NCBI RefSeq assembly: GCF_017565645.3
Contig: NZ_CP086136.1
Span: 1,998,001-2,062,000 of the forward strand
DNA length: 64,000 bases
Reading direction: 5' to 3'
Source of the DNA: Bradyrhizobium barranii subsp. barranii
GTDB taxonomy: Bacteria; Pseudomonadota; Alphaproteobacteria; Rhizobiales; Xanthobacteraceae
Every line of letters starts with the position of its first letter. Position 1 is the first letter of the stretch. The notes under the pieces were generated by a model that was not told where the DNA came from, did no database searches, and saw only the letters and a list, made by a program, of their open reading frames with translations. Below are positions 1-64,000 of the stretch, in pieces. Both the position numbers and the translations under genes were made by a program.

Positions 1-18
1 CCAAGGGCCCGCGTCATC

Positions 19-50
19 GAAAACTGAAGTCTTGGAAAACTGAAGTCTTG
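19..50. repeat. 16-bp tandem duplication downstream of rpsU
   Basis: Two identical, directly adjacent 16-base copies (19-34 and 35-50, beginning GAAAACTGAAG) lie just past the 3' end of rpsU. There is no obvious stem-loop. It looks like a simple tandem duplication in intergenic DNA. Confidence 0.85.
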
Positions 51-64
51 CAAGTCAGGCGGAA

Positions 65-361
65 TCAGCGCGGTCCGCGCGGACCTGCACCTGGGCCGCT
101 GCGGCCGCCACGATCACCGCCCGGACCGGCGCCGAACACCGGCTTCGGCTTCATCGGCAGCAGGCCTTCGCGCTGCAGCTTCTTGCGGGCCAGCTTGCGC
201 GCGCGGCGCACGGCCTCGGCCTTTTCACGGGCCTTCTTCTCGGAGGGCTTCTCGTAGTGACCGCGGAGCTTCATCTCGCGGAAAATTCCCTCGCGCTGCA
301 TCTTCTTCTTCAGCGCCTTGAGGGCTTGATCGACATTGTTATCGCGAACGAGAACCTGCAC
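65..361 (-). CDS. rpsU: 30S ribosomal protein S21
   Basis: This small, very basic protein of the 30S subunit helps initiation on mRNA. It is 98 residues long. The N-terminal two thirds carry the S21 family pattern, starting [15 protein letters not shown] and followed by a KKKMQREG basic helix and a [15 protein letters not shown] segment. The last 25 or so residues are a Gly/Pro/Arg-rich tail, longer than the 70-residue enterobacterial protein, as is common in rhizobia. The gene stands alone, divergent from aqpZ across about 260 bases that must hold both promoters. Identification is secure. Confidence 0.95.
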
Positions 362-625
362 GCGGCATCCTCTTCAGTGGATCGGATTTGAATTCTGGTA
401 AGTCAAAGGGGATGGCGAAACGCACAAGCCCTTAACCTTGAGGGCGCGGATGTATCAGACAAAACCCGCGATGTCCACCTGCCAAGCAGGTTTTCGGGCC
501 AAGTTCAGCCATTAAATAAGGCGAAAATACCTCCGTGCGGCCCCGATTTGGGTGATTCGGCGCCAAGGGTGGGGCAGTTCCCGGAGCTTTGCTCCGGAAA
601 TTCCTGGAATTAGGGGAGACGTCAC

Positions 626-1348
626 ATGGATATGAAGAAATACGCTGCCGAGGCGATCGGCACATTCTGGCTCACATTCGCAGGCTGCGGCAGCGCGGTG
701 ATCGCCGCCGGCTTTCCGCAGGTCGGAATCGGCCTGGTCGGCGTGTCCCTTGCGTTCGGCTTAAGCGTCGTCACCATGGCCTATGCGATCGGGCACATCT
801 CGGGCTGCCACCTCAACCCGGCCGTCACCGTCGGGCTCGCCGCCGGAGGACGTTTCCCGGCAGGACAGATCCTGCCTTACGTGATCGCGCAGGTCTGCGG
901 CGCGATCGTCGCCGCCCAGCTGCTTTACATAATCGCCAGCGGTGCTCCCGGATTCGACGTCAGCAAGGGTTTCGCATCGAACGGCTACGACGCGCATTCG
1001 CCCGGCCAGTACAGCCTGATTGCCTGCTTCGTCACCGAGGTGGTGATGACCATGATGTTCCTGTTCGTCATCATGGGCGCCACCCATGGCCGCGCGCCCG
1101 CGGGCTTCGCCCCGCTCGCGATCGGTCTCGCGCTGGTGATGATCCATCTCGTCAGCATCCCCGTCACCAACACGTCGGTGAACCCGGCGCGCAGCACGGG
1201 GCCCGCACTGTTCGTCGGCGGCTGGGCGCTGTCGCAGCTCTGGCTGTTCTGGGTCGCACCGCTGATCGGCGGCGCGCTGGGCGGGGTGCTCTATCGCTGG
1301 CTCAGCGAGGAACCCTCTGGCGTCGTCGCGGGCGTGAAGACGGCCTGA
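626..1348 (+). CDS. aqpZ: aquaporin Z
   Basis: This inner-membrane water channel has 240 residues and six predicted membrane spans. It carries the two NPA half-helix motifs of the MIP family at residues 64-66 (HLNPAVT) and 186-188 (SVNPARS). The selectivity-filter residues fit a water-specific pore rather than a glycerol facilitator: Phe44, His174, Thr183 and Arg189. The start at 626 follows a GGGGAGA ribosome site about 9 bases upstream. It is monocistronic and converges on purK, with a shared hairpin in the gap. Confidence 0.95.
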
Positions 1349-1355
1349 TCGAAAG

Positions 1356-1385
1356 GCGGGATCGCGGCATGCGCCGCGGTCCCGC
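1356..1385. terminator. bidirectional hairpin between aqpZ and purK
   Basis: A 13-base arm (1356-1368) pairs with 1373-1385 across a 4-base loop, with one wobble position. It sits exactly between the convergent stop codons of aqpZ and purK and overlaps the purK stop by one base. There is no U-run on either side, so it may act as an mRNA 3' stabiliser as much as a terminator. Confidence 0.65.
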
Positions 1386-2491
1386 TACTTGCCCTTCGTC
1401 GGCCTGACTTCGGTGACGTGGCCCATCTTGCGGCCGGGGCGCGGTGCGCCCTTGCCGTAGATATGCACGGTCGCGCCCGGCACGCTCAGCCACTTCTCGT
1501 AATCGTTGATCTCGTCGCCGATCAGATTGGTCATGGTGACGATTTCGCCGTGGCGCACGGCCTTGCCGAGCGGCCAGCCGGCAATGGCGCGGATGTGCTG
1601 CTCGAACTGCGAGACCGAGGCGCCGTCGAGCGTCCAGTGTCCGGAGTTGTGCACGCGCGGGGCGATCTCGTTGACCAGCACCTTCGGCCCGGTGCCGTTG
1701 GCGAGCACGAACATCTCGACCGCGAGCACGCCGACATAATCGAGCGCGCCGGCGATCTTGCCGGCGATGCTGCGCGCTTCTTCCGCGAGCGCATCCGGAA
1801 TCTGTGCGGGGGCGCGGGATATCTTCAGAATGTGGTCGCGGTGCTCGTTCTCGGTGACGTCGAAGCATTCGACCTGGCCGGTCGCCGAGCGCGCGGCGAT
1901 CACGGAGATCTCGCGCTCGTACGGGATGAAGGCTTCGAGGATCGCCGATTTGGTGGCGAGGCTGGTCCACACCTTGGCGATATCGTCGCCCTCGCGGATG
2001 ATGGCTTGGCCCTTGCCGTCATAGCCGAAGCGGCGGGTCTTCAGCACCGCCGGAAGGCCGATCCGGGCGATCGCCTCGCGCAGCGAGGAGACCGAGGTGA
2101 CGTCGGCATAGGCTGCGGTGCCGATGCCGAGCCGCGTCACGAAATCCTTCTCGGCGAGCCGGTCCTGGGTGGTCTCGAGGATCTTGCGGTTGGGCAGCAC
2201 CGGGCGGCGCGCGTCCAGCACCATCGCGGCGGCAGACGGCACGTTCTCGAATTCGTAGGTGATGACGTCGACGTCGTTGGCGAACAGCTCGAGCGCTTCG
2301 ACGTCGGCATATTCGGCGCAGGTCGCGTTCAGCACGACGTCGAAGGCGGGCGAGTCCGGATCGGGCGAGAATACCTGGCAGCGCAGGCCGAGCCGCGCCG
2401 CAGCCATGGCGAGCATCCGCCCCAATTGTCCGCCGCCGAGGATTCCGATGGTGTCACCGGGCTTCAGCTTCACCTGCTTTGCGTCAGTCAC
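1385..2491 (-). CDS. purK: N5-carboxyaminoimidazole ribonucleotide synthase PurK
   Basis: This cytosolic ATP-grasp enzyme of purine synthesis makes N5-CAIR from AIR, bicarbonate and ATP. It is 368 residues long, normal for the family. The N-terminal nucleotide-binding loop [11 protein letters not shown] is at about residues 13-23. The central ATP-grasp part includes the [10 protein letters not shown] lid motif near 155-165 and ends with [13 protein letters not shown], a PurK hallmark. It overlaps purE by four bases (ATGA), so the two are translationally coupled and supply consecutive steps. Confidence 0.97.
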
Positions 2492-2976
2492 GCCTTGTCC
2501 TCCGGGCGCTCCGCAACCGCCTCGGTCTGTGCCTTGCGCCAGGCGGCGAGACGGTCGGACAGGGCCGGGTCGGACAATGCGAGCACTGAAGCTGCAAGCA
2601 GCGCCGCGTTGATCGCGCCGGCCTTGCCGATGGCGAGGGTGCCGACCGGGATGCCCGCGGGCATCTGCACGATCGAATAGAGCGAATCGATGCCCTTGAG
2701 CGTCCTGGATTCGACGGGAACGCCGAACACGGGCAGTTCCGTCAGCGCCGCCGCCATGCCGGGCAGATGCGCAGCGCCGCCCGCGCCGGCGATGATGACC
2801 TTGTAGCCTGCCGCCTTGGCGCCCTTGGCGAATGCAAACAGCCGGTCGGGGGTGCGGTGTGCCGAAACGATGCGGGTATCGGCGGCAACGCCGAGCGCTG
2901 CGAGCGTGTCGGCGGCATGCCGCATCGTCTCCCAGTCCGACTGGCTTCCCATGATGATGGCGATCGGCGCGGTCAT
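2488..2976 (-). CDS. purE: N5-carboxyaminoimidazole ribonucleotide mutase PurE
   Basis: This class I PurE converts the PurK product N5-CAIR to CAIR. It has 162 residues. The active-site loops are all visible: MGSQSDW near the N-terminus, SAHRTPDR around residues 40-47, and [11 protein letters not shown] around 64-74. It is the first gene of the purE-purK pair. About 85 bases separate it from the divergent GGDEF gene. I recognised no purine riboswitch upstream. Confidence 0.97.
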
Positions 2977-3063
2977 GACGTCAATTGTGCTCGGAAAACA
3001 GAAAGATAGGCCAGATTAACGGTTCCGGCCGGTGGCTCGCAAGGCGGTGGCAAGGAGAAGGGA

Positions 3064-3831
3064 ATGCACTATCCTGTCTTGGTGAATCCCCGCAAGCCTT
3101 CATTGAGCAGGATGCCCATGAAGAAACCAAAAAGGGCAAGCGCTGCGAAGGCCAAAAAGGGCCGGAAAGCCAGCGCCGGCCGCTCCAAAGCCGCCCCCAG
3201 GCGGCTGGCGAAGCGCTCGGCCAAGCCGGCGCGGCGCGGAGCGTCGGCCGCCGACGACACCAGGGCGACCATCCGCGGCTTGCGGAGCAAGCTCAAGGAG
3301 GCGGAGCGGCGGGTTGCGGAACTGGAAGCTGCGGCCGACACCGATTTCCTGCTGGAGATTCCGAACCGGCGCGGCTTCGAGCGCGAGCTCGCGCGCGCCA
3401 TCGCCTACATGAAGCGCTACCGCGCCAGCGGCGCGCTGATCGTGCTCGACGTCGATCGCCTGAAGCCGATCAATGATTCCTTCGGCCATGCCGCCGGAGA
3501 CGAGGTGCTCAAGGCGATTGCGGCCACCCTGACGCGGCAGGTCCGCGCCTCGGACGTGGTCGGCCGGCTTGGCGGCGACGAGTTCGCGCTGCTGCTCTGG
3601 AATCTCAGCGAGACCGACGCCAAGGCGAAGGCCGCGACCTTCGAGCAGGCGATCGACGAATTGTCGTTTGCCTTTCGCGGTCAGCGCGTGACCGCGGGCG
3701 CCTCCGCAGGTGTCGCGCTGCTGGGGGCGCAGTCCGATGCAGGCCGCGCGCTGGAGGAGGCTGATGCCGCCATGTATGTGCGCAAGGCGCACCGGCGGCA
3801 CGAGCCGCTGATCAGGCTGGTCAGCAACTAG
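3064..3831 (+). CDS. GGDEF-domain diguanylate cyclase
   Basis: This predicted cytosolic enzyme makes cyclic di-GMP from two GTP. It has 255 residues. The first 60 are Lys/Arg/Ala-rich and look disordered. A coiled-coil-like segment (about 65-95) leads into the catalytic domain. The active-site GGDEF is at 170-174, and RASD ends five residues before it, matching the RxxD product-inhibition site. No membrane span or known sensor domain is present. The start at 3064 is backed by AAGGAGAAGG just upstream, though an internal ATG at 3112 would drop only the disordered tail. Confidence 0.9.
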   Translation: MHYPVLVNPRKPSLSRMPMKKPKRASAAKAKKGRKASAGRSKAAPRRLAKRSAKPARRGASAADDTRATIRGLRSKLKEAERRVAELEAAADTDFLLEIPNRRGFERELARAIAYMKRYRASGALIVLDVDRLKPINDSFGHAAGDEVLKAIAATLTRQVRASDVVGRLGGDEFALLLWNLSETDAKAKAATFEQAIDELSFAFRGQRVTAGASAGVALLGAQSDAGRALEEADAAMYVRKAHRRHEPLIRLVSN

Positions 3832-3893
3832 GGCACGATCTTCGCGACAAGCGCGGACCGCGTCGCGCGGAGATCATGCTCAAGCAACAACCC

Positions 3894-4145
3894 TTACAGC
3901 GTGGCCAGATCTTCCGGCACGTTGCCGAATTTGCGCAGCAGCGTGGCGTCGCCGAATTCGCCGGTCATGGGATCGCCGCTGCGGCTGAACGCAACCGCGC
4001 CGATATGGCCGGCACCGTGCGCCAGGATCTCGGCGCGCCGCAACGCGGCCGCCGAGCTCTGGCATTCCTCCGCGGCGCCCGCGACAGGCGATCCGTCGGC
4101 ATCGATCAGGAAGGGCATTGCAACGTAGTAGGTCACATCCGACAT
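3894..4145 (-). CDS. small hypothetical protein
   Basis: An 83-residue soluble protein I do not recognise. It starts MSDVTYYVAMPF and contains an alanine/glutamate-rich helix (PVAGAAEECQSSAAALRRAEIL), then a glycine-rich part and an acidic end. The shape suggests a small alpha/beta protein. It lies 21 bases downstream of the next minus-strand gene, so the two could be co-transcribed. Codon use matches the surroundings. The function cannot be inferred. Confidence 0.65.
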   Translation of the reverse strand: MSDVTYYVAMPFLIDADGSPVAGAAEECQSSAAALRRAEILAHGAGHIGAVAFSRSGDPMTGEFGDATLLRKFGNVPEDLATL

Positions 4146-4166
4146 GGCGTTGCTCCGATGTTGAAC

Positions 4167-4385
4167 TCAGGCGGCGCTGCTGTTGCTCCGCACCTTGCTG
4201 CGTGCGGTCTCGGGAATGCAGCCGGCTGAAATCGCCGCCTGTAATTCTTCCAGCTCTGCTTCCAGATATTCGTTGGCCATGATCAGCGCCTTGATGGTGC
4301 TGCGCAGATTGCCGTCGCACATCGCGATCGCCTGGTCGCAGGCCTGTTCATAATGGCTGTTGTCGAGAAGGGCGGTTGCCGACAT
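4167..4385 (-). CDS. small hypothetical helical protein
   Basis: A 72-residue protein, mostly helical, beginning MSATALLDNSHYEQACDQAI. An open frame extends 18 codons upstream to 4439, but the start at 4385 has a GAGGA ribosome site about nine bases away and the extra residues look like untranslated sequence. The middle (LIMANEYLEAELEELQAAI) is amphipathic and could form a short coiled coil. It is probably in one transcript with the 83-residue protein downstream. I do not recognise the family. Confidence 0.6.
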   Translation of the reverse strand: MSATALLDNSHYEQACDQAIAMCDGNLRSTIKALIMANEYLEAELEELQAAISAGCIPETARSKVRSNSSAA

Positions 4386-4512
4386 CTGCGTTGTCCTCGG
4401 GGGTTTCCTGGGCGTTTCCTGGGGCGGTGGGATGCCCAAATGTTCCTATTTTGTTCTTTTCGAGTCAAGCGGATTCGGATGCGGCGAGCTGCCACGAAAA
4501 GGGCCTCGCGGT

Positions 4513-4719
4513 TCAGGCGATGATGTCCGGCGTGATCTGGTCTTCGATGAACGCGATACGGTCGCGCAACAACAGCTTGCGCTTCTTCAACCGTTGTAAC
4601 CGCAACAGGTCGGGGGCAGGCGATTGATGCATCGCATCGATCGCGGCGTCGAGATCTCGGTGTTCTTGCTGCAACCGGGTGAGCTCGGCTTCGAGCTCAC
4701 GCTCGTCTTCATTGGTCAT
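4513..4719 (-). CDS. DUF465/YdcH-like small coiled-coil protein
   Basis: A 68-residue helical protein, MTNEDERELEAELTRLQQEHRDL onward, with the DUF465 layout: a heptad helix, a short turn (QSPAPDLL), then a basic helix RLQRLKKRKLLLRDRI and a short tail. The frame is open to 4830, but the family pattern begins at the Met at 4719. The role of the family is not established. A second member sits on the opposite strand about 330 bases away, so the pair may be diverged duplicates. Confidence 0.7.
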   Translation of the reverse strand: MTNEDERELEAELTRLQQEHRDLDAAIDAMHQSPAPDLLRLQRLKKRKLLLRDRIAFIEDQITPDIIA

Positions 4720-5048
4720 GTTCGCGGTGGCCGAAAACCCGATGGGCGTGAGATTCAAGGCTGTGGATGCCCTGTGGAAATTATCGTCCTTGCGCGCCGT
4801 GATCGCAAGCGATCTCGGGCCGCCGCTCACCGAACTCTCGCAAGATATTTCGACGATTCGTTGCGGCGTTGCGCAAGCACATTGATATCATGGATTTTTC
4901 CAGCGTGGTTCCTTACTCACGATTCGTTACATATGAATTTTCAAAAATGACGCTGCGACGACGGATACATATCGACAGAACGAATCGGTGATGTACACTT
5001 GTTTGCCCGGATCGAATCCAAGGTTTCCCCCTACCGAGGAGGTTTCGA

Positions 5049-5231
5049 ATGACAATTCAGGCACATCTGGTTGAATTGGAACGGAAGCACAAAACGCTCG
5101 AAAACGAATTGCACGAAGCTCTCGTGCACCTTTCAACAGACGACCTGCAAATTGTTGAGTTGAAGCGACGGAAGTTGATGGTCAAGGACCAGATCGAGCG
5201 TTTGAAGCACACCGGCGACACGCTCCACTAG
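5049..5231 (+). CDS. DUF465/YdcH-like small coiled-coil protein
   Basis: A 60-residue two-helix protein, MTIQAHLVELERKHKTLENEL, followed by LQIVELKRRKLMVKDQIERL. It has the same charge pattern as the neighbour at 4513-4719 and is typical of DUF465. A strong ribosome site (GAGGAGG, 5036-5042) precedes the ATG. The upstream DNA is less GC-rich than average and contains stretches that could be promoter. A strong hairpin follows 33 bases after the stop. The function of the family is unknown. Confidence 0.75.
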   Translation: MTIQAHLVELERKHKTLENELHEALVHLSTDDLQIVELKRRKLMVKDQIERLKHTGDTLH

Positions 5232-5263
5232 TAACCCCTGTAACAGTGTAGAGTTGAACTTAC

Positions 5264-5310
5264 CCTTTCATGCAGGGGTGAGAGCTATTGCGCTCATCCC
5301 TGCATGAAGG
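5264..5310. terminator. long hairpin between convergent genes
   Basis: The arm 5264-5282 pairs with 5293-5310 over 18 base pairs, with one bulged T and one wobble, closing a 10-base loop. It sits between the DUF465 gene on the plus strand and the oxidoreductase on the minus strand. There is no U-run, so termination is inferred from position and stem strength. Confidence 0.7.
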
Positions 5311-5372
5311 TGCGCAGCGTGCAAAGTTATTTGCGCGGCGCTTGGAGCCTTTCCGCTCCGATTGAAAATCCC

Positions 5373-6476
5373 CTAGATGCCTGCGAGCTCAGCGACGTGG
5401 TCCGCGATCGCGAGCGATGACGTCAGTCCCGGCGATTCGATGCCGAACAGGTTGATCAGGCCTTCGACGCCGTGATCGCGCGGGCCCTGCATCAGAAAAT
5501 CCTGCGTGGCCACCGCCGGCGGCACGATCTTCGGGCGAATGCCCGAATAGCTCGGCATCAGCGCGCCGTCGGGCAGCGTCGGCCAGTATCTCCGGATCGC
5601 CGGATAGAAGCGCTCGGCGCGTGATGGATCGACCTCGTAATTGATCGTCTCGATCCACTCGACGTCGGGGCCGAAGCGTGCCTGCCCGGCCATGTCCAGC
5701 GTCAGATGCACGCCGAGCCCGCCTGGCTCGGGCACCGGATAGATCAGGTGCGAGAATGGTGCCCTGGCGTTGCAGCTGAAATAGTTTCCCTTGGCGAGAT
5801 AGGCCGGCGGAATCCGGTCGATCGGCATGCCGTCGATGTGGCGTGCGACCGTTGTCGCCGAGAGCCCGGCGGCGTTGACGAGCAAGCCGCATTGCAGCGT
5901 CATCGGCGCTTCGCCGCCGGCCTCGATCTCGATCACATCGCCGGCTGCCTTGGCGCGGACCAGCGGGGTGTGAAACGCGAAGGCCGCGCCGGCTGCCTCG
6001 GCCTCGCCGCGCAGCGAGAGCATGTAGGCGTGGCTGTCGATGATGCCGGTCGATGGCGAGAGCAGCGCGGCGTCGCAGGCGAGCGCCGGCTCCAGCGCGC
6101 GCGCGGCCTCGCCGGTGAGCAGCTGCATGTCGAGCACGCCATTGGCCTCGGCATGCGCCTTGATCGATTGCAGCTTCTCGGTCTCCTTGGCGCTGGTCGC
6201 GACGATCAGCTTGCCGCAGTTCTTGTGCGGGATGCCGCGCTCGCCGCAGTAGCGGTACAGCTCGTGCTTGCCGCTGACACACATGCGCGCCATCCAGCTG
6301 CCGGCGCGGTAATAGATCCCGGCATGGATCACCTCGCTGTTGCGCGAGGAGGTGATGGTGCCGATGGCCTCGGCTTCCTCGAGCACGATCACCTCGCGCC
6401 CGGCCTGGGCAAGCTTTCGAGCCACCGCGAGCCCGACCACGCCGGCTCCGATGACGACGCAGTCGACCCTATCCAT
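5373..6476 (-). CDS. FAD-dependent oxidoreductase, L-2-hydroxyglutarate dehydrogenase family
   Basis: This DAO-fold flavoprotein of 367 residues probably oxidises a 2-hydroxyacid. The N-terminal FAD-binding loop is [12 protein letters not shown] (residues 8-19), followed by VLEEAEAIG at the end of strand 2. [14 protein letters not shown] (about 43-56) is the signature of the L2HGDH/LhgO subgroup. The C-terminal [10 protein letters not shown] and [15 protein letters not shown] segments are also typical. It is a single gene, divergent from the PAS-GGDEF-EAL gene. The substrate is not proven by sequence; other 2-hydroxyacids or amines remain possible. Confidence 0.85.
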
Positions 6477-6678
6477 GGTTGTGCAGTGTATCCATTGAAA
6501 GCAACGGTGGCATCAGGCCTGAGAACCACGGCACCGGGCCGTTTTCCATTAAGGAAGCATTTATCATGTCAGGGCAATTGCCGTATTTGGCGTCACATTT
6601 TTCTGTTGCGCGTACAGGCGTTTACCCGATCCAAACCCGTGAAGCCAGACAATCCGACGTTGAAAGCGCGGGTGGCTG

Positions 6679-9357
6679 ATGGCTGAGAAGAACTGGCACG
6701 TGGGCAGCACGCTTCCGATTGCTGTGCAGGCCGTCGTGTGCCTGGGCAGCGCGGTCGCGCCTGCGCGCGCCTTTGCGCTCTCGGACAGCTTCGCGCCGCC
6801 AGGCAAGCTCGATCCCAATTTGGTCTGGGAAGCGCTGATCGGCGGCATCGTCGTCTGTGCGTTCCTGGCCGCCATCGCGCTGTGGATCCATTCCTCGCTG
6901 CGCCGCACCAAGCGCTTGCAGCTGCGGCGCAACGCCTTCGTCTCCTCCGCCATGAACAATCTCAACCAGGGCGTGGTGATGACGGATGCGCAACGACGCA
7001 TCATGTTCTGCAACGACCGCTATCTCGAGATCTACGGCCTGGCGCGCTCGGATCTGTGGACCGGGATGACCGGCTACGACATCCTCGAACTCAGGCGCAA
7101 GCGCGACGTCCTCGGCGGTGTCTCCGACGATGAGTTCTACGAGAAGGCGGCGAGCCCCAACGGCCTCATCACCGAACTGCCCGATGGCCGCGCCATCCTC
7201 GTGAAATATTTCGTGTTGCCGAACGGCGGCTCGGTCGCGACGCATCTGGACGTCAGCGATCAGCGCAAGCTGTCACGGCAACTCGCCTCCACCAAGCAAT
7301 TCCTGGAAACCGTGCTGGACCACGTGCCGGCCTGCGTCGCCGCGAAGAACATCGAGGACGGGCGTTACATCTTCGCGAACAGCGCCTATGAACGGTTCTG
7401 GGGGTTCTCGCGCGACCACGCCGTCGGCAAGAATGCGCGGGAGCTGTTCGCGCCCATCTCGGCGGCCAGCATCGAGGCGGCCGACAAGGCGGCACTGAAT
7501 TCGCCGGACGGCCAGTTCCGCAATGAATTCGAGGTCGACCGCGCCGGTGAACGGCGCATGGTTGCCTCGATCCGGATCGTGGTCCGCGACGAGAGCAACA
7601 AGCCCGAATTCCTGATGCTCGTGTTCGAGGATATCACCGACCGCCGCTCGCTGTCGCAGGAGCTGGAGAGCACGAAGAAGTTCCTGGAGCTTGTGGTCGA
7701 CAACATTCCGGTGGCGCTGATCGTGGAGCAGGTCAAGGACGGCCGCTACCTGCTCGCCAATCGCAGCGCGGAGACGATCCTCAACCGGCGGCGCGAAGAG
7801 GCCACGGGCCTGACCGCCTCCGACATCTTCAATCCCAAGGAAGCCAAGCTGATCATCGCGCGCGACGAGGCCGCGATCAAGAAGCGCGGGATGATCACCG
7901 AGGAGCACCCGATCTCCACCAAGGACGGCCTGCGGCTGTTCCTGACCCGGCGGGCGACCGTGCTCAGCGATGCCGGCGAGCCGCAATATCTGATCAAGAC
8001 CCACGAAGACGTCACCGATCGCCGGCAGACCGAGTCGCGCATGGCGCACATGGCCTATCACGACGGCCTGACCGATCTGCCGAACCGCGCCGCCTTCCTC
8101 CAGGCGCTGACCCAGATGATCGAGGCCTGCGAAGGCACCAGCGAGGAGTTCGCTGTGCTCTGCCTCGACCTCGACGGCCTCAAGGAGGTCAACGACGTCT
8201 TCGGTCATGCGCTCGGCGACAAGCTGTTGATCGAGGTGGCCCAGCGGCTTCAGGATTCCGCGCGCGGCGGCGTGGTGGCGCGCCTGTCCGGGGACGAGTT
8301 CGGCCTGATCATCGACGGCAAGCAGCCGGAGGCGGGCCTTGCGCTGGCGCAGCAGCTCGGCGAGGCCGTCGCCCAGGAATTTCAGATCGACGGCCGGGCG
8401 GTTCGCGCCGGCGTCACCACCGGCATGTCGATCTTTCCGCATAATGGTGCCGACGGCGCATCGCTGCTGGCCAATGCCGGCGCGGCGCTGTTCCGCGCCA
8501 AGCAGAAGTCGCGCGGCACGATCGGCCTTTACCAGCCGGAGATGGACCAGCAGATCCGCGACCGCCGCGTGCTGCACCAGGACCTGTCGAAAGCGATCAA
8601 GAACGGCGAATTGTCGCTCGCGTTCCAGCCGCAGGGCATCGCGCGCCACAGCGTCGCCGAGAGCGAGATCATCGGCTTCGAAGCGCTGGCGCGCTGGCAG
8701 CATCCGGTGCGCGGCCAGGTCTCGCCGGCCGAGTTCATCCCGATCGCGGAGGAGAGCGGCCTGATCGTCGAGATGGGCGAGTGGATTCTGCGCGAGGCCT
8801 GCCGCGAGGCGGCGTCCTGGCCGAAGCCGCTCCAGGTCGCGGTCAATTTGTCGCCGGCGCAGTTCATGCACGGCGACGTGGTCGGGCTGGTCCATTCAAT
8901 CCTGATCGAGACGGGCCTCGCACCCGGCCGGCTCGAGCTGGAAATCACCGAGGGCGTGCTGATCGAGGACTTTGATCGGGGTCTTGCATTGCTGCGCCGG
9001 CTGAAGGCGCTCGGCGTGCGCATCTCCATGGATGATTTCGGCAGCGGTTACTCTTCGCTGAGCTATCTCCAGGCGTTCCCGTTCGACAAGATCAAGATCG
9101 ACCGCGCCTTCATCATGAATCTCGGCCGCAACCCGCAATCGGCGGCTATCGTCCGCGCCGTGATCGATCTCGGCCACGGCCTCGAAATGTCGATCATCGC
9201 CGAGGGCGTCGAGACCCTCGATCAGCTCGTCTTTCTTGCCAAGGAGGGCTGCGACGGCGTGCAGGGCTACCTGCTCGGCAAGCCGCTGCCGATCGGCAAA
9301 TATGCCGGCCTCGTCGGCCGCGCCGAGACCATGGAGCTTGCGCTCAAGACCGGCTAG
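6679..9357 (+). CDS. PAS-GGDEF-EAL cyclic di-GMP signalling protein
   Basis: An 892-residue inner-membrane protein. A signal-like hydrophobic segment (about 13-34) and a transmembrane helix (about 50-70) precede three PAS-like domains (about 85-195, 205-325, 330-450). A GGDEF domain (about 455-620) and an EAL domain (about 630-880) follow. The cyclase motif is degenerate (SGDEF, near residue 538) and the inhibitory RxxD site is absent. The EAL half looks intact: FEALARW, LEITEGVLIED, SMDDFGSGYSSL, IKIDRAFI and IAEGVET. Net activity is therefore more likely phosphodiesterase. The stop TAG forms the first bases of a dispersed repeat. Confidence 0.9.
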   Translation: MAEKNWHVGSTLPIAVQAVVCLGSAVAPARAFALSDSFAPPGKLDPNLVWEALIGGIVVCAFLAAIALWIHSSLRRTKRLQLRRNAFVSSAMNNLNQGVVMTDAQRRIMFCNDRYLEIYGLARSDLWTGMTGYDILELRRKRDVLGGVSDDEFYEKAASPNGLITELPDGRAILVKYFVLPNGGSVATHLDVSDQRKLSRQLASTKQFLETVLDHVPACVAAKNIEDGRYIFANSAYERFWGFSRDHAVGKNARELFAPISAASIEAADKAALNSPDGQFRNEFEVDRAGERRMVASIRIVVRDESNKPEFLMLVFEDITDRRSLSQELESTKKFLELVVDNIPVALIVEQVKDGRYLLANRSAETILNRRREEATGLTASDIFNPKEAKLIIARDEAAIKKRGMITEEHPISTKDGLRLFLTRRATVLSDAGEPQYLIKTHEDVTDRRQTESRMAHMAYHDGLTDLPNRAAFLQALTQMIEACEGTSEEFAVLCLDLDGLKEVNDVFGHALGDKLLIEVAQRLQDSARGGVVARLSGDEFGLIIDGKQPEAGLALAQQLGEAVAQEFQIDGRAVRAGVTTGMSIFPHNGADGASLLANAGAALFRAKQKSRGTIGLYQPEMDQQIRDRRVLHQDLSKAIKNGELSLAFQPQGIARHSVAESEIIGFEALARWQHPVRGQVSPAEFIPIAEESGLIVEMGEWILREACREAASWPKPLQVAVNLSPAQFMHGDVVGLVHSILIETGLAPGRLELEITEGVLIEDFDRGLALLRRLKALGVRISMDDFGSGYSSLSYLQAFPFDKIKIDRAFIMNLGRNPQSAAIVRAVIDLGHGLEMSIIAEGVETLDQLVFLAKEGCDGVQGYLLGKPLPIGKYAGLVGRAETMELALKTG

Positions 9358-9458
9358 AGCGTTATCGAGCCAAGCGGATACCGGTTCGCGCAAAGAAAAC
9401 GCGTCAAAACAAGAATCCAGCGCCCGTTCCGATTTCATCGGAATGGAAATGGCTCTAG
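9356..9458. repeat. dispersed palindromic repeat, family A, copy 1
   Basis: About 103 bases starting AGAGCGTT and ending GGCTCTAG, with the internal block GATACCGGTTCGCG and a final hairpin (CGTTCCGAT paired with ATCGGAA). Related copies lie at 15473-15572 and 62531-62634. This copy abuts the 3' end of the GGDEF-EAL gene and may serve as its terminator. Confidence 0.85.
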
Positions 9459-9492
9459 TGATGGCGGGCGCTAGCTCCCATTCGACGGCTTC

Positions 9493-10953
9493 ATGGCGGA
9501 TTACGACCTTGCGATCATCGGCGGCGGCCTGAACGGTGTCAGCCTCGCCCGCGATGCGGCCGGCCGCGGCCTGCGGGTCATTCTGCTGGAGCAGGGCGAT
9601 CTCGGCGGCGCGGCGTCATCCGCGACGCCGCGGCTGATCCATGGCGATCTGTCGGTGCTGGAACGCCGCGGTTTTTGGCGGGTGCGCCGGGCTTTGGCCG
9701 AGCGCCGGACCTGGCTTGCCATCGCGCCGCATCTGGTCCGGCCGATGCGTTTCGTGATCCCGGCCCATTCCGAGGAGCGTCCACCCTGGCTGCTGCGCGC
9801 CGGCTTGTACCTCTATGACAGCCTCACCGGTCGGAGCGGCCTGCCTGCCGCGACCACCCTCGACATCACGCATCATCCGGTCGGCAACGCGCTGAAGCGC
9901 CCGTTCGGCACGGCTTTCGAATATTCGGACTGTGTCGTCGATGATTCCCGCCTGGTGGTGCTGACGGCGCTGGATGCCGCCGAACGTGGCGCTGCGATCC
10001 GGACCGGGGCTCGCTGTGTCCGCGCCGATCGAACCGATACATGGCGCCTCGCGGTGGTCGATCGTGGCCATCGCCGCGTGATCACGGCCCGGGCGCTGGC
10101 CAATGCCACCGGCGGCTGGACGTCGATCGTCGCAGAGACCGTGCTGCGCCAGCCGCAGCCTGCCATGGCGGCCATGCAGATGAGCCAGATCATCGTGCCG
10201 CGGCTGTTCGAGTCCGATAACGTCTACGTCTTCCAGAACAGCGATGGGCGGCTGATCTTCGCGAGCCCCTTTGAGCGCGATTTCACGTTGATCGGCACGG
10301 TCACTCGTGATTTCACCGGTGATCCCGCGATCGTGGCGATGCCTGGGGCCGACGTCAGCTATCTCTGCGAGGCGGCCAGCCGCTATTTCCGCGAGCGCGT
10401 CGCGCCCACCGACGTGGTGCGCGTGGTCTCCGGCGTCAACCTGACGCTGGCGTCCGTGCGGCGGCGCGACGGGACGACGCTGTTCCACGCGCGCCGGCGC
10501 AAGGCGCCGCTGATCACGATGTTCGGCGGCGACGTCACCACCTCGCGCCTGCGCGCCGAGCGGGCCGTGACGAAGCTGACGCCGTTCTATCCGATGTCGC
10601 CGCCCTGGACCGCCAGCGCAGCGTTGCCCGGCGGAGACTTTGCCTGGGACCGTTTCGACACCGAAGTCGACCTCGCCCGCGACCGCTGGCGCTTCCTGTC
10701 GGAGCCGCAGGCCCAGCGTCTGGTCGCGGCCTACGGCTCACGCTTGCCGGCCGTGCTCGGCGAGGCGAAGACCCGCGACGAGCTCGGCCCCGCCTTCGGC
10801 CCCGAGCTGACCGGCGCCGAAGTGCGCTATCTGATGACCCGCGAATGGGCGCGTTTTCCCGAGGATATTCTGTGGCGCCGTTCCAAGCTCGGCCTGACGA
10901 TGCCCGCGGCGGATCGCGACGCGCTGGCCATGTTCATGGCGAATGTGAGCTAG
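9493..10953 (+). CDS. glpD: glycerol-3-phosphate dehydrogenase (FAD)
   Basis: This 486-residue flavoprotein oxidises glycerol-3-phosphate to dihydroxyacetone phosphate and passes electrons to quinone at the inner membrane. The FAD loop IIGGGLNGVSLARDAAGRG (residues 8-26) and the family block SATPRLIHGDLSVLE (about 43-57) are clear. GlpD usually has LIHGGLRYLE here, so the loop is slightly divergent. Length fits the family, including the C-terminal cap with YLMTREWARFPEDILWRRSKLGL. It is alone between a family A repeat and a family B repeat; glpR and glpK are not in the window. Confidence 0.9.
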   Translation: MADYDLAIIGGGLNGVSLARDAAGRGLRVILLEQGDLGGAASSATPRLIHGDLSVLERRGFWRVRRALAERRTWLAIAPHLVRPMRFVIPAHSEERPPWLLRAGLYLYDSLTGRSGLPAATTLDITHHPVGNALKRPFGTAFEYSDCVVDDSRLVVLTALDAAERGAAIRTGARCVRADRTDTWRLAVVDRGHRRVITARALANATGGWTSIVAETVLRQPQPAMAAMQMSQIIVPRLFESDNVYVFQNSDGRLIFASPFERDFTLIGTVTRDFTGDPAIVAMPGADVSYLCEAASRYFRERVAPTDVVRVVSGVNLTLASVRRRDGTTLFHARRRKAPLITMFGGDVTTSRLRAERAVTKLTPFYPMSPPWTASAALPGGDFAWDRFDTEVDLARDRWRFLSEPQAQRLVAAYGSRLPAVLGEAKTRDELGPAFGPELTGAEVRYLMTREWARFPEDILWRRSKLGLTMPAADRDALAMFMANVS

Positions 10954-10957
10954 TGGC

Positions 10958-11044
10958 GTAGCCCGGATGGAGCGAAGCGCAATCCGGGAAAGTCTCACCA
11001 CCGATGGACCGTCCCGGATTACGCTTGCGCTCCATCCGGGCTAC
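10958..11044. repeat. REP-like inverted repeat, family B, copy 1
   Basis: Outer arms GTAGCCCGGATGGAGCG and its reverse complement flank inner arms AATCCGGG and CCCGGATT, giving an 87-base palindromic unit. A second copy is at 23204-23285. It lies just after glpD. Confidence 0.9.
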
Positions 11045-11132
11045 GGGACTGCAGTGGAAGTTACCCCCCGAACCGGTTGAGCTGGGGACGATCGGCCGCT
11101 AGCGTGCGGCGGAATCGGGGTTGGCAGGGACC

Positions 11133-12290
11133 ATGACGGACGAATTGCCCAAGATAGACGCCGGCGCGGATGCGCTTCCCGCGGCGGGGCAGCCGCTGCT
11201 GCGCATCGAGGGCGTCGCCAAGACGTTCGGGACGTTCCGGGCCGTGGACGGCGTGTCGCTCGACATCAAGGCCGGCGAGTTCTTTGCGCTGCTCGGGCCC
11301 AGCGGCTGCGGCAAGACCACGCTGCTGCGCATGCTCGCCGGGTTCGAGGCCCCGGACGAGGGACGCATCCTGCTCGGCGGCCGGGACATCGCGCAGGCGC
11401 TGCCGCATGAACGCCCGATCAACATGATGTTCCAGAACTACGCGCTGTTTCCGCATCTCTCCGTGCGTGACAACATCGCCTTCGGCCTGAAGCGGGCCGG
11501 CATGGCGCGTGCCGACATCGCCACGCGCGCGGCGGAAATGATTGCGCTGGTGAAGCTCGAGGGGCTGGAGAAACGCAGGCCCGACCAGCTCTCCGGCGGT
11601 CAGCGTCAGCGCGTGGCGCTGGCGCGTGCATTGGCGCGCCGGCCGCAGCTTCTGCTGCTCGACGAGCCGCTGGCCGCGCTGGACAAGAAGCTGCGCGAGA
11701 GCACGCAGGGCGAGCTGATGGAGCTGCAGCGCCGGCTCGGCATGACCTTCATCATCGTCACCCACGATCAGGAGGAAGCCATGACCATGGCGAGCCGGAT
11801 CGGCGTGATGAAGGCCGGGAGGCTCGCCCAGGTCGCGAGCCCCCGTGAACTCTACGAAGCGCCGCGCTCGCGCTGGATCGCGGAGTTCGTCGGCGACATC
11901 AATCTGTTCGACGGCGAGTCCAAATTGCGCGACGGCCATCGTCTGATCATTGGCACGCGTGATGCGGGTGCGCTGGTGGTGGCCGAGCCGCGCGAAGGCG
12001 TCGGCGCGGGAAAATTGTCGGTCGCGATCCGCCCCGAGAAGGTCAAGCTGTCGCGTCGCGGCCCGGTGAGCGAGGCCGGTCGTGAGACGGCGATCAACAG
12101 CCTGGACGGCGTGGTCGCCGACATCTGTTATCTCGGCGGCACCACTACCTACAAGGTGAAGCTCGATGCCGGCGGAATCGTGCAGGCGTCGGTCCCCAAC
12201 AGCGCGCGCCTCGACGTCGACGCCTACAGCCTGAACCAGCGTGTCGTCGCCTGGTTCACGCCCGACGACTGCATGGTGCTGCAATCATGA
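11133..12290 (+). CDS. ABC transporter ATPase, polyamine type (PotA-like)
   Basis: This 385-residue cytoplasmic ATPase energises the two permeases encoded downstream. It shows Walker A GPSGCGKTT, the Q-loop in NMMFQNYALFPH, the signature LSGGQRQRVALARAL and Walker B LLLLDEPLAALD. A C-terminal TOBE-type regulatory domain (about 280-385) places it in the PotA/CysA-like subgroup. The ATG at 11133 has AGGGA five bases upstream; a TTG four codons earlier is less likely. It overlaps the first permease by four bases. No periplasmic binding protein is encoded next to it, so the substrate (putrescine, spermidine or similar) is inferred from family only. Confidence 0.88.
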   Translation: MTDELPKIDAGADALPAAGQPLLRIEGVAKTFGTFRAVDGVSLDIKAGEFFALLGPSGCGKTTLLRMLAGFEAPDEGRILLGGRDIAQALPHERPINMMFQNYALFPHLSVRDNIAFGLKRAGMARADIATRAAEMIALVKLEGLEKRRPDQLSGGQRQRVALARALARRPQLLLLDEPLAALDKKLRESTQGELMELQRRLGMTFIIVTHDQEEAMTMASRIGVMKAGRLAQVASPRELYEAPRSRWIAEFVGDINLFDGESKLRDGHRLIIGTRDAGALVVAEPREGVGAGKLSVAIRPEKVKLSRRGPVSEAGRETAINSLDGVVADICYLGGTTTYKVKLDAGGIVQASVPNSARLDVDAYSLNQRVVAWFTPDDCMVLQS

Positions 12291-13201
12291 GCTCGCGCCG
12301 CATCTTCGCAAGACCGGCGCGCTTTGCCGCGATCGCGCCCTATGTCTGGATGCTGCTGTTCTTCCTGGTGCCGTTCGGCTTCGTGCTCAAGATCAGCCTG
12401 TCGCAGACAGCGATCGCACAGCCGCCTTACGAGCCGGTGTTCGACCTGATGGCGGGATGGGAGGCGCTCAAGGCAGCGTTCGCCGCGCTGTCGATCGACA
12501 ATTTCAAGCTGCTCGCCTCAGACGACATCTACGTGTTCGCCTATGTGCGCAGCCTCACCGTCGCCGTCACCGCGACTGCGCTATTGCTCGTGATCGGCTA
12601 TCCCATCGCCTATGGCATGGCGCGGTTGCCGAAGCGCTGGCAGGCGGTGGCGATGGTGCTGGTGATCGTGCCGTTCTGGACCTCGTTCCTGATCCGCATC
12701 TACGCGTGGATCAACATCCTCCAGCATGACGGCCTGCTGAACCAGATCCTGCTCGCGCTGCACCTGGTCAGCCAGCCGGTGGTGTGGCTCTCGACCGACA
12801 CCGCGATGTATATCGGCATCGTCTATTCCTATCTGCCATTCATGATTCTGCCGCTCTACGCCACGCTCGCGAAAATGGAGCCGGTGCTGGAGGAGGCGGC
12901 CTCTGATCTCGGCGCGCCGCCCTGGCAGGTGTTCTGGCTCGTCACCTTCCCGCTGTCGCTGCCCGGCGTCGGCGCGGGCGTGCTGCTGTGCTTCATCCCC
13001 ATCGTGGGCGAGTTCGTGATCCCGGACCTTCTGGCCGGCTCCAATTCGCTGATGATCGGCCAGACCCTGTGGCTCGAATTCTTCACCAACAAGGACTGGC
13101 CGGTGGCCTCCGCGGCGGCGATCGTGCTGCTGGTGGTGCTGCTGGTGCCGCTGCTGCTGTACGAACGCCTGCAGAAGCGGCAGCTGGAACAGGGGCGCTG
13201 A
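12287..13201 (+). CDS. ABC transporter permease, PotB/PotH type
   Basis: An inner-membrane permease of 304 residues with six predicted spans. The cytoplasmic coupling loop EEAASDLGAPPWQVFWLVTFPL (the EAA motif, about residues 204-225) contacts the ATPase. Its ATG overlaps the ATPase stop (ATGA), and the next permease starts four bases after it ends, so the three genes form one tight operon. The pattern VPFWTSFLIRIYAWINIL is typical of polyamine-type permeases. Confidence 0.9.
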   Translation: MSSRRIFARPARFAAIAPYVWMLLFFLVPFGFVLKISLSQTAIAQPPYEPVFDLMAGWEALKAAFAALSIDNFKLLASDDIYVFAYVRSLTVAVTATALLLVIGYPIAYGMARLPKRWQAVAMVLVIVPFWTSFLIRIYAWINILQHDGLLNQILLALHLVSQPVVWLSTDTAMYIGIVYSYLPFMILPLYATLAKMEPVLEEAASDLGAPPWQVFWLVTFPLSLPGVGAGVLLCFIPIVGEFVIPDLLAGSNSLMIGQTLWLEFFTNKDWPVASAAAIVLLVVLLVPLLLYERLQKRQLEQGR

Positions 13202-13205
13202 AGCG

Positions 13206-14018
13206 ATGCGCAAGGTCTCCCGCCTGTCCCGCTTCAACATCGCCTCGCTCGCATTGGGCCTGGCATTCCTCTATCTGCCGATCCTCATCCTCGTCATCTA
13301 CTCCTTCAATGCCTCGCGGCTGGTGACAGTGTGGGGCGGCTGGTCGCTCCGCTGGTACCACGAGTTCTTCAATGACCGCGCCATGATCGAGGCGGCCTGG
13401 ATGAGCCTGCGGGTCGCGGTCTCCTCAGCGACCATCGCCACGCTGCTCGGCACGCTCGCAGCCGTTGCGCTGTCGCGCGGCGAGCGGTTTCGCGGGCGCA
13501 CGCTGTTCTCGGGCATGCTCTACGCGCCGCTGGTGATGCCGGAGGTGATCACCGGATTGTCGCTACTGCTGCTGTTCGTCGCGCTCAACGCCGAGCGCGG
13601 CTTCTGGACGGTGACGATCGCCCACACCACGCTGACGATGTGCTTCGTCGCGGTGGTCGTGCAGTCCCGCCTCGGCTCGCTTGACCGTTCGCTGGAGGAG
13701 GCGGCGATGGACCTCGGCTGCAACCCGGTTCGCGCGTTCGTCGCCGTGACGCTGCCGCTGATCGCGCCCGCGATCGTGGCGGGCTGGATGCTGGCCTTCA
13801 CGCTGTCGCTCGACGATCTCGTGATCGCGAGTTTCACCACCGGCCCCGGCTCGGCGACGCTGCCGATCCGGATCTATTCCGAGGTGCGGCTCGGCGTGAA
13901 GCCCGAGATCAACGCGATCTGCACGCTGGTGATCGCCCTGATCGCGGTGGTCATCGTCATCGCCTCGCTTGCCTCGAAACTCTCGAGCTCGCAGGGCGAG
14001 AGCGCGGCGCCGCTGTAG
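13206..14018 (+). CDS. ABC transporter permease, PotC/PotI type
   Basis: The partner permease, 270 residues with six predicted spans and the EAA loop EEAAMDLGCNPVRAFVAVTLPL around residues 165-186. FTLSLDDLVIASFTTGPGSATLPIRIYSEVRLG is characteristic of PotC/PotI proteins. It would pair with the preceding permease to form the channel. It is followed 13 bases later by a small membrane protein gene that may be co-transcribed. Confidence 0.9.
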   Translation: MRKVSRLSRFNIASLALGLAFLYLPILILVIYSFNASRLVTVWGGWSLRWYHEFFNDRAMIEAAWMSLRVAVSSATIATLLGTLAAVALSRGERFRGRTLFSGMLYAPLVMPEVITGLSLLLLFVALNAERGFWTVTIAHTTLTMCFVAVVVQSRLGSLDRSLEEAAMDLGCNPVRAFVAVTLPLIAPAIVAGWMLAFTLSLDDLVIASFTTGPGSATLPIRIYSEVRLGVKPEINAICTLVIALIAVVIVIASLASKLSSSQGESAAPL

Positions 14019-14031
14019 GCGAGGAGCAATC

Positions 14032-14529
14032 ATGACATTCGCCTACCAGATACTGATCCATACGCCGGTCTGGGTCTGGATGCTGCTCGCCTATCTGGTG
14101 TGGCAGGGCGTTCAGGCGATGCAGCCGCGCACGACGCCGATCTGGCGCGCGTTGATCGTGCCGGTCGTATTCATCGTCTGGGGGATTTCGCGGCTCGGCT
14201 TCGGCCACCAAGACAGCGTTTGGCCGCTGGTCGCATGGATCGCAGCCGCGCTGGTGCTGCTGCCTCTTGGCATGCTGACGCCGCGCCCGTTCGACGTCGA
14301 TCACACGACCGGGCAGATCATCCGTCCGGGCAGTCCATTTGGTCTGGTCCGCAACCTGATTGTCTTCGCCTCGCAATATGCGGTCGGCGTGATCTCGGCG
14401 ATCGATGCGGGCGATCGCGCGCTGGCGATCGTCGCCGGCCGCGCCATCTCGGGCGCGACCGCCGGCTACTTCATCGGCTCGACGATCGCCCTGCTGGTCG
14501 CGTATCGACGCAAGAGCGCGGAGAGATGA
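14032..14529 (+). CDS. small multi-span membrane protein, unknown function
   Basis: A 165-residue hydrophobic protein with four or five predicted membrane helices, starting MTFAYQILIHTPVWVWMLL. A DUF6622-like assignment is possible but I am not certain of it. The start at 14032 has GAGGAG nine bases upstream; the in-frame extension back to 13969 overlaps the permease and is not credible. It follows the Pot-like operon by 13 bases. Its stop codon directly abuts the stop of the convergent gene, with no room for a terminator. Confidence 0.75.
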   Translation: MTFAYQILIHTPVWVWMLLAYLVWQGVQAMQPRTTPIWRALIVPVVFIVWGISRLGFGHQDSVWPLVAWIAAALVLLPLGMLTPRPFDVDHTTGQIIRPGSPFGLVRNLIVFASQYAVGVISAIDAGDRALAIVAGRAISGATAGYFIGSTIALLVAYRRKSAER

Positions 14530-15414
14530 TCAGCGTGACCGGGTTGCGCGTTTCGCGGCCTTGGTGCCTATAGAACGCGACCGCGTCGCGGAGGCCGCGA
14601 TGGGCCCCGCATATCGCGCGCGCACCGCGCCCTGCATCGCGGATCCGAGCTGCCGCAGCGCGAGGCTGTCGAGCGGAAACTCGAGCAGGATGTGAATCAG
14701 GCTCAGCGCCAGCAGGAAGGTGAAGCCGAAAGCGTAGTCGTAGAAGTAGAGCGCGGTGGAGGCGGCGCTTGCGGCGGCCATCGCCGCCAGCCGCGCCTTG
14801 GGCACCTCAGTCCAGCGGATGATGTCGGCTTTGATGAACCAGTTGAGGTAGTGGTAGGTGTAGACGAAGGCGAGCAGGCTCGTCAGCCGGGTGTCGAGGA
14901 CGAGGCCGGGGACTCCGAACAGCCGGCCCAGCGCCGGACCGACATTGCCGAAATAGTCCTGTCCGACCCGGGCAAAGCTCGGGATCCGGATTTCGGCCGT
15001 TGGCGGCAGCAACAGGATCGTGGCGACCGCGAGCAGATAGACGACCACCAGCGCAGCCTGCACGCGGCTGCCCGACCGGTGCGCGCCGAGCACCATGAAG
15101 ATCAGCGTGAACAGCGAGACGTGGATCAGGGTCGGAATCAGGATACCGATGACCGCAAGCGACGATCCGCTCGAATACATGATCGCGGACAGGGCGATCG
15201 CCACCATGAACAGCAGCATGCTCTCGATCGCGGAGGTGGTGGCTGCCAGCATGGCGCAGACGACCAGCGCGCCCCACATCGCAAGGCCGAACCACGAGGC
15301 GTTGTCGATCAGCACCGCGACCACGGCGACGATCGCGAGCACCGCCGCGATCCCGCGGTGGGGCAGATAATAGCTGCGATCGTGCATCTGCGAGGTTAGA
15401 GCAGGCGTGGACAA
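14530..15414 (-). CDS. multi-span membrane protein, unknown function
   Basis: A 294-residue inner-membrane protein with about eight hydrophobic helices, such as IAAVLAIVAVVAVLI, ALVVCAMLAATT and LIHVSLFTLIFMVLGAHR. It ends in a basic Arg/Ala/Thr-rich tail. I do not recognise the family. FVYTYHYLNWFIKADIIRWTEVPK is the most distinctive hydrophilic stretch. A Met at 15387 is an alternative start. It converges on the previous gene with no intergenic bases. Confidence 0.7.
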   Translation of the reverse strand: MSTPALTSQMHDRSYYLPHRGIAAVLAIVAVVAVLIDNASWFGLAMWGALVVCAMLAATTSAIESMLLFMVAIALSAIMYSSGSSLAVIGILIPTLIHVSLFTLIFMVLGAHRSGSRVQAALVVVYLLAVATILLLPPTAEIRIPSFARVGQDYFGNVGPALGRLFGVPGLVLDTRLTSLLAFVYTYHYLNWFIKADIIRWTEVPKARLAAMAAASAASTALYFYDYAFGFTFLLALSLIHILLEFPLDSLALRQLGSAMQGAVRARYAGPIAASATRSRSIGTKAAKRATRSR

Positions 15415-15472
15415 CCCGCAATTGTCCGCGTTGTCGCTCGAACGTCCTGCTTGTGGCGACGCGATGCGTCCC

Positions 15473-15572
15473 GAAGCGTTTCCGAGCGAAGTGGATACCG
15501 GTTCGCGTAAGGAAAACGCGTCAAAGCAGGAATCGAAAGCCCCGTTCCGATTCCATCGGAACGAGGCTCTCG
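15473..15572. repeat. dispersed palindromic repeat, family A, copy 2
   Basis: A second copy of the repeat at 9356-9458, with GTGGATACCGGTTCGCG and a terminal hairpin (CGTTCCGATT with ATCGGAACG). It lies between the start of the membrane gene and the 3' end of the sugar permease operon. Confidence 0.85.
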
Positions 15573-15576
15573 ATTG

Positions 15577-16443
15577 TCAGGACTTCACCGCGCCCGCCGT
15601 GAGCCCGCCCACCATGTAGCGGCGGAAGGCGTAGTAGACCGCGGCCGGCGGCAGCGCGTAAATGAAGCCGGTGGTCATCAACAGCTCCCAGGGCGAATCG
15701 TCGGCAGCGAGGAAGTTGCCGAGCGCGACGGGGAGGGTGATCTCGCGGTCGTTGGACAGCAGCAGGAACGCGTAGAGATATTCGTTCCAGGCGAGCAGCA
15801 CCGCATAGGTGCCGATCGCGACCAGCGAGGGCATCATCAGCGGCAGGTAGACCAGGCGGAAGATCTGGAGCGTCGTGGCGCCGTCCATCACCGCGGCCTC
15901 GTCCAGCTCGACAGGCAGCTTGTCGGAGGCCTGCTTGAGCACCCAGATCGCGTAGGGGCTGGCGATCGTCACCATGGCCAGGATCAGCGACCAGTGATTG
16001 TTGAGCAGGCCGTAATTGCCCATGGTGCGGTACATCGGCACGGCGAGGAACGCCGCGGGGATGAAATAGGTGAAGAGCGCGAGGTTCAACACGGTGCGGC
16101 CGCCCGGCACCTTCAATCGCGAGATCGCGAACGCCGCGGCGGTGGCGATGAACAGCGTCAGCACGCCGACGGAGACTGCGATCACCGTCGAGTTCCAGAA
16201 CTGGATGTAGAAGTCGCGCAGGAAGTAGTGCTGCTGCTTGAACACGATCTCGAAGTTGTGGAGCGTCGGGTGATCCGGCCACAGCTTGCCCGAGAACGCG
16301 TCCTCCTTCGGGGAGATAGCGAACAGGAACATGTGGTAGATCGGAATCATCGTCCACAGGAAGACGGGAATACCGATCAGCAGCAGCCGCGCTTCGACCG
16401 CGACGTCGCGCCAGGAAAATTCGCTTACGCCGGGAAGCTTCAT
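15577..16443 (-). CDS. sugar ABC transporter permease, MalG type
   Basis: A 288-residue CUT1-family permease with six predicted membrane spans. The coupling loop is LDEAAVMDGATTLQIFRLVYLPLMMP (about 185-210), with the EAA and Gly positions of the family. It overlaps the MalF-type permease upstream by four bases. It is the last gene of a three-gene operon. No ATPase of the MalK/MsmX type is nearby, so a shared ATPase elsewhere is assumed. The sugar is unknown. Confidence 0.9.
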   Translation of the reverse strand: MKLPGVSEFSWRDVAVEARLLLIGIPVFLWTMIPIYHMFLFAISPKEDAFSGKLWPDHPTLHNFEIVFKQQHYFLRDFYIQFWNSTVIAVSVGVLTLFIATAAAFAISRLKVPGGRTVLNLALFTYFIPAAFLAVPMYRTMGNYGLLNNHWSLILAMVTIASPYAIWVLKQASDKLPVELDEAAVMDGATTLQIFRLVYLPLMMPSLVAIGTYAVLLAWNEYLYAFLLLSNDREITLPVALGNFLAADDSPWELLMTTGFIYALPPAAVYYAFRRYMVGGLTAGAVKS

Positions 16444-17312
16444 CGCGACAACCGTTTCATCATAAAGTACACGAGCGGCAGGACGAACGGCATCGCGCAG
16501 ACGATGGAGGCCATCGCCAGCGAGAGCTGGTCGAGCCGGAGATAGCGGATACCGAGCGTCGCCAGCACGTGCGTGAGGTCAGCCGGGCCACCGCCGGTGA
16601 GCAGATAGACGCTGTTGAAATCGCCGAGCGTCCAGATCATCGAGAGCAGCGTGCAGGTGATGTAGAGCGTCTGCATCGACGGCCAGGTGATGTAGCGGAA
16701 TTTCTGCCACCAGCTCGCGCCATCGACCTCGGCGGCCTCGAACAGATCGTGCGCGATCGCAAGGCGTCCGGTGATCAGGATCAGCGTCCAGAACGGCAGT
16801 GATTTCCAGATGTGCACACCGATGGCCATGCTCAGCGCCACGGCGGGGTCGTTCAGCCAGTTCGGGCCGTCATCGCCGGTGAGGGAGAAGATGAGGTGGT
16901 TGACCACGCCCCATTCGGGATTGAACATGAAGCGCACCGACAGGATGGTCGGGATCGACGGCACCGCCCAGGGCAGGATGAAGATCACCGAGAGCCATTT
17001 GATCCAGGTGCGCTGCTGCGCGAAGAAGCCGGACAGGAACAACGCGATCAGCATCTTGATATTGATGCCGATGACCAGGAAGATCAGCGTGTTGACCGCG
17101 GCGCGCGCGAAGATCGGATCGTGAAACAGCGCGACATAATTCGACGGGGCCCGCGCCAGCCACAGCCCGTAGCAGACGGGATAGACGACGAAGGCGAGGA
17201 AGACGAGCAGATAGGGCGCGAGCAGCACGATGCCCCAGACCTGCGCCGGGGTCAGCCGCGACGACAAGGGCGGAGCGGGCATCGACTGATCGCCAGAGAG
17301 CGTAATCGCCAT
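16440..17312 (-). CDS. sugar ABC transporter permease, MalF type
   Basis: A 290-residue CUT1 permease with six predicted spans and the EAA loop LFEAAEVDGASWWQKFRYITWPSM around residues 190-213. LTGGGPADLTHVLATLGIRY is the usual MalF/UgpA signature near the C-terminus. It lies 97 bases downstream of the binding-protein gene, with a strong hairpin in the gap, and overlaps the MalG-type gene. Confidence 0.9.
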   Translation of the reverse strand: MAITLSGDQSMPAPPLSSRLTPAQVWGIVLLAPYLLVFLAFVVYPVCYGLWLARAPSNYVALFHDPIFARAAVNTLIFLVIGINIKMLIALFLSGFFAQQRTWIKWLSVIFILPWAVPSIPTILSVRFMFNPEWGVVNHLIFSLTGDDGPNWLNDPAVALSMAIGVHIWKSLPFWTLILITGRLAIAHDLFEAAEVDGASWWQKFRYITWPSMQTLYITCTLLSMIWTLGDFNSVYLLTGGGPADLTHVLATLGIRYLRLDQLSLAMASIVCAMPFVLPLVYFMMKRLSR

Positions 17313-17371
17313 TCTTCAGGACTCTTTGAAAGGACTTCAGGCCGCACGAGGCGGCCGGTATTAGCGTTTCG

Positions 17372-17397
17372 CCTCTCCCCGCGCCAGCGGGGAGAGG
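17372..17397 (-). terminator. intercistronic hairpin between binding protein and permeases
   Basis: A perfect 11-bp stem (CCTCTCCCCGC and its complement) with a 4-base loop. Such stems between a binding-protein gene and its permease genes usually protect the upstream mRNA and give excess binding protein. There is no U-run. It resembles one arm of the family C repeats. Confidence 0.75.
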
Positions 17398-17409
17398 AAG
17401 AAAGAAGAT

Positions 17410-18810
17410 TTAGCCTGCAACCTGCTTGATGCGGACGATCAGCTCGTCGACGGCCTTGTCGACCGGGACCTTTTCGCTGACGACCCGGTTCATCGCCTTG
17501 GCCCAGACGTTCTCGTTGTTGAGGATCGTGAACTTCCAGTTCTTGGTGAAGTCGAACGCGGCGGTGCCGCCGGTGAACTGGGCGTAGACCGCCTTGCGGT
17601 GCTTGTCGGCCTGCCAGAACGGGCTGGCCTGGCTTTCCTTCGTCACCGGGAACCAGCGGCCGAGCGCGCCCTCGATATAGGGACGAACATTCTCTTCCTG
17701 GAGCAGGAAGCTGATGAACTGCTTGGCCTCGGCCTTGTTCTTGGCCGCGGTGAACACCAGCCCGGTCTTGACGTCGGAGCGGTAGCGGATGGTCGAACCG
17801 TCGGGCGCCTTCGGGAAGGACGCCGTGACGATGTCCTGCTCATAGGCCTTCTTGCCGGCGTCGCGTTGCTCCTGCGTGAGCGCCTGGTTCTGCGAGTCCT
17901 CGAACCACTTCGCCGCGATCGAGATCGTGAAGTTGTGGGTCATCACGATGGTCTTGTTGTGGAAGGCGACGTTGTTGTCGGGGTCCTTCCAGGTTGTGGA
18001 GGAGGGCGGCGTGCAGCCCTTGATATAGGTGTCGGTGTAATCCTTCAGCGCGCTGATCAGATTCTCACGCACCTTGGGATCGTCGACCAGGAGCTTGCCG
18101 TCGTCGTCGACCAGCTTGACGTGATAGGCGTCCATGAAGGTGTAGAACGACTGGAAGGCGTCGGTGGATTCAACGCCCATCGGCTGGCCGACGCCGTAGA
18201 TGCGCTGGCCGGTGGCTTTACGGATACCCGGCTGCACCTTGTCGCACCAGAACGTCCAGTAGCCCGCCCAGTCGGTCGGGATGTCGGCGAGCTTGAAGCC
18301 GGCCTTCTCCAGCATGTCGTTCCAGATCTCGACATGCATGCTCTGCTGCTTCAGCGGGAAGCCGTAATAGGCCTTCTTCTTGGTGACGTCGTTATAGAGG
18401 ATCGACGCGTCCAGCGTGTTCTGCACGAACCGGCCCTTGATCGGCTCCATGACGTCCGTGAGGTCCTCGAGCTTGCCCTCATAGGCCCACTTGCCCTGCG
18501 CCTGCACGTCGTAGGAATCGGAATAGGCGACATCGGGCACAGTGCCGGCATCGAGCGCGGCCACCGTCTTCGGAATCATGTCCTGGATCGCGTACTGCGA
18601 CAATTCGACCTTGATGCCGGTCTTGGCTTCGAACTTCTTGATCGTCTCGATCAGTGCGTCGTCTTCGGACCGATAGAAGCCCTTGCCCCACCAGACCGTG
18701 ATCGTCTTCTGCTGCGCAAAGGCGGGTGCAGTGGCCGCAAAAAGCCCAACCGCAGCGACCGCCAATGAAACTGCGCCAATAACCTTGGATCTCACGTTTT
18801 TCTCCCTCAA
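17410..18810 (-). CDS. sugar ABC transporter substrate-binding protein
   Basis: A 466-residue periplasmic binding protein of the extracellular family 1 type. It has a Sec signal peptide, with likely cleavage after APAFA near residue 32. The mature part begins QQKTITVWWGKGFY, with a type 1 domain pattern (TIKKFEAKTGIKVELSQY). It is the first gene of the operon, ahead of two CUT1 permeases, so expression from the promoter upstream of 18810 drives all three. The ligand cannot be told from sequence. Confidence 0.9.
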   Translation of the reverse strand: MREKNVRSKVIGAVSLAVAAVGLFAATAPAFAQQKTITVWWGKGFYRSEDDALIETIKKFEAKTGIKVELSQYAIQDMIPKTVAALDAGTVPDVAYSDSYDVQAQGKWAYEGKLEDLTDVMEPIKGRFVQNTLDASILYNDVTKKKAYYGFPLKQQSMHVEIWNDMLEKAGFKLADIPTDWAGYWTFWCDKVQPGIRKATGQRIYGVGQPMGVESTDAFQSFYTFMDAYHVKLVDDDGKLLVDDPKVRENLISALKDYTDTYIKGCTPPSSTTWKDPDNNVAFHNKTIVMTHNFTISIAAKWFEDSQNQALTQEQRDAGKKAYEQDIVTASFPKAPDGSTIRYRSDVKTGLVFTAAKNKAEAKQFISFLLQEENVRPYIEGALGRWFPVTKESQASPFWQADKHRKAVYAQFTGGTAAFDFTKNWKFTILNNENVWAKAMNRVVSEKVPVDKAVDELIVRIKQVAG

Positions 18811-19003
18811 ACGGCCGGTGTTTTTAACCGGTCGTATAAAACACTAGCGCATGGCCGTCAGCCGATCTAGCGGCATCTTGTCAGACCTAGGTCGTGGGGT
18901 GTCGGGCCAGCGGAGATGCTTAATCCGCGCATCGATCCAATCGCCGCATCAATTCGGCCGGATCAATTCGCGATGGTCCGGCAGCGCCGGACGATCGCCG
19001 TCC

Positions 19004-20905
19004 TCAGTTGGACTTCGCGTTTTCCTTGGCGTTCTCGGCCGTCGGCGAATCTGGCGGCGCAGGGTGCTTCTCGCCGGTGATGCGCCGCTTCAGGAGGTCT
19101 AGGAAGGGGGACGCCGCAGGTGACTGGCGGATCAGGCTTTCGGGGTCGGGGAAGATCAGCGGATCGTCCCAGGGACCCTGCACCATGAAGGGCAATTGAA
19201 AGCCGGACGTCGTGTTGAGGCTCGCCACGCCCTTCATGTCGTATTCGCGCGTCGGCACCGAGGCAGTGCCCGTCAGCGTGATCTTCGCAGCCGGCCCCTC
19301 GATGCGGATGTCCTCGGCAGTGGCGATCCCATCGGAGAACTTCACCGCGACGGTGAGGGTGTCATAAGGGGTCGAGCCGTTGCGGAAATTGCCGCCACCC
19401 GACAGCGGCCGCCGCTCCAGCCGCTTCAGGAGCTGCTCGGCGTTGAAGCCCGAGATCGCACCGTCGTGCCCGGTCACGGTGGCAGTGCCGTCGAGCGACT
19501 GCACGAGGCCGAACGGGCTGGAGCCGGAGGCCAGCAGCGAGACGTTGATGTTGCCGCGGCCGGACAGCTTGTTGAGGCCGAACAATTCGGAGGCGCAGGC
19601 CTGAAGATCGACATCGGTGAACTGGAATTGCGCCTTGACGTCGGCGACGGTGTCGGAGCGCGCGATCCCGAACGAGCCCTTGGCGATGCCGCCATAGACC
19701 TGGGCTTCGCCGACCGAGAGCGCCAGCGTGCCGTTGCGCAGATTGGCGCCGATCGCGGTGCGGCCGAGTTTCGACGTCCCGACTGTCAGCCTTGCTGCCG
19801 ACAGGCGCATGTCGAGGTCGGTGGTCGAAAGCCCGTTGAGATCGAACAGCTGCCTGTTCCAGTCGCGGGCGCCGCTGGCGAGCAGGCGGAAGGTCGAGAT
19901 ATAAGGTGTGAAGTCGAGCGCGTCGGCGGCAAGCGTCGCTTGCAGCGTCTGCCGGCCGTTATTGGCGTAGGTCATCACGCCCTCGGCAGTGTTGCCGTCG
20001 AGCTCGACATTGACGTTGGTGAGCGCGATCGAGGCGCCGACGACATTGGCGCGCGCCTTCAGCGCGAAGCGGCCGAAGCCGCCGCTGCCGGGCTGCGGCT
20101 GACCGGTCCAGCGCAGCGCGTTGCGCAAGGACGGGCTGTCGATGGTGAGCGTGCCTTCCATCATCGGGCTGGTGCGGTTGGCGACGCTGCCGTCGAAGGC
20201 AAGCTTGAGCGGGGCGCTGGCGATCCGCGCCTTCAGCCCGGAGCGGTCGCCGGAGAGGGCGGCGACGAAATCGGCGAAGCTGATCGAGCCGTCGACGCGC
20301 TCGCCGCGCCAGTCGAATTGTCCGGTCGCGGCGAAGGACCGCGAGATCGAGGGCCAGGCCAGCGACAGGTCGATGTCCTCGAACTTCTCGGCGGCGTGGG
20401 TGGTGGCGTCCTCGTAATTGAGCACACCGTCCTGGATCCTGATCTCGGAGAACGACACCTGGTTCTCGGCGCCCGGCTTCATGGTGCGCGCAATGGTCTG
20501 GATGAAGGGCGTCCAGTTGCTTTCGCCATCCTGCTTCAGGCTGACATGGATGCGCGGCCGCAGCAGGGTCAGGTCGGCGATCTCGAACCGCTGCAGCAGC
20601 AGCGGCAGCAGCCGGAGATTGGCGGTGAGCACGTCGACATGGAGCGCGGGATCGCTGGTGCCGCCGCCCTTCAGGCCGACGTCATGGAAGGAAATGTAGC
20701 TCGCCGGCAGCAGCGAAATGTCGATGCTGCCTGCCACGCTGAGCTCGAGCCCGGTGACGTCGCGGATCTGCGTTTCCACCGCCTTGCGCAGCGCGTCGCG
20801 GTTGATGAGCCAGGAGGTCGCGATCAGGGCGATCAGCGCGAGGCCGAGCAGCGCCGCGATCGGCGTCCCGAGGCGCTTCATTCCTTGGGCCATGGTCAAT
20901 GGCAT
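19004..20905 (-). CDS. AsmA family protein
   Basis: A 633-residue envelope protein. A basic N-terminus and one membrane helix (about 13-33) anchor a large periplasmic part. The N-terminal AsmA pattern is present: LRKAVETQIRDVTGLELSVAGSIDISLLPA, then VDVLTANLRLLPLLLQRFEIADLTLLRPRIHV. A second conserved region, LKRLERRPLSGGGNFRNGSTPYDTL, lies near the C-terminus. Family members are linked to outer-membrane assembly and bulk lipid transport across the envelope; that role is family knowledge only. It is a single gene, divergent from scoA. Confidence 0.85.
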   Translation of the reverse strand: MPLTMAQGMKRLGTPIAALLGLALIALIATSWLINRDALRKAVETQIRDVTGLELSVAGSIDISLLPASYISFHDVGLKGGGTSDPALHVDVLTANLRLLPLLLQRFEIADLTLLRPRIHVSLKQDGESNWTPFIQTIARTMKPGAENQVSFSEIRIQDGVLNYEDATTHAAEKFEDIDLSLAWPSISRSFAATGQFDWRGERVDGSISFADFVAALSGDRSGLKARIASAPLKLAFDGSVANRTSPMMEGTLTIDSPSLRNALRWTGQPQPGSGGFGRFALKARANVVGASIALTNVNVELDGNTAEGVMTYANNGRQTLQATLAADALDFTPYISTFRLLASGARDWNRQLFDLNGLSTTDLDMRLSAARLTVGTSKLGRTAIGANLRNGTLALSVGEAQVYGGIAKGSFGIARSDTVADVKAQFQFTDVDLQACASELFGLNKLSGRGNINVSLLASGSSPFGLVQSLDGTATVTGHDGAISGFNAEQLLKRLERRPLSGGGNFRNGSTPYDTLTVAVKFSDGIATAEDIRIEGPAAKITLTGTASVPTREYDMKGVASLNTTSGFQLPFMVQGPWDDPLIFPDPESLIRQSPAASPFLDLLKRRITGEKHPAPPDSPTAENAKENAKSN

Positions 20906-21164
20906 GTCCTGATCGGGTTGGTCGCGGGAGCCAGAAGGGCGGACCGGAAACCTGCGTGCCCACGCCCAACCCCCGCAACTTGATGGGTTTTCTTGTCGCT
21001 TTCAAGGCCGCGGACGGGTCTGCCCACGGCGTGGGCAGCTTCTATCACCGGAGGACGGAACGGAGAACCCCGTATCATTGACGGCTTTGGACGATTTCGC
21101 CTAATAATCGCCGCCAATGAGGCGCGACGCCTGCCAGCCGAAGGTTCACCCGAAGGTTATTTGC

Positions 21165-21872
21165 ATGAACAAGGTCTATCCCGACGCCAAGTCGGCTCTC
21201 GAAGGCGTTCTGAAAGACAACATGATGATCATGTCGGGCGGCTTCGGCCTCTGCGGCATCGCCGAGGAGCTGTCGGACGCAATCCGCGAGTCCGGCGTCA
21301 AGGGCCTGACGGTCGTCTCCAACAATGCCGGCGTCGACGGTATCGGCCTCAGCCGCCTGCTCGAAACCCGCCAGATCAAGAAGATGATCTCGTCCTATGT
21401 CGGCGAGAACAAGCTGTTCGCCCAGCAATTCCTGGCTGGCGAGCTGGAACTCGAATTCAATCCGCAGGGCACGCTGGCCGAGCGTATCCGCGCCGGCGGC
21501 GCCGGTATCCCGGCCTTCTACACCAAGACCGGTGTCGGCACGCTGATCGCCGAAGGCAAGGAAGTGAAGGAGTTCGACGGCGAGAAGTACCTGATGGAGC
21601 GCGGCCTGTTCGCCGACCTCGCCATCGTCCACGCCTGGAAGGGCGACACCGCCGGCAACCTCATCTACCGCAAGACCGCGCGCAACTTTAATCCGATGAT
21701 GGCGACCGCCGCCAAGATCACGGTGGCCGAGGTCGAGCATCTGGTTCCGGCCGGTGAACTCAATCCCGACCATATCCACACGCCCGGCATCTTCGTGAAG
21801 CGCATCGTCGAGGTCGGCACGGCCAAGAAGCGCATCGAATTCCGCAACACCCGCCCGCGCACCGCCGCTTAA
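21165..21872 (+). CDS. scoA: 3-oxoacid CoA-transferase subunit A
   Basis: The A subunit (235 residues) of succinyl-CoA:3-ketoacid CoA-transferase, which activates acetoacetate at the expense of succinyl-CoA. The family landmarks [13 protein letters not shown] (about 24-36), [14 protein letters not shown] and the [43 protein letters not shown] stretch are clear. The ATG at 21165 begins the family sequence; the frame extends upstream without similarity. It lies 16 bases before scoB and is presumably co-transcribed. It would serve ketone-body or polyhydroxybutyrate turnover. Confidence 0.95.
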
Positions 21873-21888
21873 GCGTCAGGAGACTCAC

Positions 21889-22539
21889 ATGGCCTGGACC
21901 CGTGAACAGATGGCTGCGCGCGCCGCCAAGGAACTACGTGACGGCTACTACGTCAATCTCGGCATCGGCATCCCGACGCTGGTCTCGAACTTCATCCCCG
22001 ATGGGGTCGATGTCAGCCTCCAGAGCGAGAACGGCATGCTCGGCATGGGCCCGTTCCCCTATGAGGACGAGGTGGATGCCGACCTCATCAATGCCGGCAA
22101 GCAGACCGTGAGCGAGCTACCCTCGACCTCGTATTTCTCGAGCGCGGATTCCTTCGGGATGATCCGCGGCGGCCACATGGACCTGTCGATCCTTGGCGCC
22201 ATGCAGGTGGCCCAGAACGGCGATCTCGCCAACTGGATGATCCCCGGCAAGATGGTCAAGGGCATGGGCGGCGCGATGGATCTCGTCGCCGGCGTCAAGC
22301 GCGTCGTCGTCGTGATGGAGCATTCGGCCAAGGACGGCTCGAAGCTGCTGAAGAAGTGCAACCTGCCGCTGACCGGCGTGCGCGTGGTCGACATGGTCGT
22401 CACCGATCTCGCGGTCTTCACCATCGACAAGCACGGCGACGGCGGCATGGCGCTGATCGAGCTCGCCGACGGCGTCTCGCTCGACGAGGTCAAGGCCAAG
22501 ACCGAAGCCGAATTCCGCGTCGCGCTGAAGAATACGTAA
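21889..22539 (+). CDS. scoB: 3-oxoacid CoA-transferase subunit B
   Basis: The B subunit, 216 residues, forms the enzyme with ScoA. The catalytic glutamate that forms the CoA thioester lies in [12 protein letters not shown] (about residues 46-57). [13 protein letters not shown] and [31 protein letters not shown] are also family hallmarks. A GGAG site precedes its ATG. It is followed 22 bases later by the broken GNAT gene. Confidence 0.96.
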
Positions 22540-22561
22540 GGTCGTCGCAACGGGGGCGCGC

Positions 22562-23197
22562 ATGACGATACGGTCTGCGCGTCCCGAAGACGCCGATTTC
22601 ATCGCACAGACCATCCTGTCGTCGCAGCGCGGCTATCGGCCGCGCGGCTGGTTCGACGTCGCGCTCGGCTAGCCCCAGGCACAGTGCCGCGATTTCATCG
22701 CGCGCATCACGACCGCACACGCGGTGTCGATGTGGCATGTCTCGCAATTCCTGATCGCCGAGATCGATGGCAAGCCTGCTGCCGCGTTGTGCGCACTGCC
22801 GGCGGCCGGCACGGGACCTGCGGCCTGGCGAGCCATCGAGGAGGTCGGTGCCGCGACCGGGCTTGCCGCGCCGGAGCTGGAAGCCATCCGTCGCCGCGGC
22901 ACCTACACGCGCGCCTGCTGGGTTCAGGGCGGCGAGGGCGACTGGATGATCGAGCACGTCGCGACCGATCCCGCCTATGGCGGTCGCGGCCTCGTGCAGG
23001 CGTTGCTTGCGCGCGCACTGGATAAGGGACGAGCGGCCGGATTTGCCCGCGCGACGATATCGTTCCTGATCGGCAATCAGCCGGCCGAACGCGCCTACGC
23101 CAAGGCTGGATTTGTCTTCGCCGAAGAGAAGCGCGATCCCGCGTTCGAGGCGATCATCGGCGCGCCCGGATTTCGCATGTTTGCGCGAGCGATGTGA
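22562..23197 (+). pseudogene. GNAT acetyltransferase interrupted by an amber codon
   Basis: Reading from the ATG at 22562 gives MTIRSARPEDADFIAQTIL, a classic GNAT N-terminus, up to codon 36. A TAG at 22670-22672 then stops the frame. The same frame continues without another stop to 23197 and encodes the rest of the domain: a strand SQFLIAEIDGKPAAALCALP, the acetyl-CoA loop TDPAYGGRGLVQALL, and NQPAERAYAKAGF. The full gene would be 211 codons. The 3' part might restart at GTG 22724 or ATG 22730, but would lack the first strand and helix. The cause is a single-base nonsense change or a read error. Confidence 0.8.
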
Positions 23198-23203
23198 TGC
23201 GCC

Positions 23204-23285
23204 GTAGCCCGGATGGAGCGTAGCGAAATCCGGGGTGCTCGTGGATGGTCCGATCCCGGATTGCGCTGCGCTCCATCCGGGCTAC
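23204..23285. repeat. REP-like inverted repeat, family B, copy 2
   Basis: The same outer arms as at 10958-11044 (GTAGCCCGGATGGAGCG and complement) and inner AATCCGGG/CCCGGATT arms, 82 bases long. It lies between the convergent GNAT and nirV genes. Confidence 0.9.
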
Positions 23286-23309
23286 TCGGCGATACTACGA
23301 CCGCGCCGC

Positions 23310-24173
23310 TCACACCTTGCCCCACCGCGCCGACACGCTTGCGACCCACGACGGCTCCTCGCGCACCAGGCGGAAGCCGAGATTGGCGGGCGGCACGCCC
23401 TGTGCGCAACCGCCGGCGCGGGCGTCGCGGATGAAGTCGGTGACGTAGGCGCGGTGCGCACCCTCGGCGACGCGCACGCCGCAATTCACGGTCGGGCGGC
23501 CGGCATTGCCGGCTGCGTCGATCCGCGAGCGCACGAAGCAGGTCGAGGTCCATTCCCAGACATTGCCGGCGAGATCTTCGATTCCATGCTCGTTCGCGCC
23601 GAACTTGCCGAACGGATAGGCCGTCGTGTCGGAGAGGTCGCGCTCGGATTCACGCTCGTAACGGCTGAGCCAGCGCTTTGAAGGATCGTCTGCGTCCACA
23701 GGCGCGCCGTCGTCCCTGAACCGGGAGCCGGCCGCAAAGGCCCATTCCGCGTCGCTCGGCAGGCGATAGGTGTGGCCGGTCTTGTGCGACAGCCAGCCCG
23801 CATAGGCCTGCGCATCGTGCCAGCTCACCTGGACCGCGGGACGATCGGACGCAATCGCGACGCCGCGATCGAGCGCGCGGCACGCGCCATCCTGCACGCA
23901 AAGCTGATAGTCGGATGACGAGACCTGGTGCCGCATGATGTGCAGCGGCCGGTTGAAGCGCATCGCGCGCAGCGGCACTTCGGCCTGCAGCCCCGCGCGG
24001 GTGAAATCGCCGGCCTCGCGATAGGAGAGATTACCCGGCGCGACCCTGACGATGGCAGGCTCCGTCGCCGTACCATGGACCGCCATGTCCGAGACCAGCG
24101 GCGCCACGGCGATCGGCCCTGCGAGTCCTGCGGCGCAGGCGAGCAGCAGTTTCAGCTTGAATGCGATCAGCAT
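23310..24173 (-). CDS. nirV: NirV-like formylglycine-generating-enzyme-fold protein
   Basis: A 287-residue exported protein with a signal peptide (about 1-25) and an FGE/SUMF-type domain. Landmarks are HIMRHQVSSSDYQLCVQDGAC, VQVSWHDAQAYAGWLS, YRLPSDAEWAFAAG, and the C-terminal GGSWxx-like region replaced by VTDFIRDARAGG and ANLGFRLVRE. It lies 52 bases after nirK on the same strand, where nirV is usually found in denitrifiers. The true role of NirV is unsettled; maturation or accessory function for NirK has been proposed. It depends on the nirK promoter. Confidence 0.85.
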   Translation of the reverse strand: MLIAFKLKLLLACAAGLAGPIAVAPLVSDMAVHGTATEPAIVRVAPGNLSYREAGDFTRAGLQAEVPLRAMRFNRPLHIMRHQVSSSDYQLCVQDGACRALDRGVAIASDRPAVQVSWHDAQAYAGWLSHKTGHTYRLPSDAEWAFAAGSRFRDDGAPVDADDPSKRWLSRYERESERDLSDTTAYPFGKFGANEHGIEDLAGNVWEWTSTCFVRSRIDAAGNAGRPTVNCGVRVAEGAHRAYVTDFIRDARAGGCAQGVPPANLGFRLVREEPSWVASVSARWGKV

Positions 24174-24194
24174 GGTCGTCCCCCGAAGAAGGAA

Positions 24195-24216
24195 GGGGCC
24201 GGCGATGACCGGCCCC
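24195..24216 (-). terminator. hairpin between nirK and nirV
   Basis: A perfect 8-bp stem (GGGGCCGG with CCGGCCCC) closing a 6-base loop, in the 52-base gap between nirK and nirV. It could attenuate nirV or stabilise the nirK mRNA. Confidence 0.6.
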
Positions 24217-24225
24217 CTGTCGCGT

Positions 24226-25330
24226 CTAGTTGGTGTTGGGAGCCGGTATCTCCGCGGGCGCCTTCACCTGGGTCATCAGATCGTCGTTCCACTTGCCTTC
24301 GACCTTGAAGTGCGCGGTGGCGCCGAGGTCGGCTGCCTCGATCAGATTATGCGTGACATAGGCGTAGATGCCGGGCTGCAGGAGCTTGTAGAGCGCAGCT
24401 CCCGCCGAGCCGCCGCGGATGAACCAGGTCTCGAGTCCCGTCTCCGGCGCGTTGGAGAATTTTCCGGTCTCCCAGACATTCGCCATGGCCGCCGATCAGG
24501 TGCGGACGGCTGTCGCGATTGGCCTGCGAATGCACGATCAGCACGTTCTCGCCGACCTTGGCCGTCAGCGCGTTCTTGCCGGTGAGCGCACCGACCTTGC
24601 CGTTGAACACCACGTGGGAGGGGATCAGCTTCTTCATCACCTCTTCGGTCTCGGTGAAGGCTTCGCCCGGCGAATCATAGGACTTAAAGTTGCCCTTCTC
24701 GTCGCGCGGCACATACATGTCCTGCTCGCCGACATAGTAGACCTTGTCGTATTTCAGCGCATGGCCCTTGCCGTCGTTCAGGCCGTCGCGCGGCAGCACC
24801 ATCACCGCGCCGTTCATGCCGGAGACGACATGCCAGGGGATCATCGGGCCGCCCGGGGCGCAGTGATAGACGAACACGCCGGTCCGCGTTGCCTTCCAGC
24901 GCAGCACGACCTGCTCGCCGGGATTGACCAGCGTGAGCTCAGCGCCGCCGAGGGCACCGGTCGCGGAGTGGAAGTCGATGTTGTGCGGCATGGTGTTGGT
25001 CGCGGGATTGACCAGCGTCACCTCGACGTAGTCGCCTTCATGCACGACCATCAGCGGACCCGGCATCGAGCCGTTGAAGGTCATGGCCTGGAACGTGGTG
25101 CCCTTGTCGTCGATGACGACCTTCTTCTCCTCGATGTTGAGCTTGAACTCGACGATCTTGGGCCCTTGCGTCGTCGCTTGCTCGTGCGCGTGCACGAAGG
25201 GCGGGGCGACCAGCTCGACCTTCTGCCGCGGCAGCTTGAGGTCGCCGGCGGCGAACGTGGGTGTCGCAAGCATCAGGGCGGTCGCGGCGGCGCTGATCAA
25301 TGCGGCTCTGCGGGTGAACATCGGAAGCAT
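24226..25330 (-). pseudogene. nirK: copper nitrite reductase with a frameshift near the C-terminus
   Basis: This periplasmic enzyme reduces nitrite to nitric oxide in denitrification. A twin-arginine signal ([16 protein letters not shown]) leads to two cupredoxin domains. All expected copper ligands are present: type 1 His116, Cys157, His167 and Met172; type 2 His121, His156 and His277. After GGHG (residue 283) the frame is lost. The remaining 80 or so residues (VWETGKF through [15 protein letters not shown] and [10 protein letters not shown]) continue in another frame from 24486 to 24226. Two bases are missing between 24479 and 24480 relative to the usual GHGDYVW. It heads a unit with nirV. 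Confidence 0.9.
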
Positions 25331-25389
25331 CCTTCATCTGAAAGGGTTTTGATGACGGATGCAGTCTGCGCCTGTTACGGCAAGAGTGT

Positions 25390-25403
25390 TTGCGCTGCGA
25401 CAA
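25390..25403 (-). promoter_or_regulatory. FixK/NnrR-type box upstream of nirK
   Basis: On the nirK strand the 14 bases read TTGTCGCAGCGCAA, close to the TTG-N8-CAA dyad of FNR/FixK/NnrR regulators. The centre lies about 66 bases before the nirK start, so a promoter 41.5 bases downstream would give a leader of about 25 bases. Confidence 0.65.
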
Positions 25404-25558
25404 GCTTTTGCCGAATTCGCCTCCGGTAAAATCCTTAGGAGGTTTGCCGAAGCGCGTATCGGCAGTGCGAAGCGCACGACGTCGCGTGGCGTCAGTTGCG
25501 CCAGCGGCAAATCGTTCGCATGTTCAGCTGCGCTCGATTGTGAATGTTTGGTTGTCGA

Positions 25559-25765
25559 TTAGAGAAGCTGGATCGCAATCCAGACCGTGCCCCAGACCGC
25601 GAGCGACAGCGCGGCAAAGATGGCGGCGGTGATCGCCAGCACCCGCACGAGATAACCTGCGCCGACGGAGGGTGCCGCGGGGGCGGGACGAAGATCGTCG
25701 AGGCGCGGGATATGACCGCGAACGCCGGTGAGCCAGAGAACGAGATCGAGCGCGAGCGACGCCAT
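25559..25765 (-). CDS. small single-span membrane protein
   Basis: A 68-residue protein with a hydrophobic N-terminal stretch (MASLALDLVLWLTG), a short loop with HIPRLDDLRPAP, and a C-terminal membrane helix (VLAITAAIFAALSLAVWGTVWIAI). I do not recognise it. It lies between nirK and hemN, upstream of nirK on the same strand, and a perfect FixK-type box sits about 60 bases before its start, so it may belong to the low-oxygen set. A link to nitrite or NO handling is a guess from context. Confidence 0.65.
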   Translation of the reverse strand: MASLALDLVLWLTGVRGHIPRLDDLRPAPAAPSVGAGYLVRVLAITAAIFAALSLAVWGTVWIAIQLL

Positions 25766-25825
25766 GGCCTATCTCCAGTGAGTCATGATTGAACGTCATC
25801 TTGGCCCCGATCCGGCGTTCGGACT

Positions 25826-25839
25826 TTGAGCGAGCGCAA
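25826..25839. promoter_or_regulatory. FixK/FNR-type box between small membrane gene and hemN
   Basis: TTGAGCGAGCGCAA matches the TTG(A/C)-N6-(T/G)CAA pattern at every defined position. It is centred about 92 bases before the hemN ATG and about 67 before the minus-strand gene, so either or both could be activated under low oxygen. Confidence 0.7.
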
Positions 25840-25924
25840 GGTGGTCCGCCCGAAAACGGGTCATCCAATGGCATCCGGGATTTGCCGCGCCACCGCGCGG
25901 CATCGATTTACGAATGGGTAAGAT

Positions 25925-27277
25925 ATGAGGACCGATCTCGCAGCGAGCTACGGCGAAGAGAGATTGCCGCGGTACACGAGCTATCCGACCGCGCCGCATT
26001 TTTCGCCGGCGGTCGGCCCGGATACTTATGCCGAATGGCTCGCCGGACTCCCGGCAGGCGCCAGCGCGTCACTTTATTTGCACGTGCCGTTCTGCCGCGA
26101 GATGTGCTGGTATTGCGGCTGCCATACCCAGATCGTCCGCCGCGACGGGCTGATCGCGGCCTATCAGCGGACCCTCCGCAGCGAGATCGCGCAGGTGTCT
26201 GAAACCATCGGCCGCCGCATCAAGGTCGAGCACATCCATTTCGGTGGCGGCACGCCGACCATCATGGCGCCGGAGGCCTTTGCCGAGTTGATGGCGGCGA
26301 TGCGCCATTCGTTCTTCGTACTGCCCTCGGCCGAAATTGCGGTCGAGATCGACCCGCGCACGCTGACATCAGAGATGGTGGAGGCCATGCGGCTCTCCGG
26401 CGTCAACCGCGCCAGCCTGGGCGTGCAGAGCTTCGATCCGGTCGTGCAGCGCGCGATCAATCGCGTGCAGAGCTATGAGCAGACGGCTTCCGTCGTCGAT
26501 AGGCTGCATCGCGCCGGCATCAACGGGATCAACTTCGACCTCATCTATGGGCTGCCGCACCAGACCGTCGCGTCCTGCCTGGACACCGTTCGGCGCAGCC
26601 TCGAACTCGGGCCCGATCGTTTCTCGGTGTTCGGCTATGCGCATGTGCCTGACTTCAAGAAGCACCAGCGCATGATCAACGAGACCGCGCTGCCCGACGG
26701 CCTCGCGCGTCATGACCAGGCCTGCGCGATCGCCAATGCGTTGAAGGAGGCCGGCTACGTCCAGATCGGGCTCGACCATTTCGCACGCCCCGACGACGCC
26801 ATGGCCGTGGCCTTCGAGGAACGGACGCTGCGGCGCAATTTCCAAGGCTACACCACCGACAAGGGCGAAGTACTGCTCGGTTTCGGCGCGAGCGCGATCG
26901 GGCATCTGCCGCAGGGCTATGTGCAGAACCAGGTGCAGATCGGCGCCTACGCCCAGAGCGTCGCCGCCGGCCGCCTCGCCACCGCGAAGGGCTACGGGCT
27001 CACCGACGACGACCGGCTGCGCGCCGACATCATCGAGCGCATCATGTGCGAGTTCAGCGCCGATCTCGGCGACATCTGTGCGCGACATGGCGCGGAGCCC
27101 GAAGCGATGCTGCAATCGGCTGCGCGCCTGAAGCCGTTGATCTCGGACGGCATCGTCAGGCTCGACGGCGACCGTCTCGCGGTCGCAAGCGACTCGCGCT
27201 TCCTGGTCCGCAGCGTCGCCGCGGCGTTCGACGCGCATCTGGACCCGGCGAAGCAGTTGCACAGCAGGGCGGTGTAG
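25925..27277 (+). CDS. hemN: oxygen-independent coproporphyrinogen III oxidase
   Basis: This radical-SAM enzyme of heme synthesis converts coproporphyrinogen III to protoporphyrinogen IX without oxygen. It has 450 residues, the true HemN length. The cluster motif CREMCWYCGC provides Cys57, Cys61 and Cys64 for the 4Fe-4S cluster, plus Cys66. HFGGGTP, DPRT, GVNRASLGVQSFDP and FDLIYGLPHQT follow in the usual order. A FixK-type box lies upstream, consistent with need for this enzyme only when oxygen is low, and with its place next to the nitrite reductase genes. Confidence 0.96.
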   Translation: MRTDLAASYGEERLPRYTSYPTAPHFSPAVGPDTYAEWLAGLPAGASASLYLHVPFCREMCWYCGCHTQIVRRDGLIAAYQRTLRSEIAQVSETIGRRIKVEHIHFGGGTPTIMAPEAFAELMAAMRHSFFVLPSAEIAVEIDPRTLTSEMVEAMRLSGVNRASLGVQSFDPVVQRAINRVQSYEQTASVVDRLHRAGINGINFDLIYGLPHQTVASCLDTVRRSLELGPDRFSVFGYAHVPDFKKHQRMINETALPDGLARHDQACAIANALKEAGYVQIGLDHFARPDDAMAVAFEERTLRRNFQGYTTDKGEVLLGFGASAIGHLPQGYVQNQVQIGAYAQSVAAGRLATAKGYGLTDDDRLRADIIERIMCEFSADLGDICARHGAEPEAMLQSAARLKPLISDGIVRLDGDRLAVASDSRFLVRSVAAAFDAHLDPAKQLHSRAV

Positions 27278-27336
27278 TTCACCTCGCGCCGCCTACGGCA
27301 GTTTTGCATATGAGCTTGGCGGGGTCTGAGCGAGCG

Positions 27337-27470
27337 CCTCGTCCTTCGAGACGACCGCTCCGCGGTCTCCTCAGGATGAGGCTGAGCGGCGGCTTTGCCT
27401 GTCGAAATAGTGACCACGTACTCCGTCCTCATCCTGAGGGCTCGCCGGAGGTGGGCGTCTCGAAGGATGG
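27337..27470. repeat. dispersed inverted repeat, family D
   Basis: Outer arms GTCCTTCGAGACG and CGTCTCGAAGGA are complementary, as are the inner arms CCTCAGGATGAGG and CCTCATCCTGAGG. Arms of this type are common intergenic repeats in Bradyrhizobium-like genomes. This is the only copy in the window. Confidence 0.75.
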
Positions 27471-27550
27471 CTGCGGGCGAGCTTCCCGCCACGTTTTCTC
27501 ATATGCGATAGCCCTGCGGCTTGCGGGGAGAGGGAGAAGCAACCACCAGC

Positions 27551-27564
27551 TTGCGCTTCAACAA
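27551..27564 (+). promoter_or_regulatory. possible FixK/NnrR-like box upstream of DUF1858 gene
   Basis: TTGCGCTTCAACAA fits TTG-N8-CAA with one departure from the stricter pattern. The centre is 55 bases before the ATG at 27613, which leaves only a very short leader. Confidence 0.45.
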
Positions 27565-27612
27565 AGAAGCTCGGACCCACCCCGCTATCGTCACTTCGGA
27601 ACGGAGTTGTCC

Positions 27613-27810
27613 ATGCCCTTCCGATCCGACGATCTGGTCGATGACATCATGCGTGCGGCACCGCACACGATCCGCGTGTTCCTCGCCTTCAGGATGGCTT
27701 GCGTCGGCTGTCCGATCGCGACCTTCCATACCGTGGAAGACGCCTGCCGCGAGCATGGCATCGATCGCGACAAATTCCTCGCTGCGCTGTGCGAATGCGT
27801 GCCGGCGTGA
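27613..27810 (+). CDS. DUF1858 small redox-disulfide protein
   Basis: A 65-residue cytosolic protein, MPFRSDDLVDDIMRAAP, with the CVGCPIA motif (Cys30 and Cys33) of the DUF1858 domain, followed by TVEDACREHGIDRDKFLAAL. Members occur with hybrid-cluster proteins and NO or nitrite genes and are suspected to handle redox or nitrosative chemistry. The ATG at 27613 follows ACGGAG. Its setting between hemN and the NnrR-type regulator supports a low-oxygen or NO-related role, though no function is shown. Confidence 0.8.
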   Translation: MPFRSDDLVDDIMRAAPHTIRVFLAFRMACVGCPIATFHTVEDACREHGIDRDKFLAALCECVPA

Positions 27811-27896
27811 GGCGAGTCGGAGTTCGCGCGGGTCGCGCGCGGATTCCCGGGTGAGGGCGGGCTTGCGCCGTAAGCGGAAGCGCCCTCACCCCTATC

Positions 27897-28607
27897 TTAC
27901 GCAGAATTGCCGTCCGCCGTACGCTCCGCCAGCACGACTATCTTGTGCGGATCGCGCAGGATGATGCGCTGGCGGCCGCTCTCGACGAGGCCCTGGCTCT
28001 CCCAGCCGCTCAAGATGCGGCTGACGGTGTGCAGCGTGGTGCCGGTCATCTGCGCGATGTCCTGGCGGCTGATCGGGAAGTCGATCTCGATGCCGTGGTC
28101 GAGCTTCTTGCCGGACTGTTTTGCGAGCCGCAGCAGCGCATGCGCGACGCGCTGCTCGACCTGCTGGGTCGACATTTCCAGGATGCGGGTGTGGCTCTCC
28201 TGCAGCCGCGCGCCGACGGTTTGCAGCGTGTTGGCGGCGATTGCCGGAAACCGCTCGATCAGCCGCGGCCAGGCCGAATTTGGCCAGATCAGCACCACGC
28301 TGTCGTCGACCGCCATCGCAGTTGCCGGATAGTGCGCGGCTCCAATCGCCATCGCGAGCCCGAAGGTCTCGCCGGGGGCGACGTAGCGCACGACGATCTG
28401 CTCGCCGGTCGGGGTGGTCTTGGCCGCGCGGACGTGGCCGTGCAGCAGCAGGAAGAAGGATTGCGCGTCGGCGCCCTGCTCGAAAATGGCGGTGTTCCTG
28501 GGGTACCGCGCTGAACGGGCCTCGCGCAGGATTTCCTCGAGGTCCTCCGGTTTGACGCCTGAAAACAGCGGCAAATGCGCAACCAGCGATGTGTCGACCT
28601 TGGCCAT
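27897..28607 (-). CDS. nnrR: Crp/Fnr family regulator, NnrR type
   Basis: A 236-residue transcription factor. Residues 10-125 form the cyclic-nucleotide-type beta roll (LPLFSGVKPEDLEEIL, FLLLHGHVRAAKTTPTGEQIVVRYVAPGETFGL). A long dimer helix follows, then a winged helix-turn-helix with PISRQDIAQMTGTTLHTVSRILSGWESQGLV (about 175-205). The N-terminal cysteine cluster of FNR is missing, so oxygen is not sensed by an iron-sulfur cluster. With nnrS divergent and nirK nearby, NO-responsive NnrR is the best call. A FixK-type box in the shared promoter suggests control by FixK2 or by itself. Confidence 0.8.
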   Translation of the reverse strand: MAKVDTSLVAHLPLFSGVKPEDLEEILREARSARYPRNTAIFEQGADAQSFFLLLHGHVRAAKTTPTGEQIVVRYVAPGETFGLAMAIGAAHYPATAMAVDDSVVLIWPNSAWPRLIERFPAIAANTLQTVGARLQESHTRILEMSTQQVEQRVAHALLRLAKQSGKKLDHGIEIDFPISRQDIAQMTGTTLHTVSRILSGWESQGLVESGRQRIILRDPHKIVVLAERTADGNSA

Positions 28608-28659
28608 TCTGCCTCCTTGGCATCAGGGAGTGTGATGGCACCTGTATTCGTCAGGCAGT

Positions 28660-28673
28660 TTGCGATAGCGCAA
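28660..28673. promoter_or_regulatory. FixK/NnrR-type box between nnrR and nnrS
   Basis: TTGCGATAGCGCAA is a near-perfect dyad fitting TTG(A/C)-N6-(T/G)CAA. It is centred about 59 bases before the nnrR start on one strand and 82 before nnrS on the other, so it can serve either or both. Confidence 0.72.
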
Positions 28674-28748
28674 AACGGGCCGGCCGGACGGCAGTATTTT
28701 TCCAAATGACGATCCAGGTGACCGTCCGAATTCAGAGGAGTTGCCCCC

Positions 28749-29960
28749 ATGGCTGGCGCCCGATCCCGTAACTTTGAGGGCTGGCCGCTGTTTGCGAACA
28801 GCTTTCGGCCTTTTTTCCTGCTCGCCGCGATTCAAGCGGGGCTTTCTATCCTGGCGTGGCTGCCGATGTTCTACGGCGAATTGTCGGTCAGTTCGGCCTT
28901 CGCGCCGCGCGACTGGCACGTCCACGAAATGCTCTATGGCTTCCTGCCGGCGGTGATCACGGGATTCCTGTTCACGGCGATCCCGAACTGGACCGGGCGG
29001 CTGCCGATCCAGGGGACGTCGCTGGGCGCGCTGCTGGTGGTGTGGCTGGCCGGACGTTTTGCGGTGACCCTGTCCGCCGATATCGGTTGGGCGTTCGCGC
29101 TCGTCGTCGACGCCGCCTTCCTGGCATTGGTCGTTGCCGCGGCCACGCGCGAAATCATCGCGGGCGGCAATTGGCGCAATCTGCCGGTGGTAGTGCTCGT
29201 GCTGGTGCTGCTCGCCGGTAACGTCGCCTTCCATCTCGAAGCGCACTTCGAGGGCGCGGCCGATGTCAGCATCCGCGTCGGCATCGGCGTGGTCGTGCTG
29301 CTGATCTCGCTGATCGGCGGCCGCATCATCCCGAGCTTCACCCGCAACTGGCTGGTCAAGTTCAATCCCGGCCGCCTGCCGGTTCCGTTCGGGCGTTTTG
29401 ACGGCGCGGTGATCGGATTGAGCGCGCTCGCGCTGATCGCATGGATCGTGGCGCCGCTGAACACGGTCACCGGCGCGGTGATGGCACTGGTCGGCGGGCT
29501 GCACCTGGTGCGGCTTGCACGCTGGGCCGGCGACCGCACCACGCGCGAGCGTCTGCTGCTGATCCTGCATGTCGGTTACGTCTTCGTGCCGCTGGGCTTC
29601 CTGCTGCATGCCCTGGCTGTCTTCGGCGCGCTGCCGCCGAGCGCGGGCATTCACGCCTGGATGGCTGGCGCGGCCGGAACCATGACGCTTGCGGTGATGA
29701 CGCGCGCGAGCCTCGGGCATACCGGACAGGCGTTGACGGCCTCGCCCGCGACGCAGGGGATTTACGCTGCGATCATCATCGCGGCGCTGGCGCGGGTCGC
29801 TGCCGTGGTGTTGCCTGCGCATGGCGATGTCCTGCTGCACATCGCCGCCTGCGGATGGGTCGTCGCGTTCCTCGGCTTTGCGATTGCGTTCGGGCCGCTG
29901 CTCGCCGGCAGCCCCCGGCGCGCCCTTGCCATCATGGGCGTGCCCGCTCCGGCACGCTGA
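28749..29960 (+). CDS. nnrS: NnrS family membrane protein
   Basis: A 403-residue inner-membrane protein with about twelve predicted helices. The start GWPLFANSFRPFFLLAAIQAG and FAPRDWHVHEMLYGFLPAVITGFLFTAIPNWTGRLP are the NnrS signature, including conserved His in WHVHEM. GGRIIPSFTRNWL and the C-terminal GHTGQALTA also fit. NnrS is a heme- and copper-containing protein induced under nitrosative stress. It is divergent from nnrR with a FixK/NnrR-type box between. Confidence 0.93.
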   Translation: MAGARSRNFEGWPLFANSFRPFFLLAAIQAGLSILAWLPMFYGELSVSSAFAPRDWHVHEMLYGFLPAVITGFLFTAIPNWTGRLPIQGTSLGALLVVWLAGRFAVTLSADIGWAFALVVDAAFLALVVAAATREIIAGGNWRNLPVVVLVLVLLAGNVAFHLEAHFEGAADVSIRVGIGVVVLLISLIGGRIIPSFTRNWLVKFNPGRLPVPFGRFDGAVIGLSALALIAWIVAPLNTVTGAVMALVGGLHLVRLARWAGDRTTRERLLLILHVGYVFVPLGFLLHALAVFGALPPSAGIHAWMAGAAGTMTLAVMTRASLGHTGQALTASPATQGIYAAIIIAALARVAAVVLPAHGDVLLHIAACGWVVAFLGFAIAFGPLLAGSPRRALAIMGVPAPAR

Positions 29961-29962
29961 GC

Positions 29963-31000
29963 CTAGGCCGCGGACGCCGAGGGAACGCCGGCGCGCTTGG
30001 CCAGCGGCCGCACGCCCTTGCGCCATGCGGTGATGGTGCAGCCGAAGCGGCCACGGAACCAGCGCGCCATCGCGCTCTGCGCGGAGAAGCCGAGCTGGGT
30101 GGCGATATCGGCCAGCGGCCGGCCGGGGTCGTCGATCAGCTGGGTCACGAGATCGGCGCGCTGCGCGTCGAGGATCGCCGAGAAGCTGGTGCCCGATGCG
30201 GCGAGGTGCCGATGGATGGTGCGGCGGGTGCAGGCGAGATGCTCGGCCACGCGCTCGACCGTGCAGTCGCCGCTTGCGAGCAGGATGCGTACCACCTCGT
30301 CGACCTTCTCCTCCCAGTTTGCCGGCCGCGTCTCGATCGCCTCGATCCGCTTGCGCAGATAGCTCGCGATCAGCGGATGCGCGCTCGGGATCCGCCGCTC
30401 CATGTCATGCGCCGACAACAGGATCGCATCGTCATCGGCATTGAAGGTGACGCGGCAACCGAAGAAGTCGCGGTAGCGCTTGCGGTCGTGTGGCGGCGGA
30501 TAATGCAGATGCACCTCGAGCGGCCGCCAGTCGCTGCTGAACAGCGACTGGATGATGCGGTGGACGCTGCCGAGCGCCATGTCGATCGACTGGCGCGGCG
30601 CGGTCGGCTGCCGGCCGCGCAGATGCAGTGTGACCGTCACGGTCTGCTTGTCGCGCGTGACCTCAAGCTTCATGCCGTCATGATGAACGTGGATGAAGCG
30701 CGAGAACGCTTCGATGGCCTCGCCGACGGTCGCCTGTTCACGCACGATCAGGCCGACCGCGCCGAAATTGGTGAGCCCGCCACGCTCGGCGAGCCGCAAG
30801 CCGAAATCTTCGGCACCCGATGCCTCTGCCGACAATTCGAGCAGCCGGCGCAGGCTGGTCACGGCAATGGGGGTATCGGGCTTGTCGAGAACGGCCAGCG
30901 GCAGCCTGACCTTGCGCATCATCTGTTTGGGGTCGAGCCCGACCGACCGGGCGACATCCGGGTAGTAGCTCAAGCCTGCGCTGCGAATGAGGTCGGTCAT
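29963..31000 (-). CDS. AraC family transcriptional regulator
   Basis: A 345-residue regulator with an N-terminal arabinose-binding-like domain (about 1-210, PF12625 type: LIRSAGLSYYPDVARSVGLDP) and a C-terminal AraC DNA-binding domain. The two helix-turn-helix segments are around TVERVAEHLACTRRTIHRHLAASG and LADIATQLGFSAQSAMARWFRGRFG. The frame runs back to 31243, but the ATG at 31000, preceded by GGAACGGG, begins the family sequence and removes overlap with the divergent response-regulator gene. The ligand and targets are unknown. It ends two bases after the nnrS stop, convergent with it. Confidence 0.85.
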   Translation of the reverse strand: MTDLIRSAGLSYYPDVARSVGLDPKQMMRKVRLPLAVLDKPDTPIAVTSLRRLLELSAEASGAEDFGLRLAERGGLTNFGAVGLIVREQATVGEAIEAFSRFIHVHHDGMKLEVTRDKQTVTVTLHLRGRQPTAPRQSIDMALGSVHRIIQSLFSSDWRPLEVHLHYPPPHDRKRYRDFFGCRVTFNADDDAILLSAHDMERRIPSAHPLIASYLRKRIEAIETRPANWEEKVDEVVRILLASGDCTVERVAEHLACTRRTIHRHLAASGTSFSAILDAQRADLVTQLIDDPGRPLADIATQLGFSAQSAMARWFRGRFGCTITAWRKGVRPLAKRAGVPSASAA

Positions 31001-31199
31001 GCGACCCGTTCCTGCCAGCCATTCCCGCAGATGTCCCGAAATGTAAAGTTTCTGTCCCGATCCGTCAAATCCGGGAACAGGATGGAACATACATAAGGGA
31101 AACCGAAGCACGGGCGTGAATGCCGTGCGCATGACGGCGCGGCGCGACGATGCCCCGCTGCCGTCTCGGGCCATTTGACCAAGACATTGCTGGATCGGG

Positions 31200-31823
31200 A
31201 TGATGCCGGGAAACATGCTTTCCAAGGGTGAGGTATTCGTCATTGAAACTGACGCAGCCTCCCGCGAACAACTTTCAATGGCGCTTCAACAGAGCGCCTA
31301 TGACGTGATCTGCTTTGCCGACGGCGCGTCGCTGCTGTCGGAAGCCAAGGCGCGGATGCCGGCCTGCGTGCTGCTGGAGATGCCGCCGGATCGTTCTGCC
31401 CTCGACGTGCTCAAGCGCCTGCGCGAGGAGAACTGCATGGCGCCGGTCCTGGTGACCTCGGCGAACGGCAGCATCGCCATGGCGGTCGACGCGATCAAGA
31501 GCGGCGCGGCCGACTTCATCGAGAAGCCGTTCCGCACCCGCGACATCGTCGACCGGATCGATGCTGCCATCGACGAGTTCGCGCAGCCGGGTTCAAACCG
31601 GCAACGCTGGCTGCCCGGCTGCGAGCCCCTGACCGGGCGCGAAGTCGATGTGCTCGAGCACCTCGCTGCCGGCCTGACCAACAAGGAGATCGCCCGGCGC
31701 ATACATCTGAGTGCGCGGACGGTCGAAGGCTACCGCGCAGGCATCCTGAAGAAGGCCGGCGCCCGCAACGTGACCGATCTGCTCCGCCGCATCTTCGGCC
31801 AGGGTTCGCCCACCCCGGTTTAA
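31200..31823 (+). CDS. FixJ-like response regulator with an atypical receiver
   Basis: A 207-residue LuxR/FixJ-class regulator. The receiver domain (about 10-130) keeps the conserved Lys109 (EKPF) and the strand-4 segment VLVTSANG. The expected phosphoacceptor Asp is replaced by Glu60 (VLLEMPP), and the loop is one residue shorter than in FixJ. The acidic pair is also weak (VIETD). The LuxR helix-turn-helix is normal (LTGREVDVLEHLAAGLTNKEIARRIHLSARTVEGYRAGILKKAGA, about 144-187). It may be constitutively active or regulated without phosphorylation. No histidine kinase is nearby. Confidence 0.88.
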   Translation: MMPGNMLSKGEVFVIETDAASREQLSMALQQSAYDVICFADGASLLSEAKARMPACVLLEMPPDRSALDVLKRLREENCMAPVLVTSANGSIAMAVDAIKSGAADFIEKPFRTRDIVDRIDAAIDEFAQPGSNRQRWLPGCEPLTGREVDVLEHLAAGLTNKEIARRIHLSARTVEGYRAGILKKAGARNVTDLLRRIFGQGSPTPV

Positions 31824-32007
31824 GGACCTAAGTTTAACGGCTTCGCCGCGAGTCGACGACACGTTCCGCGGCCTTGGTGCGGCCGCGGCGGCGCCCCACG
31901 GAAACCCCAATCGAACCAGTTCCTTCCCTGCCGCGTCCAACCATGTTGGCGAGGCATTTGATCGCACGCGTCCGGCTGGCGGCGCGGCGATACGGCAGGA
32001 GGGACTT

Positions 32008-33684
32008 ATGCGCATCACCGCAAGATGTTTGGCAACGACGAGCCTGGTTCTGGTGACCATGGCGACGGCGTCGCCATCATGGGCCGCCGATGTGGACGCC
32101 ACATCGGCCATCGACACCGTCACGGTCTATCCGGACGGCGCCACCGTCACCCGTATCATCGCGCTGGACCTCGCCTCCGGCGACAGCACGCTGGTCGCCA
32201 AGGACTTTCCGCTCTCGCTCGATCCGTCCTCCCTGCGGGTCGAGGGCGAGGCGGGCGCAAAACTCACCATCGGGACGATCGACGCGCGGCCGCCGCGCGC
32301 GGCGCCTCCCGTCAACCTGCCCGAGCTCGACAAGCGCATCGAAGCGTTGAAGGATCAGCGCGCCGATCTGCAAGGCGATATCGACGCGGCCACCGCCCGG
32401 CGCAAATTCGCGCAGCACTTTGCGGAGGCTTCTCCCGCCGGCCTTGGCGAGAAGGGCGAGGCTCGGCCGATCACCGAATGGCGCGCGGCCTTTACGGCGG
32501 TCGCCGAGGAGATCGCGACCGCCGACACCGCGATCCGCGATGCCGCGCGCAAGCAGCGCGAGATCGATCGGCAGCTCGCGCAACTGGAGGCGGAACGTTC
32601 GGCCAAGCCGCCGAGCAAGCTCGAGGTTCGCATCGATGTCGCCTCCGCCGCCGCGACGAAGGCGACGTTGCGGGTGACTTATGCAGTCCGCAATGCGCGC
32701 TGGCTGCCGCTGTATGATGCCCGGCTCGACACTGGTGCCAAGGACCGCAAGCCGCAGCTCGAGCTGGTTCGCCGCGCCGAAGTGACACAGTCGACCGGCG
32801 AAGACTGGTCGAACGTCAGCCTCGGTGTTTCCACCGTTCGCGTCAGCCGCGGCGGCAGCGCGCCGGAGCTGAATTCGCTGGTTGTGAGGTATCCGCAACT
32901 GCCGAAGCCGCTGGCCTTGGGCGCGGCGTCGGACATGGCGATGCCCGCGCAGCCGATGACGCGGCAGGCGCAATCTCCGGCGATGGCGAAAGCGGCGGAG
33001 CCCGAGCTGCGTGAGCGCGCGGACGAGCAGCAGGCCAACGCCGAGATCGGCGATTTCCAGGCCGTGTATCAGATCAGCGGCCGCGTCAGTCTTGGCGCCA
33101 ATGAGGGCGCCAAGAGCCTGCTCATCTCCTCCATGACGGTGACGCCCGACCTCGCCATCCGCGCCGCCCCGGTCGCGGATCCCACCGCTTACCTCGAGGC
33201 GTCATTCAAGCTTGCCGAGGATACCAATCTGCTGCCCGGTAAGGTCGCGATCTTCCGCGACGGCACGTTCGTCGGTCGCAGCAAATTTTCGACCGCCGCG
33301 CGGAACGACGCGATCCGGCTCGGCTTCGGCGCCGACGACAAGATCAAGATCGAGCGCACCGTCATCAGGCAGAACGAAGGCACGGCCGGCGTGATCTCGT
33401 CCTCCAAGACCGACACGCGTTCGTTCCGCACCATCGTCCGCAACGGGCACGACTTCCCGATCCGCATCGCGATCGAGGATCAGCTTCCGGTCAGCGAGAA
33501 CGAGGATATTGGCGTCGAGATGCTGTCCTCGACCACGCCGCCCACGACCACCAATCTGCGCGACAAGCGCGGCGTGCTGGAATGGGCGTTCGACGCAAAA
33601 CCCGGCGAGATCAAGGAGATCAAGTTCGCCTGGCGCGTCCGCTGGCCCAAGGACAAGGGCATGGTGATCGTGCCGGCGGGGTAA
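32008..33684 (+). CDS. MuiA-like (DUF4139/DUF4140) exported protein
   Basis: A 558-residue protein with a signal peptide (cleavage near PSWAA, about residue 27). The N-terminal DUF4140 domain has IDTVTVYPDGATVTRIIALDL, followed by a coiled coil (about 110-210: LDKRIEALKDQRADLQGDIDAATARRKFAQ and the KQREIDRQLAQLEAERS helix). The C-terminal DUF4139 domain includes RVTYAVRNARWLPLYDARLD and EDWSNVSLGVST. The family is named after the mucoidy inhibitor MuiA; biochemical function is unclear. An AGGAGG site precedes the ATG. It is a single gene. Confidence 0.88.
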   Translation: MRITARCLATTSLVLVTMATASPSWAADVDATSAIDTVTVYPDGATVTRIIALDLASGDSTLVAKDFPLSLDPSSLRVEGEAGAKLTIGTIDARPPRAAPPVNLPELDKRIEALKDQRADLQGDIDAATARRKFAQHFAEASPAGLGEKGEARPITEWRAAFTAVAEEIATADTAIRDAARKQREIDRQLAQLEAERSAKPPSKLEVRIDVASAAATKATLRVTYAVRNARWLPLYDARLDTGAKDRKPQLELVRRAEVTQSTGEDWSNVSLGVSTVRVSRGGSAPELNSLVVRYPQLPKPLALGAASDMAMPAQPMTRQAQSPAMAKAAEPELRERADEQQANAEIGDFQAVYQISGRVSLGANEGAKSLLISSMTVTPDLAIRAAPVADPTAYLEASFKLAEDTNLLPGKVAIFRDGTFVGRSKFSTAARNDAIRLGFGADDKIKIERTVIRQNEGTAGVISSSKTDTRSFRTIVRNGHDFPIRIAIEDQLPVSENEDIGVEMLSSTTPPTTTNLRDKRGVLEWAFDAKPGEIKEIKFAWRVRWPKDKGMVIVPAG

Positions 33685-33723
33685 TGCGCCCGATCTGAAC
33701 CGAGGCGCGGCGCCGTCCTTCTT

Positions 33724-33887
33724 ACCTCGCCCCGCCTGCGGGGAGAGGTCGGATTGCATCGAAGATGCAATCCGGGTGAGGGGGTACAGGTCTCTCGACG
33801 ATCTCGCGTGTGGAGAGAGGCCCCTCACCCCAACCCTCCCAGCGCGAGCGAAGCTCGTCGCAGCCCCGTAAGAACGGGGAGCGGGAG
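33724..33887. repeat. dispersed repeat, family C, copy 1
   Basis: Starts ACCTCGCCCCGCCTGCGGGG and continues through GGGTGAGGGG, CCCCTCACCC and CCCCGTAAGAACGGGG, forming several stem-loops. Similar elements are at 42731-42885 and 58121-58280. It fills the gap between the MuiA-like gene and hmuV. Confidence 0.8.
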
Positions 33888-33894
33888 TGCATCT

Positions 33895-34710
33895 TCACCG
33901 CGGCGGCAGTTCGGCTCGCGCCGCCGCCCGCATCGATTGCGGCAGCACGTAGGGCACGCCGTCGTCGGCCTGATGAACGACGGCGTCGATTTCGAAGATG
34001 TCGCGAATGGTCTCGCGCGTGACGATTTCCGCGCGCGGGCCGTCGGCAGCGAGCCTGCCGCCGTTCAGGACGATCAGCCGGTCGGCGAAGCGGATCGCGA
34101 GATTGAGATCGTGCAGGATCGCGATCACGGCTGTGCCGCCTGCGGCGCGGCGGCGCGCGGCTTCGACGAGGTCGATCTGGTGGCGCAGATCGAGGCTCGA
34201 TGTCGGCTCGTCCAGCAACAGGAGCCCCGGACCGTGTTCCGCTTCGCCGCAGGCGAGCTGCACCAGAACGCGGGCGAAATGGGTGCGCTGCTGCTCGCCG
34301 CCGGATAGCGTCGGCAATTGCCGTTCGCGAAAATGCGCGAGGCCAACCTCGTCCAGCGCGGCGTCGACGAGCGACACGGCATCGCGCAGGCTGCGGTCGC
34401 CCGCGCCCATCAGCACGATCTCCTCGACCGTGAAGGGGAAGGTGACGTTGATGTGCTGGGACAGCATCGCACGGCGCGCGGCGAGCTCGCGCGGTGTATA
34501 GCTCGCTATGTCGCGCTGCTTCAGCCGGACCTCGCCGTCGCTGGGGCGGAGATCGCCGGAGAGCAGCCGCAGCAGCGTCGACTTGCCGGCGCCGTTCGGG
34601 CCGATGATCGCGACCATTTCGCCGGCTTCAACCGACAGACCGACCCCATCGAGCAGCGTGGCGCGGCCGGCGCGCTTGCTGAGACCTCGCGCCTCGATCA
34701 CGGCGCTCAT
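33895..34710 (-). CDS. hmuV: heme ABC transporter ATPase HmuV
   Basis: This 271-residue ATPase drives heme import across the inner membrane. Walker A is GPNGAGKSTLL (about 36-46), the signature is LSGGEQQRTHFARVL and Walker B is LLLLDEPTSSLD, with H-loop AILHDLNLAIRFAD. The order HmuV after HmuU with a four-base overlap (34707-34710) is standard. It is the last gene of the hmuPTUV operon. Adjacent hmuU is frameshifted, so this ATPase may lack its partner unless the lesion is an artefact. Confidence 0.93.
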   Translation of the reverse strand: MSAVIEARGLSKRAGRATLLDGVGLSVEAGEMVAIIGPNGAGKSTLLRLLSGDLRPSDGEVRLKQRDIASYTPRELAARRAMLSQHINVTFPFTVEEIVLMGAGDRSLRDAVSLVDAALDEVGLAHFRERQLPTLSGGEQQRTHFARVLVQLACGEAEHGPGLLLLDEPTSSLDLRHQIDLVEAARRRAAGGTAVIAILHDLNLAIRFADRLIVLNGGRLAADGPRAEIVTRETIRDIFEIDAVVHQADDGVPYVLPQSMRAAARAELPPR

Positions 34711-35815
34711 AGCGCGGCGAGCCCGCGCTGGCGCAGCAGGATGCCGAGGAAGACAGGCGCGCCGACCGCGGCGGTCAAGATGCCGATCGGCATCTCCGCG
34801 GGCGCCACGATGGTGCGCGCCAGCGTGTCGGCGCCGACCATCAGGATCGCGCCGAGCAGCACCGAGGCCGGCAGCAGCAGGCGATGCGCAGGTCCGATAA
34901 CGAGACGGAGCAGGTGCGGCACGACGATGCCGACGAAGCCGATGACGCCGCTGATCGACACCGCGACCCCGGTCATGGCGGAGACCATGACGATCGAGAT
35001 CCGCTTGAGGCGCTCGACATCGACGCCGCCGTGAAACGCGTCGGCCTCGCCGAGCACCAGCAGATCGAGGCCGCGCGCAATATACGCGCAGGCGCCGAGC
35101 CCGATGATGAGGATCGGCGCGAGCACGGCGGCCTTGGTCCAGGTCGCGCCGCTCATCGAGCCCAGCAGCCAGAATGTAATGTCGCGAAGCTGGCGGTCGT
35201 CGGCGATGAACACCAGAAGCCCGATGCCGGCATTGGTGATGGCAGTGATGGCGACGCCGGCGAGCAGGAAGATCGCGATCGAGGTCCGCCCCGCGCGGCT
35301 GGAGATGCCGTAAAGGATCGCGGTCGTGGCCAGCGAGCCCGCAAAGGCCGCGAGCGGCAACAGCTCGGTCTGGAGGAAGCGCAATGTCTCGCCGAAGCGC
35401 GAGTCGGTGAAGACGATCGCGCTTGCCGCCGCGAGCGCGCCGCCGCGAGCGCGCCGCCGCTGGAGACCCCGACCAGCGCGGGATCGGCGAGCGGGTTACG
35501 AAACAATCCTTGCATGATCGCGCCGGCCGCGGCGAGCAGGCCGCCGACCATCGCAGTCGCCGCGATCCGGGGAATCCGGATCGACCACAGCACCAGCTGG
35601 TCGCGCGTCGTCACGGCGTCGGCGGTGGTGTTGCCTGCAAGACCGAGTGCGGCGGGCAAGCGAGAGAGGGGAATTCCGGCTGCGCCCACGGTCAGCGCAA
35701 CGATGGCGGTGGCGGCGAGGATCACCAAGAGGAGGGGAATGGCAATCGACGTAAATCGCCGTCCTGCGCCCGCGCGGCGCGGGCTCCGCGAGTCCGTCCC
35801 GATCGCCACGCTCAT
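34707..35815 (-). pseudogene. hmuU: heme ABC permease HmuU frameshifted by a 14-bp tandem duplication
   Basis: This FecCD-type permease should form the heme channel with HmuV. The N-terminal part (from 35815) reads normally through SIRIPRIAATAMVGGLLAAAG and RNPLADPALVGVSSGGALAAA, then leaves frame. The C-terminal part (GETLRFLQTELLPLAAF through GVIGFVGIVVPHLLRLVIG) is in another frame, ending at 34707. At 35425-35452 a 14-base unit, GCCGCCGCGAGCGC, occurs twice in tandem. Removing one copy restores a continuous frame through ALAAASAIVFTDSRFGE. The start overlaps hmuT by four bases. Confidence 0.92.
35425..35460. repeat. 14-bp tandem repeat inside hmuU
   Basis: Two full copies of GCCGCCGCGAGCGC (35425-35438, 35439-35452), then eight bases of a third. 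Fourteen is not a multiple of three, so the extra copy shifts the hmuU frame. Confidence 0.93.
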
Positions 35816-36762
35816 TGCCGGCAGTTCGCCGCCGACAGAGCCGACGTGAAGGCGCCGCCCTCGGCCAATGCCGGATAGAGCTTGACGGAGAGATCACGGG
35901 CCGCCGCGGCCGTGCGCGGGCCGAAGCCGAGCAGATAGAGCCCGTCCATCGTGATGAAGCTCTTGTTGGCCGCGACCGGCGTCAAGGCGAAGCCGGGATG
36001 GGTGTAGACCGCGTCGGCCTGCAGTGAATCCTTGCCGCGCTCGATCGACAGCACGACGTCGGGTTTTGCCGCGACGATCGCCTCGTCGCCGATGTTCTTG
36101 TAGCCGTCGTAATCCTCGACCGCGTTTGTGGCGCCTGCAAGCTGGATGATCTCGTCGGCGGCGGTCTTGTGACCGGCGACCATCGCCCGTCCGTTCAGGA
36201 GCGACATCACGAACATCACGCGGACCGGCTTCGTGACCTTGGCACGCAGTGCGCGCAGCTGCGCAAGATCCGCAGCCACTGCGGTCGCCAGGCATTCGGC
36301 GCGCGCATCGACGCCCATGGCATGGCCGACCAGCTTGATCTTCTCGATCAGGCCTTCCTCGGAGAAGGTCTCGGGCACCAGCACCAGCGGCACCTTTGCC
36401 GTCTCCAGGAGGTCCATGGTCTCGCGCGGGCCCGATCCCTGGATCGCCAGGATCAGGGTCGGGTTGAGGCCCAGCACGCCCTCGGCCGAAATCTGGCGCA
36501 TGTAGCCGACATTGGGTTTGTCGTGCAGCGCCGCTGCCGGATAGAGGCTCGTGGTGTCGACGCCGACCAGGCGGCTCTCCAGCCCGAGCGCATAGAGGAT
36601 CTCGGTGATGGCGCCGCCGATCGAGACCGTGCGAGCGAAGTCGGAAACGGCGACATCGCGATTGCGTGCGTCATGCACCGTGATACCGGCGGCGTGCGCG
36701 GTCGAGGCGAGCGAGATGGTGCCGGTGAGCAGGAGGTTTGCGAGGGTGCGACAAAATGTCAT
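35812..36762 (-). CDS. hmuT: periplasmic heme-binding protein HmuT
   Basis: A 316-residue class III (BtuF-type) binding protein with a Sec signal peptide (cleavage near AHA, about residue 24). The fold markers are RTVSIGGAITEILYALGLESRLVGVDTTSLYP and NVGYMRQISAEGVLGLNPTLILAIQGSGP, with a long linker helix around 165-190. It hands heme to HmuU/HmuV. It overlaps hmuU by four bases and starts six bases after hmuP. Confidence 0.93.
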   Translation of the reverse strand: MTFCRTLANLLLTGTISLASTAHAAGITVHDARNRDVAVSDFARTVSIGGAITEILYALGLESRLVGVDTTSLYPAAALHDKPNVGYMRQISAEGVLGLNPTLILAIQGSGPRETMDLLETAKVPLVLVPETFSEEGLIEKIKLVGHAMGVDARAECLATAVAADLAQLRALRAKVTKPVRVMFVMSLLNGRAMVAGHKTAADEIIQLAGATNAVEDYDGYKNIGDEAIVAAKPDVVLSIERGKDSLQADAVYTHPGFALTPVAANKSFITMDGLYLLGFGPRTAAAARDLSVKLYPALAEGGAFTSALSAANCRQ

Positions 36763-36768
36763 TGCAGG

Positions 36769-36975
36769 TTACTTCGTCAGGATCAGCTTGTTCTGCGAGG
36801 TCAGGCGAAGGCGATAGGCGTCCTCGCCATGCGCGATGATGATCTCGCGCTCCGCCGCAAACAGCTCGCGGCTGTCGATCCGGCTCCCGCGTATGGTCAA
36901 ACTTCTCGTTGTTGCAGAAGGGCTTTGTGTCGGCCCTGCCGCATCGCCGCTATTGTCTCCGGACGTTGCTGACAT
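36769..36975 (-). CDS. hmuP: hemin uptake protein HmuP/HemP
   Basis: A 68-residue protein whose second half (SLTIRGSRIDSRELFAAEREIIIAHGEDAYRLRLTSQNKLILTK in outline) is the HemP domain. HmuP in Bradyrhizobium is known as an activator of heme-uptake genes that works with Irr at the hmuR promoter. The frame extends to 37209, but the ATG at 36975 starts the family sequence. It heads the hmuPTUV operon, divergent from hmuR, the expected position for a regulator of both. Confidence 0.88.
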   Translation of the reverse strand: MSATSGDNSGDAAGPTQSPSATTRSLTIRGSRIDSRELFAAEREIIIAHGEDAYRLRLTSQNKLILTK

Positions 36976-37054
36976 GGTAGGTGTGATGCGCTTTCGAAAT
37001 TTCAGATGCGTCTTGTTTGTATAAGCGGCATCAGGCGCATTCCAACGGCGGCAA

Positions 37055-37071
37055 TTTACAATCGATATAAA
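37055..37071. promoter_or_regulatory. AT-rich imperfect palindrome in the hmuP/hmuR intergenic region
   Basis: TTTACAATCGATATAAA, with TTTA and TAAA ends around an ATCGAT core, is the most AT-rich symmetrical sequence in the 249-base divergent promoter. An Irr/ICE-type iron control element is expected here from Bradyrhizobium work, but I cannot confirm that this is the element. Confidence 0.3.
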
Positions 37072-37224
37072 CTGCAACCCGATGACATTGACCGTCAGGG
37101 TGTTGCCACGTAACCAAATGGAACAATGCGGGCCGGGGGGCCTGCACCAGAGAATAGCCAGCCAGTCGCTCGCCGCGCGAGCGCACGCCAGCCAAACAAG
37201 ACATATCATGATTGGGTTGGGTGT

Positions 37225-39621
37225 ATGGCTGACGGGGCTAGGTATTCGCGCGCGCTGATTTTGGGCGCGTCGGTGGTTTCAATTGCGGCGGTGTCGCCGG
37301 TGAGCAGCTTTGCGCAGACCGCAGATCAAACCGCGCAATCATCCAAGCCGGCGAAGCCCAAGCAGGCCAAGCGCAATCCGGCCAAGCCACAAGCTGTTCA
37401 GCCGCAGCAGGCCAGCACCAGCGTGTGGGATGCACGCGCGCAGGCGATCGTCGGTGTTCAGGCGCTCGACACCATCACGGCTGCCGCCTCCAAGACCGAC
37501 GAGCGCGCGGTCGATGCGCTCGCACCGGTCAGCGTCGTGACTTCGGCGCAGATCGAAAGCCGTCAGGCCAGCACCGTCGGCGATCTCATCTATAATGTGC
37601 CGGGCGTGTGGGTTCAGAACCGCGGCGATGAGCCGTCCACTTCGATCAATATCCGCGGCTTGCAGGATTTCGGCCGCGTCGCCGTCGTCGTCGACGGCGC
37701 GCGGCAGAACTATCAGCGCACGGGCCACTTCGCCAACGGCTCGTTCTTCCTCAACCCCGAGCTGATCAGCGGCATCGATATCGTTCGTGGTCCGACCGCC
37801 AACATCTACGGCTCCGGTGCGATCGGCGGCGTGGCATCGTTCCGCACCAAGGATATCGAGGACGTCGTGCGTGCCGGCGAGCGCTGGGGCGTCGACGTCA
37901 AGACCATTCTTGGCAGCAATTACGGACGCGCGCTCGGTTCGGCCTTCGGCGGTGTTCACGTCAATCCGAACGTGGATGTGTTCGCCGGCGGCACCTATTC
38001 GACGCAGGAGAGCTACAAAGACGGCACCGGCTTCGAGGTCGCCAACACCGGCAACCGGCTCACCAGCGGCATCGCCAAGCTGACGGTGCGCCCGGCCGAC
38101 GGGCACGAGATCAAGCTCGGCACCATCTTCCAGGAGGACATCTACAGCGTGGGTCAGCCGCCACGCCGTGCCGGCGATCCCAACTCGACCAATGCGAACG
38201 GCGCCAACAACCTGAGCGGCACTTCGATCTACAGGTCCGACGTCAAGAACTACACCACGACGCTCGGCTGGAAATATTCGCAGCCGGATGACCAGTGGTT
38301 CGACTGGGATGCGAAGGTCTACTGGAATCGCACCGAGAACGACCAGGTCAAGACCGCGCATACCAGCACGACGCCGTCGGTCTTCTGTGGCGGCGTGCCC
38401 GGCAATGCCGTGTCCGGCTGTATCGGCAGCAACCGCGGATATCTGCTCGATACGGTCGGCGTCGACGTGTACAACACCACGCGCTTCGATACCGGCAGCT
38501 GGCGTCACGCGGTGACCTACGGACTGGACGCGTTCCAGGACAAGGTGTCGACGCAGGACAGGACCGGCACGTCGGAAGTGACGACGCCCGGCGGTCAGCG
38601 TACGGTCTCCGGCGGTTTCGTGCAGTGGAAGGCCAATTACACCTCCATGCTCGAGGTGATCGGCGCGCTTCGTTACGACAATTATCAGCTCTCCTCGGCA
38701 TCCTCGTCGTCCGGCGGCGACCGTTTGTCGCCGAAGATCACCGTCGGGCTCGTTCCCACGGCGGTCGTGACGCCCTATGTCAGCTACGCCGAAGGTTATC
38801 GCGCGCCGTCGATCACGGAAACGCTGGTCAGCGGTCCGCATTCGGGCGCGACGATCAACGACTCGTTCTTCCGCTGTCCGTCGGGCACGCCGGGTCCGGG
38901 CGCGGATTCGACCTTCTGCTTCGTCCCGAATCCGAACCTGCGGCCCGAGGTCGGCAAGAACAAGGAGATCGGCTTCAACATCAAGAAGAACGATCTGTTC
39001 ACGGCGGGTGATACGCTGCGCGGCAAGATCAACGTGTTCCGCAACGACATCTCCGACTTCATCGATCAGGTCGCCTATGGAAATCCGCTGGTGGTCCCCA
39101 CCGGCCCGCCGCCGGCGCCCTCCATCACCGTGCTTCCGTTCCTGCAATATCAGAACGTCGCGTCCGCCCGCATCCAGGGTCTCGAGGCCGAGGCGATGTA
39201 CGACGCGAACACCTGGTTCTTCGGCCTCTCCGGCAGTTACCAGAACGGCAAAAACCTTCAGACGGGATTTGGCCTGTACAGCGTTCCGCCGCAGAAGGTC
39301 ACGACGACCGCCGGCGTGCGGTTGCTGGACCGGACCCTGATCCTCTCGGTGATGTGGACGTCGGTGATCGCGAACACCGACATCCCGCCGACCTATACGC
39401 CGGCGACGTCGTACGATCTCGTCAACCTCTACGCCCAGTATCAGCCGCGGCCCGATCTCACGCTCAACTTCTCGGTCGAAAATCTTCTCAATCAGTACTA
39501 CCGGCCCTACGCCATTCCGGTCGGCAGCACGGGCGATACGCAAAACGACGTGAAATGGGCGAGCGCCGGCCCCGGGCTCGTGGTCAAGGGAGGCCTGAAG
39601 TACCACTTCGGCGGCATCTAA
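37225..39621 (+). CDS. hmuR: TonB-dependent heme receptor HmuR
   Basis: An outer-membrane receptor of 798 residues from the ATG at 37225, which starts a signal peptide (cleavage near SSFAQ, about residue 30). The plug domain spans about 75-200 (LAPVSVVTSAQIESRQASTVGDLI, INIRGLQDFGRVAVVVDGARQNYQR, DIVRGPTANIYGSGAIGGV). The barrel includes YAEGYRAPSITE and NPNLRPEVG, the FRAP and NPNL boxes of heme receptors, with a His (SGPHSG) between them as expected for a heme ligand. It ends with a Phe-rich strand and YHFGGI. It is divergent from hmuPTUV and ahead of the exbBD-tonB genes. Confidence 0.93.
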   Translation: MADGARYSRALILGASVVSIAAVSPVSSFAQTADQTAQSSKPAKPKQAKRNPAKPQAVQPQQASTSVWDARAQAIVGVQALDTITAAASKTDERAVDALAPVSVVTSAQIESRQASTVGDLIYNVPGVWVQNRGDEPSTSINIRGLQDFGRVAVVVDGARQNYQRTGHFANGSFFLNPELISGIDIVRGPTANIYGSGAIGGVASFRTKDIEDVVRAGERWGVDVKTILGSNYGRALGSAFGGVHVNPNVDVFAGGTYSTQESYKDGTGFEVANTGNRLTSGIAKLTVRPADGHEIKLGTIFQEDIYSVGQPPRRAGDPNSTNANGANNLSGTSIYRSDVKNYTTTLGWKYSQPDDQWFDWDAKVYWNRTENDQVKTAHTSTTPSVFCGGVPGNAVSGCIGSNRGYLLDTVGVDVYNTTRFDTGSWRHAVTYGLDAFQDKVSTQDRTGTSEVTTPGGQRTVSGGFVQWKANYTSMLEVIGALRYDNYQLSSASSSSGGDRLSPKITVGLVPTAVVTPYVSYAEGYRAPSITETLVSGPHSGATINDSFFRCPSGTPGPGADSTFCFVPNPNLRPEVGKNKEIGFNIKKNDLFTAGDTLRGKINVFRNDISDFIDQVAYGNPLVVPTGPPPAPSITVLPFLQYQNVASARIQGLEAEAMYDANTWFFGLSGSYQNGKNLQTGFGLYSVPPQKVTTTAGVRLLDRTLILSVMWTSVIANTDIPPTYTPATSYDLVNLYAQYQPRPDLTLNFSVENLLNQYYRPYAIPVGSTGDTQNDVKWASAGPGLVVKGGLKYHFGGI

Positions 39622-39667
39622 GGAGTACGCCGACGACAGCAAACGGGACGCCGTATTCACCGCCAGA

Positions 39668-39691
39668 GCCACGCTGATGTCCCAGCGTGGC
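39668..39691 (+). terminator. hairpin after hmuR
   Basis: A perfect 9-bp stem (GCCACGCTG with CAGCGTGGC) with a 6-base loop, 47 bases after the hmuR stop. Without a U-run it may only partly reduce transcription into the downstream heme genes. Confidence 0.6.
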
Positions 39692-39756
39692 TTCGGCACG
39701 TTCTGAAACATCCGCTCGGCATTCGCCGATCAACAAGACTGACAGGAGAAAATCTG

Positions 39757-40092
39757 ATGTTCATCGCCATGAATCGTTTCCAGGTGAAGCTCGGCTCGGA
39801 GGCTGCTTTCGAGACCGTCTGGCGCACCCGCGAATCCTATCTCGGCAGCATGGCCGGCTTCGTCGAATTCCACCTGCTGAAGGGGCCGGCGCTCGAGGAC
39901 CACACGCTGTATTCCTCGCACACGGTCTGGGTCGACAAGGCAGCCTTCGAGGCCTGGACGCGATCGGACGAATTCCGCCGCGCCCACGCGCGCGCCGACA
40001 ACAAGACCGGCGAAAGCCTCTATCTCGGCCATCCCAAGTTCGAAGGGTTCGAGGTCATCATGACCGAGCGCAAGACGAACGCGGCCGCCTAG
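39757..40092 (+). CDS. hmuD: heme-degrading monooxygenase (IsdG/HmuD-like)
   Basis: A 111-residue cytosolic protein with an antibiotic-biosynthesis-monooxygenase fold: MFIAMNRFQVKLGSEAAFETVWRTRES, then GFVEFHLLKGPALEDHTLYSSHTVWVDKAAFEAW. The family dimer degrades heme and releases iron; HmuD and HmuQ of B. japonicum are the known relatives. The Asn6 (MNRF) and the His of the middle strand are the likely catalytic residues. CAGGAG lies nine bases before the ATG. It follows hmuR and precedes a heme carrier gene. I use hmuD because of the location; hmuQ is the alternative. Confidence 0.85.
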   Translation: MFIAMNRFQVKLGSEAAFETVWRTRESYLGSMAGFVEFHLLKGPALEDHTLYSSHTVWVDKAAFEAWTRSDEFRRAHARADNKTGESLYLGHPKFEGFEVIMTERKTNAAA

Positions 40093-40122
40093 ATCGCGGC
40101 GGATCATGAAAGGGAACCGGAC

Positions 40123-40638
40123 ATGCTGAGCACCGATCTCGTCGATCTCAAGGTGTATATGGCCGACAATCCCGGCGCGGTGATCGAGGACGTTGCGCGC
40201 GAGCGCAAGGTCACTCCGCGCGCGGTGATCGAGGCGCTGCCGTCGTCGATGGTCCGCGTTGGTGGCGGCGAGCATTTCGCCGCCGCCATGCAGGACATCG
40301 CCGCGTGGGGCGAGGTCACGCTCATCGTGCACACGGATGACGCGATCTTCGAGTTCACGGGCGCGGTCCCGGCGGGCGAGGTCGGCCGCGGCTATTTCAA
40401 CCTGATGCAGCCGAAGGGATTGCACGGCCACCTCCGCCACGAGCGCTGCGCGGCCTTGGCCTTCGTCGAGCGTCCCTTCATGGGCAAGACCTCGGCTTTC
40501 GTCGCCTTCGTCAATGCCGACGGCGGCATCATGTTCAAGGTCTTCGTCGGCCGCGACGAGACCCGGGCGCTGCGGGCGGACCAGCACGTGCGGTTCCGTC
40601 AGCTGGCGGACCGGATCGCGGCGCAGGGCGTGGCATAA
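40123..40638 (+). CDS. hutX: HutX/HugX family heme carrier protein
   Basis: A 171-residue cytosolic protein starting MLSTDLVDLKVYMADNPGAVIEDVARERKV and continuing with VTLIVHTDDAIFEFTGAVPAGEVGRGYFNLMQPKGLHGHLRHERC. These are HutX-family hallmarks (His positions near GLHGHLRHE). The family binds heme inside the cell and passes it to a degrading enzyme. It sits 30 bases after the monooxygenase gene and 27 before exbB, so these genes are likely one transcript. AAGGGAA precedes the ATG. Confidence 0.9.
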   Translation: MLSTDLVDLKVYMADNPGAVIEDVARERKVTPRAVIEALPSSMVRVGGGEHFAAAMQDIAAWGEVTLIVHTDDAIFEFTGAVPAGEVGRGYFNLMQPKGLHGHLRHERCAALAFVERPFMGKTSAFVAFVNADGGIMFKVFVGRDETRALRADQHVRFRQLADRIAAQGVA

Positions 40639-40665
40639 TTTCCTTCTGCCTATCGGGAGATCAGG

Positions 40666-41442
40666 ATGCAGAGCAATTTTAGGCTTCGGCATGTGATCCT
40701 AACAATTGGGCTGGTGCTCGCGCCGGCCCCGGCCTTCGCGATCGACGAAGCGCTGTTGCCGCGCAATCTGTCGCCCTGGGGCATGTTCCTCGGTGCCGAC
40801 ATCATCGTGAAGGTGGTGATGGTCGGGCTCGCCGTCGCTTCGCTGGTGACGTGGACGGTGTGGCTCGCCAAGACCATCGAGCTGCGCCGCAAGAGCGCGC
40901 TCGCCGTGCAGCGGACGCGCGCGCTCGAGGGCAGGATGAAACTGGCGGAGGCGGCGGAGCGGATCGGCGACGCGCATGATGCGGTCGCCCAGCTCATCCA
41001 GTCCTGCGCCAAGGAGGCGGAGCTCTCCGGCGGCATTGTCGATGACGGCCTCCAGGAGCGCGTGGCGCTGCGGCTGGAACGGGTCGAGGCCGCGATGTCC
41101 AGGCAGATCGCGCGCGGCACCGGCGTGCTCGCGACCATCGGCGCCACCGCGCCGTTCGTCGGCCTGTTCGGCACGGTCTGGGGTATCATGAATTCCTTCA
41201 TCGGCATCTCCGAGAGCCACACCACGAGCCTTGCAGTGGTCGCGCCCGGCATCGCCGAGGCGCTGCTTGCGACAGCGCTCGGACTCGTCGCCGCGATCCC
41301 GGCGGTCGTGATCTACAACCATCTCGTCCGCGGCATCGCCAATTACCGCGCGCTGCTCGGCGACGCCTCGGCGCAGCTCATGCTGCTGGTCAGCCGGCAG
41401 CGCGACAACAGAGAGTTCCGCCTGGCGCGGGCGGCGGAGTAG
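40666..41442 (+). CDS. exbB: TonB-system proton channel ExbB
   Basis: A 258-residue inner-membrane protein of the MotA/TolQ/ExbB family with a signal-like N-terminus (APAPAFA) and three membrane segments (about 45-65, 155-180, 195-220). GTGVLATIGATAPFVGLFGTVWGIMNSF is the signature around the second helix. It forms the pentameric proton channel with ExbD. The gene starts a tight exbB-exbD-tonB run. Confidence 0.94.
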   Translation: MQSNFRLRHVILTIGLVLAPAPAFAIDEALLPRNLSPWGMFLGADIIVKVVMVGLAVASLVTWTVWLAKTIELRRKSALAVQRTRALEGRMKLAEAAERIGDAHDAVAQLIQSCAKEAELSGGIVDDGLQERVALRLERVEAAMSRQIARGTGVLATIGATAPFVGLFGTVWGIMNSFIGISESHTTSLAVVAPGIAEALLATALGLVAAIPAVVIYNHLVRGIANYRALLGDASAQLMLLVSRQRDNREFRLARAAE

Positions 41443-41445
41443 GCC

Positions 41446-41892
41446 ATGGCCGCGAAACTCGGCGCACGCGGGGGATCGCCGCTGAGGCGCGGCGACCCCG
41501 GCGATCTCGACGTCACCCATGAGATCAACGTCACGCCGTTCATCGACGTGATGCTGGTGCTGCTGATCATCTTCATGGTGGCGGCCCCGCTCGCCACCGT
41601 CGACATCGGCGTCGAGCTGCCGGCCACCGCCGCCGAGCCGGCGCCGCGGCCGGACAAGCCCACCTTCGTGACGGTGAAGCCGGATCTCACCGTCGCCGTC
41701 GGCGAAGACACGATGGCACGCGACGGCCTCGCCGCTGCGCTCGCTGCGGCCACCAATGGCCGCAAGGACGAGCGCATCTATCTGCGCGCCGACAAGGCTG
41801 TGAGCTACGGCGACCTGATGGAGGTCATGAACACCTTGCGCAATGCCGGCTACCTCAAGGTCGCGCTGGTCGGCCTCGACGGACGCAGCTGA
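41446..41892 (+). CDS. exbD: TonB-system protein ExbD
   Basis: A 148-residue protein with one N-terminal membrane helix. HEINVTPFIDVMLVLLIIFMV holds the essential Asp34, which carries protons in the channel. The periplasmic part ends RADKAVSYGDLMEVMNTLRNAGYLKVALVG, the TolR/ExbD C-terminal pattern. It starts three bases after the exbB stop, and its TGA shares bases with the tonB ATG. Confidence 0.95.
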   Translation: MAAKLGARGGSPLRRGDPGDLDVTHEINVTPFIDVMLVLLIIFMVAAPLATVDIGVELPATAAEPAPRPDKPTFVTVKPDLTVAVGEDTMARDGLAAALAAATNGRKDERIYLRADKAVSYGDLMEVMNTLRNAGYLKVALVGLDGRS

Positions 41893-42719
41893 TGACCGCG
41901 AACGCCTTTGCCCTGCACGAGCCGCTTGGCGAACGCGAAACCGTGCGCTGGGGTGTATCGGGCGCGGTGATCGTGGCCTTGCATGTTGCCGCCGCGGTGC
42001 TTGCGATGAGCTGGCTCAGGTCGCAGCCGGAGCAGGGCGTCACCCTGCCGGCGATCATGGTTGATATGGCGCCGATCACGTCGGCGCCTCAGGCGACGCC
42101 GGATGACGTGGTGCCGGGGCCGGCGATGAAGGAGGCCGATGCCTCACCGCCGGATCCGATGCAGCGGCAGGCGGTCGAGGAGACCATCGCGCCGACACCG
42201 CCGCAGGAGAAGCCCGACGTGGTGGCGCCGCCGGACCAGAAGCTCGAGCCGACACCGGACAAGCCGGAGCCCGCGAAAATCGTGCCGCAGGAAAAGCCGG
42301 CGCCCGAAAAGCCGAAAGTAGTTCGTCCGGAGGCAAAGAAGCCGTCGGAGGCGCGCCCCGCGCCTCGCACCAGCGCGCCACCGCGCGCCGAGCGGGAGGC
42401 ACCTGCAGCGTCCGCAATGAGCGCGGGCGCGGTCGCATCGCTGGTTGCGACCTACAATCAGCGCGTCCGTGCGCATCTGATGCGCCTTCACTCCTATCCG
42501 TCCGGCGGCAACGGTCAGCGCGGGCTGGTCCGGGTGAGCTTCACGATCGGCCGCAACGGTCAGGTCATGTCCAGTCGCATCAGCCCGTCCGGCGTTGCCG
42601 CGTTCGATGCCAAGGCCACGTCGATGATCCACCAGGCCTCGCCGTTCCCGCCGATCCCGGCGGAGATCAAGAACAGCTCGATGAGCTTTACCGTTCCGGT
42701 GGACTTTATCGTGCGGTAG
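41892..42719 (+). CDS. tonB: energy transducer TonB
   Basis: A 275-residue protein with a single N-terminal membrane helix (VSGAVIVALHVAAAVLAMSWL, about 18-38) and a long proline/lysine/glutamate-rich spacer (about 55-175) that spans the periplasm. The C-terminal domain starts around residue 185 (YNQRVRAHLMRLHSYP, VRVSFTIGRNGQVMSSRI, FTVPVDFIV). It passes the energy of the ExbB-ExbD proton channel to HmuR and perhaps other receptors. It overlaps exbD by one base. A family C repeat follows. Confidence 0.94.
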   Translation: MTANAFALHEPLGERETVRWGVSGAVIVALHVAAAVLAMSWLRSQPEQGVTLPAIMVDMAPITSAPQATPDDVVPGPAMKEADASPPDPMQRQAVEETIAPTPPQEKPDVVAPPDQKLEPTPDKPEPAKIVPQEKPAPEKPKVVRPEAKKPSEARPAPRTSAPPRAEREAPAASAMSAGAVASLVATYNQRVRAHLMRLHSYPSGGNGQRGLVRVSFTIGRNGQVMSSRISPSGVAAFDAKATSMIHQASPFPPIPAEIKNSSMSFTVPVDFIVR

Positions 42720-42730
42720 CCCGCTCTTTC

Positions 42731-42885
42731 TACCTCGCCCCGCGTGCGGGGAGAGGTCGGAATACGCGCTGAAAGCGCGGATTCCGGGTGAGGGGGACTC
42801 TCCGCGAGCCGCACTCCCACCGCCTTCGTGGATAGAGCCCCTCACCCCAGCCCTCTCCCCGTAAGAACGGGGAAAGGGAGAGGAG
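42731..42885. repeat. dispersed repeat, family C, copy 2
   Basis: Contains ACCTCGCCCCGCGTGCGGGG, GGGTGAGGGG, CCCCTCACCCC and CCCCGTAAGAACGGGG in the same order as at 33724-33887. It lies between convergent tonB and the phytase-like gene and likely separates their transcripts. Confidence 0.82.
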
Positions 42886-42896
42886 AAAGCGTCGGC

Positions 42897-44252
42897 TTAC
42901 TTCGCCTTCAGGAAATCCGCGACCTCGAGCAGCATGAACTCGTCGTCGTCGGCCTTGTTGGGATCGCGGCTGGACGAGAACGGCAGGTTGTTGTCGTTGC
43001 CGACGATGATGTGGGTCTCGTCGACGCGATCGACGTTCTCGATGGTGAAGAACGGGAAGGTGTAGACGCCGTCATTGAGGGCTTTCCGCGCCTTCTTGTC
43101 GGGGTCCTGGATCTTCATCAGGTCGATATAGCCGATCTTGCGCACGGGCTTGCCGACATTGGCGTCGGTCGGCTCGATCTTGTAGACGCGCTTGAACTTG
43201 GCGATGTCAGGGAAGCAGTTCTCGCCGCGGGTGCCTTGCGGGCAGGCCTTGTCGGGGGTGCCTTCACCGTTGTCGCGCTCGATGATGAGGCCGGAGGCCT
43301 GATCGATCATGTTGAAGTCGCCGATGGCGTTGCCGTTCTGCTCGAACACATACTGCCAGTAGCGGCCAGTGAATTTTACGGCGGCGACGTCGAATTCGAG
43401 GATGCGGGAGGCTTCCTTGCCGTCGACCTTCTCCCAATCCTTCTTGTCGGCGTCCCACAGCGGCCCCTCGAGCAGGCCGTAGAGGAACTTGCCGTCCTTG
43501 GACGACGCAAAGCCCTCATAGCCCTTGGAGCGGCGGAGGTTGACGTTGGTGTAGGTGGCGCCCGGCGCGCCCGGCGTCGCCACGGCCCAGTTGTCCGGCG
43601 AGCGCACCGGCTTGCCGTCGGCAACCGTCTCGAACACGCCGAGGATCTTGCCTGATTTGTCGGCCTTCAGGATATAGGGGCCGAACTCGTCGCCGATCCA
43701 GAAGGTGTCGCCGATGATCTGGAAACCCTCGGTATCGAAATCGGAGCCGGTGAGGTAGCGCTTCTGGGTGTCCTCATGGACGATGCGGAACGGCACCTTC
43801 TTGTCGGGATCGTGCAGGAAGATCGTTTCCTGGCGCTCGATCTTGCCGCTCGCCCAATCCATCTTGTAGCGGTTCAGGTACAGCATCGAATCCGGCGAGT
43901 TGGCGCGGGCGCCCATGCCGTTGTCGGTGATGACCCAGTAGCTGCCGTCGGGCATGTGCTTGATGCCGGAATGGCCCTGCAGCGGCTGGCCCTTGAACGG
44001 CAGCGACACGCCGGTCGCACGCTCATAGGACTTGCCCATCACGGTGCCGAGCGCGTCGACGCGCTTGCCGGTGGTGTATTTGCCCGAGGTCTTGAGATCG
44101 GCAGGCGCGTCGGCCGGCGCGTCGATGAAGGTCGCGGCCGGCATCACCACGTGGCCGGCGAGCTTCGCGGGGAATTCACCCTCGTTCTGTGCAAGCGCGG
44201 TGCTCGCGGTGAGAATGATCGTTGCGACGGTGCTGAGAAAAGTCGCGCGCAT
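42897..44252 (-). CDS. esterase-like phytase-fold exported protein
   Basis: A 451-residue secreted protein with a Sec signal peptide (cleavage near ALAQ, about residue 21). The sequence matches the phytase-like esterase domain (PF13449): GHSGIKHMPDGSYWVITDNGMGARANSPDS, SDFDTEGFQIIGDTFWIGDEFGPYIL, SKGYEGFASSKDGKFLYGLLEGPL, and a C-terminal FFTIENVDRVDETHIIVGNDNNLP. This is a beta-propeller whose substrate is uncertain; phosphate ester release is one possibility. It is a single gene. Confidence 0.85.
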   Translation of the reverse strand: MRATFLSTVATIILTASTALAQNEGEFPAKLAGHVVMPAATFIDAPADAPADLKTSGKYTTGKRVDALGTVMGKSYERATGVSLPFKGQPLQGHSGIKHMPDGSYWVITDNGMGARANSPDSMLYLNRYKMDWASGKIERQETIFLHDPDKKVPFRIVHEDTQKRYLTGSDFDTEGFQIIGDTFWIGDEFGPYILKADKSGKILGVFETVADGKPVRSPDNWAVATPGAPGATYTNVNLRRSKGYEGFASSKDGKFLYGLLEGPLWDADKKDWEKVDGKEASRILEFDVAAVKFTGRYWQYVFEQNGNAIGDFNMIDQASGLIIERDNGEGTPDKACPQGTRGENCFPDIAKFKRVYKIEPTDANVGKPVRKIGYIDLMKIQDPDKKARKALNDGVYTFPFFTIENVDRVDETHIIVGNDNNLPFSSSRDPNKADDDEFMLLEVADFLKAK

Positions 44253-44332
44253 GTGCGTCTCCTGTTAGTGGACGACGCCTTATGCGGATCGCATGTTGCA
44301 GTTTTGTGAAAGCGGGCCAAACGCCGCAGCAG

Positions 44333-44791
44333 CTATTGTTTCGGCGGTGCCGGAGAGCGCGCCGGAATCTCGAAGCTGATGGTCTTGCTGTCGATCACGC
44401 GGTGCGTGGGATCGGCCAACTCGAACAGTACCTTGTGCGGGCCCGGAGGCAGTCCGACCACGATCACGGTCTCGCCACTGGCATCGACAAAATGCCAGGG
44501 CGCATCATCGACCGTGATGTGGACGTGACCGATGCGCGCCGACACGTCGAGCGCGCCCTTGCCGAACACCGGCACGATCCGGAGATTTTCCGTGGTGTAC
44601 TGGATGAAGACGAGGCCCTGCGTCAGTTGTTCGGCCAGCGGTGGATCGACTATCAGGCGGGCGGGCGCCTGCTTGTCGATGGCAACTAGCGGAGAGGGCC
44701 CGCGCACGTCGCGGGCGCTTTGGGCGACGGCGGCTGCCGCAAACATTGTGGAGACCGCCAGAGCGGCCACGACGTGGAGGGCCGCGTTCAT
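44333..44791 (-). CDS. exported protein, DUF6130-like
   Basis: A 152-residue secreted protein with a signal peptide (cleavage near AVAQ, about residue 24). The mature part contains PARLIVDPPLAEQLTQGLVFIQYTTENLRIVPVFG and IGHVHITVDDAPWHFVDASGETVIVVGLPPGPHKVLFEL, a small beta-sandwich pattern. The HVHITVDD and WHF motifs could bind metal. A DUF6130 assignment is likely but unchecked. It is third in a minus-strand run after the metallo-hydrolase and alpha/beta hydrolase genes, 19 bases behind the latter. Confidence 0.75.
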   Translation of the reverse strand: MNAALHVVAALAVSTMFAAAAVAQSARDVRGPSPLVAIDKQAPARLIVDPPLAEQLTQGLVFIQYTTENLRIVPVFGKGALDVSARIGHVHITVDDAPWHFVDASGETVIVVGLPPGPHKVLFELADPTHRVIDSKTISFEIPARSPAPPKQ

Positions 44792-44810
44792 GTTCGTTCC
44801 TTCCAGGTTA

Positions 44811-45818
44811 TCAGGCGATCTTGCGGGCGAGGAAGTCGCGGATCAGCGGAACCATCTCGTCGAACCTGTCCTCGAGCGCGAAATGACCGGTGTTGATCAG
44901 GTGAAACTCCACTTGCGGCAGGTCGCGCTTGTAGGGATGGGCGCCGTCGGCCGGGAAGATGAAATCGTTCTTGCCCCAGACGATCAGCGTCGGCGGCTTG
45001 TGCTTGCGGAAGTAGGCTTGCACCGCGGGATACAGCGGCAGATTGGTCCGGTAATCGTAGAACAGGTCCATCTGGATATCGCTGTTGCCGGGCCGGTCGA
45101 GCAGCGCCTGATCTTGTACCCAATTGTCGGGTGAAATCCGACTCACGTCCGACATGCCGTCGGTGTACTGGAATTTCGTCGTTTCCAGCGTGACCAGCTT
45201 CATCAATGCCTGTCGGCTGGTATCGGACCCGTCGGCCCAGTATTGCTTGATCGGATTCCAGAACTCCTTCAGCCCTTCGTCATAGGCGTTGCCGTTCTGC
45301 ACGATCAGGCCGCTGACGCGCTCGGGATGCTTGAGCGCCAGCCGCCAGCCGACCGGGGCGCCGTAATCCATGACGTACATCGCATAGCGGGTGACACCGA
45401 GCTGGCCGAGCAGGCCGTCAACGAGTTCGCCGAAGCGATCGAAGGTGTATTTGAACGATGTGCGCGGTGGCATGTCGCTCTGGCTGTAGCCGGGGTAGTC
45501 GGGAGCGATCACGTGATAGCGGTCCGCCAGAGCTGGGATCAGGTTGCGAAACATGTGCGAGGAGGTCGGAAAGCCGTGGAGCAGTAGCACCACCGGTGCA
45601 TCCTTGGGCCCCGCTTCGCGGTAGAAGATCTTGATCCCGTCGACGGATTTGGTTCGATGGTAGACGACCGGATAAGAACCGGTGGCGCCGCGGCCGTCAC
45701 GCTGCGGTTTCGCCGATGCATCCGGCGAAGCGGTGGCAACGGCGATTCCGGACAATCCAAGGACCAGGCAACGACGATCGATACGGGTTTGTGGCGGCGT
45801 GACCTCTGCACTTTTCAT
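44811..45818 (-). CDS. exported alpha/beta hydrolase (epoxide hydrolase/dehalogenase-like)
   Basis: A 335-residue protein with a signal-like N-terminus containing [20 protein letters not shown] (possibly Tat). The alpha/beta fold shows [13 protein letters not shown] (oxyanion hole), the nucleophile elbow [12 protein letters not shown] with Asp rather than Ser, an acid in WGKNDFIFP and the catalytic His in NTGHFALED. An Asp nucleophile points to epoxide hydrolase or haloalkane dehalogenase chemistry. It lies between the metallo-hydrolase and DUF6130-like genes and may be controlled by the interrupted LysR gene. Confidence 0.85.
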
Positions 45819-45872
45819 GTCGATCTCCCTGTCCAGAATCGGTGGCTTTGCGGACGTCAGTCGTCCGCGGCT

Positions 45873-46844
45873 TCAAACGCCCTGGTAGACCAGCCGGGTG
45901 AAGAAGCCGGGGTCGATCACGAACTGCCCCCATATCGCATCGAAGGCCGCGGTCGGTTTGGCGGCCACGGCTTCGTCCCGCGTTCGTCCCTGGCTCTTGA
46001 GACGGGCGACGTTGTCGCGGATCGTCACCAACATGTCGCGAAACGCCTGGAGTTCGGCTCTGTTGCCAACCGGCTTGCCGTGACCGGAGATCACGATCGT
46101 ATCCTGTCCGGTCGCCGCGAGATTGGCTTCGGAAGCCGCGATCATCCCGTTGATGCTGCCGCCGGTCGAGTAGTCGATGAACGGATAGATGCCGTTCCAG
46201 AAGGTATCGCCGACATGAACGACGTTGGCTTCTGCAAAGGTGACGGAGATGTCGCTGTCGGTATGCGCGGGCCCGTAATATTTCAGGCCGATCGAGGTTC
46301 CGTTGAGTCTGAGCTCATGGGTGCTGGAAAATACGTCGCTGGGGATGCCGCCTGGTCCCAGCGGAAGGAAATTGTAGTCCCAGTCCTCTACGCGCTGAAC
46401 TTCGAGGAGGTACTTTCGCGTGTTCTCCTGCGCGATGATCCTGGCGCCAGCGGAATGGAGCCATTCGTTGCCATCGGCGTGATCGAAATGCCAGTGGGTG
46501 TTGACGAGATGGGTGACGGGATCGGCGCCGAGATCGGCCATCGCTTTGGTGAGCTGGGGACGCGAGACGCGGATGCCGGCATCGACTAAAACCTTGCCGT
46601 CGGGACCGGTCAGGACCGCGACATTTCCGCCGGAGCCTTCGAGCACGGCTATGTTGCCTCGGAGTTTGTGCGTGGTGATCGGCGATGTCGCCGCACTGTC
46701 CTTGATCAGGCTGACAAGGCCTCGCGCTTCAGCGTAGGCCTGCCGCGGCGAAAGCCAACCGTTAGTAGCGGCAATCGTCGCGCCGCTCAGGCAGCAGAGA
46801 CAGAAATTGCGGCGCGACAGCAGGGCTCTGGTCTCTAACTCCAT
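45873..46844 (-). CDS. exported metallo-beta-lactamase-fold hydrolase
   Basis: A 323-residue protein from the Met at 46844, with a twin-arginine-type leader (SRRNFCLCCLSGATI). The zinc motif HWHFDHADGN (NTHWHFDHADG) is complete, with further ligands GPAHTDSD, HVGDTFWNG and ISGHGKP. This subgroup resembles quinoprotein-relay or alkylsulfatase-like MBL enzymes; the substrate is unknown. The frame extends to 46958, but the added residues overlap the promoter and palindrome. It is the first gene of a three-gene minus-strand run, divergent from a LysR gene. Confidence 0.87.
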   Translation of the reverse strand: MELETRALLSRRNFCLCCLSGATIAATNGWLSPRQAYAEARGLVSLIKDSAATSPITTHKLRGNIAVLEGSGGNVAVLTGPDGKVLVDAGIRVSRPQLTKAMADLGADPVTHLVNTHWHFDHADGNEWLHSAGARIIAQENTRKYLLEVQRVEDWDYNFLPLGPGGIPSDVFSSTHELRLNGTSIGLKYYGPAHTDSDISVTFAEANVVHVGDTFWNGIYPFIDYSTGGSINGMIAASEANLAATGQDTIVISGHGKPVGNRAELQAFRDMLVTIRDNVARLKSQGRTRDEAVAAKPTAAFDAIWGQFVIDPGFFTRLVYQGV

Positions 46845-46946
46845 AGCGTCCTCGATTGACGGCCGGGCGACGGCATTCAAAACGCACGGCGGCTTTGCGC
46901 ATATCCACCGCGTAGCCGATTGTCGCTGTGGGGAGCAGACGGTATG

Positions 46947-46967
46947 CTTGAGAAGCACCTTCTCAAG
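46947..46967. promoter_or_regulatory. perfect palindromic operator in front of the LysR gene and hydrolase operon
   Basis: CTTGAGAAG, a CAC spacer, then CTTCTCAAG: nine-base arms that are exact reverse complements. It lies 103 bases before the metallo-hydrolase ATG and 19 before the original LysR ATG. It is the obvious candidate site for the LysR protein. The strict T-N11-A spacing is not met, so another regulator is possible. Confidence 0.7.
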
Positions 46968-46989
46968 ATATGGAAAGCGTATCCGATGG

Positions 46990-46998
46990 ACCGGTTGG
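46990..46998. repeat. 9-bp target site duplication, left
   Basis: ACCGGTTGG directly before the left inverted repeat; it is identical to 48398-48406. Confidence 0.95.
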
Positions 46999-48397
46999 GA
47001 GCTATGGCTGATTTTGGGTGACGCGGCCTGATCAGGCGGCGTGGCTTTCAGTGTTCGGAATGACTTCGATTCCGTCGATGAACTTTACACCGGCGATGAC
47101 TTTCGGCAACTGGTTCGTGCTCTTCAATCGCCGCCAGGTCTTCGATGCGGCGTCGATGAGCTTGAACACCATCAGCTTCGCAGTTTGTTGCGACAGCGAT
47201 CCCTTGGTCCGCACCGTTCGGTGGCGCACCGTGGCGAAGACGCTCTCGATCGGGTTCGAGCTGCGTAGGTGGATCCAGTGCTCAGCAGGGAAGTCGAAGA
47301 AGGCGAGCAGCGCATGGCGATCCTTGATCAGGCACTCCACCGCACGTCCGTATTTGACGTGGTATTTCTCGACGAAGACGTCGATCGCGGTTTCAGCTTC
47401 GGCCCGGTGTGGGGCCAGATAGATGTTCCGCAGGTCGTTCTTCATGGGGCCCTGCACGGATTTGGCGACCTTGTCGAGTACGTTGCTCACTTTATGGCAC
47501 CAGCATCGTTGGTGCCGCGTGCCGGGAAAGGCCTCGTCCAGTGCCTTCCAGAAGCCGAGGGCGCCGTCGCCGATGGCGAGTTGCGGGGCAATCCGTAACC
47601 CGCGTTGCCGCAGGTCGATCAGGAGTTCGCGCCAGCTCTGCGCGCTCTCGCGCACGCCGACCTGGAAGCCGATCAGCTCCTTCTTGCCTTCCGGCGTGGT
47701 GCCAATCAGCACCAGCATGCATTCGCTGTGATCTTCCATGCGGGCCTGCAGGTACACGCCATCGGCCCAGATGTAGACATAGCGACGCGCCGACAGATCG
47801 CGTCTCGGCCAGCGTTCGTACTCGACCTGCCAATCGGCCTTCAGGCCGGCGATCACCGAAGGCGACAGGTTCGGCGCATCCTTGCCGAGCAGCGCCGAGA
47901 GCGCCTCCTGGAAGTCGCCGGTCGAGATGCCGCGCAAATAGAGGACCGGGATCAAGGCATCCAGGCTCTTCGTCCGCCGCGCCCATAGCGGCAGGATTGC
48001 CGAACTGAAGCGGAGGCGGTCGCCTGGCCCGCTCGCTCCGCGGTCGCGGACCTTGGGACGAGCGACCTCCACCGGACCGATGCCGGTCGCAATCTCGCGC
48101 ACCGGACCGTGCCCATGTCGGACCAGGCGCGCTCGACCGTCGGGCAGCGTCAGATTGGCCGTGCTGGCCAGAAACGCGCCAACCTCGATCTCGATCGCCC
48201 TGGCAAGCAGGTCCCGCGCGCCGGCACGAACGATATCGGTCAGTGGATCATCAACCGCGGACGGCTGACGGAAAGCAAGAACATTGGTAGTCTCGGTCAT
48301 GGCGTATCGCTCTCCTCGAGAGGTTCTGGCAGGCTCGTCACCCGCCTCGATACGCCGCCTTCCTCACACCGTCATCACCCAGATTCCGCCATAGCTC
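46999..48397. mobile_element. IS256 family insertion sequence
   Basis: A complete 1,399-bp element. Left end 46999-47021 (GAGCTATGGC...GGGTGA) and right end 48375-48397 are imperfect inverted repeats of about 23 bases with three mismatches. Nine-base duplications flank it. One transposase gene fills most of the length on the minus strand. This size, ends and duplication length fit IS256. Confidence 0.95.
47032..48300 (-). CDS. IS256 family transposase
   Basis: A 422-residue mutator-type (DDE) transposase. The acidic residues lie in YIWADGVYLQAR (first Asp), AIGDGALGFWKAL (second Asp) and LRSSNPIESVFATVRHRT (Glu), with the C/H-rich RHQRCWCHKVSNVLDK segment before the insertion domain, typical of the family. 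Length is complete with no frameshift, so the element may still be active. Read from the minus strand, its promoter region is close to the right end, beside the displaced LysR sequence. Confidence 0.96.
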   Translation of the reverse strand: MTETTNVLAFRQPSAVDDPLTDIVRAGARDLLARAIEIEVGAFLASTANLTLPDGRARLVRHGHGPVREIATGIGPVEVARPKVRDRGASGPGDRLRFSSAILPLWARRTKSLDALIPVLYLRGISTGDFQEALSALLGKDAPNLSPSVIAGLKADWQVEYERWPRRDLSARRYVYIWADGVYLQARMEDHSECMLVLIGTTPEGKKELIGFQVGVRESAQSWRELLIDLRQRGLRIAPQLAIGDGALGFWKALDEAFPGTRHQRCWCHKVSNVLDKVAKSVQGPMKNDLRNIYLAPHRAEAETAIDVFVEKYHVKYGRAVECLIKDRHALLAFFDFPAEHWIHLRSSNPIESVFATVRHRTVRTKGSLSQQTAKLMVFKLIDAASKTWRRLKSTNQLPKVIAGVKFIDGIEVIPNTESHAA

Positions 48398-48406
48398 ACC
48401 GGTTGG
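48398..48406. repeat. 9-bp target site duplication, right
   Basis: ACCGGTTGG directly after the right inverted repeat, matching 46990-46998. In the unbroken gene only one copy exists, as codons 2-4 of the LysR frame. Confidence 0.95.
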
Positions 48407-49293
48407 AGGCAATGTCGGTGATCGTCGCGGTCACTGAGACAGGAAGCTTTTCAGCCGCTTCGCGGCGCCTCAACACGCCGGTCGCGACAGTCAGCCGCAC
48501 GGTCGCCGAGCTGGAGGCGCGGTTGAAGGCCCAACTATTTCAGCGATCCTCGCGCCAGATGAAGCTGACCGATGTCGGACGATCCTACATCGAAGCCTGC
48601 AAGCGCATTATCGGGCAGGTAGACGACGCGGAGCGCGAGGTCTCCGGCGAGTACAGGATTCCGAAAGGAGATCTCGCGGTCACGTCGCCCTGGGGGCTCG
48701 GACACATGCACCTGTTGCCGATCGCGCTCGAATTCATGGATGCCTTTCCAGACATCGCGCTACGGCTCGTCCTGACCGACCGCATTGTCAACACGGCCGA
48801 GGAGAATATCGACATTTCGGTTCGCATCGGCAACCTCCCGGACAGCAACCTGATCGCGACCCGAGTCGGCTCGGTCCGGTTCGTGCTCTGTGCGAGTCCC
48901 GGTTATGTTGCCAAGCACGGCCAACCGAAGGTGCCTGCCGATCTGGCTGCTCATGACTGTATCAGTATCGACAGCCTCGCGGCTCAGCGGAACTGGAAGT
49001 TCGTCATCGACGGCCGCGAAGTAGCGGTGCCGATCCGGTCGAGATTGACTTTGAGCGACTCCGAGGCTGCGGTCGAAGCCGCGATCGCGGGTGCCGGCAT
49101 CACCCGAGTCATGTCGTACAAGATGGAAGCCGCACGGCGCGCCGGAAAGCTCGTTTTGATGCTGGAGCCATTCGAACAGGCGCCATGGCCGGTGCATATC
49201 GTCTACGCGGAGCGCAAACCCGAGCCACTCAAGCTCCGATCTTTTCTCGACTGGGCCACGCCGCGCCTTAAGGAGCGGCTTGCTTAGCCCGTG

Positions 49294-50190
49294 TTACTCC
49301 TTGACCGCGCCGGTCAGCGAGGAGACGTAATAATCCACGAACAGCGAATAGAAGATCGCAACCGGCAGCGAGCCGAGCAGCGATCCCGCCATCAGCGCGC
49401 CCCACTGGTAGACGTCGCCTGTGACGAGCTCGGTCAGGATCGCAACCGGCACGGTCTTGTTCGCGCCGCTCTGGATGAAGGCGAGCGCGTAGATGAACTC
49501 GTTCCAGGACAGCGTGAAGGAGAAGATGCCGGCCGAGATCAGCCCGGGCACCGCCAGCGGTAGCGTGATCCGCCGCAGGATCTGGAGGCGCGTGGCGCCG
49601 TCGACCAGCGCGCATTCCTCGAGCTCGTAGGGGATCGACTTGAAATAGCCGATCAGGAGCCAGGTGCAGAACGGCACCAGGAAGGTCGGATAGACCAGGA
49701 TCAGCGCCATCGGTGAATCGAACAGGCCGAACTGCACCACGACGGTGGCGAGCGGGATGAACAGGATCGACGGCGGCACGAGGTAAGCGAGATAGATGCC
49801 GAGGCCCACATAAGGACTGCCGCGGAAGCGCAGCCGTTCGATGGCATAGGCGGCGAGCGTGCTCGCGATCAGCGACAGCGTGGTCGACCCGATCGCCACA
49901 ATCATCGTTGTCCACAGCCAGCGCGGATAGGCGGTGTCGAACAGCAGGTGCTTGACGTGCGCCAGCGTCGGCGAGGTGATCCAGAACGGGTTGTGATCCT
50001 TAAAATTCATCAGCTCTGCGTTCGGCTTGAACGACGTGATCGCCATCCAGTAGAACGGAAACAGCAGGATCAGCACGAAGCAGCCGAGTGGCAGGTAGAT
50101 CATCATCAGCCGCCGCAGCCCGGAATCCCAAGCCATGGTGTCGGGCGGTGTGTTGGCGACGGCGGCCGGCTGCGCGACAGTATCAGTCAT
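49294..50190 (-). CDS. sugar ABC transporter permease, MalG type
   Basis: A 298-residue CUT1 permease with six predicted spans. The coupling loop LEECALVDGATRLQILRRITLPLAVPG (about 190-215) carries the EAA motif with Cys-Ala in place of the second Ala. LSWNEFIYALAFIQSGANKTVPVAI is typical of the C-terminal region. It overlaps the preceding permease by eight bases. The stop is seven bases from that of the convergent LysR gene. It is the last gene of a four-gene run without an ATPase. Confidence 0.9.
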   Translation of the reverse strand: MTDTVAQPAAVANTPPDTMAWDSGLRRLMMIYLPLGCFVLILLFPFYWMAITSFKPNAELMNFKDHNPFWITSPTLAHVKHLLFDTAYPRWLWTTMIVAIGSTTLSLIASTLAAYAIERLRFRGSPYVGLGIYLAYLVPPSILFIPLATVVVQFGLFDSPMALILVYPTFLVPFCTWLLIGYFKSIPYELEECALVDGATRLQILRRITLPLAVPGLISAGIFSFTLSWNEFIYALAFIQSGANKTVPVAILTELVTGDVYQWGALMAGSLLGSLPVAIFYSLFVDYYVSSLTGAVKE

Positions 50191-51139
50191 TGGCCTCTCC
50201 CTGCTGCCATTTGCGGCGCGCCAGGCCGAAATATGAGAACAGCGTCGCGAACACCAGGAACGGGATCATCGACACCGCGATCGCGGCACCTTCGCCGAGC
50301 TCGCCGCCGGCAATGCCGCGCTGGAACGCGAGCGTCGCCAGCAAATGGGTCGAGTTCACCGGGCCGCCGCGGGTGATGGCGTAGACGAGCTGGAAGTCGG
50401 TGAAGGTGAAGATGATCGAGAAGGTCATGACGATGGCGAGGATCGGCATCATCATCGGGAAGGTGATGTAGCGGAAGCGCTGCCAGGCGCTGGCGCCGTC
50501 GAGCATCGCGGCCTCGTAGAGCGAGGGCGAAATGGTCTGCAGGCCCGCGAGCAGCGAGATCGCGACGAAGGGAATGCCGCGCCAGATATTCGCCGCGATT
50601 AGCGAGAAGCGCGCCGGCCAGGGCGCGCCGAGGAAGTCGATGTTGGTGGTGCGCCAATGCAGCACGTCGACCAGCAAATAGGAGATGATCGAGAATTGCG
50701 GATCGTAGATCCACCAGAACGCCAGCGCCGAGAGCACCGTCGGCACGATCCAGGGCAGCAGCACGATGGCGCGGAGCAGGCTCTTGAACGGAAAATGGTT
50801 GTTGAGCAGCAGCGCGAGCCAGAAGCCGAGCGCGAACTTTCCGAAGGTCGCGACCGCCGTATAGAACACGCTGTAGAACACCGCGCCCCACCAGAGGGGA
50901 TCGGTGAGCAGATACTGGAAATTCTCAAGGCCCACGAAGACGCCACGTCGGCCGATCGTGGTGTCGGTGAAGGCGAGCCAGATGCCGAGACCGAGCGGAT
51001 AGGTCAGAAACACCGCGAGGAGCCCGATCGCGGGCGCCAGGCACATCACGATCAGGAACGGCTTGTAGTCGAACAACCGCACCAGCCAGGATTGCTGCCG
51101 GTGCGCCAGTACGGGGGAGGAGAGGGTGGTCACGGACAT
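50183..51139 (-). CDS. sugar ABC transporter permease, MalF type
   Basis: A 318-residue CUT1 permease starting MSVTTLSSPVLAHRQQSWLVRLFDY, with six predicted spans and the loop LYEAAMLDGASAWQRFRYITFPMMMP (about 205-230). VYAITRGGPVNSTHLLATLAFQRG is the MalF-type signature. The frame reaches back to 51382, but those residues cover a repeat and the binding-protein gene; the ATG at 51139 is the family start. It overlaps the MalG-type gene. Confidence 0.88.
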   Translation of the reverse strand: MSVTTLSSPVLAHRQQSWLVRLFDYKPFLIVMCLAPAIGLLAVFLTYPLGLGIWLAFTDTTIGRRGVFVGLENFQYLLTDPLWWGAVFYSVFYTAVATFGKFALGFWLALLLNNHFPFKSLLRAIVLLPWIVPTVLSALAFWWIYDPQFSIISYLLVDVLHWRTTNIDFLGAPWPARFSLIAANIWRGIPFVAISLLAGLQTISPSLYEAAMLDGASAWQRFRYITFPMMMPILAIVMTFSIIFTFTDFQLVYAITRGGPVNSTHLLATLAFQRGIAGGELGEGAAIAVSMIPFLVFATLFSYFGLARRKWQQGEAND

Positions 51140-51172
51140 CGGGTCGTTGTCCTGTTCTAGGCTGTTACCACA

Positions 51173-51290
51173 CCGCCATTGCGAGCGAAGCGACTTGTCC
51201 GCCGTAGCTTTGGCGAAGGCAGAAGCAATCCAGTCTGTCTCCGCAGTTGCAGTCTGGATTGCTTCGTCGCGTCGCTCCTCGCAATGACGG
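51173..51290. repeat. dispersed inverted repeat, family E
   Basis: CGCCATTGCGAGCG at the left is complementary to CTCGCAATGACGG at the right, and GAAGCAATCCAG pairs with CTGGATTGCTTC in the middle. It is a typical intergenic palindrome in Bradyrhizobium-type genomes. Here it lies inside an operon, between the binding protein and permease genes, where it may act as an mRNA stabiliser. Confidence 0.8.
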
Positions 51291-51308
51291 CCGCGTTGTC
51301 GTCGGCCG

Positions 51309-52652
51309 CTACCTCTGTCTGCGGAAGTACCGCTTGCAGCGCTGTTCCGCTTCCGCAGCCGCGGCTTCGGGCGTCGCCGCACCGGTCGCGACCGAGGCGA
51401 ACATCTGCACCGTCACATAGTCCGCGCGAACAGCACCGGTGGCGGTCGAAATCGGACCTTTGTAGCCGGCGTAATACGTGCTGTTCATAGTGTCTCTGAA
51501 GATCGCGACCTTGGGATCGCCCTTCCACACCGCCGCATCGGCGTAGGCCGCAAGCGGTTGCGACCAGTAACCGCTGTTGGCGTTGAGCCACGGCTCGTAC
51601 TGGTCCTTCTCCAGCATGAACTGCAGGAAGGCCTTCGCCGCGTTCGGATACTGGCTGTGCTTGAACACCATGGCGTTCAGCGTCAGTCCGGACATCGGCG
51701 AGATCGGTGCAAGGCCCTTCGGCAGCAGCTGATGTTCGGAATCCTCGGCGATCGCCGCGGTCGCCGGATCGTTCTTCAGCGAGAAATACAGCGAGACGCC
51801 GTTCGCCGTCAGCCCGATTTCCTGTGAGGAATAGGCGCGATTGTTGCTGACGTCGTTCCAGGACGGCGTACCGGCGATGAAGGTCGGGTAGAGCTCCTTC
51901 ACGAAATTCAGCGCCGCGATGGTCTCCTTGCTGTTGATGGTGACATTGCCTTCCTCATCCAGCAGCGAGGCATTGTGCGACCACATCATCCAGTCCGCAA
52001 AGCCGTTGCCGTCGCCGACGGCATTGCCCAGCGCAAAGCCAGCGGGCTTGCCGGCCTTCTGCAGCTTCTTGCAGAGGTCGAGGAGCCCGGCATGATCGTC
52101 CGGCGCCTTGTCGAACCCGACGGATTTGAGGATGGATTTGCGATAGATCAGGGGACCGGCGGTGGCCCCGAACGGGAGCCCGATCCAGGTATCGCTCTTG
52201 GCCTTCTTGCCGTAGGCCTTCGCAAGGTTCTGCCAGCCGCCATACTTCTTGCCGAGATAGTCGGCGACGTCGGTCAGCTCGATCAGCTTGTCGACATAGA
52301 TGTGCGGCGCGTCGGAGAAGCCGATGATGATGTCGGGGCCGGCGCCGGAATTCGAGGTCACCGCGGTCTGCTGGTTGATGTCCTCCCAGCCGACGAAGTC
52401 GACCTTGACCTCGACCCCGGTCTCCTTGGTGAATTTGGCTGCGTTGGCGCGGAACACGTCTTCGTCGGCCTGGACGAAGCGCACCGGCCGCAGCATGCGC
52501 AAGGACGCGCCTTTCTCGATCGGTAATTTCGGTGCGGGGACGTCCGCGGCCTTGATTGCGGATTGAGCGTGCGCTGCAACACCGGTTGCCGCGAGCGCGG
52601 TAGCGGACAGGCCCAGCGCCAAGGCATCACGACGGGTGATGTCGTTCCTCAT
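51309..52652 (-). CDS. sugar ABC transporter substrate-binding protein
   Basis: A 447-residue family 1 binding protein with a twin-arginine signal (TRRDALALGLSATAL; cleavage near AHAQ). The mature part has the family pattern AKFTKETGVEVKVDFVGWEDINQQ and PDIIIGFSDAPHIYVDK. The start at 52652 has GGGAGGAA just upstream; the longer frame to 52832 overlaps the dehydrogenase. It is second in the operon after the dehydrogenase. The ligand is unknown. A folded, Tat-exported binding protein is unusual but seen in rhizobia. Confidence 0.9.
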   Translation of the reverse strand: MRNDITRRDALALGLSATALAATGVAAHAQSAIKAADVPAPKLPIEKGASLRMLRPVRFVQADEDVFRANAAKFTKETGVEVKVDFVGWEDINQQTAVTSNSGAGPDIIIGFSDAPHIYVDKLIELTDVADYLGKKYGGWQNLAKAYGKKAKSDTWIGLPFGATAGPLIYRKSILKSVGFDKAPDDHAGLLDLCKKLQKAGKPAGFALGNAVGDGNGFADWMMWSHNASLLDEEGNVTINSKETIAALNFVKELYPTFIAGTPSWNDVSNNRAYSSQEIGLTANGVSLYFSLKNDPATAAIAEDSEHQLLPKGLAPISPMSGLTLNAMVFKHSQYPNAAKAFLQFMLEKDQYEPWLNANSGYWSQPLAAYADAAVWKGDPKVAIFRDTMNSTYYAGYKGPISTATGAVRADYVTVQMFASVATGAATPEAAAAEAEQRCKRYFRRQR

Positions 52653-52738
52653 CAGTTCCTCCCTATGATGTCTCCCTTCCCGGCGTTGATCGCCGGTGAA
52701 GGGCCGTTCCGATTCCCGGCGCGCTTGGCGCCGGCCGC

Positions 52739-53782
52739 CTAGCTGTTCGGGCCGCGATCCATGCTGACGGGCTGCCAGCGGCGGAGCGCGGTGTTCTGCA
52801 GCACCGACGGATTGACGCAGCTTACCGGCCACATGCCCTGAAGCACCAGTGACAATTCGTAGCCCACGCGGCGCTTGCGCGCCTCGTCGAACCGTGCCGA
52901 GGCCGAGGCGACATGGGCGGTCAGCGTCACGTTCTCTATGCTGAGGATGGGATTGTTGTGCGAGGGCGGCTCCTTCTCCAGCACGTCGAGGGCGGCGTGC
53001 GCAATCCAGCCCTCCTGGAGCGCCTTGATCAGGCTTTCCTCGTCCACGGTGGCGCCGCGGCCGGTATTGATGAAGACTGAGCCTTTCTTCATCTGCCGGA
53101 AGTGCTTCTCGGTGAGCATGTGATGCACCTCGGGCCTTGCCGGGGCGTGCATCGAGACGAAGTCCGATTGCGACAGCACCTCGTTCAGCGTCGCCGGGAT
53201 CACGCCATGGTCGTACATCAGCGTTTCCTGGATGAAGGGGTCGTAGGCCATCATGCGCAGGCCGAACGGGGCGGCGCGCTTCGCAACTGCACGCGCGACG
53301 CGGCCGAACGAGATGAAGCCGAGCGTCTGGCCCATCAGCCGCGGGATCTTCAACAGCGCTGGCCGGCCTTCGGCCCAGCGCCCGTCGCGCGCCATCCTGT
53401 CCTGCTCGACTAGGCGGCGGAAGCCGGCGAGCAGCAGCATCATGGCGTGGTCGGCGACCTCCTCGATGAAGGTGTCGGGAATGTTGGTGACGGGAATGCC
53501 TCGGGCGGTCGCGGCCTTCACGTCGACGCTGTCGACGCCGACCGAGCCGAGCGTGATCACCTTGCAGCTATCAAGTGCGTCGATGATCGACTTGGTGATG
53601 GGGATGCCCTTGGCGTAGATGGCATCGGCGTTTTTCGCGGCGGCGATGAACTCGGCCTCGTTGGCGGGGGCTTCGACGATCTCGGCATCGATCGGATCGA
53701 GCGCCTCTCGCTCGAAGGAATAGTCGCTGCCTGCGACCGTGAAGCTCGCGCCCTTCGGCGTCACCACCCTGTATTTCGGCAT
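52739..53782 (-). CDS. 2-hydroxyacid dehydrogenase family protein (CtBP-like)
   Basis: A 347-residue NAD-dependent D-2-hydroxyacid dehydrogenase. The catalytic triad is present: Arg in GSVFINTGRGATVDEE, Glu in ALDVLEKEPP and His in TLTAHVASAS. The nucleotide loop is degenerate: LGFISFGRVARAVA has Ser and Ala where GxGxxG normally has Gly at the first and last positions. The start at 53782 follows GGAGCAGGAA. It leads the ABC operon, so it probably acts on the imported compound or a product of it. Confidence 0.87.
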   Translation of the reverse strand: MPKYRVVTPKGASFTVAGSDYSFEREALDPIDAEIVEAPANEAEFIAAAKNADAIYAKGIPITKSIIDALDSCKVITLGSVGVDSVDVKAATARGIPVTNIPDTFIEEVADHAMMLLLAGFRRLVEQDRMARDGRWAEGRPALLKIPRLMGQTLGFISFGRVARAVAKRAAPFGLRMMAYDPFIQETLMYDHGVIPATLNEVLSQSDFVSMHAPARPEVHHMLTEKHFRQMKKGSVFINTGRGATVDEESLIKALQEGWIAHAALDVLEKEPPSHNNPILSIENVTLTAHVASASARFDEARKRRVGYELSLVLQGMWPVSCVNPSVLQNTALRRWQPVSMDRGPNS

Positions 53783-54043
53783 TTCCTGCTCCCGATTTGG
53801 TCTGTCGGTTCTTGTTGTGACCCGCACCTTGTGGGCGGGCCTTTGCGTCTTTTACGCGAAATCGGAGCGGTCGCGTACAATCGTCGGTTGCCGCTGCGGC
53901 GATTTATTCGACTGTTTCGGCCTTCCGTCCGGGCTTCTACGGAGCCGCCCGTAACAGGTTGATAAGAGGTCACACACTAAAAGTTGAATCAAATTTTTCG
54001 ATTCCCTTGCGCGCCCGTATCCCATTATTGCCGGAGCTGTCCC

Positions 54044-55729
54044 GTGAAGTTGAGCAATCTGAAGATCGCCCCCAAGCTCGGTATCCTTGTCGGCGTCACC
54101 CTGTTCGGCCTTTGCCTCTCCGGTGTTCTCGCCGGCTATCTGATGAAGCGCGAGATGGTGAATGCGCGCATCGACCAGGCCAAGTCGATCGTCGACCTGG
54201 GTCGCAACTACGCCGCGGCGCTGAAGAAACGCGTCGATGCCGGCGAGTTGACCAAGGATGCGGCGTTGGCCGACCTTCGCCGCTACGGCAACGCGATGAC
54301 CTACGACAACGGCTCGGGCTATCTGTTCGGCACGTCCTATGACGGCATCACCCAGCTCGCGCCCGATCCGAAGCAGATCGGCACCAACCGCATGGATGTC
54401 GTGACCAACGGCCGCAAGCTCTCCGTCGAGCTGATGGACGGCGTCAAGGCCAACGGCTCGATCCTGCTCTATTATGATTACGTGAAGCCCGGCCAGGAAA
54501 CGCCGATCAGCAAGATCGGTTACGCCGTCGCGGTGCCCGGTTTCGACATGTATCTCGGCACCGGCGCCTATCTCAGCGACATCGACGCCAAGATGGGCCC
54601 GGTCTACTGGCTGCTAGGTCTTGCCATGCTCGGCATCGTCATCGTCGCCGGCGGCGTTGCCTGGCTGATCAGCCGCGGCATCAGCCGTCCGCTGGAGCTG
54701 CTCGGCGCCCGCATGAAGGATCTCGCCGACGGCAAGCTCGAGGGTGAGATTCCCGGGGTTGGTCGCGGCGACGAGGTCGGCGCGATGGCCTCGACCGTCC
54801 AGATCTTCAAGGACAACGCGGTCCGCATCCGCGGCCTCGAGAAGACCGAAGCCGATGCCAAGGAGCGTGCCGCGGCGGAACGTCGCAGCGCGATGGAGGG
54901 CATCGCCAGCGATTTCGAACGCAGCGTCAACGGCATCGTCCGCTCGGTCTCCTCGGCCGCCGCCGGCATGCAGAGCACGGCGCAGTCGATGACCGCGACG
55001 GCCAGCGACGCCTCGTCGCGTGCGGCGACGGTCGGCGCCGCCTCGCAAAAAGCCTCCGGCAATGTCGGCACGGTTGCCGCAGCCGCCGAAGAATTGTCGA
55101 GCTCGGTTGCGGAAATCTCCCGCCAGGTCACGCGCTCGACCGAAGTCGCGAGCCGGGCCGTCAGCGATGCCGAGCGCACCAACGCCACCGTGCAGGTGCT
55201 CTCGACCGGCGCCGAGAAGATCGGCGAGGTCGTCAAGCTGATCCACTCGATTGCGGCGCAGACCAACCTGCTTGCGCTCAACGCCACCATCGAAGCGGCG
55301 CGCGCCGGCGAGTCCGGCCGCGGCTTCGCGGTCGTGGCCTCCGAGGTCAAGGCGCTGGCGAACCAGACCGCGAAGGCGACCGAGGAAATCTCCGCCCAGG
55401 TCGCGGCGATGCAGACCTCGACCAGCGACGCGGTCACGGCGATCTCCGGCATCACCCAGACCATTGCCGAAATGAGCGAGATCACCGCCGGCATTTCCGC
55501 CTCGATCGAGCAGCAGGGCGAAGCGACCCGCGAGATCGCCCGCAACATCCAGTCGGTCGCGGCCGGCTCGAACGAGATCAACGCCAATATCGGCAGCGTC
55601 ACCTCGGCCGCGGAGGCGACCGGCTCTGCTGCCACCGACGTGCTCACCAACGCCCGCGAGCTGGACAGCCAGTCCGGCGCGCTGCGCAGCGCCGTCGACG
55701 GCTTCCTCGCCAAGGTCCGCGCGGCGTAA
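54044..55729 (+). CDS. methyl-accepting chemotaxis protein with a Cache domain
   Basis: A 561-residue chemoreceptor starting at GTG 54044 (GGAG upstream). It has two membrane helices (about 10-30 and 187-207) around a periplasmic single-Cache domain ([32 protein letters not shown] and [20 protein letters not shown]). A HAMP domain (about 209-262) leads to the signalling coiled coil, whose tip includes [32 protein letters not shown] (about 405-440). No C-terminal CheR pentapeptide is seen. The ligand is unknown; many sCache domains sense small organic acids. A strong terminator follows. Confidence 0.92.
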
Positions 55730-55752
55730 AGCCGAACGTACCGAATTCGTAG

Positions 55753-55797
55753 GGTGGGCAAAGGCGCGCAAGCGCCGTGCCCACCTTTTTTCTTTTT
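55753..55797 (+). terminator. rho-independent terminator after the chemoreceptor gene
   Basis: The stem GGTGGGC...GGCGC pairs with GCGCC...GCCCACC around a 4-base loop (55753-55785), followed by a T-rich run with six T in a row. The same hairpin form is a common intergenic repeat in these genomes. Confidence 0.85.
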
Positions 55798-55810
55798 CAA
55801 CTTTTCGGCT

Positions 55811-55930
55811 GTCATGCCCCGCGAAGGCGGGGCATCCAGTACGCCGCGGCCCATCGGGTCAATCACCAACGTCTCGGAATACTGGATCGCCCGCCCCAGT
55901 GCGCAATTGCGCACAAGGCGGGCGATGACA
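55811..55930. repeat. dispersed inverted repeat, family F
   Basis: TGTCATGCCCCGC at the left is nearly the reverse complement of GCGGGCGATGACA at the right, with an inner hairpin CCCCGCGAAGGCGGGG and a GGATCCAGTA-like block matched by TACTGGATC. Single copy here, between the chemoreceptor and Bug-type genes. Confidence 0.75.
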
Positions 55931-55944
55931 CCTTCCTAGACCCC

Positions 55945-56904
55945 CTACTGCTTCTCGATCTTCGCGTTGGTGATCAGCTTCTCCCACAGCACCAGCTGCT
56001 CGTTCACGAACGTGCCGAGCTGCTCCGGCGTGCCGGAGAAGGCGTCCATGCCGAGCGTGGCGAGCTGGGCCTTGATCTCAGGCTTCTCGACGATCTTCCT
56101 GATCTCGGCGTTAAGTCTGGTCACGATCTCCTTGGGCATGCTGGCGGGGCCGAAATAGCCCTGCCACGACGAGATGTCGAAGTCGGGCACGCCGGCCTCC
56201 TGCATCGAGGGCAGGTTCGGCACCAGCGGCGAGCGGTCCTTGGTGGTGACGGCGAGCGCGCGCAGCGCGTTGCCGTTGACGTGGGGCAGGCCGGTCAGGA
56301 TGTCGACGAACATCATCGAGACGCGGCCGCCCATGACGTCGTTGAGCGCCGGCGGCGAGCTCTTGTAGGGCACGTGCAGGAGATCGAGCCCGGCATTGTG
56401 CGCAAAGGTCGCACCCGACACGATCGCCGAGGACGAGCCCGACGCGTAGCTCAGTTTGCCCGGATTGGCCTTGCCGTAGGCGACGAGCTCGCCGACGGTC
56501 TTGGCCGGCACCTCCGGATGAATCACCAGCATGAAGGGCAGGTCGCCGGTGCGCGCGATCGGGGTGAAGTCCTTGACGGGATCGTAGGTCAGGCTCTTGA
56601 GCAGGTAGGGATTGGCCGAATGCGTGGTGTTGGTCGTCACCAGCAGCGTGTAGCCGTCGGGGGCGGCGCGCGCGACATAGGTCGCGGCGATCATGCCGTT
56701 GGCGCCCGCCTTGTTCTCGATCACGATTCCGACGCCGAGCGCCTGCGACAAATGCTGCGAGATCAGCCGCGTCGTGGTGTCGGTGCCGCTGCCGGCCGCG
56801 AATGGCAGCACCAGCGTGATGTTGCGGCTCGGATAATTGTCGGCCTGCGCGGCGGATGCGGCTGCGCCGGCTGTGCGCAGAGCGCGGATCAGTGATGACA
56901 GCAT
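55945..56904 (-). CDS. Bug-family (TctC) tripartite tricarboxylate transporter binding protein
   Basis: A 319-residue periplasmic protein from the ATG at 56904 with a signal peptide (cleavage near AAQAD, about residue 21). The family markers are NYPSRNITLVLPFAAGSGTDTTTRLISQHLSQ (about 22-53), IENKAGANGMIAATYVARAAPDGYTLL and LSYASGSSSAIVSGATFAH. Bug proteins bind carboxylates or amides; no TctA/TctB membrane partner is nearby, as is usual for these orphan genes. GGGAAC precedes the start. Confidence 0.9.
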   Translation of the reverse strand: MLSSLIRALRTAGAAASAAQADNYPSRNITLVLPFAAGSGTDTTTRLISQHLSQALGVGIVIENKAGANGMIAATYVARAAPDGYTLLVTTNTTHSANPYLLKSLTYDPVKDFTPIARTGDLPFMLVIHPEVPAKTVGELVAYGKANPGKLSYASGSSSAIVSGATFAHNAGLDLLHVPYKSSPPALNDVMGGRVSMMFVDILTGLPHVNGNALRALAVTTKDRSPLVPNLPSMQEAGVPDFDISSWQGYFGPASMPKEIVTRLNAEIRKIVEKPEIKAQLATLGMDAFSGTPEQLGTFVNEQLVLWEKLITNAKIEKQ

Positions 56905-56994
56905 GTCTGGACGTTCCCTCTTTTTCGTTGGCGGGGAACCTAGCTTCTCTTCGCAAAAATCGGAAGACGGGAGTTTGTCACCCACCTCGCGGAA

Positions 56995-57930
56995 TTATTT
57001 CACCGCAGAACCCTGGCGAGAGGCGAACACGACGCCGGCGAGCACGAGCGCATAGCCGATCAGATGAAACGGCTGGAGTTTTTCGCCGAGCAGGACGATC
57101 GCCATCGCCGAGCCGAACACCGGGACCAGATGGAAGAACGGCGCGGCGCGGTTCGGGCCGATCAGCGCCACGCCGCGGTTGAAGAAGAGATAGGCCAGCG
57201 TCGAGGGAAAGATCAGGATGTAACCCAGCGTCGCAAGCGTCACCCCGTCGAGTTGCAGGACACGGCCGCTTAGGGCTTCCCAGATCGCGGCGGGCAGCAG
57301 CATCGTCGCGCCACAGAAGGTGGTGAAGGAGAGAAACGAGAGCTGGTGGATCTTCGGCCGCCGCGGGATGAAGGCGGAGTAGAGCCCGAACGCCACCAGC
57401 GAAGAGGCGAACATGATGTCGCCCCTGTTGAAGCTGATGCTCGCGAGCGCGGCGAGATCGCCGCGCAGGATGATGATCAGCACGCCGAGAAGCGAGATCG
57501 CGATGCCGGCGAGCTGCGCACCCGTCAGCCGCACGCCGAACAGCGCCAGCGACCACAGCGCCACGAACAGCGGTCCGGCCGACTGGATCAGCAGCGCGTT
57601 CAGCGCCTCGGTGTATTGCATCGCCCAGTACGAGATCGCGTTGTTGAAGGCAAAGCCGACCAGCGACAGGAACAGCATCAGCGGCAGGCTCTTGCGCAAA
57701 TTCGGCCAGTCGCGCTTCAGATGCGGCCAGGCGAACGGCAACAGGATCAGGAACACGCCGAACCAGCGGATGGTGGTCACCGTCAGCGGCGGCACGTGTG
57801 CGCCGACATGGCGCGCGAGCACGATGTTGCCGGCCCAGAACAGCGAGCTCAGGCTGAGCAGCAGGTAAGGCTGGTTGTTGAGCCAACTGGCCGGATTCGA
57901 GGCCTTTGGCGCGGGCGAAGCAATCGTCAT
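56995..57930 (-). CDS. EamA/DMT family transporter
   Basis: A 311-residue inner-membrane protein with ten predicted helices in two EamA repeats (about 25-150 and 165-300). It starts MTIASPAPKASN; a Met 14 codons upstream (57972) is equally possible. IVLARHVGAHVPPLTVTTIRWFGVFLILLPF and GPNRAAPFFHLVPVFGSAMAIVLLGEKLQ are the repeat signatures. The family exports amino acids or metabolites; the substrate is unknown. The next gene is a close paralogue, so this pair looks like a local duplication. Confidence 0.9.
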   Translation of the reverse strand: MTIASPAPKASNPASWLNNQPYLLLSLSSLFWAGNIVLARHVGAHVPPLTVTTIRWFGVFLILLPFAWPHLKRDWPNLRKSLPLMLFLSLVGFAFNNAISYWAMQYTEALNALLIQSAGPLFVALWSLALFGVRLTGAQLAGIAISLLGVLIIILRGDLAALASISFNRGDIMFASSLVAFGLYSAFIPRRPKIHQLSFLSFTTFCGATMLLPAAIWEALSGRVLQLDGVTLATLGYILIFPSTLAYLFFNRGVALIGPNRAAPFFHLVPVFGSAMAIVLLGEKLQPFHLIGYALVLAGVVFASRQGSAVK

Positions 57931-57972
57931 TGGCGTTGGATGCGACCTTGCGCCGGATTCTTGTTGTGACAC

Positions 57973-58283
57973 AAGTCTCGCGGCCGCAAGGCTACAATGC
58001 AGGCATGGCTTGAGGAGGTGTCATTGGCGGTTAATATGTTGAACATCGAGGGCCTGGGATCATCGCGACGAACGAAGCGTACAGCAAGTTCAGGACGAAG
58101 TAGCGCTGTCGCGTGGCACGCCTCTTCCCCTCTCCCCTTGTGGGAGAGGGTGGCTCGCCGCGACAGCGGCGAGGCGGGTGAGGGGTCTCTCTCCGCGAGT
58201 CCGCCTCTCGATTTGAGTCTGCGGAAGCAACCCCTCATCCGGCGCTTCGCGCCACCTTCTCCCACAAGGGGAGAAGGAAGAAG
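57973..58283. other. 311-base gap between transporter genes, mostly a family C repeat
   Basis: This holds the promoter region for the first EamA gene and a family C repeat (58121-58280). Open frames here are short and cross the repeat; I see no real gene. Confidence 0.6.
58121..58280. repeat. dispersed repeat, family C, copy 3
   Basis: A variant of the 33724 and 42731 elements: CCTCTTCCCCTCTCCCC, GTGGGAGAGGGTGG, GGGTGAGGGG and CCCCTCATCC, closing with CTTCTCCCACAAGGGGAGAAG. Several pairable arms are visible. Confidence 0.75.
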
Positions 58284-59211
58284 CTACGTCGCCTGTTTCC
58301 TTGACGCCACGAACACGCCGGCCAGCACCAGCGCGAAGCCGATGAAGTGGAACGCCTGCGGGTGTTCGCCGAGGAATGCCATCGCCATGATCGAGCCGAA
58401 CACCGGCACGACATGAAAGAACGGCGCGGCGCGGTTGGCGCCGATCAGGCGCACGCCGCGATTGAAGATAGGCGAGCGTCGATGGGAACACCGCAACATA
58501 GAACAGCGTCAGCAGGTTCGGCCCGTCGATCTTCATCACCGGACGCGCGGACAACTCCCAGATCTCGAGCGGGATGAGGCAGGCGGCGCCGGCGCCGAAG
58601 GTGAAGGCAAGGAACGACAGGCCGTGCATCGGCGGCCGCTTCAGGGTCAGCACCGAATACAGCGCGAAGATGATCAGCGCGACAATGAAGATGAGGTCGC
58701 CCTTGTTGAACGCGATGTTCGACAGCGTGGTGAAATCGCCATGCAGCAGGATCGTCAGCACGCCGCACATCGAGAGAGCCACGCCGAACGCCTGTGCCGC
58801 GGTGAGGCGGACGCCGAGGATCGCCAGCGACCACAGCGCCACGACCAGCGGCGCAGCCGACTGGAGCAGCAGCGTGTTGAGTGCCTGGGTATGTTCCAGC
58901 GCCCAATATTGCAGCGTGTTGAAGGCGCCGATGCCGGTGATCGACAGGACGATCATCAGGCCGAGCCTGCTGCGGATCGCGGGCCAGTCCTGGGCGAGAT
59001 GTTTCCAGGCGAACGGCAGCACCAGCAGGAAGGCGAAGGTCCAGCGCAGGAACGACAGTGTCACCGGCGGGATGTGCCCGGCGGCGAGCCGCCCGACCAC
59101 GGCATTGCCGGCCCAGCACATCGCGGTGATGCTGAGCAGGAGATATGGCTGGTTGGCGATCCAGCCGTGACTGGATGATTCGGTGCTCGTGGTCTGGCCG
59201 GTGGCGGACAT
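58284..59211 (-). pseudogene. EamA/DMT family transporter with a 4-base deletion
   Basis: A paralogue of the neighbouring exporter. From the ATG at 59211 the frame gives MSATGQTTSTESSSHGWIANQPYLLLS and reads normally to FPSTLAYL, then goes out of frame. The expected C-terminal part (FNRGVRLIGANRAAPFFHVVPVFG through AFHFIGFALVLAGVFVASR) is in another frame from about 58470 to 58284. The neighbour has CTCTTCTTC at this point, while this gene has CTTTC-like CTTC, so four bases are missing near 58465-58468. As it stands it would lose the last two helices and gain an out-of-frame tail ending at 58090. Confidence 0.88.
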
Positions 59212-59577
59212 CGTGGTTGTTATGGCCCCCGCGTGGAGTACGCCGAGGCACCGGCCCGGCAAGCCCGGGCCGGCTGATAGCCCGGCATGCCCAAAGACAC
59301 GGAAATCGAAGTGGCATCAACGGGGGGCGGACGCATCGCGACCATGCAGCGGCGGATCAGCCTCGCGCTTTGGCCGAAGCTTACGAAATGGCCATGGAAG
59401 GCTTCTGGATTTTACGGGGATATCAAAGGGTTAAAGTGCGTCTTGAGCCCCGAAAAAGCCCCGTTCTAGCTTGCCTAGAGAGGCCGCTTCCTTTATCCGG
59501 TTGGCTGCCTCGCGTGCGAACGGCTCCGGCCGTCAGCTGGGCTGGCGCATCTAAAATCTTCAGAGGATTACCCGCGA
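59212..59577. other. 366-base gap upstream of purA
   Basis: I see no convincing gene or RNA. A 60-codon frame at 59287-59469 lacks a good ribosome site and family resemblance. The segment must contain the purA promoter; no riboswitch was recognised. Confidence 0.5.
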
Positions 59578-60870
59578 ATGGCCAACGTTGTCGTCGTCGG
59601 AGCCCAGTGGGGCGACGAAGGGAAGGGCAAGATCGTCGACTGGTTGTCGGAGCAGGCGGACATCGTCGTCCGCTTCCAGGGCGGTCATAACGCCGGCCAC
59701 ACGCTGGTCATCAACGGCAAGACCTACAAGCTCGCGCTGCTGCCCTCCGGCGTGCTGCGCGACCAGAAGCTGTCGGTGATCGGGAACGGCGTGGTGTTCG
59801 ATCCGCAGGCCTTCCTCGACGAGGTCACCAAGCTGCGCTCGCAGGGCGTCGCGATCTCGCCGGACAATCTGCGCGTCGCCGAGAACGTCACCCTGATCCT
59901 GCCGCTGCACCGTGAGCTCGACGCGCACCGCGAATCCGCCAATGCGGCAACCGCGATCGGCACCACCCGCCGCGGCATTGGACCGGCCTATGAAGACAAG
60001 GTCGGCCGCCGCGCCATCCGCCTGATGGACCTCGCCGATCTCGACACCCTCCCGCACAAGATCGACCGGCTGCTGGCGCATCACAATGCGCTGCGCCGCG
60101 GCCTCAACCTGCCGGAGTTCGACGGCAAGGTGATCCTGAAGGAATTGACCGCGCTCGCGCCGGAGCTGCTGCCTTATGCCGAGACGGTGTGGCGGCTGCT
60201 CGACATCAAGCGGCGCGAAGGCAAGCGCATGCTGTTCGAGGGCGCGCAAGGCGCGCTGCTCGACGTCGACCACGGCACCTATCCCTACGTCACCTCGTCC
60301 AACACGGTGGCGGCGCAGGCCGCGACCGGCTCGGGCCTCGGCCCCGGTGCGGTCGGCTATGTGCTCGGCCTGTGCAAGGCCTATACGACCCGCGTCGGCC
60401 AGGGCCCGTTCCCGACCGAGCAGGACAACGAGACCGGCCGCAAGATCGGCGAGCGTGGCCGCGAGTTCGGCACCAACACCGGCCGTCCGCGCCGCTGCGG
60501 CTGGTTCGACGCCGTGCTGGTCCGCCAGGCGGTCCGGACCTGCGGCATCAACGGCCTGGCGCTGACCAAGCTCGACATCCTCGACGGCTTCGACACGATC
60601 GAGGTCTGCACCGGCTACAAGCTCGACGGCAAGGAGATCGACCACTTCCCGGCCGGCGAGGGCGCCCAGGCCCGGGTCGAGCCGATCTACGAGACCATCG
60701 AGGGCTGGAAGGAGCCGACCGCCAATGCCCGTTCCTGGGCGGACCTGCCGGCCCAGGCCATCAAATATGTCCGCCGGATCGAGGAATTGGTGGGGTGCCC
60801 GGTCGCACTGCTTTCCACCAGCCCGGAACGCGAGGATACTATTCTGGTGCAAAATCCGTTTGAGGCTTAA
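59578..60870 (+). CDS. purA: adenylosuccinate synthetase
   Basis: This 430-residue cytosolic enzyme joins IMP and aspartate with GTP to give adenylosuccinate, the first committed step to AMP. The GTP loop [16 protein letters not shown] (about 8-23) and [14 protein letters not shown] (about 39-52) are invariant family blocks. [43 protein letters not shown] and [12 protein letters not shown] follow in order. AGAGGA precedes the ATG. The gene is full length. The next gene starts 36 bases later. Confidence 0.97.
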
Positions 60871-60906
60871 CGATATCTTACCGGGACGTGCGCTAGTTGA
60901 GTTGAA

Positions 60907-62532
60907 ATGGCTGATTACTATCCGCTGATCGCCCGCGCTATTTCCGCCCTGGACCCCAACGCTCCCGGCGAAAGCCGTCGCGCGCTCTATGAGCGCGCGC
61001 GCACGGCCCTGATCGCGCAGCTCCGCAGCGTGCAGCCGCCGCTCTCCGAATCCGAGATCACCCGCGAACGGCTGTCGCTGGAAGAGGCCGTCCGCAAGGT
61101 CGAATCGGAGGCCGCCCAGCGCGCCCGGGAGGCCTCGCGCCCCGGTCCCGGTGGCGGCGCCCGCAGCAGCGGCAGCGGAGACGCCTTCCGCCGGGCCAGC
61201 ACCCGCGCCGCCGAGGGCACCCCGCCGCCGTCTCAGCCGACCGCTCCACGCACCCGTCCGGCTCCACCGCCGCCGCGTGCCGACCGCCCGTCCTTCAATG
61301 TCGATGACCAGGGCGACGCCCCGCGCGCGCCGCGGGCCCCGCGTTTCGACGCGCCGCGCCAGCCGGGCCCCCCGGCAGCGCCGCCAATGCCGGAGCCGCC
61401 GGCTGCTCCGCCGGCCGGACGTGATCGCCCGCCCGGGCGCCGTCCGCCCGACATCGGGCCGCCACCGCCTCAGCCGCCGGCACCGGGCGTACGCGGTTTT
61501 CGCGACATCACCGCCGACGTGAACGATCTCGGCGGCGCTGCCGCGCAGGCCAACCGTGCCGCGCGTCGCACCTACGCCAATGTGCCCTCGCCCTCGCCGG
61601 AGTTCGACCGGCTGGAGCCGAGCCTGGAAAATCGCGCCGGCGAGCAGGACGCGCCCTATTCCTACGACGAGTCGATCGAGGAGGCCGAGCGCTACACGCC
61701 GCAGCCGCCATCGTCGCGTCCGCGCGTCGCGCCCGAGCGCGAAGCCAAGAAGCGCGCCCGCACCGGCTCCGCCTTCCCGTTCAAGAGCGCGATCGCCGTC
61801 GGCATCGTGCTGATCCTGGTCGGCGCCGGGATCCTCTGGGGCAAGCCCCTGATCCAGACCGTGAGCGGCCTGTTCAAGTCCTCGCCGACCCAGGTGGTGG
61901 AGGCGCCGAAGGATCCGGCCCAGCCGCAGAGCAAGCCCAAGATTCCGGATCGCGTCGGCCAGCCTTCGGCCAGCGACCAGCCTGTCGCGCCGGTGGCGCA
62001 GAAGGTCGTGCTCTATGACGAGGATCCGTCCGACCCGAAGGGCAAGCAATATGTCGGCTCGGTGGTGTGGCGGCTCGAACCGATCAAGGCCTCGGGCAAC
62101 CAGAAGGCCGACGTCGCCGTGCGCGCCGACATCGAGATCCCCGACCGCAAGTTCAAGATGACGATGTCGTTCCGCCGCAACACCGACTCGTCGCTGCCGG
62201 CGAGCCACACTGCGGAATTGACCTTCATCCTGCCGCCGGACTTTCCGGGCGGCAGCATCTCCAACGTGCCGGGCATCCTGATGAAGTCGAACGAGCAGGC
62301 GCGCGGCACGCCGCTCGCGGGTCTCGCGGTCAAGGTCACCGACGGCTTCTTCCTGGTCGGCCTCTCCAATGTCGACGCCGACCGCGCCCGCAACGTCCAG
62401 CTCCTGAAAGAGCGCTCATGGTTCGACGTGCCGCTGGTCTACGCCAACCAGCGCCGCGCCATCATCGCCATCGAGAAGGGCGCACCCGGCGAGCGCGCCT
62501 TCAACGATGCGTTCGCGCAGTGGGGCGACTAG
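60907..62532 (+). CDS. proline-rich single-span membrane protein, unknown function
   Basis: A 541-residue protein I do not recognise. The N-terminal 85 residues (MADYYPLIARAISALDPNAPGESRRALYERARTAL in outline) are helical. A very long Pro/Ala/Arg-rich disordered region (about 85-290) follows. One membrane helix (about 298-318, SAIAVGIVLILVGAGILW) leads to a C-terminal domain (about 340-540) with VLYDEDPSDPKGKQYVGSVVWRLEPI and a beta-rich end. The C-terminal domain is likely periplasmic. It follows purA by 36 bases and may share its transcript. The stop TAG is the first part of a family A repeat. Confidence 0.8.
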   Translation: MADYYPLIARAISALDPNAPGESRRALYERARTALIAQLRSVQPPLSESEITRERLSLEEAVRKVESEAAQRAREASRPGPGGGARSSGSGDAFRRASTRAAEGTPPPSQPTAPRTRPAPPPPRADRPSFNVDDQGDAPRAPRAPRFDAPRQPGPPAAPPMPEPPAAPPAGRDRPPGRRPPDIGPPPPQPPAPGVRGFRDITADVNDLGGAAAQANRAARRTYANVPSPSPEFDRLEPSLENRAGEQDAPYSYDESIEEAERYTPQPPSSRPRVAPEREAKKRARTGSAFPFKSAIAVGIVLILVGAGILWGKPLIQTVSGLFKSSPTQVVEAPKDPAQPQSKPKIPDRVGQPSASDQPVAPVAQKVVLYDEDPSDPKGKQYVGSVVWRLEPIKASGNQKADVAVRADIEIPDRKFKMTMSFRRNTDSSLPASHTAELTFILPPDFPGGSISNVPGILMKSNEQARGTPLAGLAVKVTDGFFLVGLSNVDADRARNVQLLKERSWFDVPLVYANQRRAIIAIEKGAPGERAFNDAFAQWGD

Positions 62533-62634
62533 AGCGTTTTCGAGCGAAGTGGATACCGGTTCGCGTCAAGAAAACGCGTCAAAACAAGAATCTAGAGCCC
62601 CGTTCCGATTCCATCGGAACGGGAAAGGCTCTAG
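62531..62634. repeat. dispersed palindromic repeat, family A, copy 3
   Basis: The most complete copy: AGAGCGTTTTCGAGCG, GTGGATACCGGTTCGCG, AAAACGCGTCAAAAC and a closing hairpin CTAGAGCCCCGTTCCGAT with ATCGGAACGGG and CTCTAG. It starts within the stop codon of the upstream gene, as copy 1 does. Confidence 0.88.
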
Positions 62635-62717
62635 GGCCGGCGCGTGACCGATCTTCACCTCTCCCGACGAGAGAGGTGAATCGAACTCTCAAGCGATCCG
62701 ATCGGGATTGAACCGGC

Positions 62718-62984
62718 CTATTGCGCCGCGGCCTCCCGCTTGCGCGCGGCCGCGTGCTCGCGGTCCATCACGGCGCGGCAGCCGGGGCTGACCTGCGCCT
62801 TCTTCTGCACCATGCAGGCCCTGACGCGCGAGATGTCGGGAATCTCACTGGAGCACAGCCGCATCGCATCGCCCGTGCACATCTGCTGCGCTTCGGACGA
62901 GAAGGCGAGGCCGGGCGATGTCTGGAGTACGATGGCGGTGGTTGCGAAAGCGAAGAGCGAAACGATGGTCGTGTAGCGTGTCAT
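62718..62984 (-). CDS. small exported Cys-rich protein
   Basis: An 88-residue protein with a signal peptide (MTRYTTIVSLFAFATTAIVLQ, cleavage near LAFS). The mature part has MCTGDAMRLCSSEIPDISRVRACMVQKKAQVSPGC, four Cys in the pattern C-x3-D-x2-R-x-C...V-x2-C...S-x2-C. The same pattern is in the neighbour at 63509-63760, and both resemble the cysteine-rich repeat of GLG1-type proteins. A Met at 62984 is chosen over the longer frame to 63170. Function unknown. Confidence 0.78.
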   Translation of the reverse strand: MTRYTTIVSLFAFATTAIVLQTSPGLAFSSEAQQMCTGDAMRLCSSEIPDISRVRACMVQKKAQVSPGCRAVMDREHAAARKREAAAQ

Positions 62985-63240
62985 GACGAATGCGTCCCCG
63001 AGTTCCGTGGTTTGAACCACTTGGTTTTGGGGCGCCGCACGCGGCTTGATCTGCCGCATGTCACAGCCTTCACGCCGGGAACTTTGGTCCCGCATGTGGT
63101 CGCTCGATCTCTCGTGGTGTTCGAATCGAAAAGTGCTGCGCCGCCCGATTCGAGTATGCGCGATTGTCACACGGCTGCAATGGTCCGCTCGAATGAATTC
63201 GCAGTTGTTGCGTGTCCGTCACGCAGCATGCGGCGCGAGA

Positions 63241-63471
63241 TCAGATCAACCGATCGGACGACGCGTTCGCTTCTTCCGCATCGCTCGCGCCTGATGCTGC
63301 GGGGTGTTCCTCGACGGCCGTGACGCCTTTCGCAGTGAGCTCGAACAGATCGCCGTCCTTCATCACGTAGCCGTCGGCGATCAGCTCGCCGATCTTGCCG
63401 TGCCGGTCGTCGGCAAAGGCGACCGACTGGCTAATGTCCCGCAGGATCGAGAGCTGTTCCTCGCGCAACAT
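63241..63471 (-). CDS. small hypothetical protein
   Basis: A 76-residue soluble protein starting MLREEQLSILRDISQSVAFADDRHGKIGELIADGYVMKDGDLFELTAKGVTAVEEH. The helix-strand order LIADGYVMKDGDLFELTAKGVTAVE looks like a winged-helix half, but I cannot assign a family. The frame is open to 63633; the Met at 63471 begins the low-complexity-free part. It lies 37 bases downstream of the Cys-rich gene on the same strand. Confidence 0.65.
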   Translation of the reverse strand: MLREEQLSILRDISQSVAFADDRHGKIGELIADGYVMKDGDLFELTAKGVTAVEEHPAASGASDAEEANASSDRLI

Positions 63472-63508
63472 GGCTTCACTCTCCGTGCGCCGGGGATCGT
63501 TCCCGGCC

Positions 63509-63760
63509 TTACATGCCGTGGCTCTGAAACACCTTGCTGCAGGACTTCGACAGCTTGGCCCGGTTGGCCTGCAGGCACGCCTGCACAGCGCCGTCATTGC
63601 CGAGGTCCTTCCGGCAGAACCGCGAGGCGTCACGCGAGCAGGCGTTCTGCTCCTGCGGCGTACCCATGTGGCCCTGCGCGAGAGCAGGCGTGATCGACGT
63701 GCCGCTCAGGGCTGTCAGGGCGAGCGTCGCCATAAGGACGGATTTCCGGGACATCGACAA
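63509..63760 (-). CDS. small exported Cys-rich protein
   Basis: An 83-residue protein with a signal peptide (MSMSRKSVLMATLALTALSG, cleavage near ALAQ). The mature part contains ACSRDASRFCRKDLGNDGAVQACLQANRAKLSKSC, the same four-Cys pattern as the protein at 62718-62984, ending VFQSHGM. The pair are probably paralogues. Both belong to the short Cys-rich repeat family of secreted proteins whose role is unknown. Confidence 0.8.
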   Translation of the reverse strand: MSMSRKSVLMATLALTALSGTSITPALAQGHMGTPQEQNACSRDASRFCRKDLGNDGAVQACLQANRAKLSKSCSKVFQSHGM

Positions 63761-63903
63761 ACTCCAATCTGACTGCAGGTATGAATTTCAGTCCTGTCTG
63801 AACTCGTCGCCTTGCCGCTTGTTCCCGTCAGGACGGGCCGGCGCCCCGCTATTCAAGGTTCCCGCGTCGCTGCTATAACAGCGGCGAAGGATGAGGATAC
63901 TTG

Positions 63904-64000
63904 ATGAAACGCTATCTGGTGTTTGCGCTGGTCGGTCCGTTCGTCGGCGGGTTCCTGCTGCTGCTGACGACGACCTATCAGTCCGGTTATTGGGCCCAGA
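63904..64000 (+). CDS. start of a membrane protein, cut by the window end
   Basis: Only 32 codons are present. MKRYLVFALVGPFVGGFLLLLTTTYQSGYWAQ is one hydrophobic helix with a basic N-terminus and a short polar continuation. GAAGGATGAGG lies upstream as a possible ribosome site. The protein cannot be identified from this part. Confidence 0.6.
   Translation, partial: MKRYLVFALVGPFVGGFLLLLTTTYQSGYWAQ

Follow-up and report, generated by a model that had tools for sequence, protein, structure and literature searches.

A high-copy insertion sequence of the IS256 family lies within codon 5 of a gene for a LysR-type regulator in Bradyrhizobium barranii subsp. barranii, a soil bacterium with legume-nodulating relatives, and separates the body of the gene from its start and from its probable control region. 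Our preferred reading, to which we assign a probability of about 0.9, is that this element transposed into the codon as part of a recent burst, duplicating 9 bp of its target and leaving a beheaded gene. The promoter and operator beyond the element would then drive just an 11-residue peptide, the full-length regulator would no longer be produced, and the divergent hydrolase genes would escape its control wholly or in part. The insertion as such is a real, ordinary IS insertion inside an IS burst, an event of a known kind with a textbook mechanism.

The insertion and the empty site in a sister subspecies

The features of the insertion in the window, that is, the whole stretch of 64,000 nucleotides analysed, are as follows.

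46986 to 47021, plus strand: native LysR start, from which MDRLGAMADFG and then a stop inside the element are now read (translation)
46990 to 46998, plus strand: target duplication, left copy, ACCGGTTGG (read in the sequence, copy census)
46999 to 48397, minus strand: IS256-family insertion sequence, 1,399 bp (inverted repeats, profile match, copy census)
47032 to 48300, minus strand: transposase of 422 aa, Mutator/IS256 family, with a private Q165P substitution (PF00872, NF033543)
48398 to 48406, plus strand: target duplication, right copy, ACCGGTTGG (read in the sequence, copy census)
48412 to 49287, plus strand: LysR-type regulator body of 291 aa beginning at Met 7, separated from its start and promoter-like site (HTH_1, LysR_substrate)

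The native ATG of the LysR gene occupies positions 46986-46988, the codons for M, D, R and L are intact before the break, and codon 5 is interrupted after its first base. The element ends in inverted repeats of 23 nt that are 87% complementary, and the two 9-bp target copies on either side of it are identical. This agrees with an earlier note made from the letters of the DNA, which had described two 9-base copies flanking a complete 1,399-bp element and had placed an IS256 insertion near codon 4 or 5. The span given there, 46986 to 48411, contains the element but overshoots its end, as the element stops at 48397 and position 48411 just precedes the internal Met codon at 48412. An Rfam search of the window returned nothing at the gathering score.

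The earlier note had also proposed that removal of the element and one target copy restores the usual LysR start, MDRLEAM. Such an uninterrupted site is found in Bradyrhizobium barranii subsp. apii 1S5, the one genome in our same-species comparison, where the LysR gene reads ATGGACCGGTTGGAGGCAATG at the corresponding position. Without the element and one duplication, the flanks in the window align to 1S5 with 98.5% identity over 4,007 positions, with a single gap that lies in the left flank, away from the junction. Among the ortholog loci fetched, 36 in number with 27 distinct upstream sequences, every start is likewise uninterrupted; they include several duplicates under different names and represent the best matches only. 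Searches across the genus covered 195 genomes taken from a larger set. All 36 loci have an in-frame start six codons ahead of the internal Met, ATG in 31 and GTG in 5, and the start residues read DRLEAM in 35 loci and DRIESM in one. Comparison with close strains, suggested in the earlier note as a check on its claim, thus finds the site empty in 1S5 and in the other loci, and the same element at the same site, which the note had named as evidence against its interpretation, is seen in none of them.

The presence of dozens of near-identical copies of the element makes it conceivable that a repeat was misplaced between unrelated contigs during assembly. We consider such an artefact extremely improbable, because the two flanks form an uninterrupted locus in 1S5 once one copy of the 9-bp duplication is removed, because this copy bears a private base, and because the assembly comprises 4 contigs with 100% completeness.

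Copy number, probable origin and age of the element

The transposase scores 292.5 bits against the IS256-family profile NF033543 (curated cut-off 150) and 195.7 bits against Pfam PF00872, Transposase_mut (cut-off 21). It had been called intact, a description that holds for its open frame but not for its residues, as a T-to-G change at 47807, private to this copy, results in Q165P. The substitution is seen in 0 of the 47 other gapless full-length copies in this genome, and among 29 aligned relatives the residue is Q in 25, R in 3 (one of these rows being just 26% identical), L in 1 and P in none. Since Q165P is private and the position is predominantly Q and never P, the activity of this transposase copy is uncertain.

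The element end is matched 57 times in the genome, a count keyed to one end and therefore exclusive of fragments that lack it. Among the 57 sites fetched, 53 match the element along its full 1,399 positions at 99.7% identity or higher, one aligns over 1,398 positions, and three align only partially within the stretch fetched. Consensus sequence is found in 25 of the 48 gapless full copies, and 11 of the 48 carry one common two-base variant. Target duplications of the 53 full-length copies are exactly 9 bp long in 45 cases, 10 bp in 1, 8 bp in 2 and 7 bp in 1, and are absent from 4. Direct repeats of at least nine bases thus stand at the ends of 46 of the 53 copies, and they represent 46 different 9-mers, which places the duplication beyond chance. 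Inspection by eye of base counts across the 45 sites duplicated by exactly 9 bp showed no strong target preference.

Two other observations come from this census. The four full-length copies without target duplications (L009, L126, L029 and L129) could mark past rearrangements; a search for swapped duplications yielded no cross-matches among the fetched copies, and we claim no rearrangement. At another site (L131, G000:C3:4472-7900), two partial copies, covering element positions 1-622 and 814-1399, meet in opposite orientation.

Scoring 40 of 134 candidates in 1S5 gave 19 matches to the element, the best of which is 78% identical and covers positions 161-1324 only. The remaining scored matches in that genome comprise relatives at about 69% identity and short fragments that reach at most 90%; the element end occurs there once, with 2 mismatches. 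Copies at 99.9% identity are carried by plasmids of B. japonicum, B. diazoefficiens NK6 (plasmid pNK6b), B. elkanii and B. barranii. Overall, 75 of 72,556 plasmid records match the element, 35 of these at 99% or higher. With scoring limited to two candidates in each genome, full-length copies at 99% were seen beyond this species in at least 3 of the 195 genus genomes (G144, G194 and G040). We infer from these distributions that a plasmid probably brought the element in and that its spread followed the divergence from 1S5; alternatively, it may once have been present in 1S5 and since have been lost there.

The insertion at the LysR gene is most likely fairly recent and part of a burst. A recent event had been suggested from the sequence, and the empty site in 1S5, the near-identical copies and the absence of decay in the LysR body all point the same way. 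The body protein is 100% identical in 1S5, with 5 synonymous and 0 nonsynonymous differences between the genes; the neighbouring metallo-beta-lactamase-fold gene has 7 synonymous differences and 1 nonsynonymous, and the neighbouring ABC permease gene has 19 and 1. As these neighbours have just one nonsynonymous difference each, the absence of decay is weak evidence of age. By itself it would fit a recent insertion or a gene under selection, and we favour the former.

The severed putative control region and the probable fate of the regulator

The following features lie on the far side of the element from the LysR body.

44811 to 45818, minus strand: alpha/beta hydrolase, the next gene, probable target gene (PF00561)
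45873 to 46844, minus strand: divergent metallo-beta-lactamase-fold hydrolase, probable target gene (PF00753)
46920 to 46948, plus strand: native LysR promoter-like site, TTGTCG (46920-46925), 17-nt spacer, TATGCT (46943-46948), probable promoter
46947 to 46967, no strand: inverted repeat CTTGAGAAG-CAC-CTTCTCAAG, candidate operator over the end of the -10 element, conserved at its offset
46972 to 46977, plus strand: GGAAAG, likely ribosome binding site of the native start (similar bases in most alignment rows, uncounted)

The association with the hydrolases is widespread. In the 36 fetched loci an alpha/beta hydrolase is found near the LysR ortholog 28 times and a metallo-beta-lactamase-fold hydrolase 17 times. 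At least one of the two is present in 35 loci, and the 36th (L044) is a short-flank copy of a locus (L062) that has both. The order of the hydrolase genes and their distance from the LysR gene vary across genomes.

The 154-base intergenic stretch shows 0 differences from 1S5. The native promoter-like site within it is weak, scoring 8.5 on the scale of our script, equal to the best site in the opposite direction, and it falls below the threshold of a consensus promoter scan. The pattern TTG-N20-TA occurs at fixed spacing in all 27 distinct ortholog upstream sequences, a count made without a chance control. These sequences come from Bradyrhizobium, Reyranella, Roseiarcus and Rhodopila bins and one Xanthobacteraceae bin, and are related, hence not independent trials. 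At the same offset, the inverted repeat keeps six or more of its 8 pairs in 19 of the 27 and 3 to 5 pairs in the other 8. Mean pairing is 5.6, compared with 2.1 for control positions, of which 0.6% reach 6; the score used was the highest among three neighbouring centres, a choice with a slight bias toward the site. We interpret the promoter-like site and the repeat as the putative promoter and operator of an autoregulated LysR gene. Both remain beside the divergent hydrolase genes, beyond the element from the LysR body, in keeping with the earlier suggestion that the promoter had been left on the far side.

With the putative control region in that position, the native start would yield an 11-residue peptide. 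The most likely outcome is a recent loss or strong reduction of the local regulator of the divergent hydrolase genes.

The body of the regulator matches HTH_1 (PF00126) at 62.6 bits and LysR_substrate (PF03466) at 114.3 bits; among the 25 of 46 NCBIfam families listed, none reached its cut-off. The LysR frame is open back into the element, the previous in-frame stop being at 47986. Two possible start codons in this frame lie within the element (48109 and 48115) and three more at the junction (48403, 48412 and 48418). Given this open frame and five candidate starts, some altered protein may still arise. The gene might persist as an altered regulator. Its translation would begin at ATG 48412 or GTG 48418, or else at 48109 or 48115 with element sequence fused to it; its transcription would depend on some weak promoter inside or across the element and escape the native operator. 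A GGAGG motif placed 8 nt ahead of GTG 48418 and 2 nt ahead of ATG 48412 is consistent with this, as is the match of HTH_1 to the shortened frame from residue 2, corresponding to profile position 5. The unchanged protein sequence of the body would fit as well, but its lack of decay is equally expected after a recent insertion. Moreover, apart from the M/V start, the residues missing from the shortened protein are the same in 35 of the 36 ortholog loci, with a conservative variant in the remaining one, and form part of helix 1 in the DNA-binding domain. We regard persistence of an altered regulator as unlikely. Still less likely, by a small step, is a rewired regulator, in which a LysR protein without its first six residues or with an element-encoded head acts outside operator control and alters hydrolase expression.

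Transcription of the body could alternatively start from a promoter at the end of the element, as relatives of IS256 have been reported to drive adjacent genes in this way. This general behaviour is the argument for such a promoter, and nothing in it is specific to this site. Among outward sigma-70-like patterns in the element, the best scores 7.5 and the ones that overlap the terminal repeat reach 7 and 6.5, all below the native site, so that none stands out as a source of transcripts for an altered regulator either. The consensus scan also found no outward site, although it missed the native one too. We consider an end promoter improbable, more so than a rewired regulator, and retain beheading of the gene as our preferred reading.

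Comparison with known systems

The element resembles the IS256 family (NF033543) in its single large transposase gene, terminal inverted repeats, 9-bp duplication and length of about 1.4 kb, and we found no difference from the family. Its transposase scores above the family cut-off, and it has both the inverted repeats and the 9-bp target duplication. Members of the family duplicate 8-9 bp of target and transpose via a circular intermediate.

Its abundance recalls the IS-rich 'highly reiterated sequence' soybean bradyrhizobia, which include NK6 (Iida et al. 2015, as cited in passages of PMC8374602 and PMC10127595). The likeness consists of many copies of one IS, the association with plasmids and the near-identical element on the NK6 plasmid, and here it is drawn from the count of one element (57 end matches, 53 full copies). 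It is not complete, since the high-copy types named for such strains in the relevant part of PMC10127595 are IS630, IS3 and IS1630, with IS256 absent from that list, whereas the element described here is of the IS256 family. Parts of PMC8374602 and PMC10127595 report many IS in plasmid-bearing Bradyrhizobium strains, a section of PMC8692435 describes IS-mediated deletions and duplications in symbiosis islands, and a portion of PMC3927601 lists IS types for two strains. Among the papers listed by our literature searches, which were broader than this locus, none concerns this insertion; the present analysis contributes proof of the empty site in 1S5, a census of copies and a conserved putative control region.

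The interrupted gene resembles other LysR-type regulators in its combination of HTH_1 and LysR_substrate domains, its divergent neighbour and the inverted repeat at a promoter-like site. Both domains are found on the 291-aa body, and the uninterrupted start is seen in 1S5. It differs from them in being split by the element. The locus is a clean case in which an IS burst has beheaded a regulator inside one species while a sister subspecies retains the uninterrupted allele, and the conserved promoter-like site and inverted repeat provide a ready handle on what the regulator controls.
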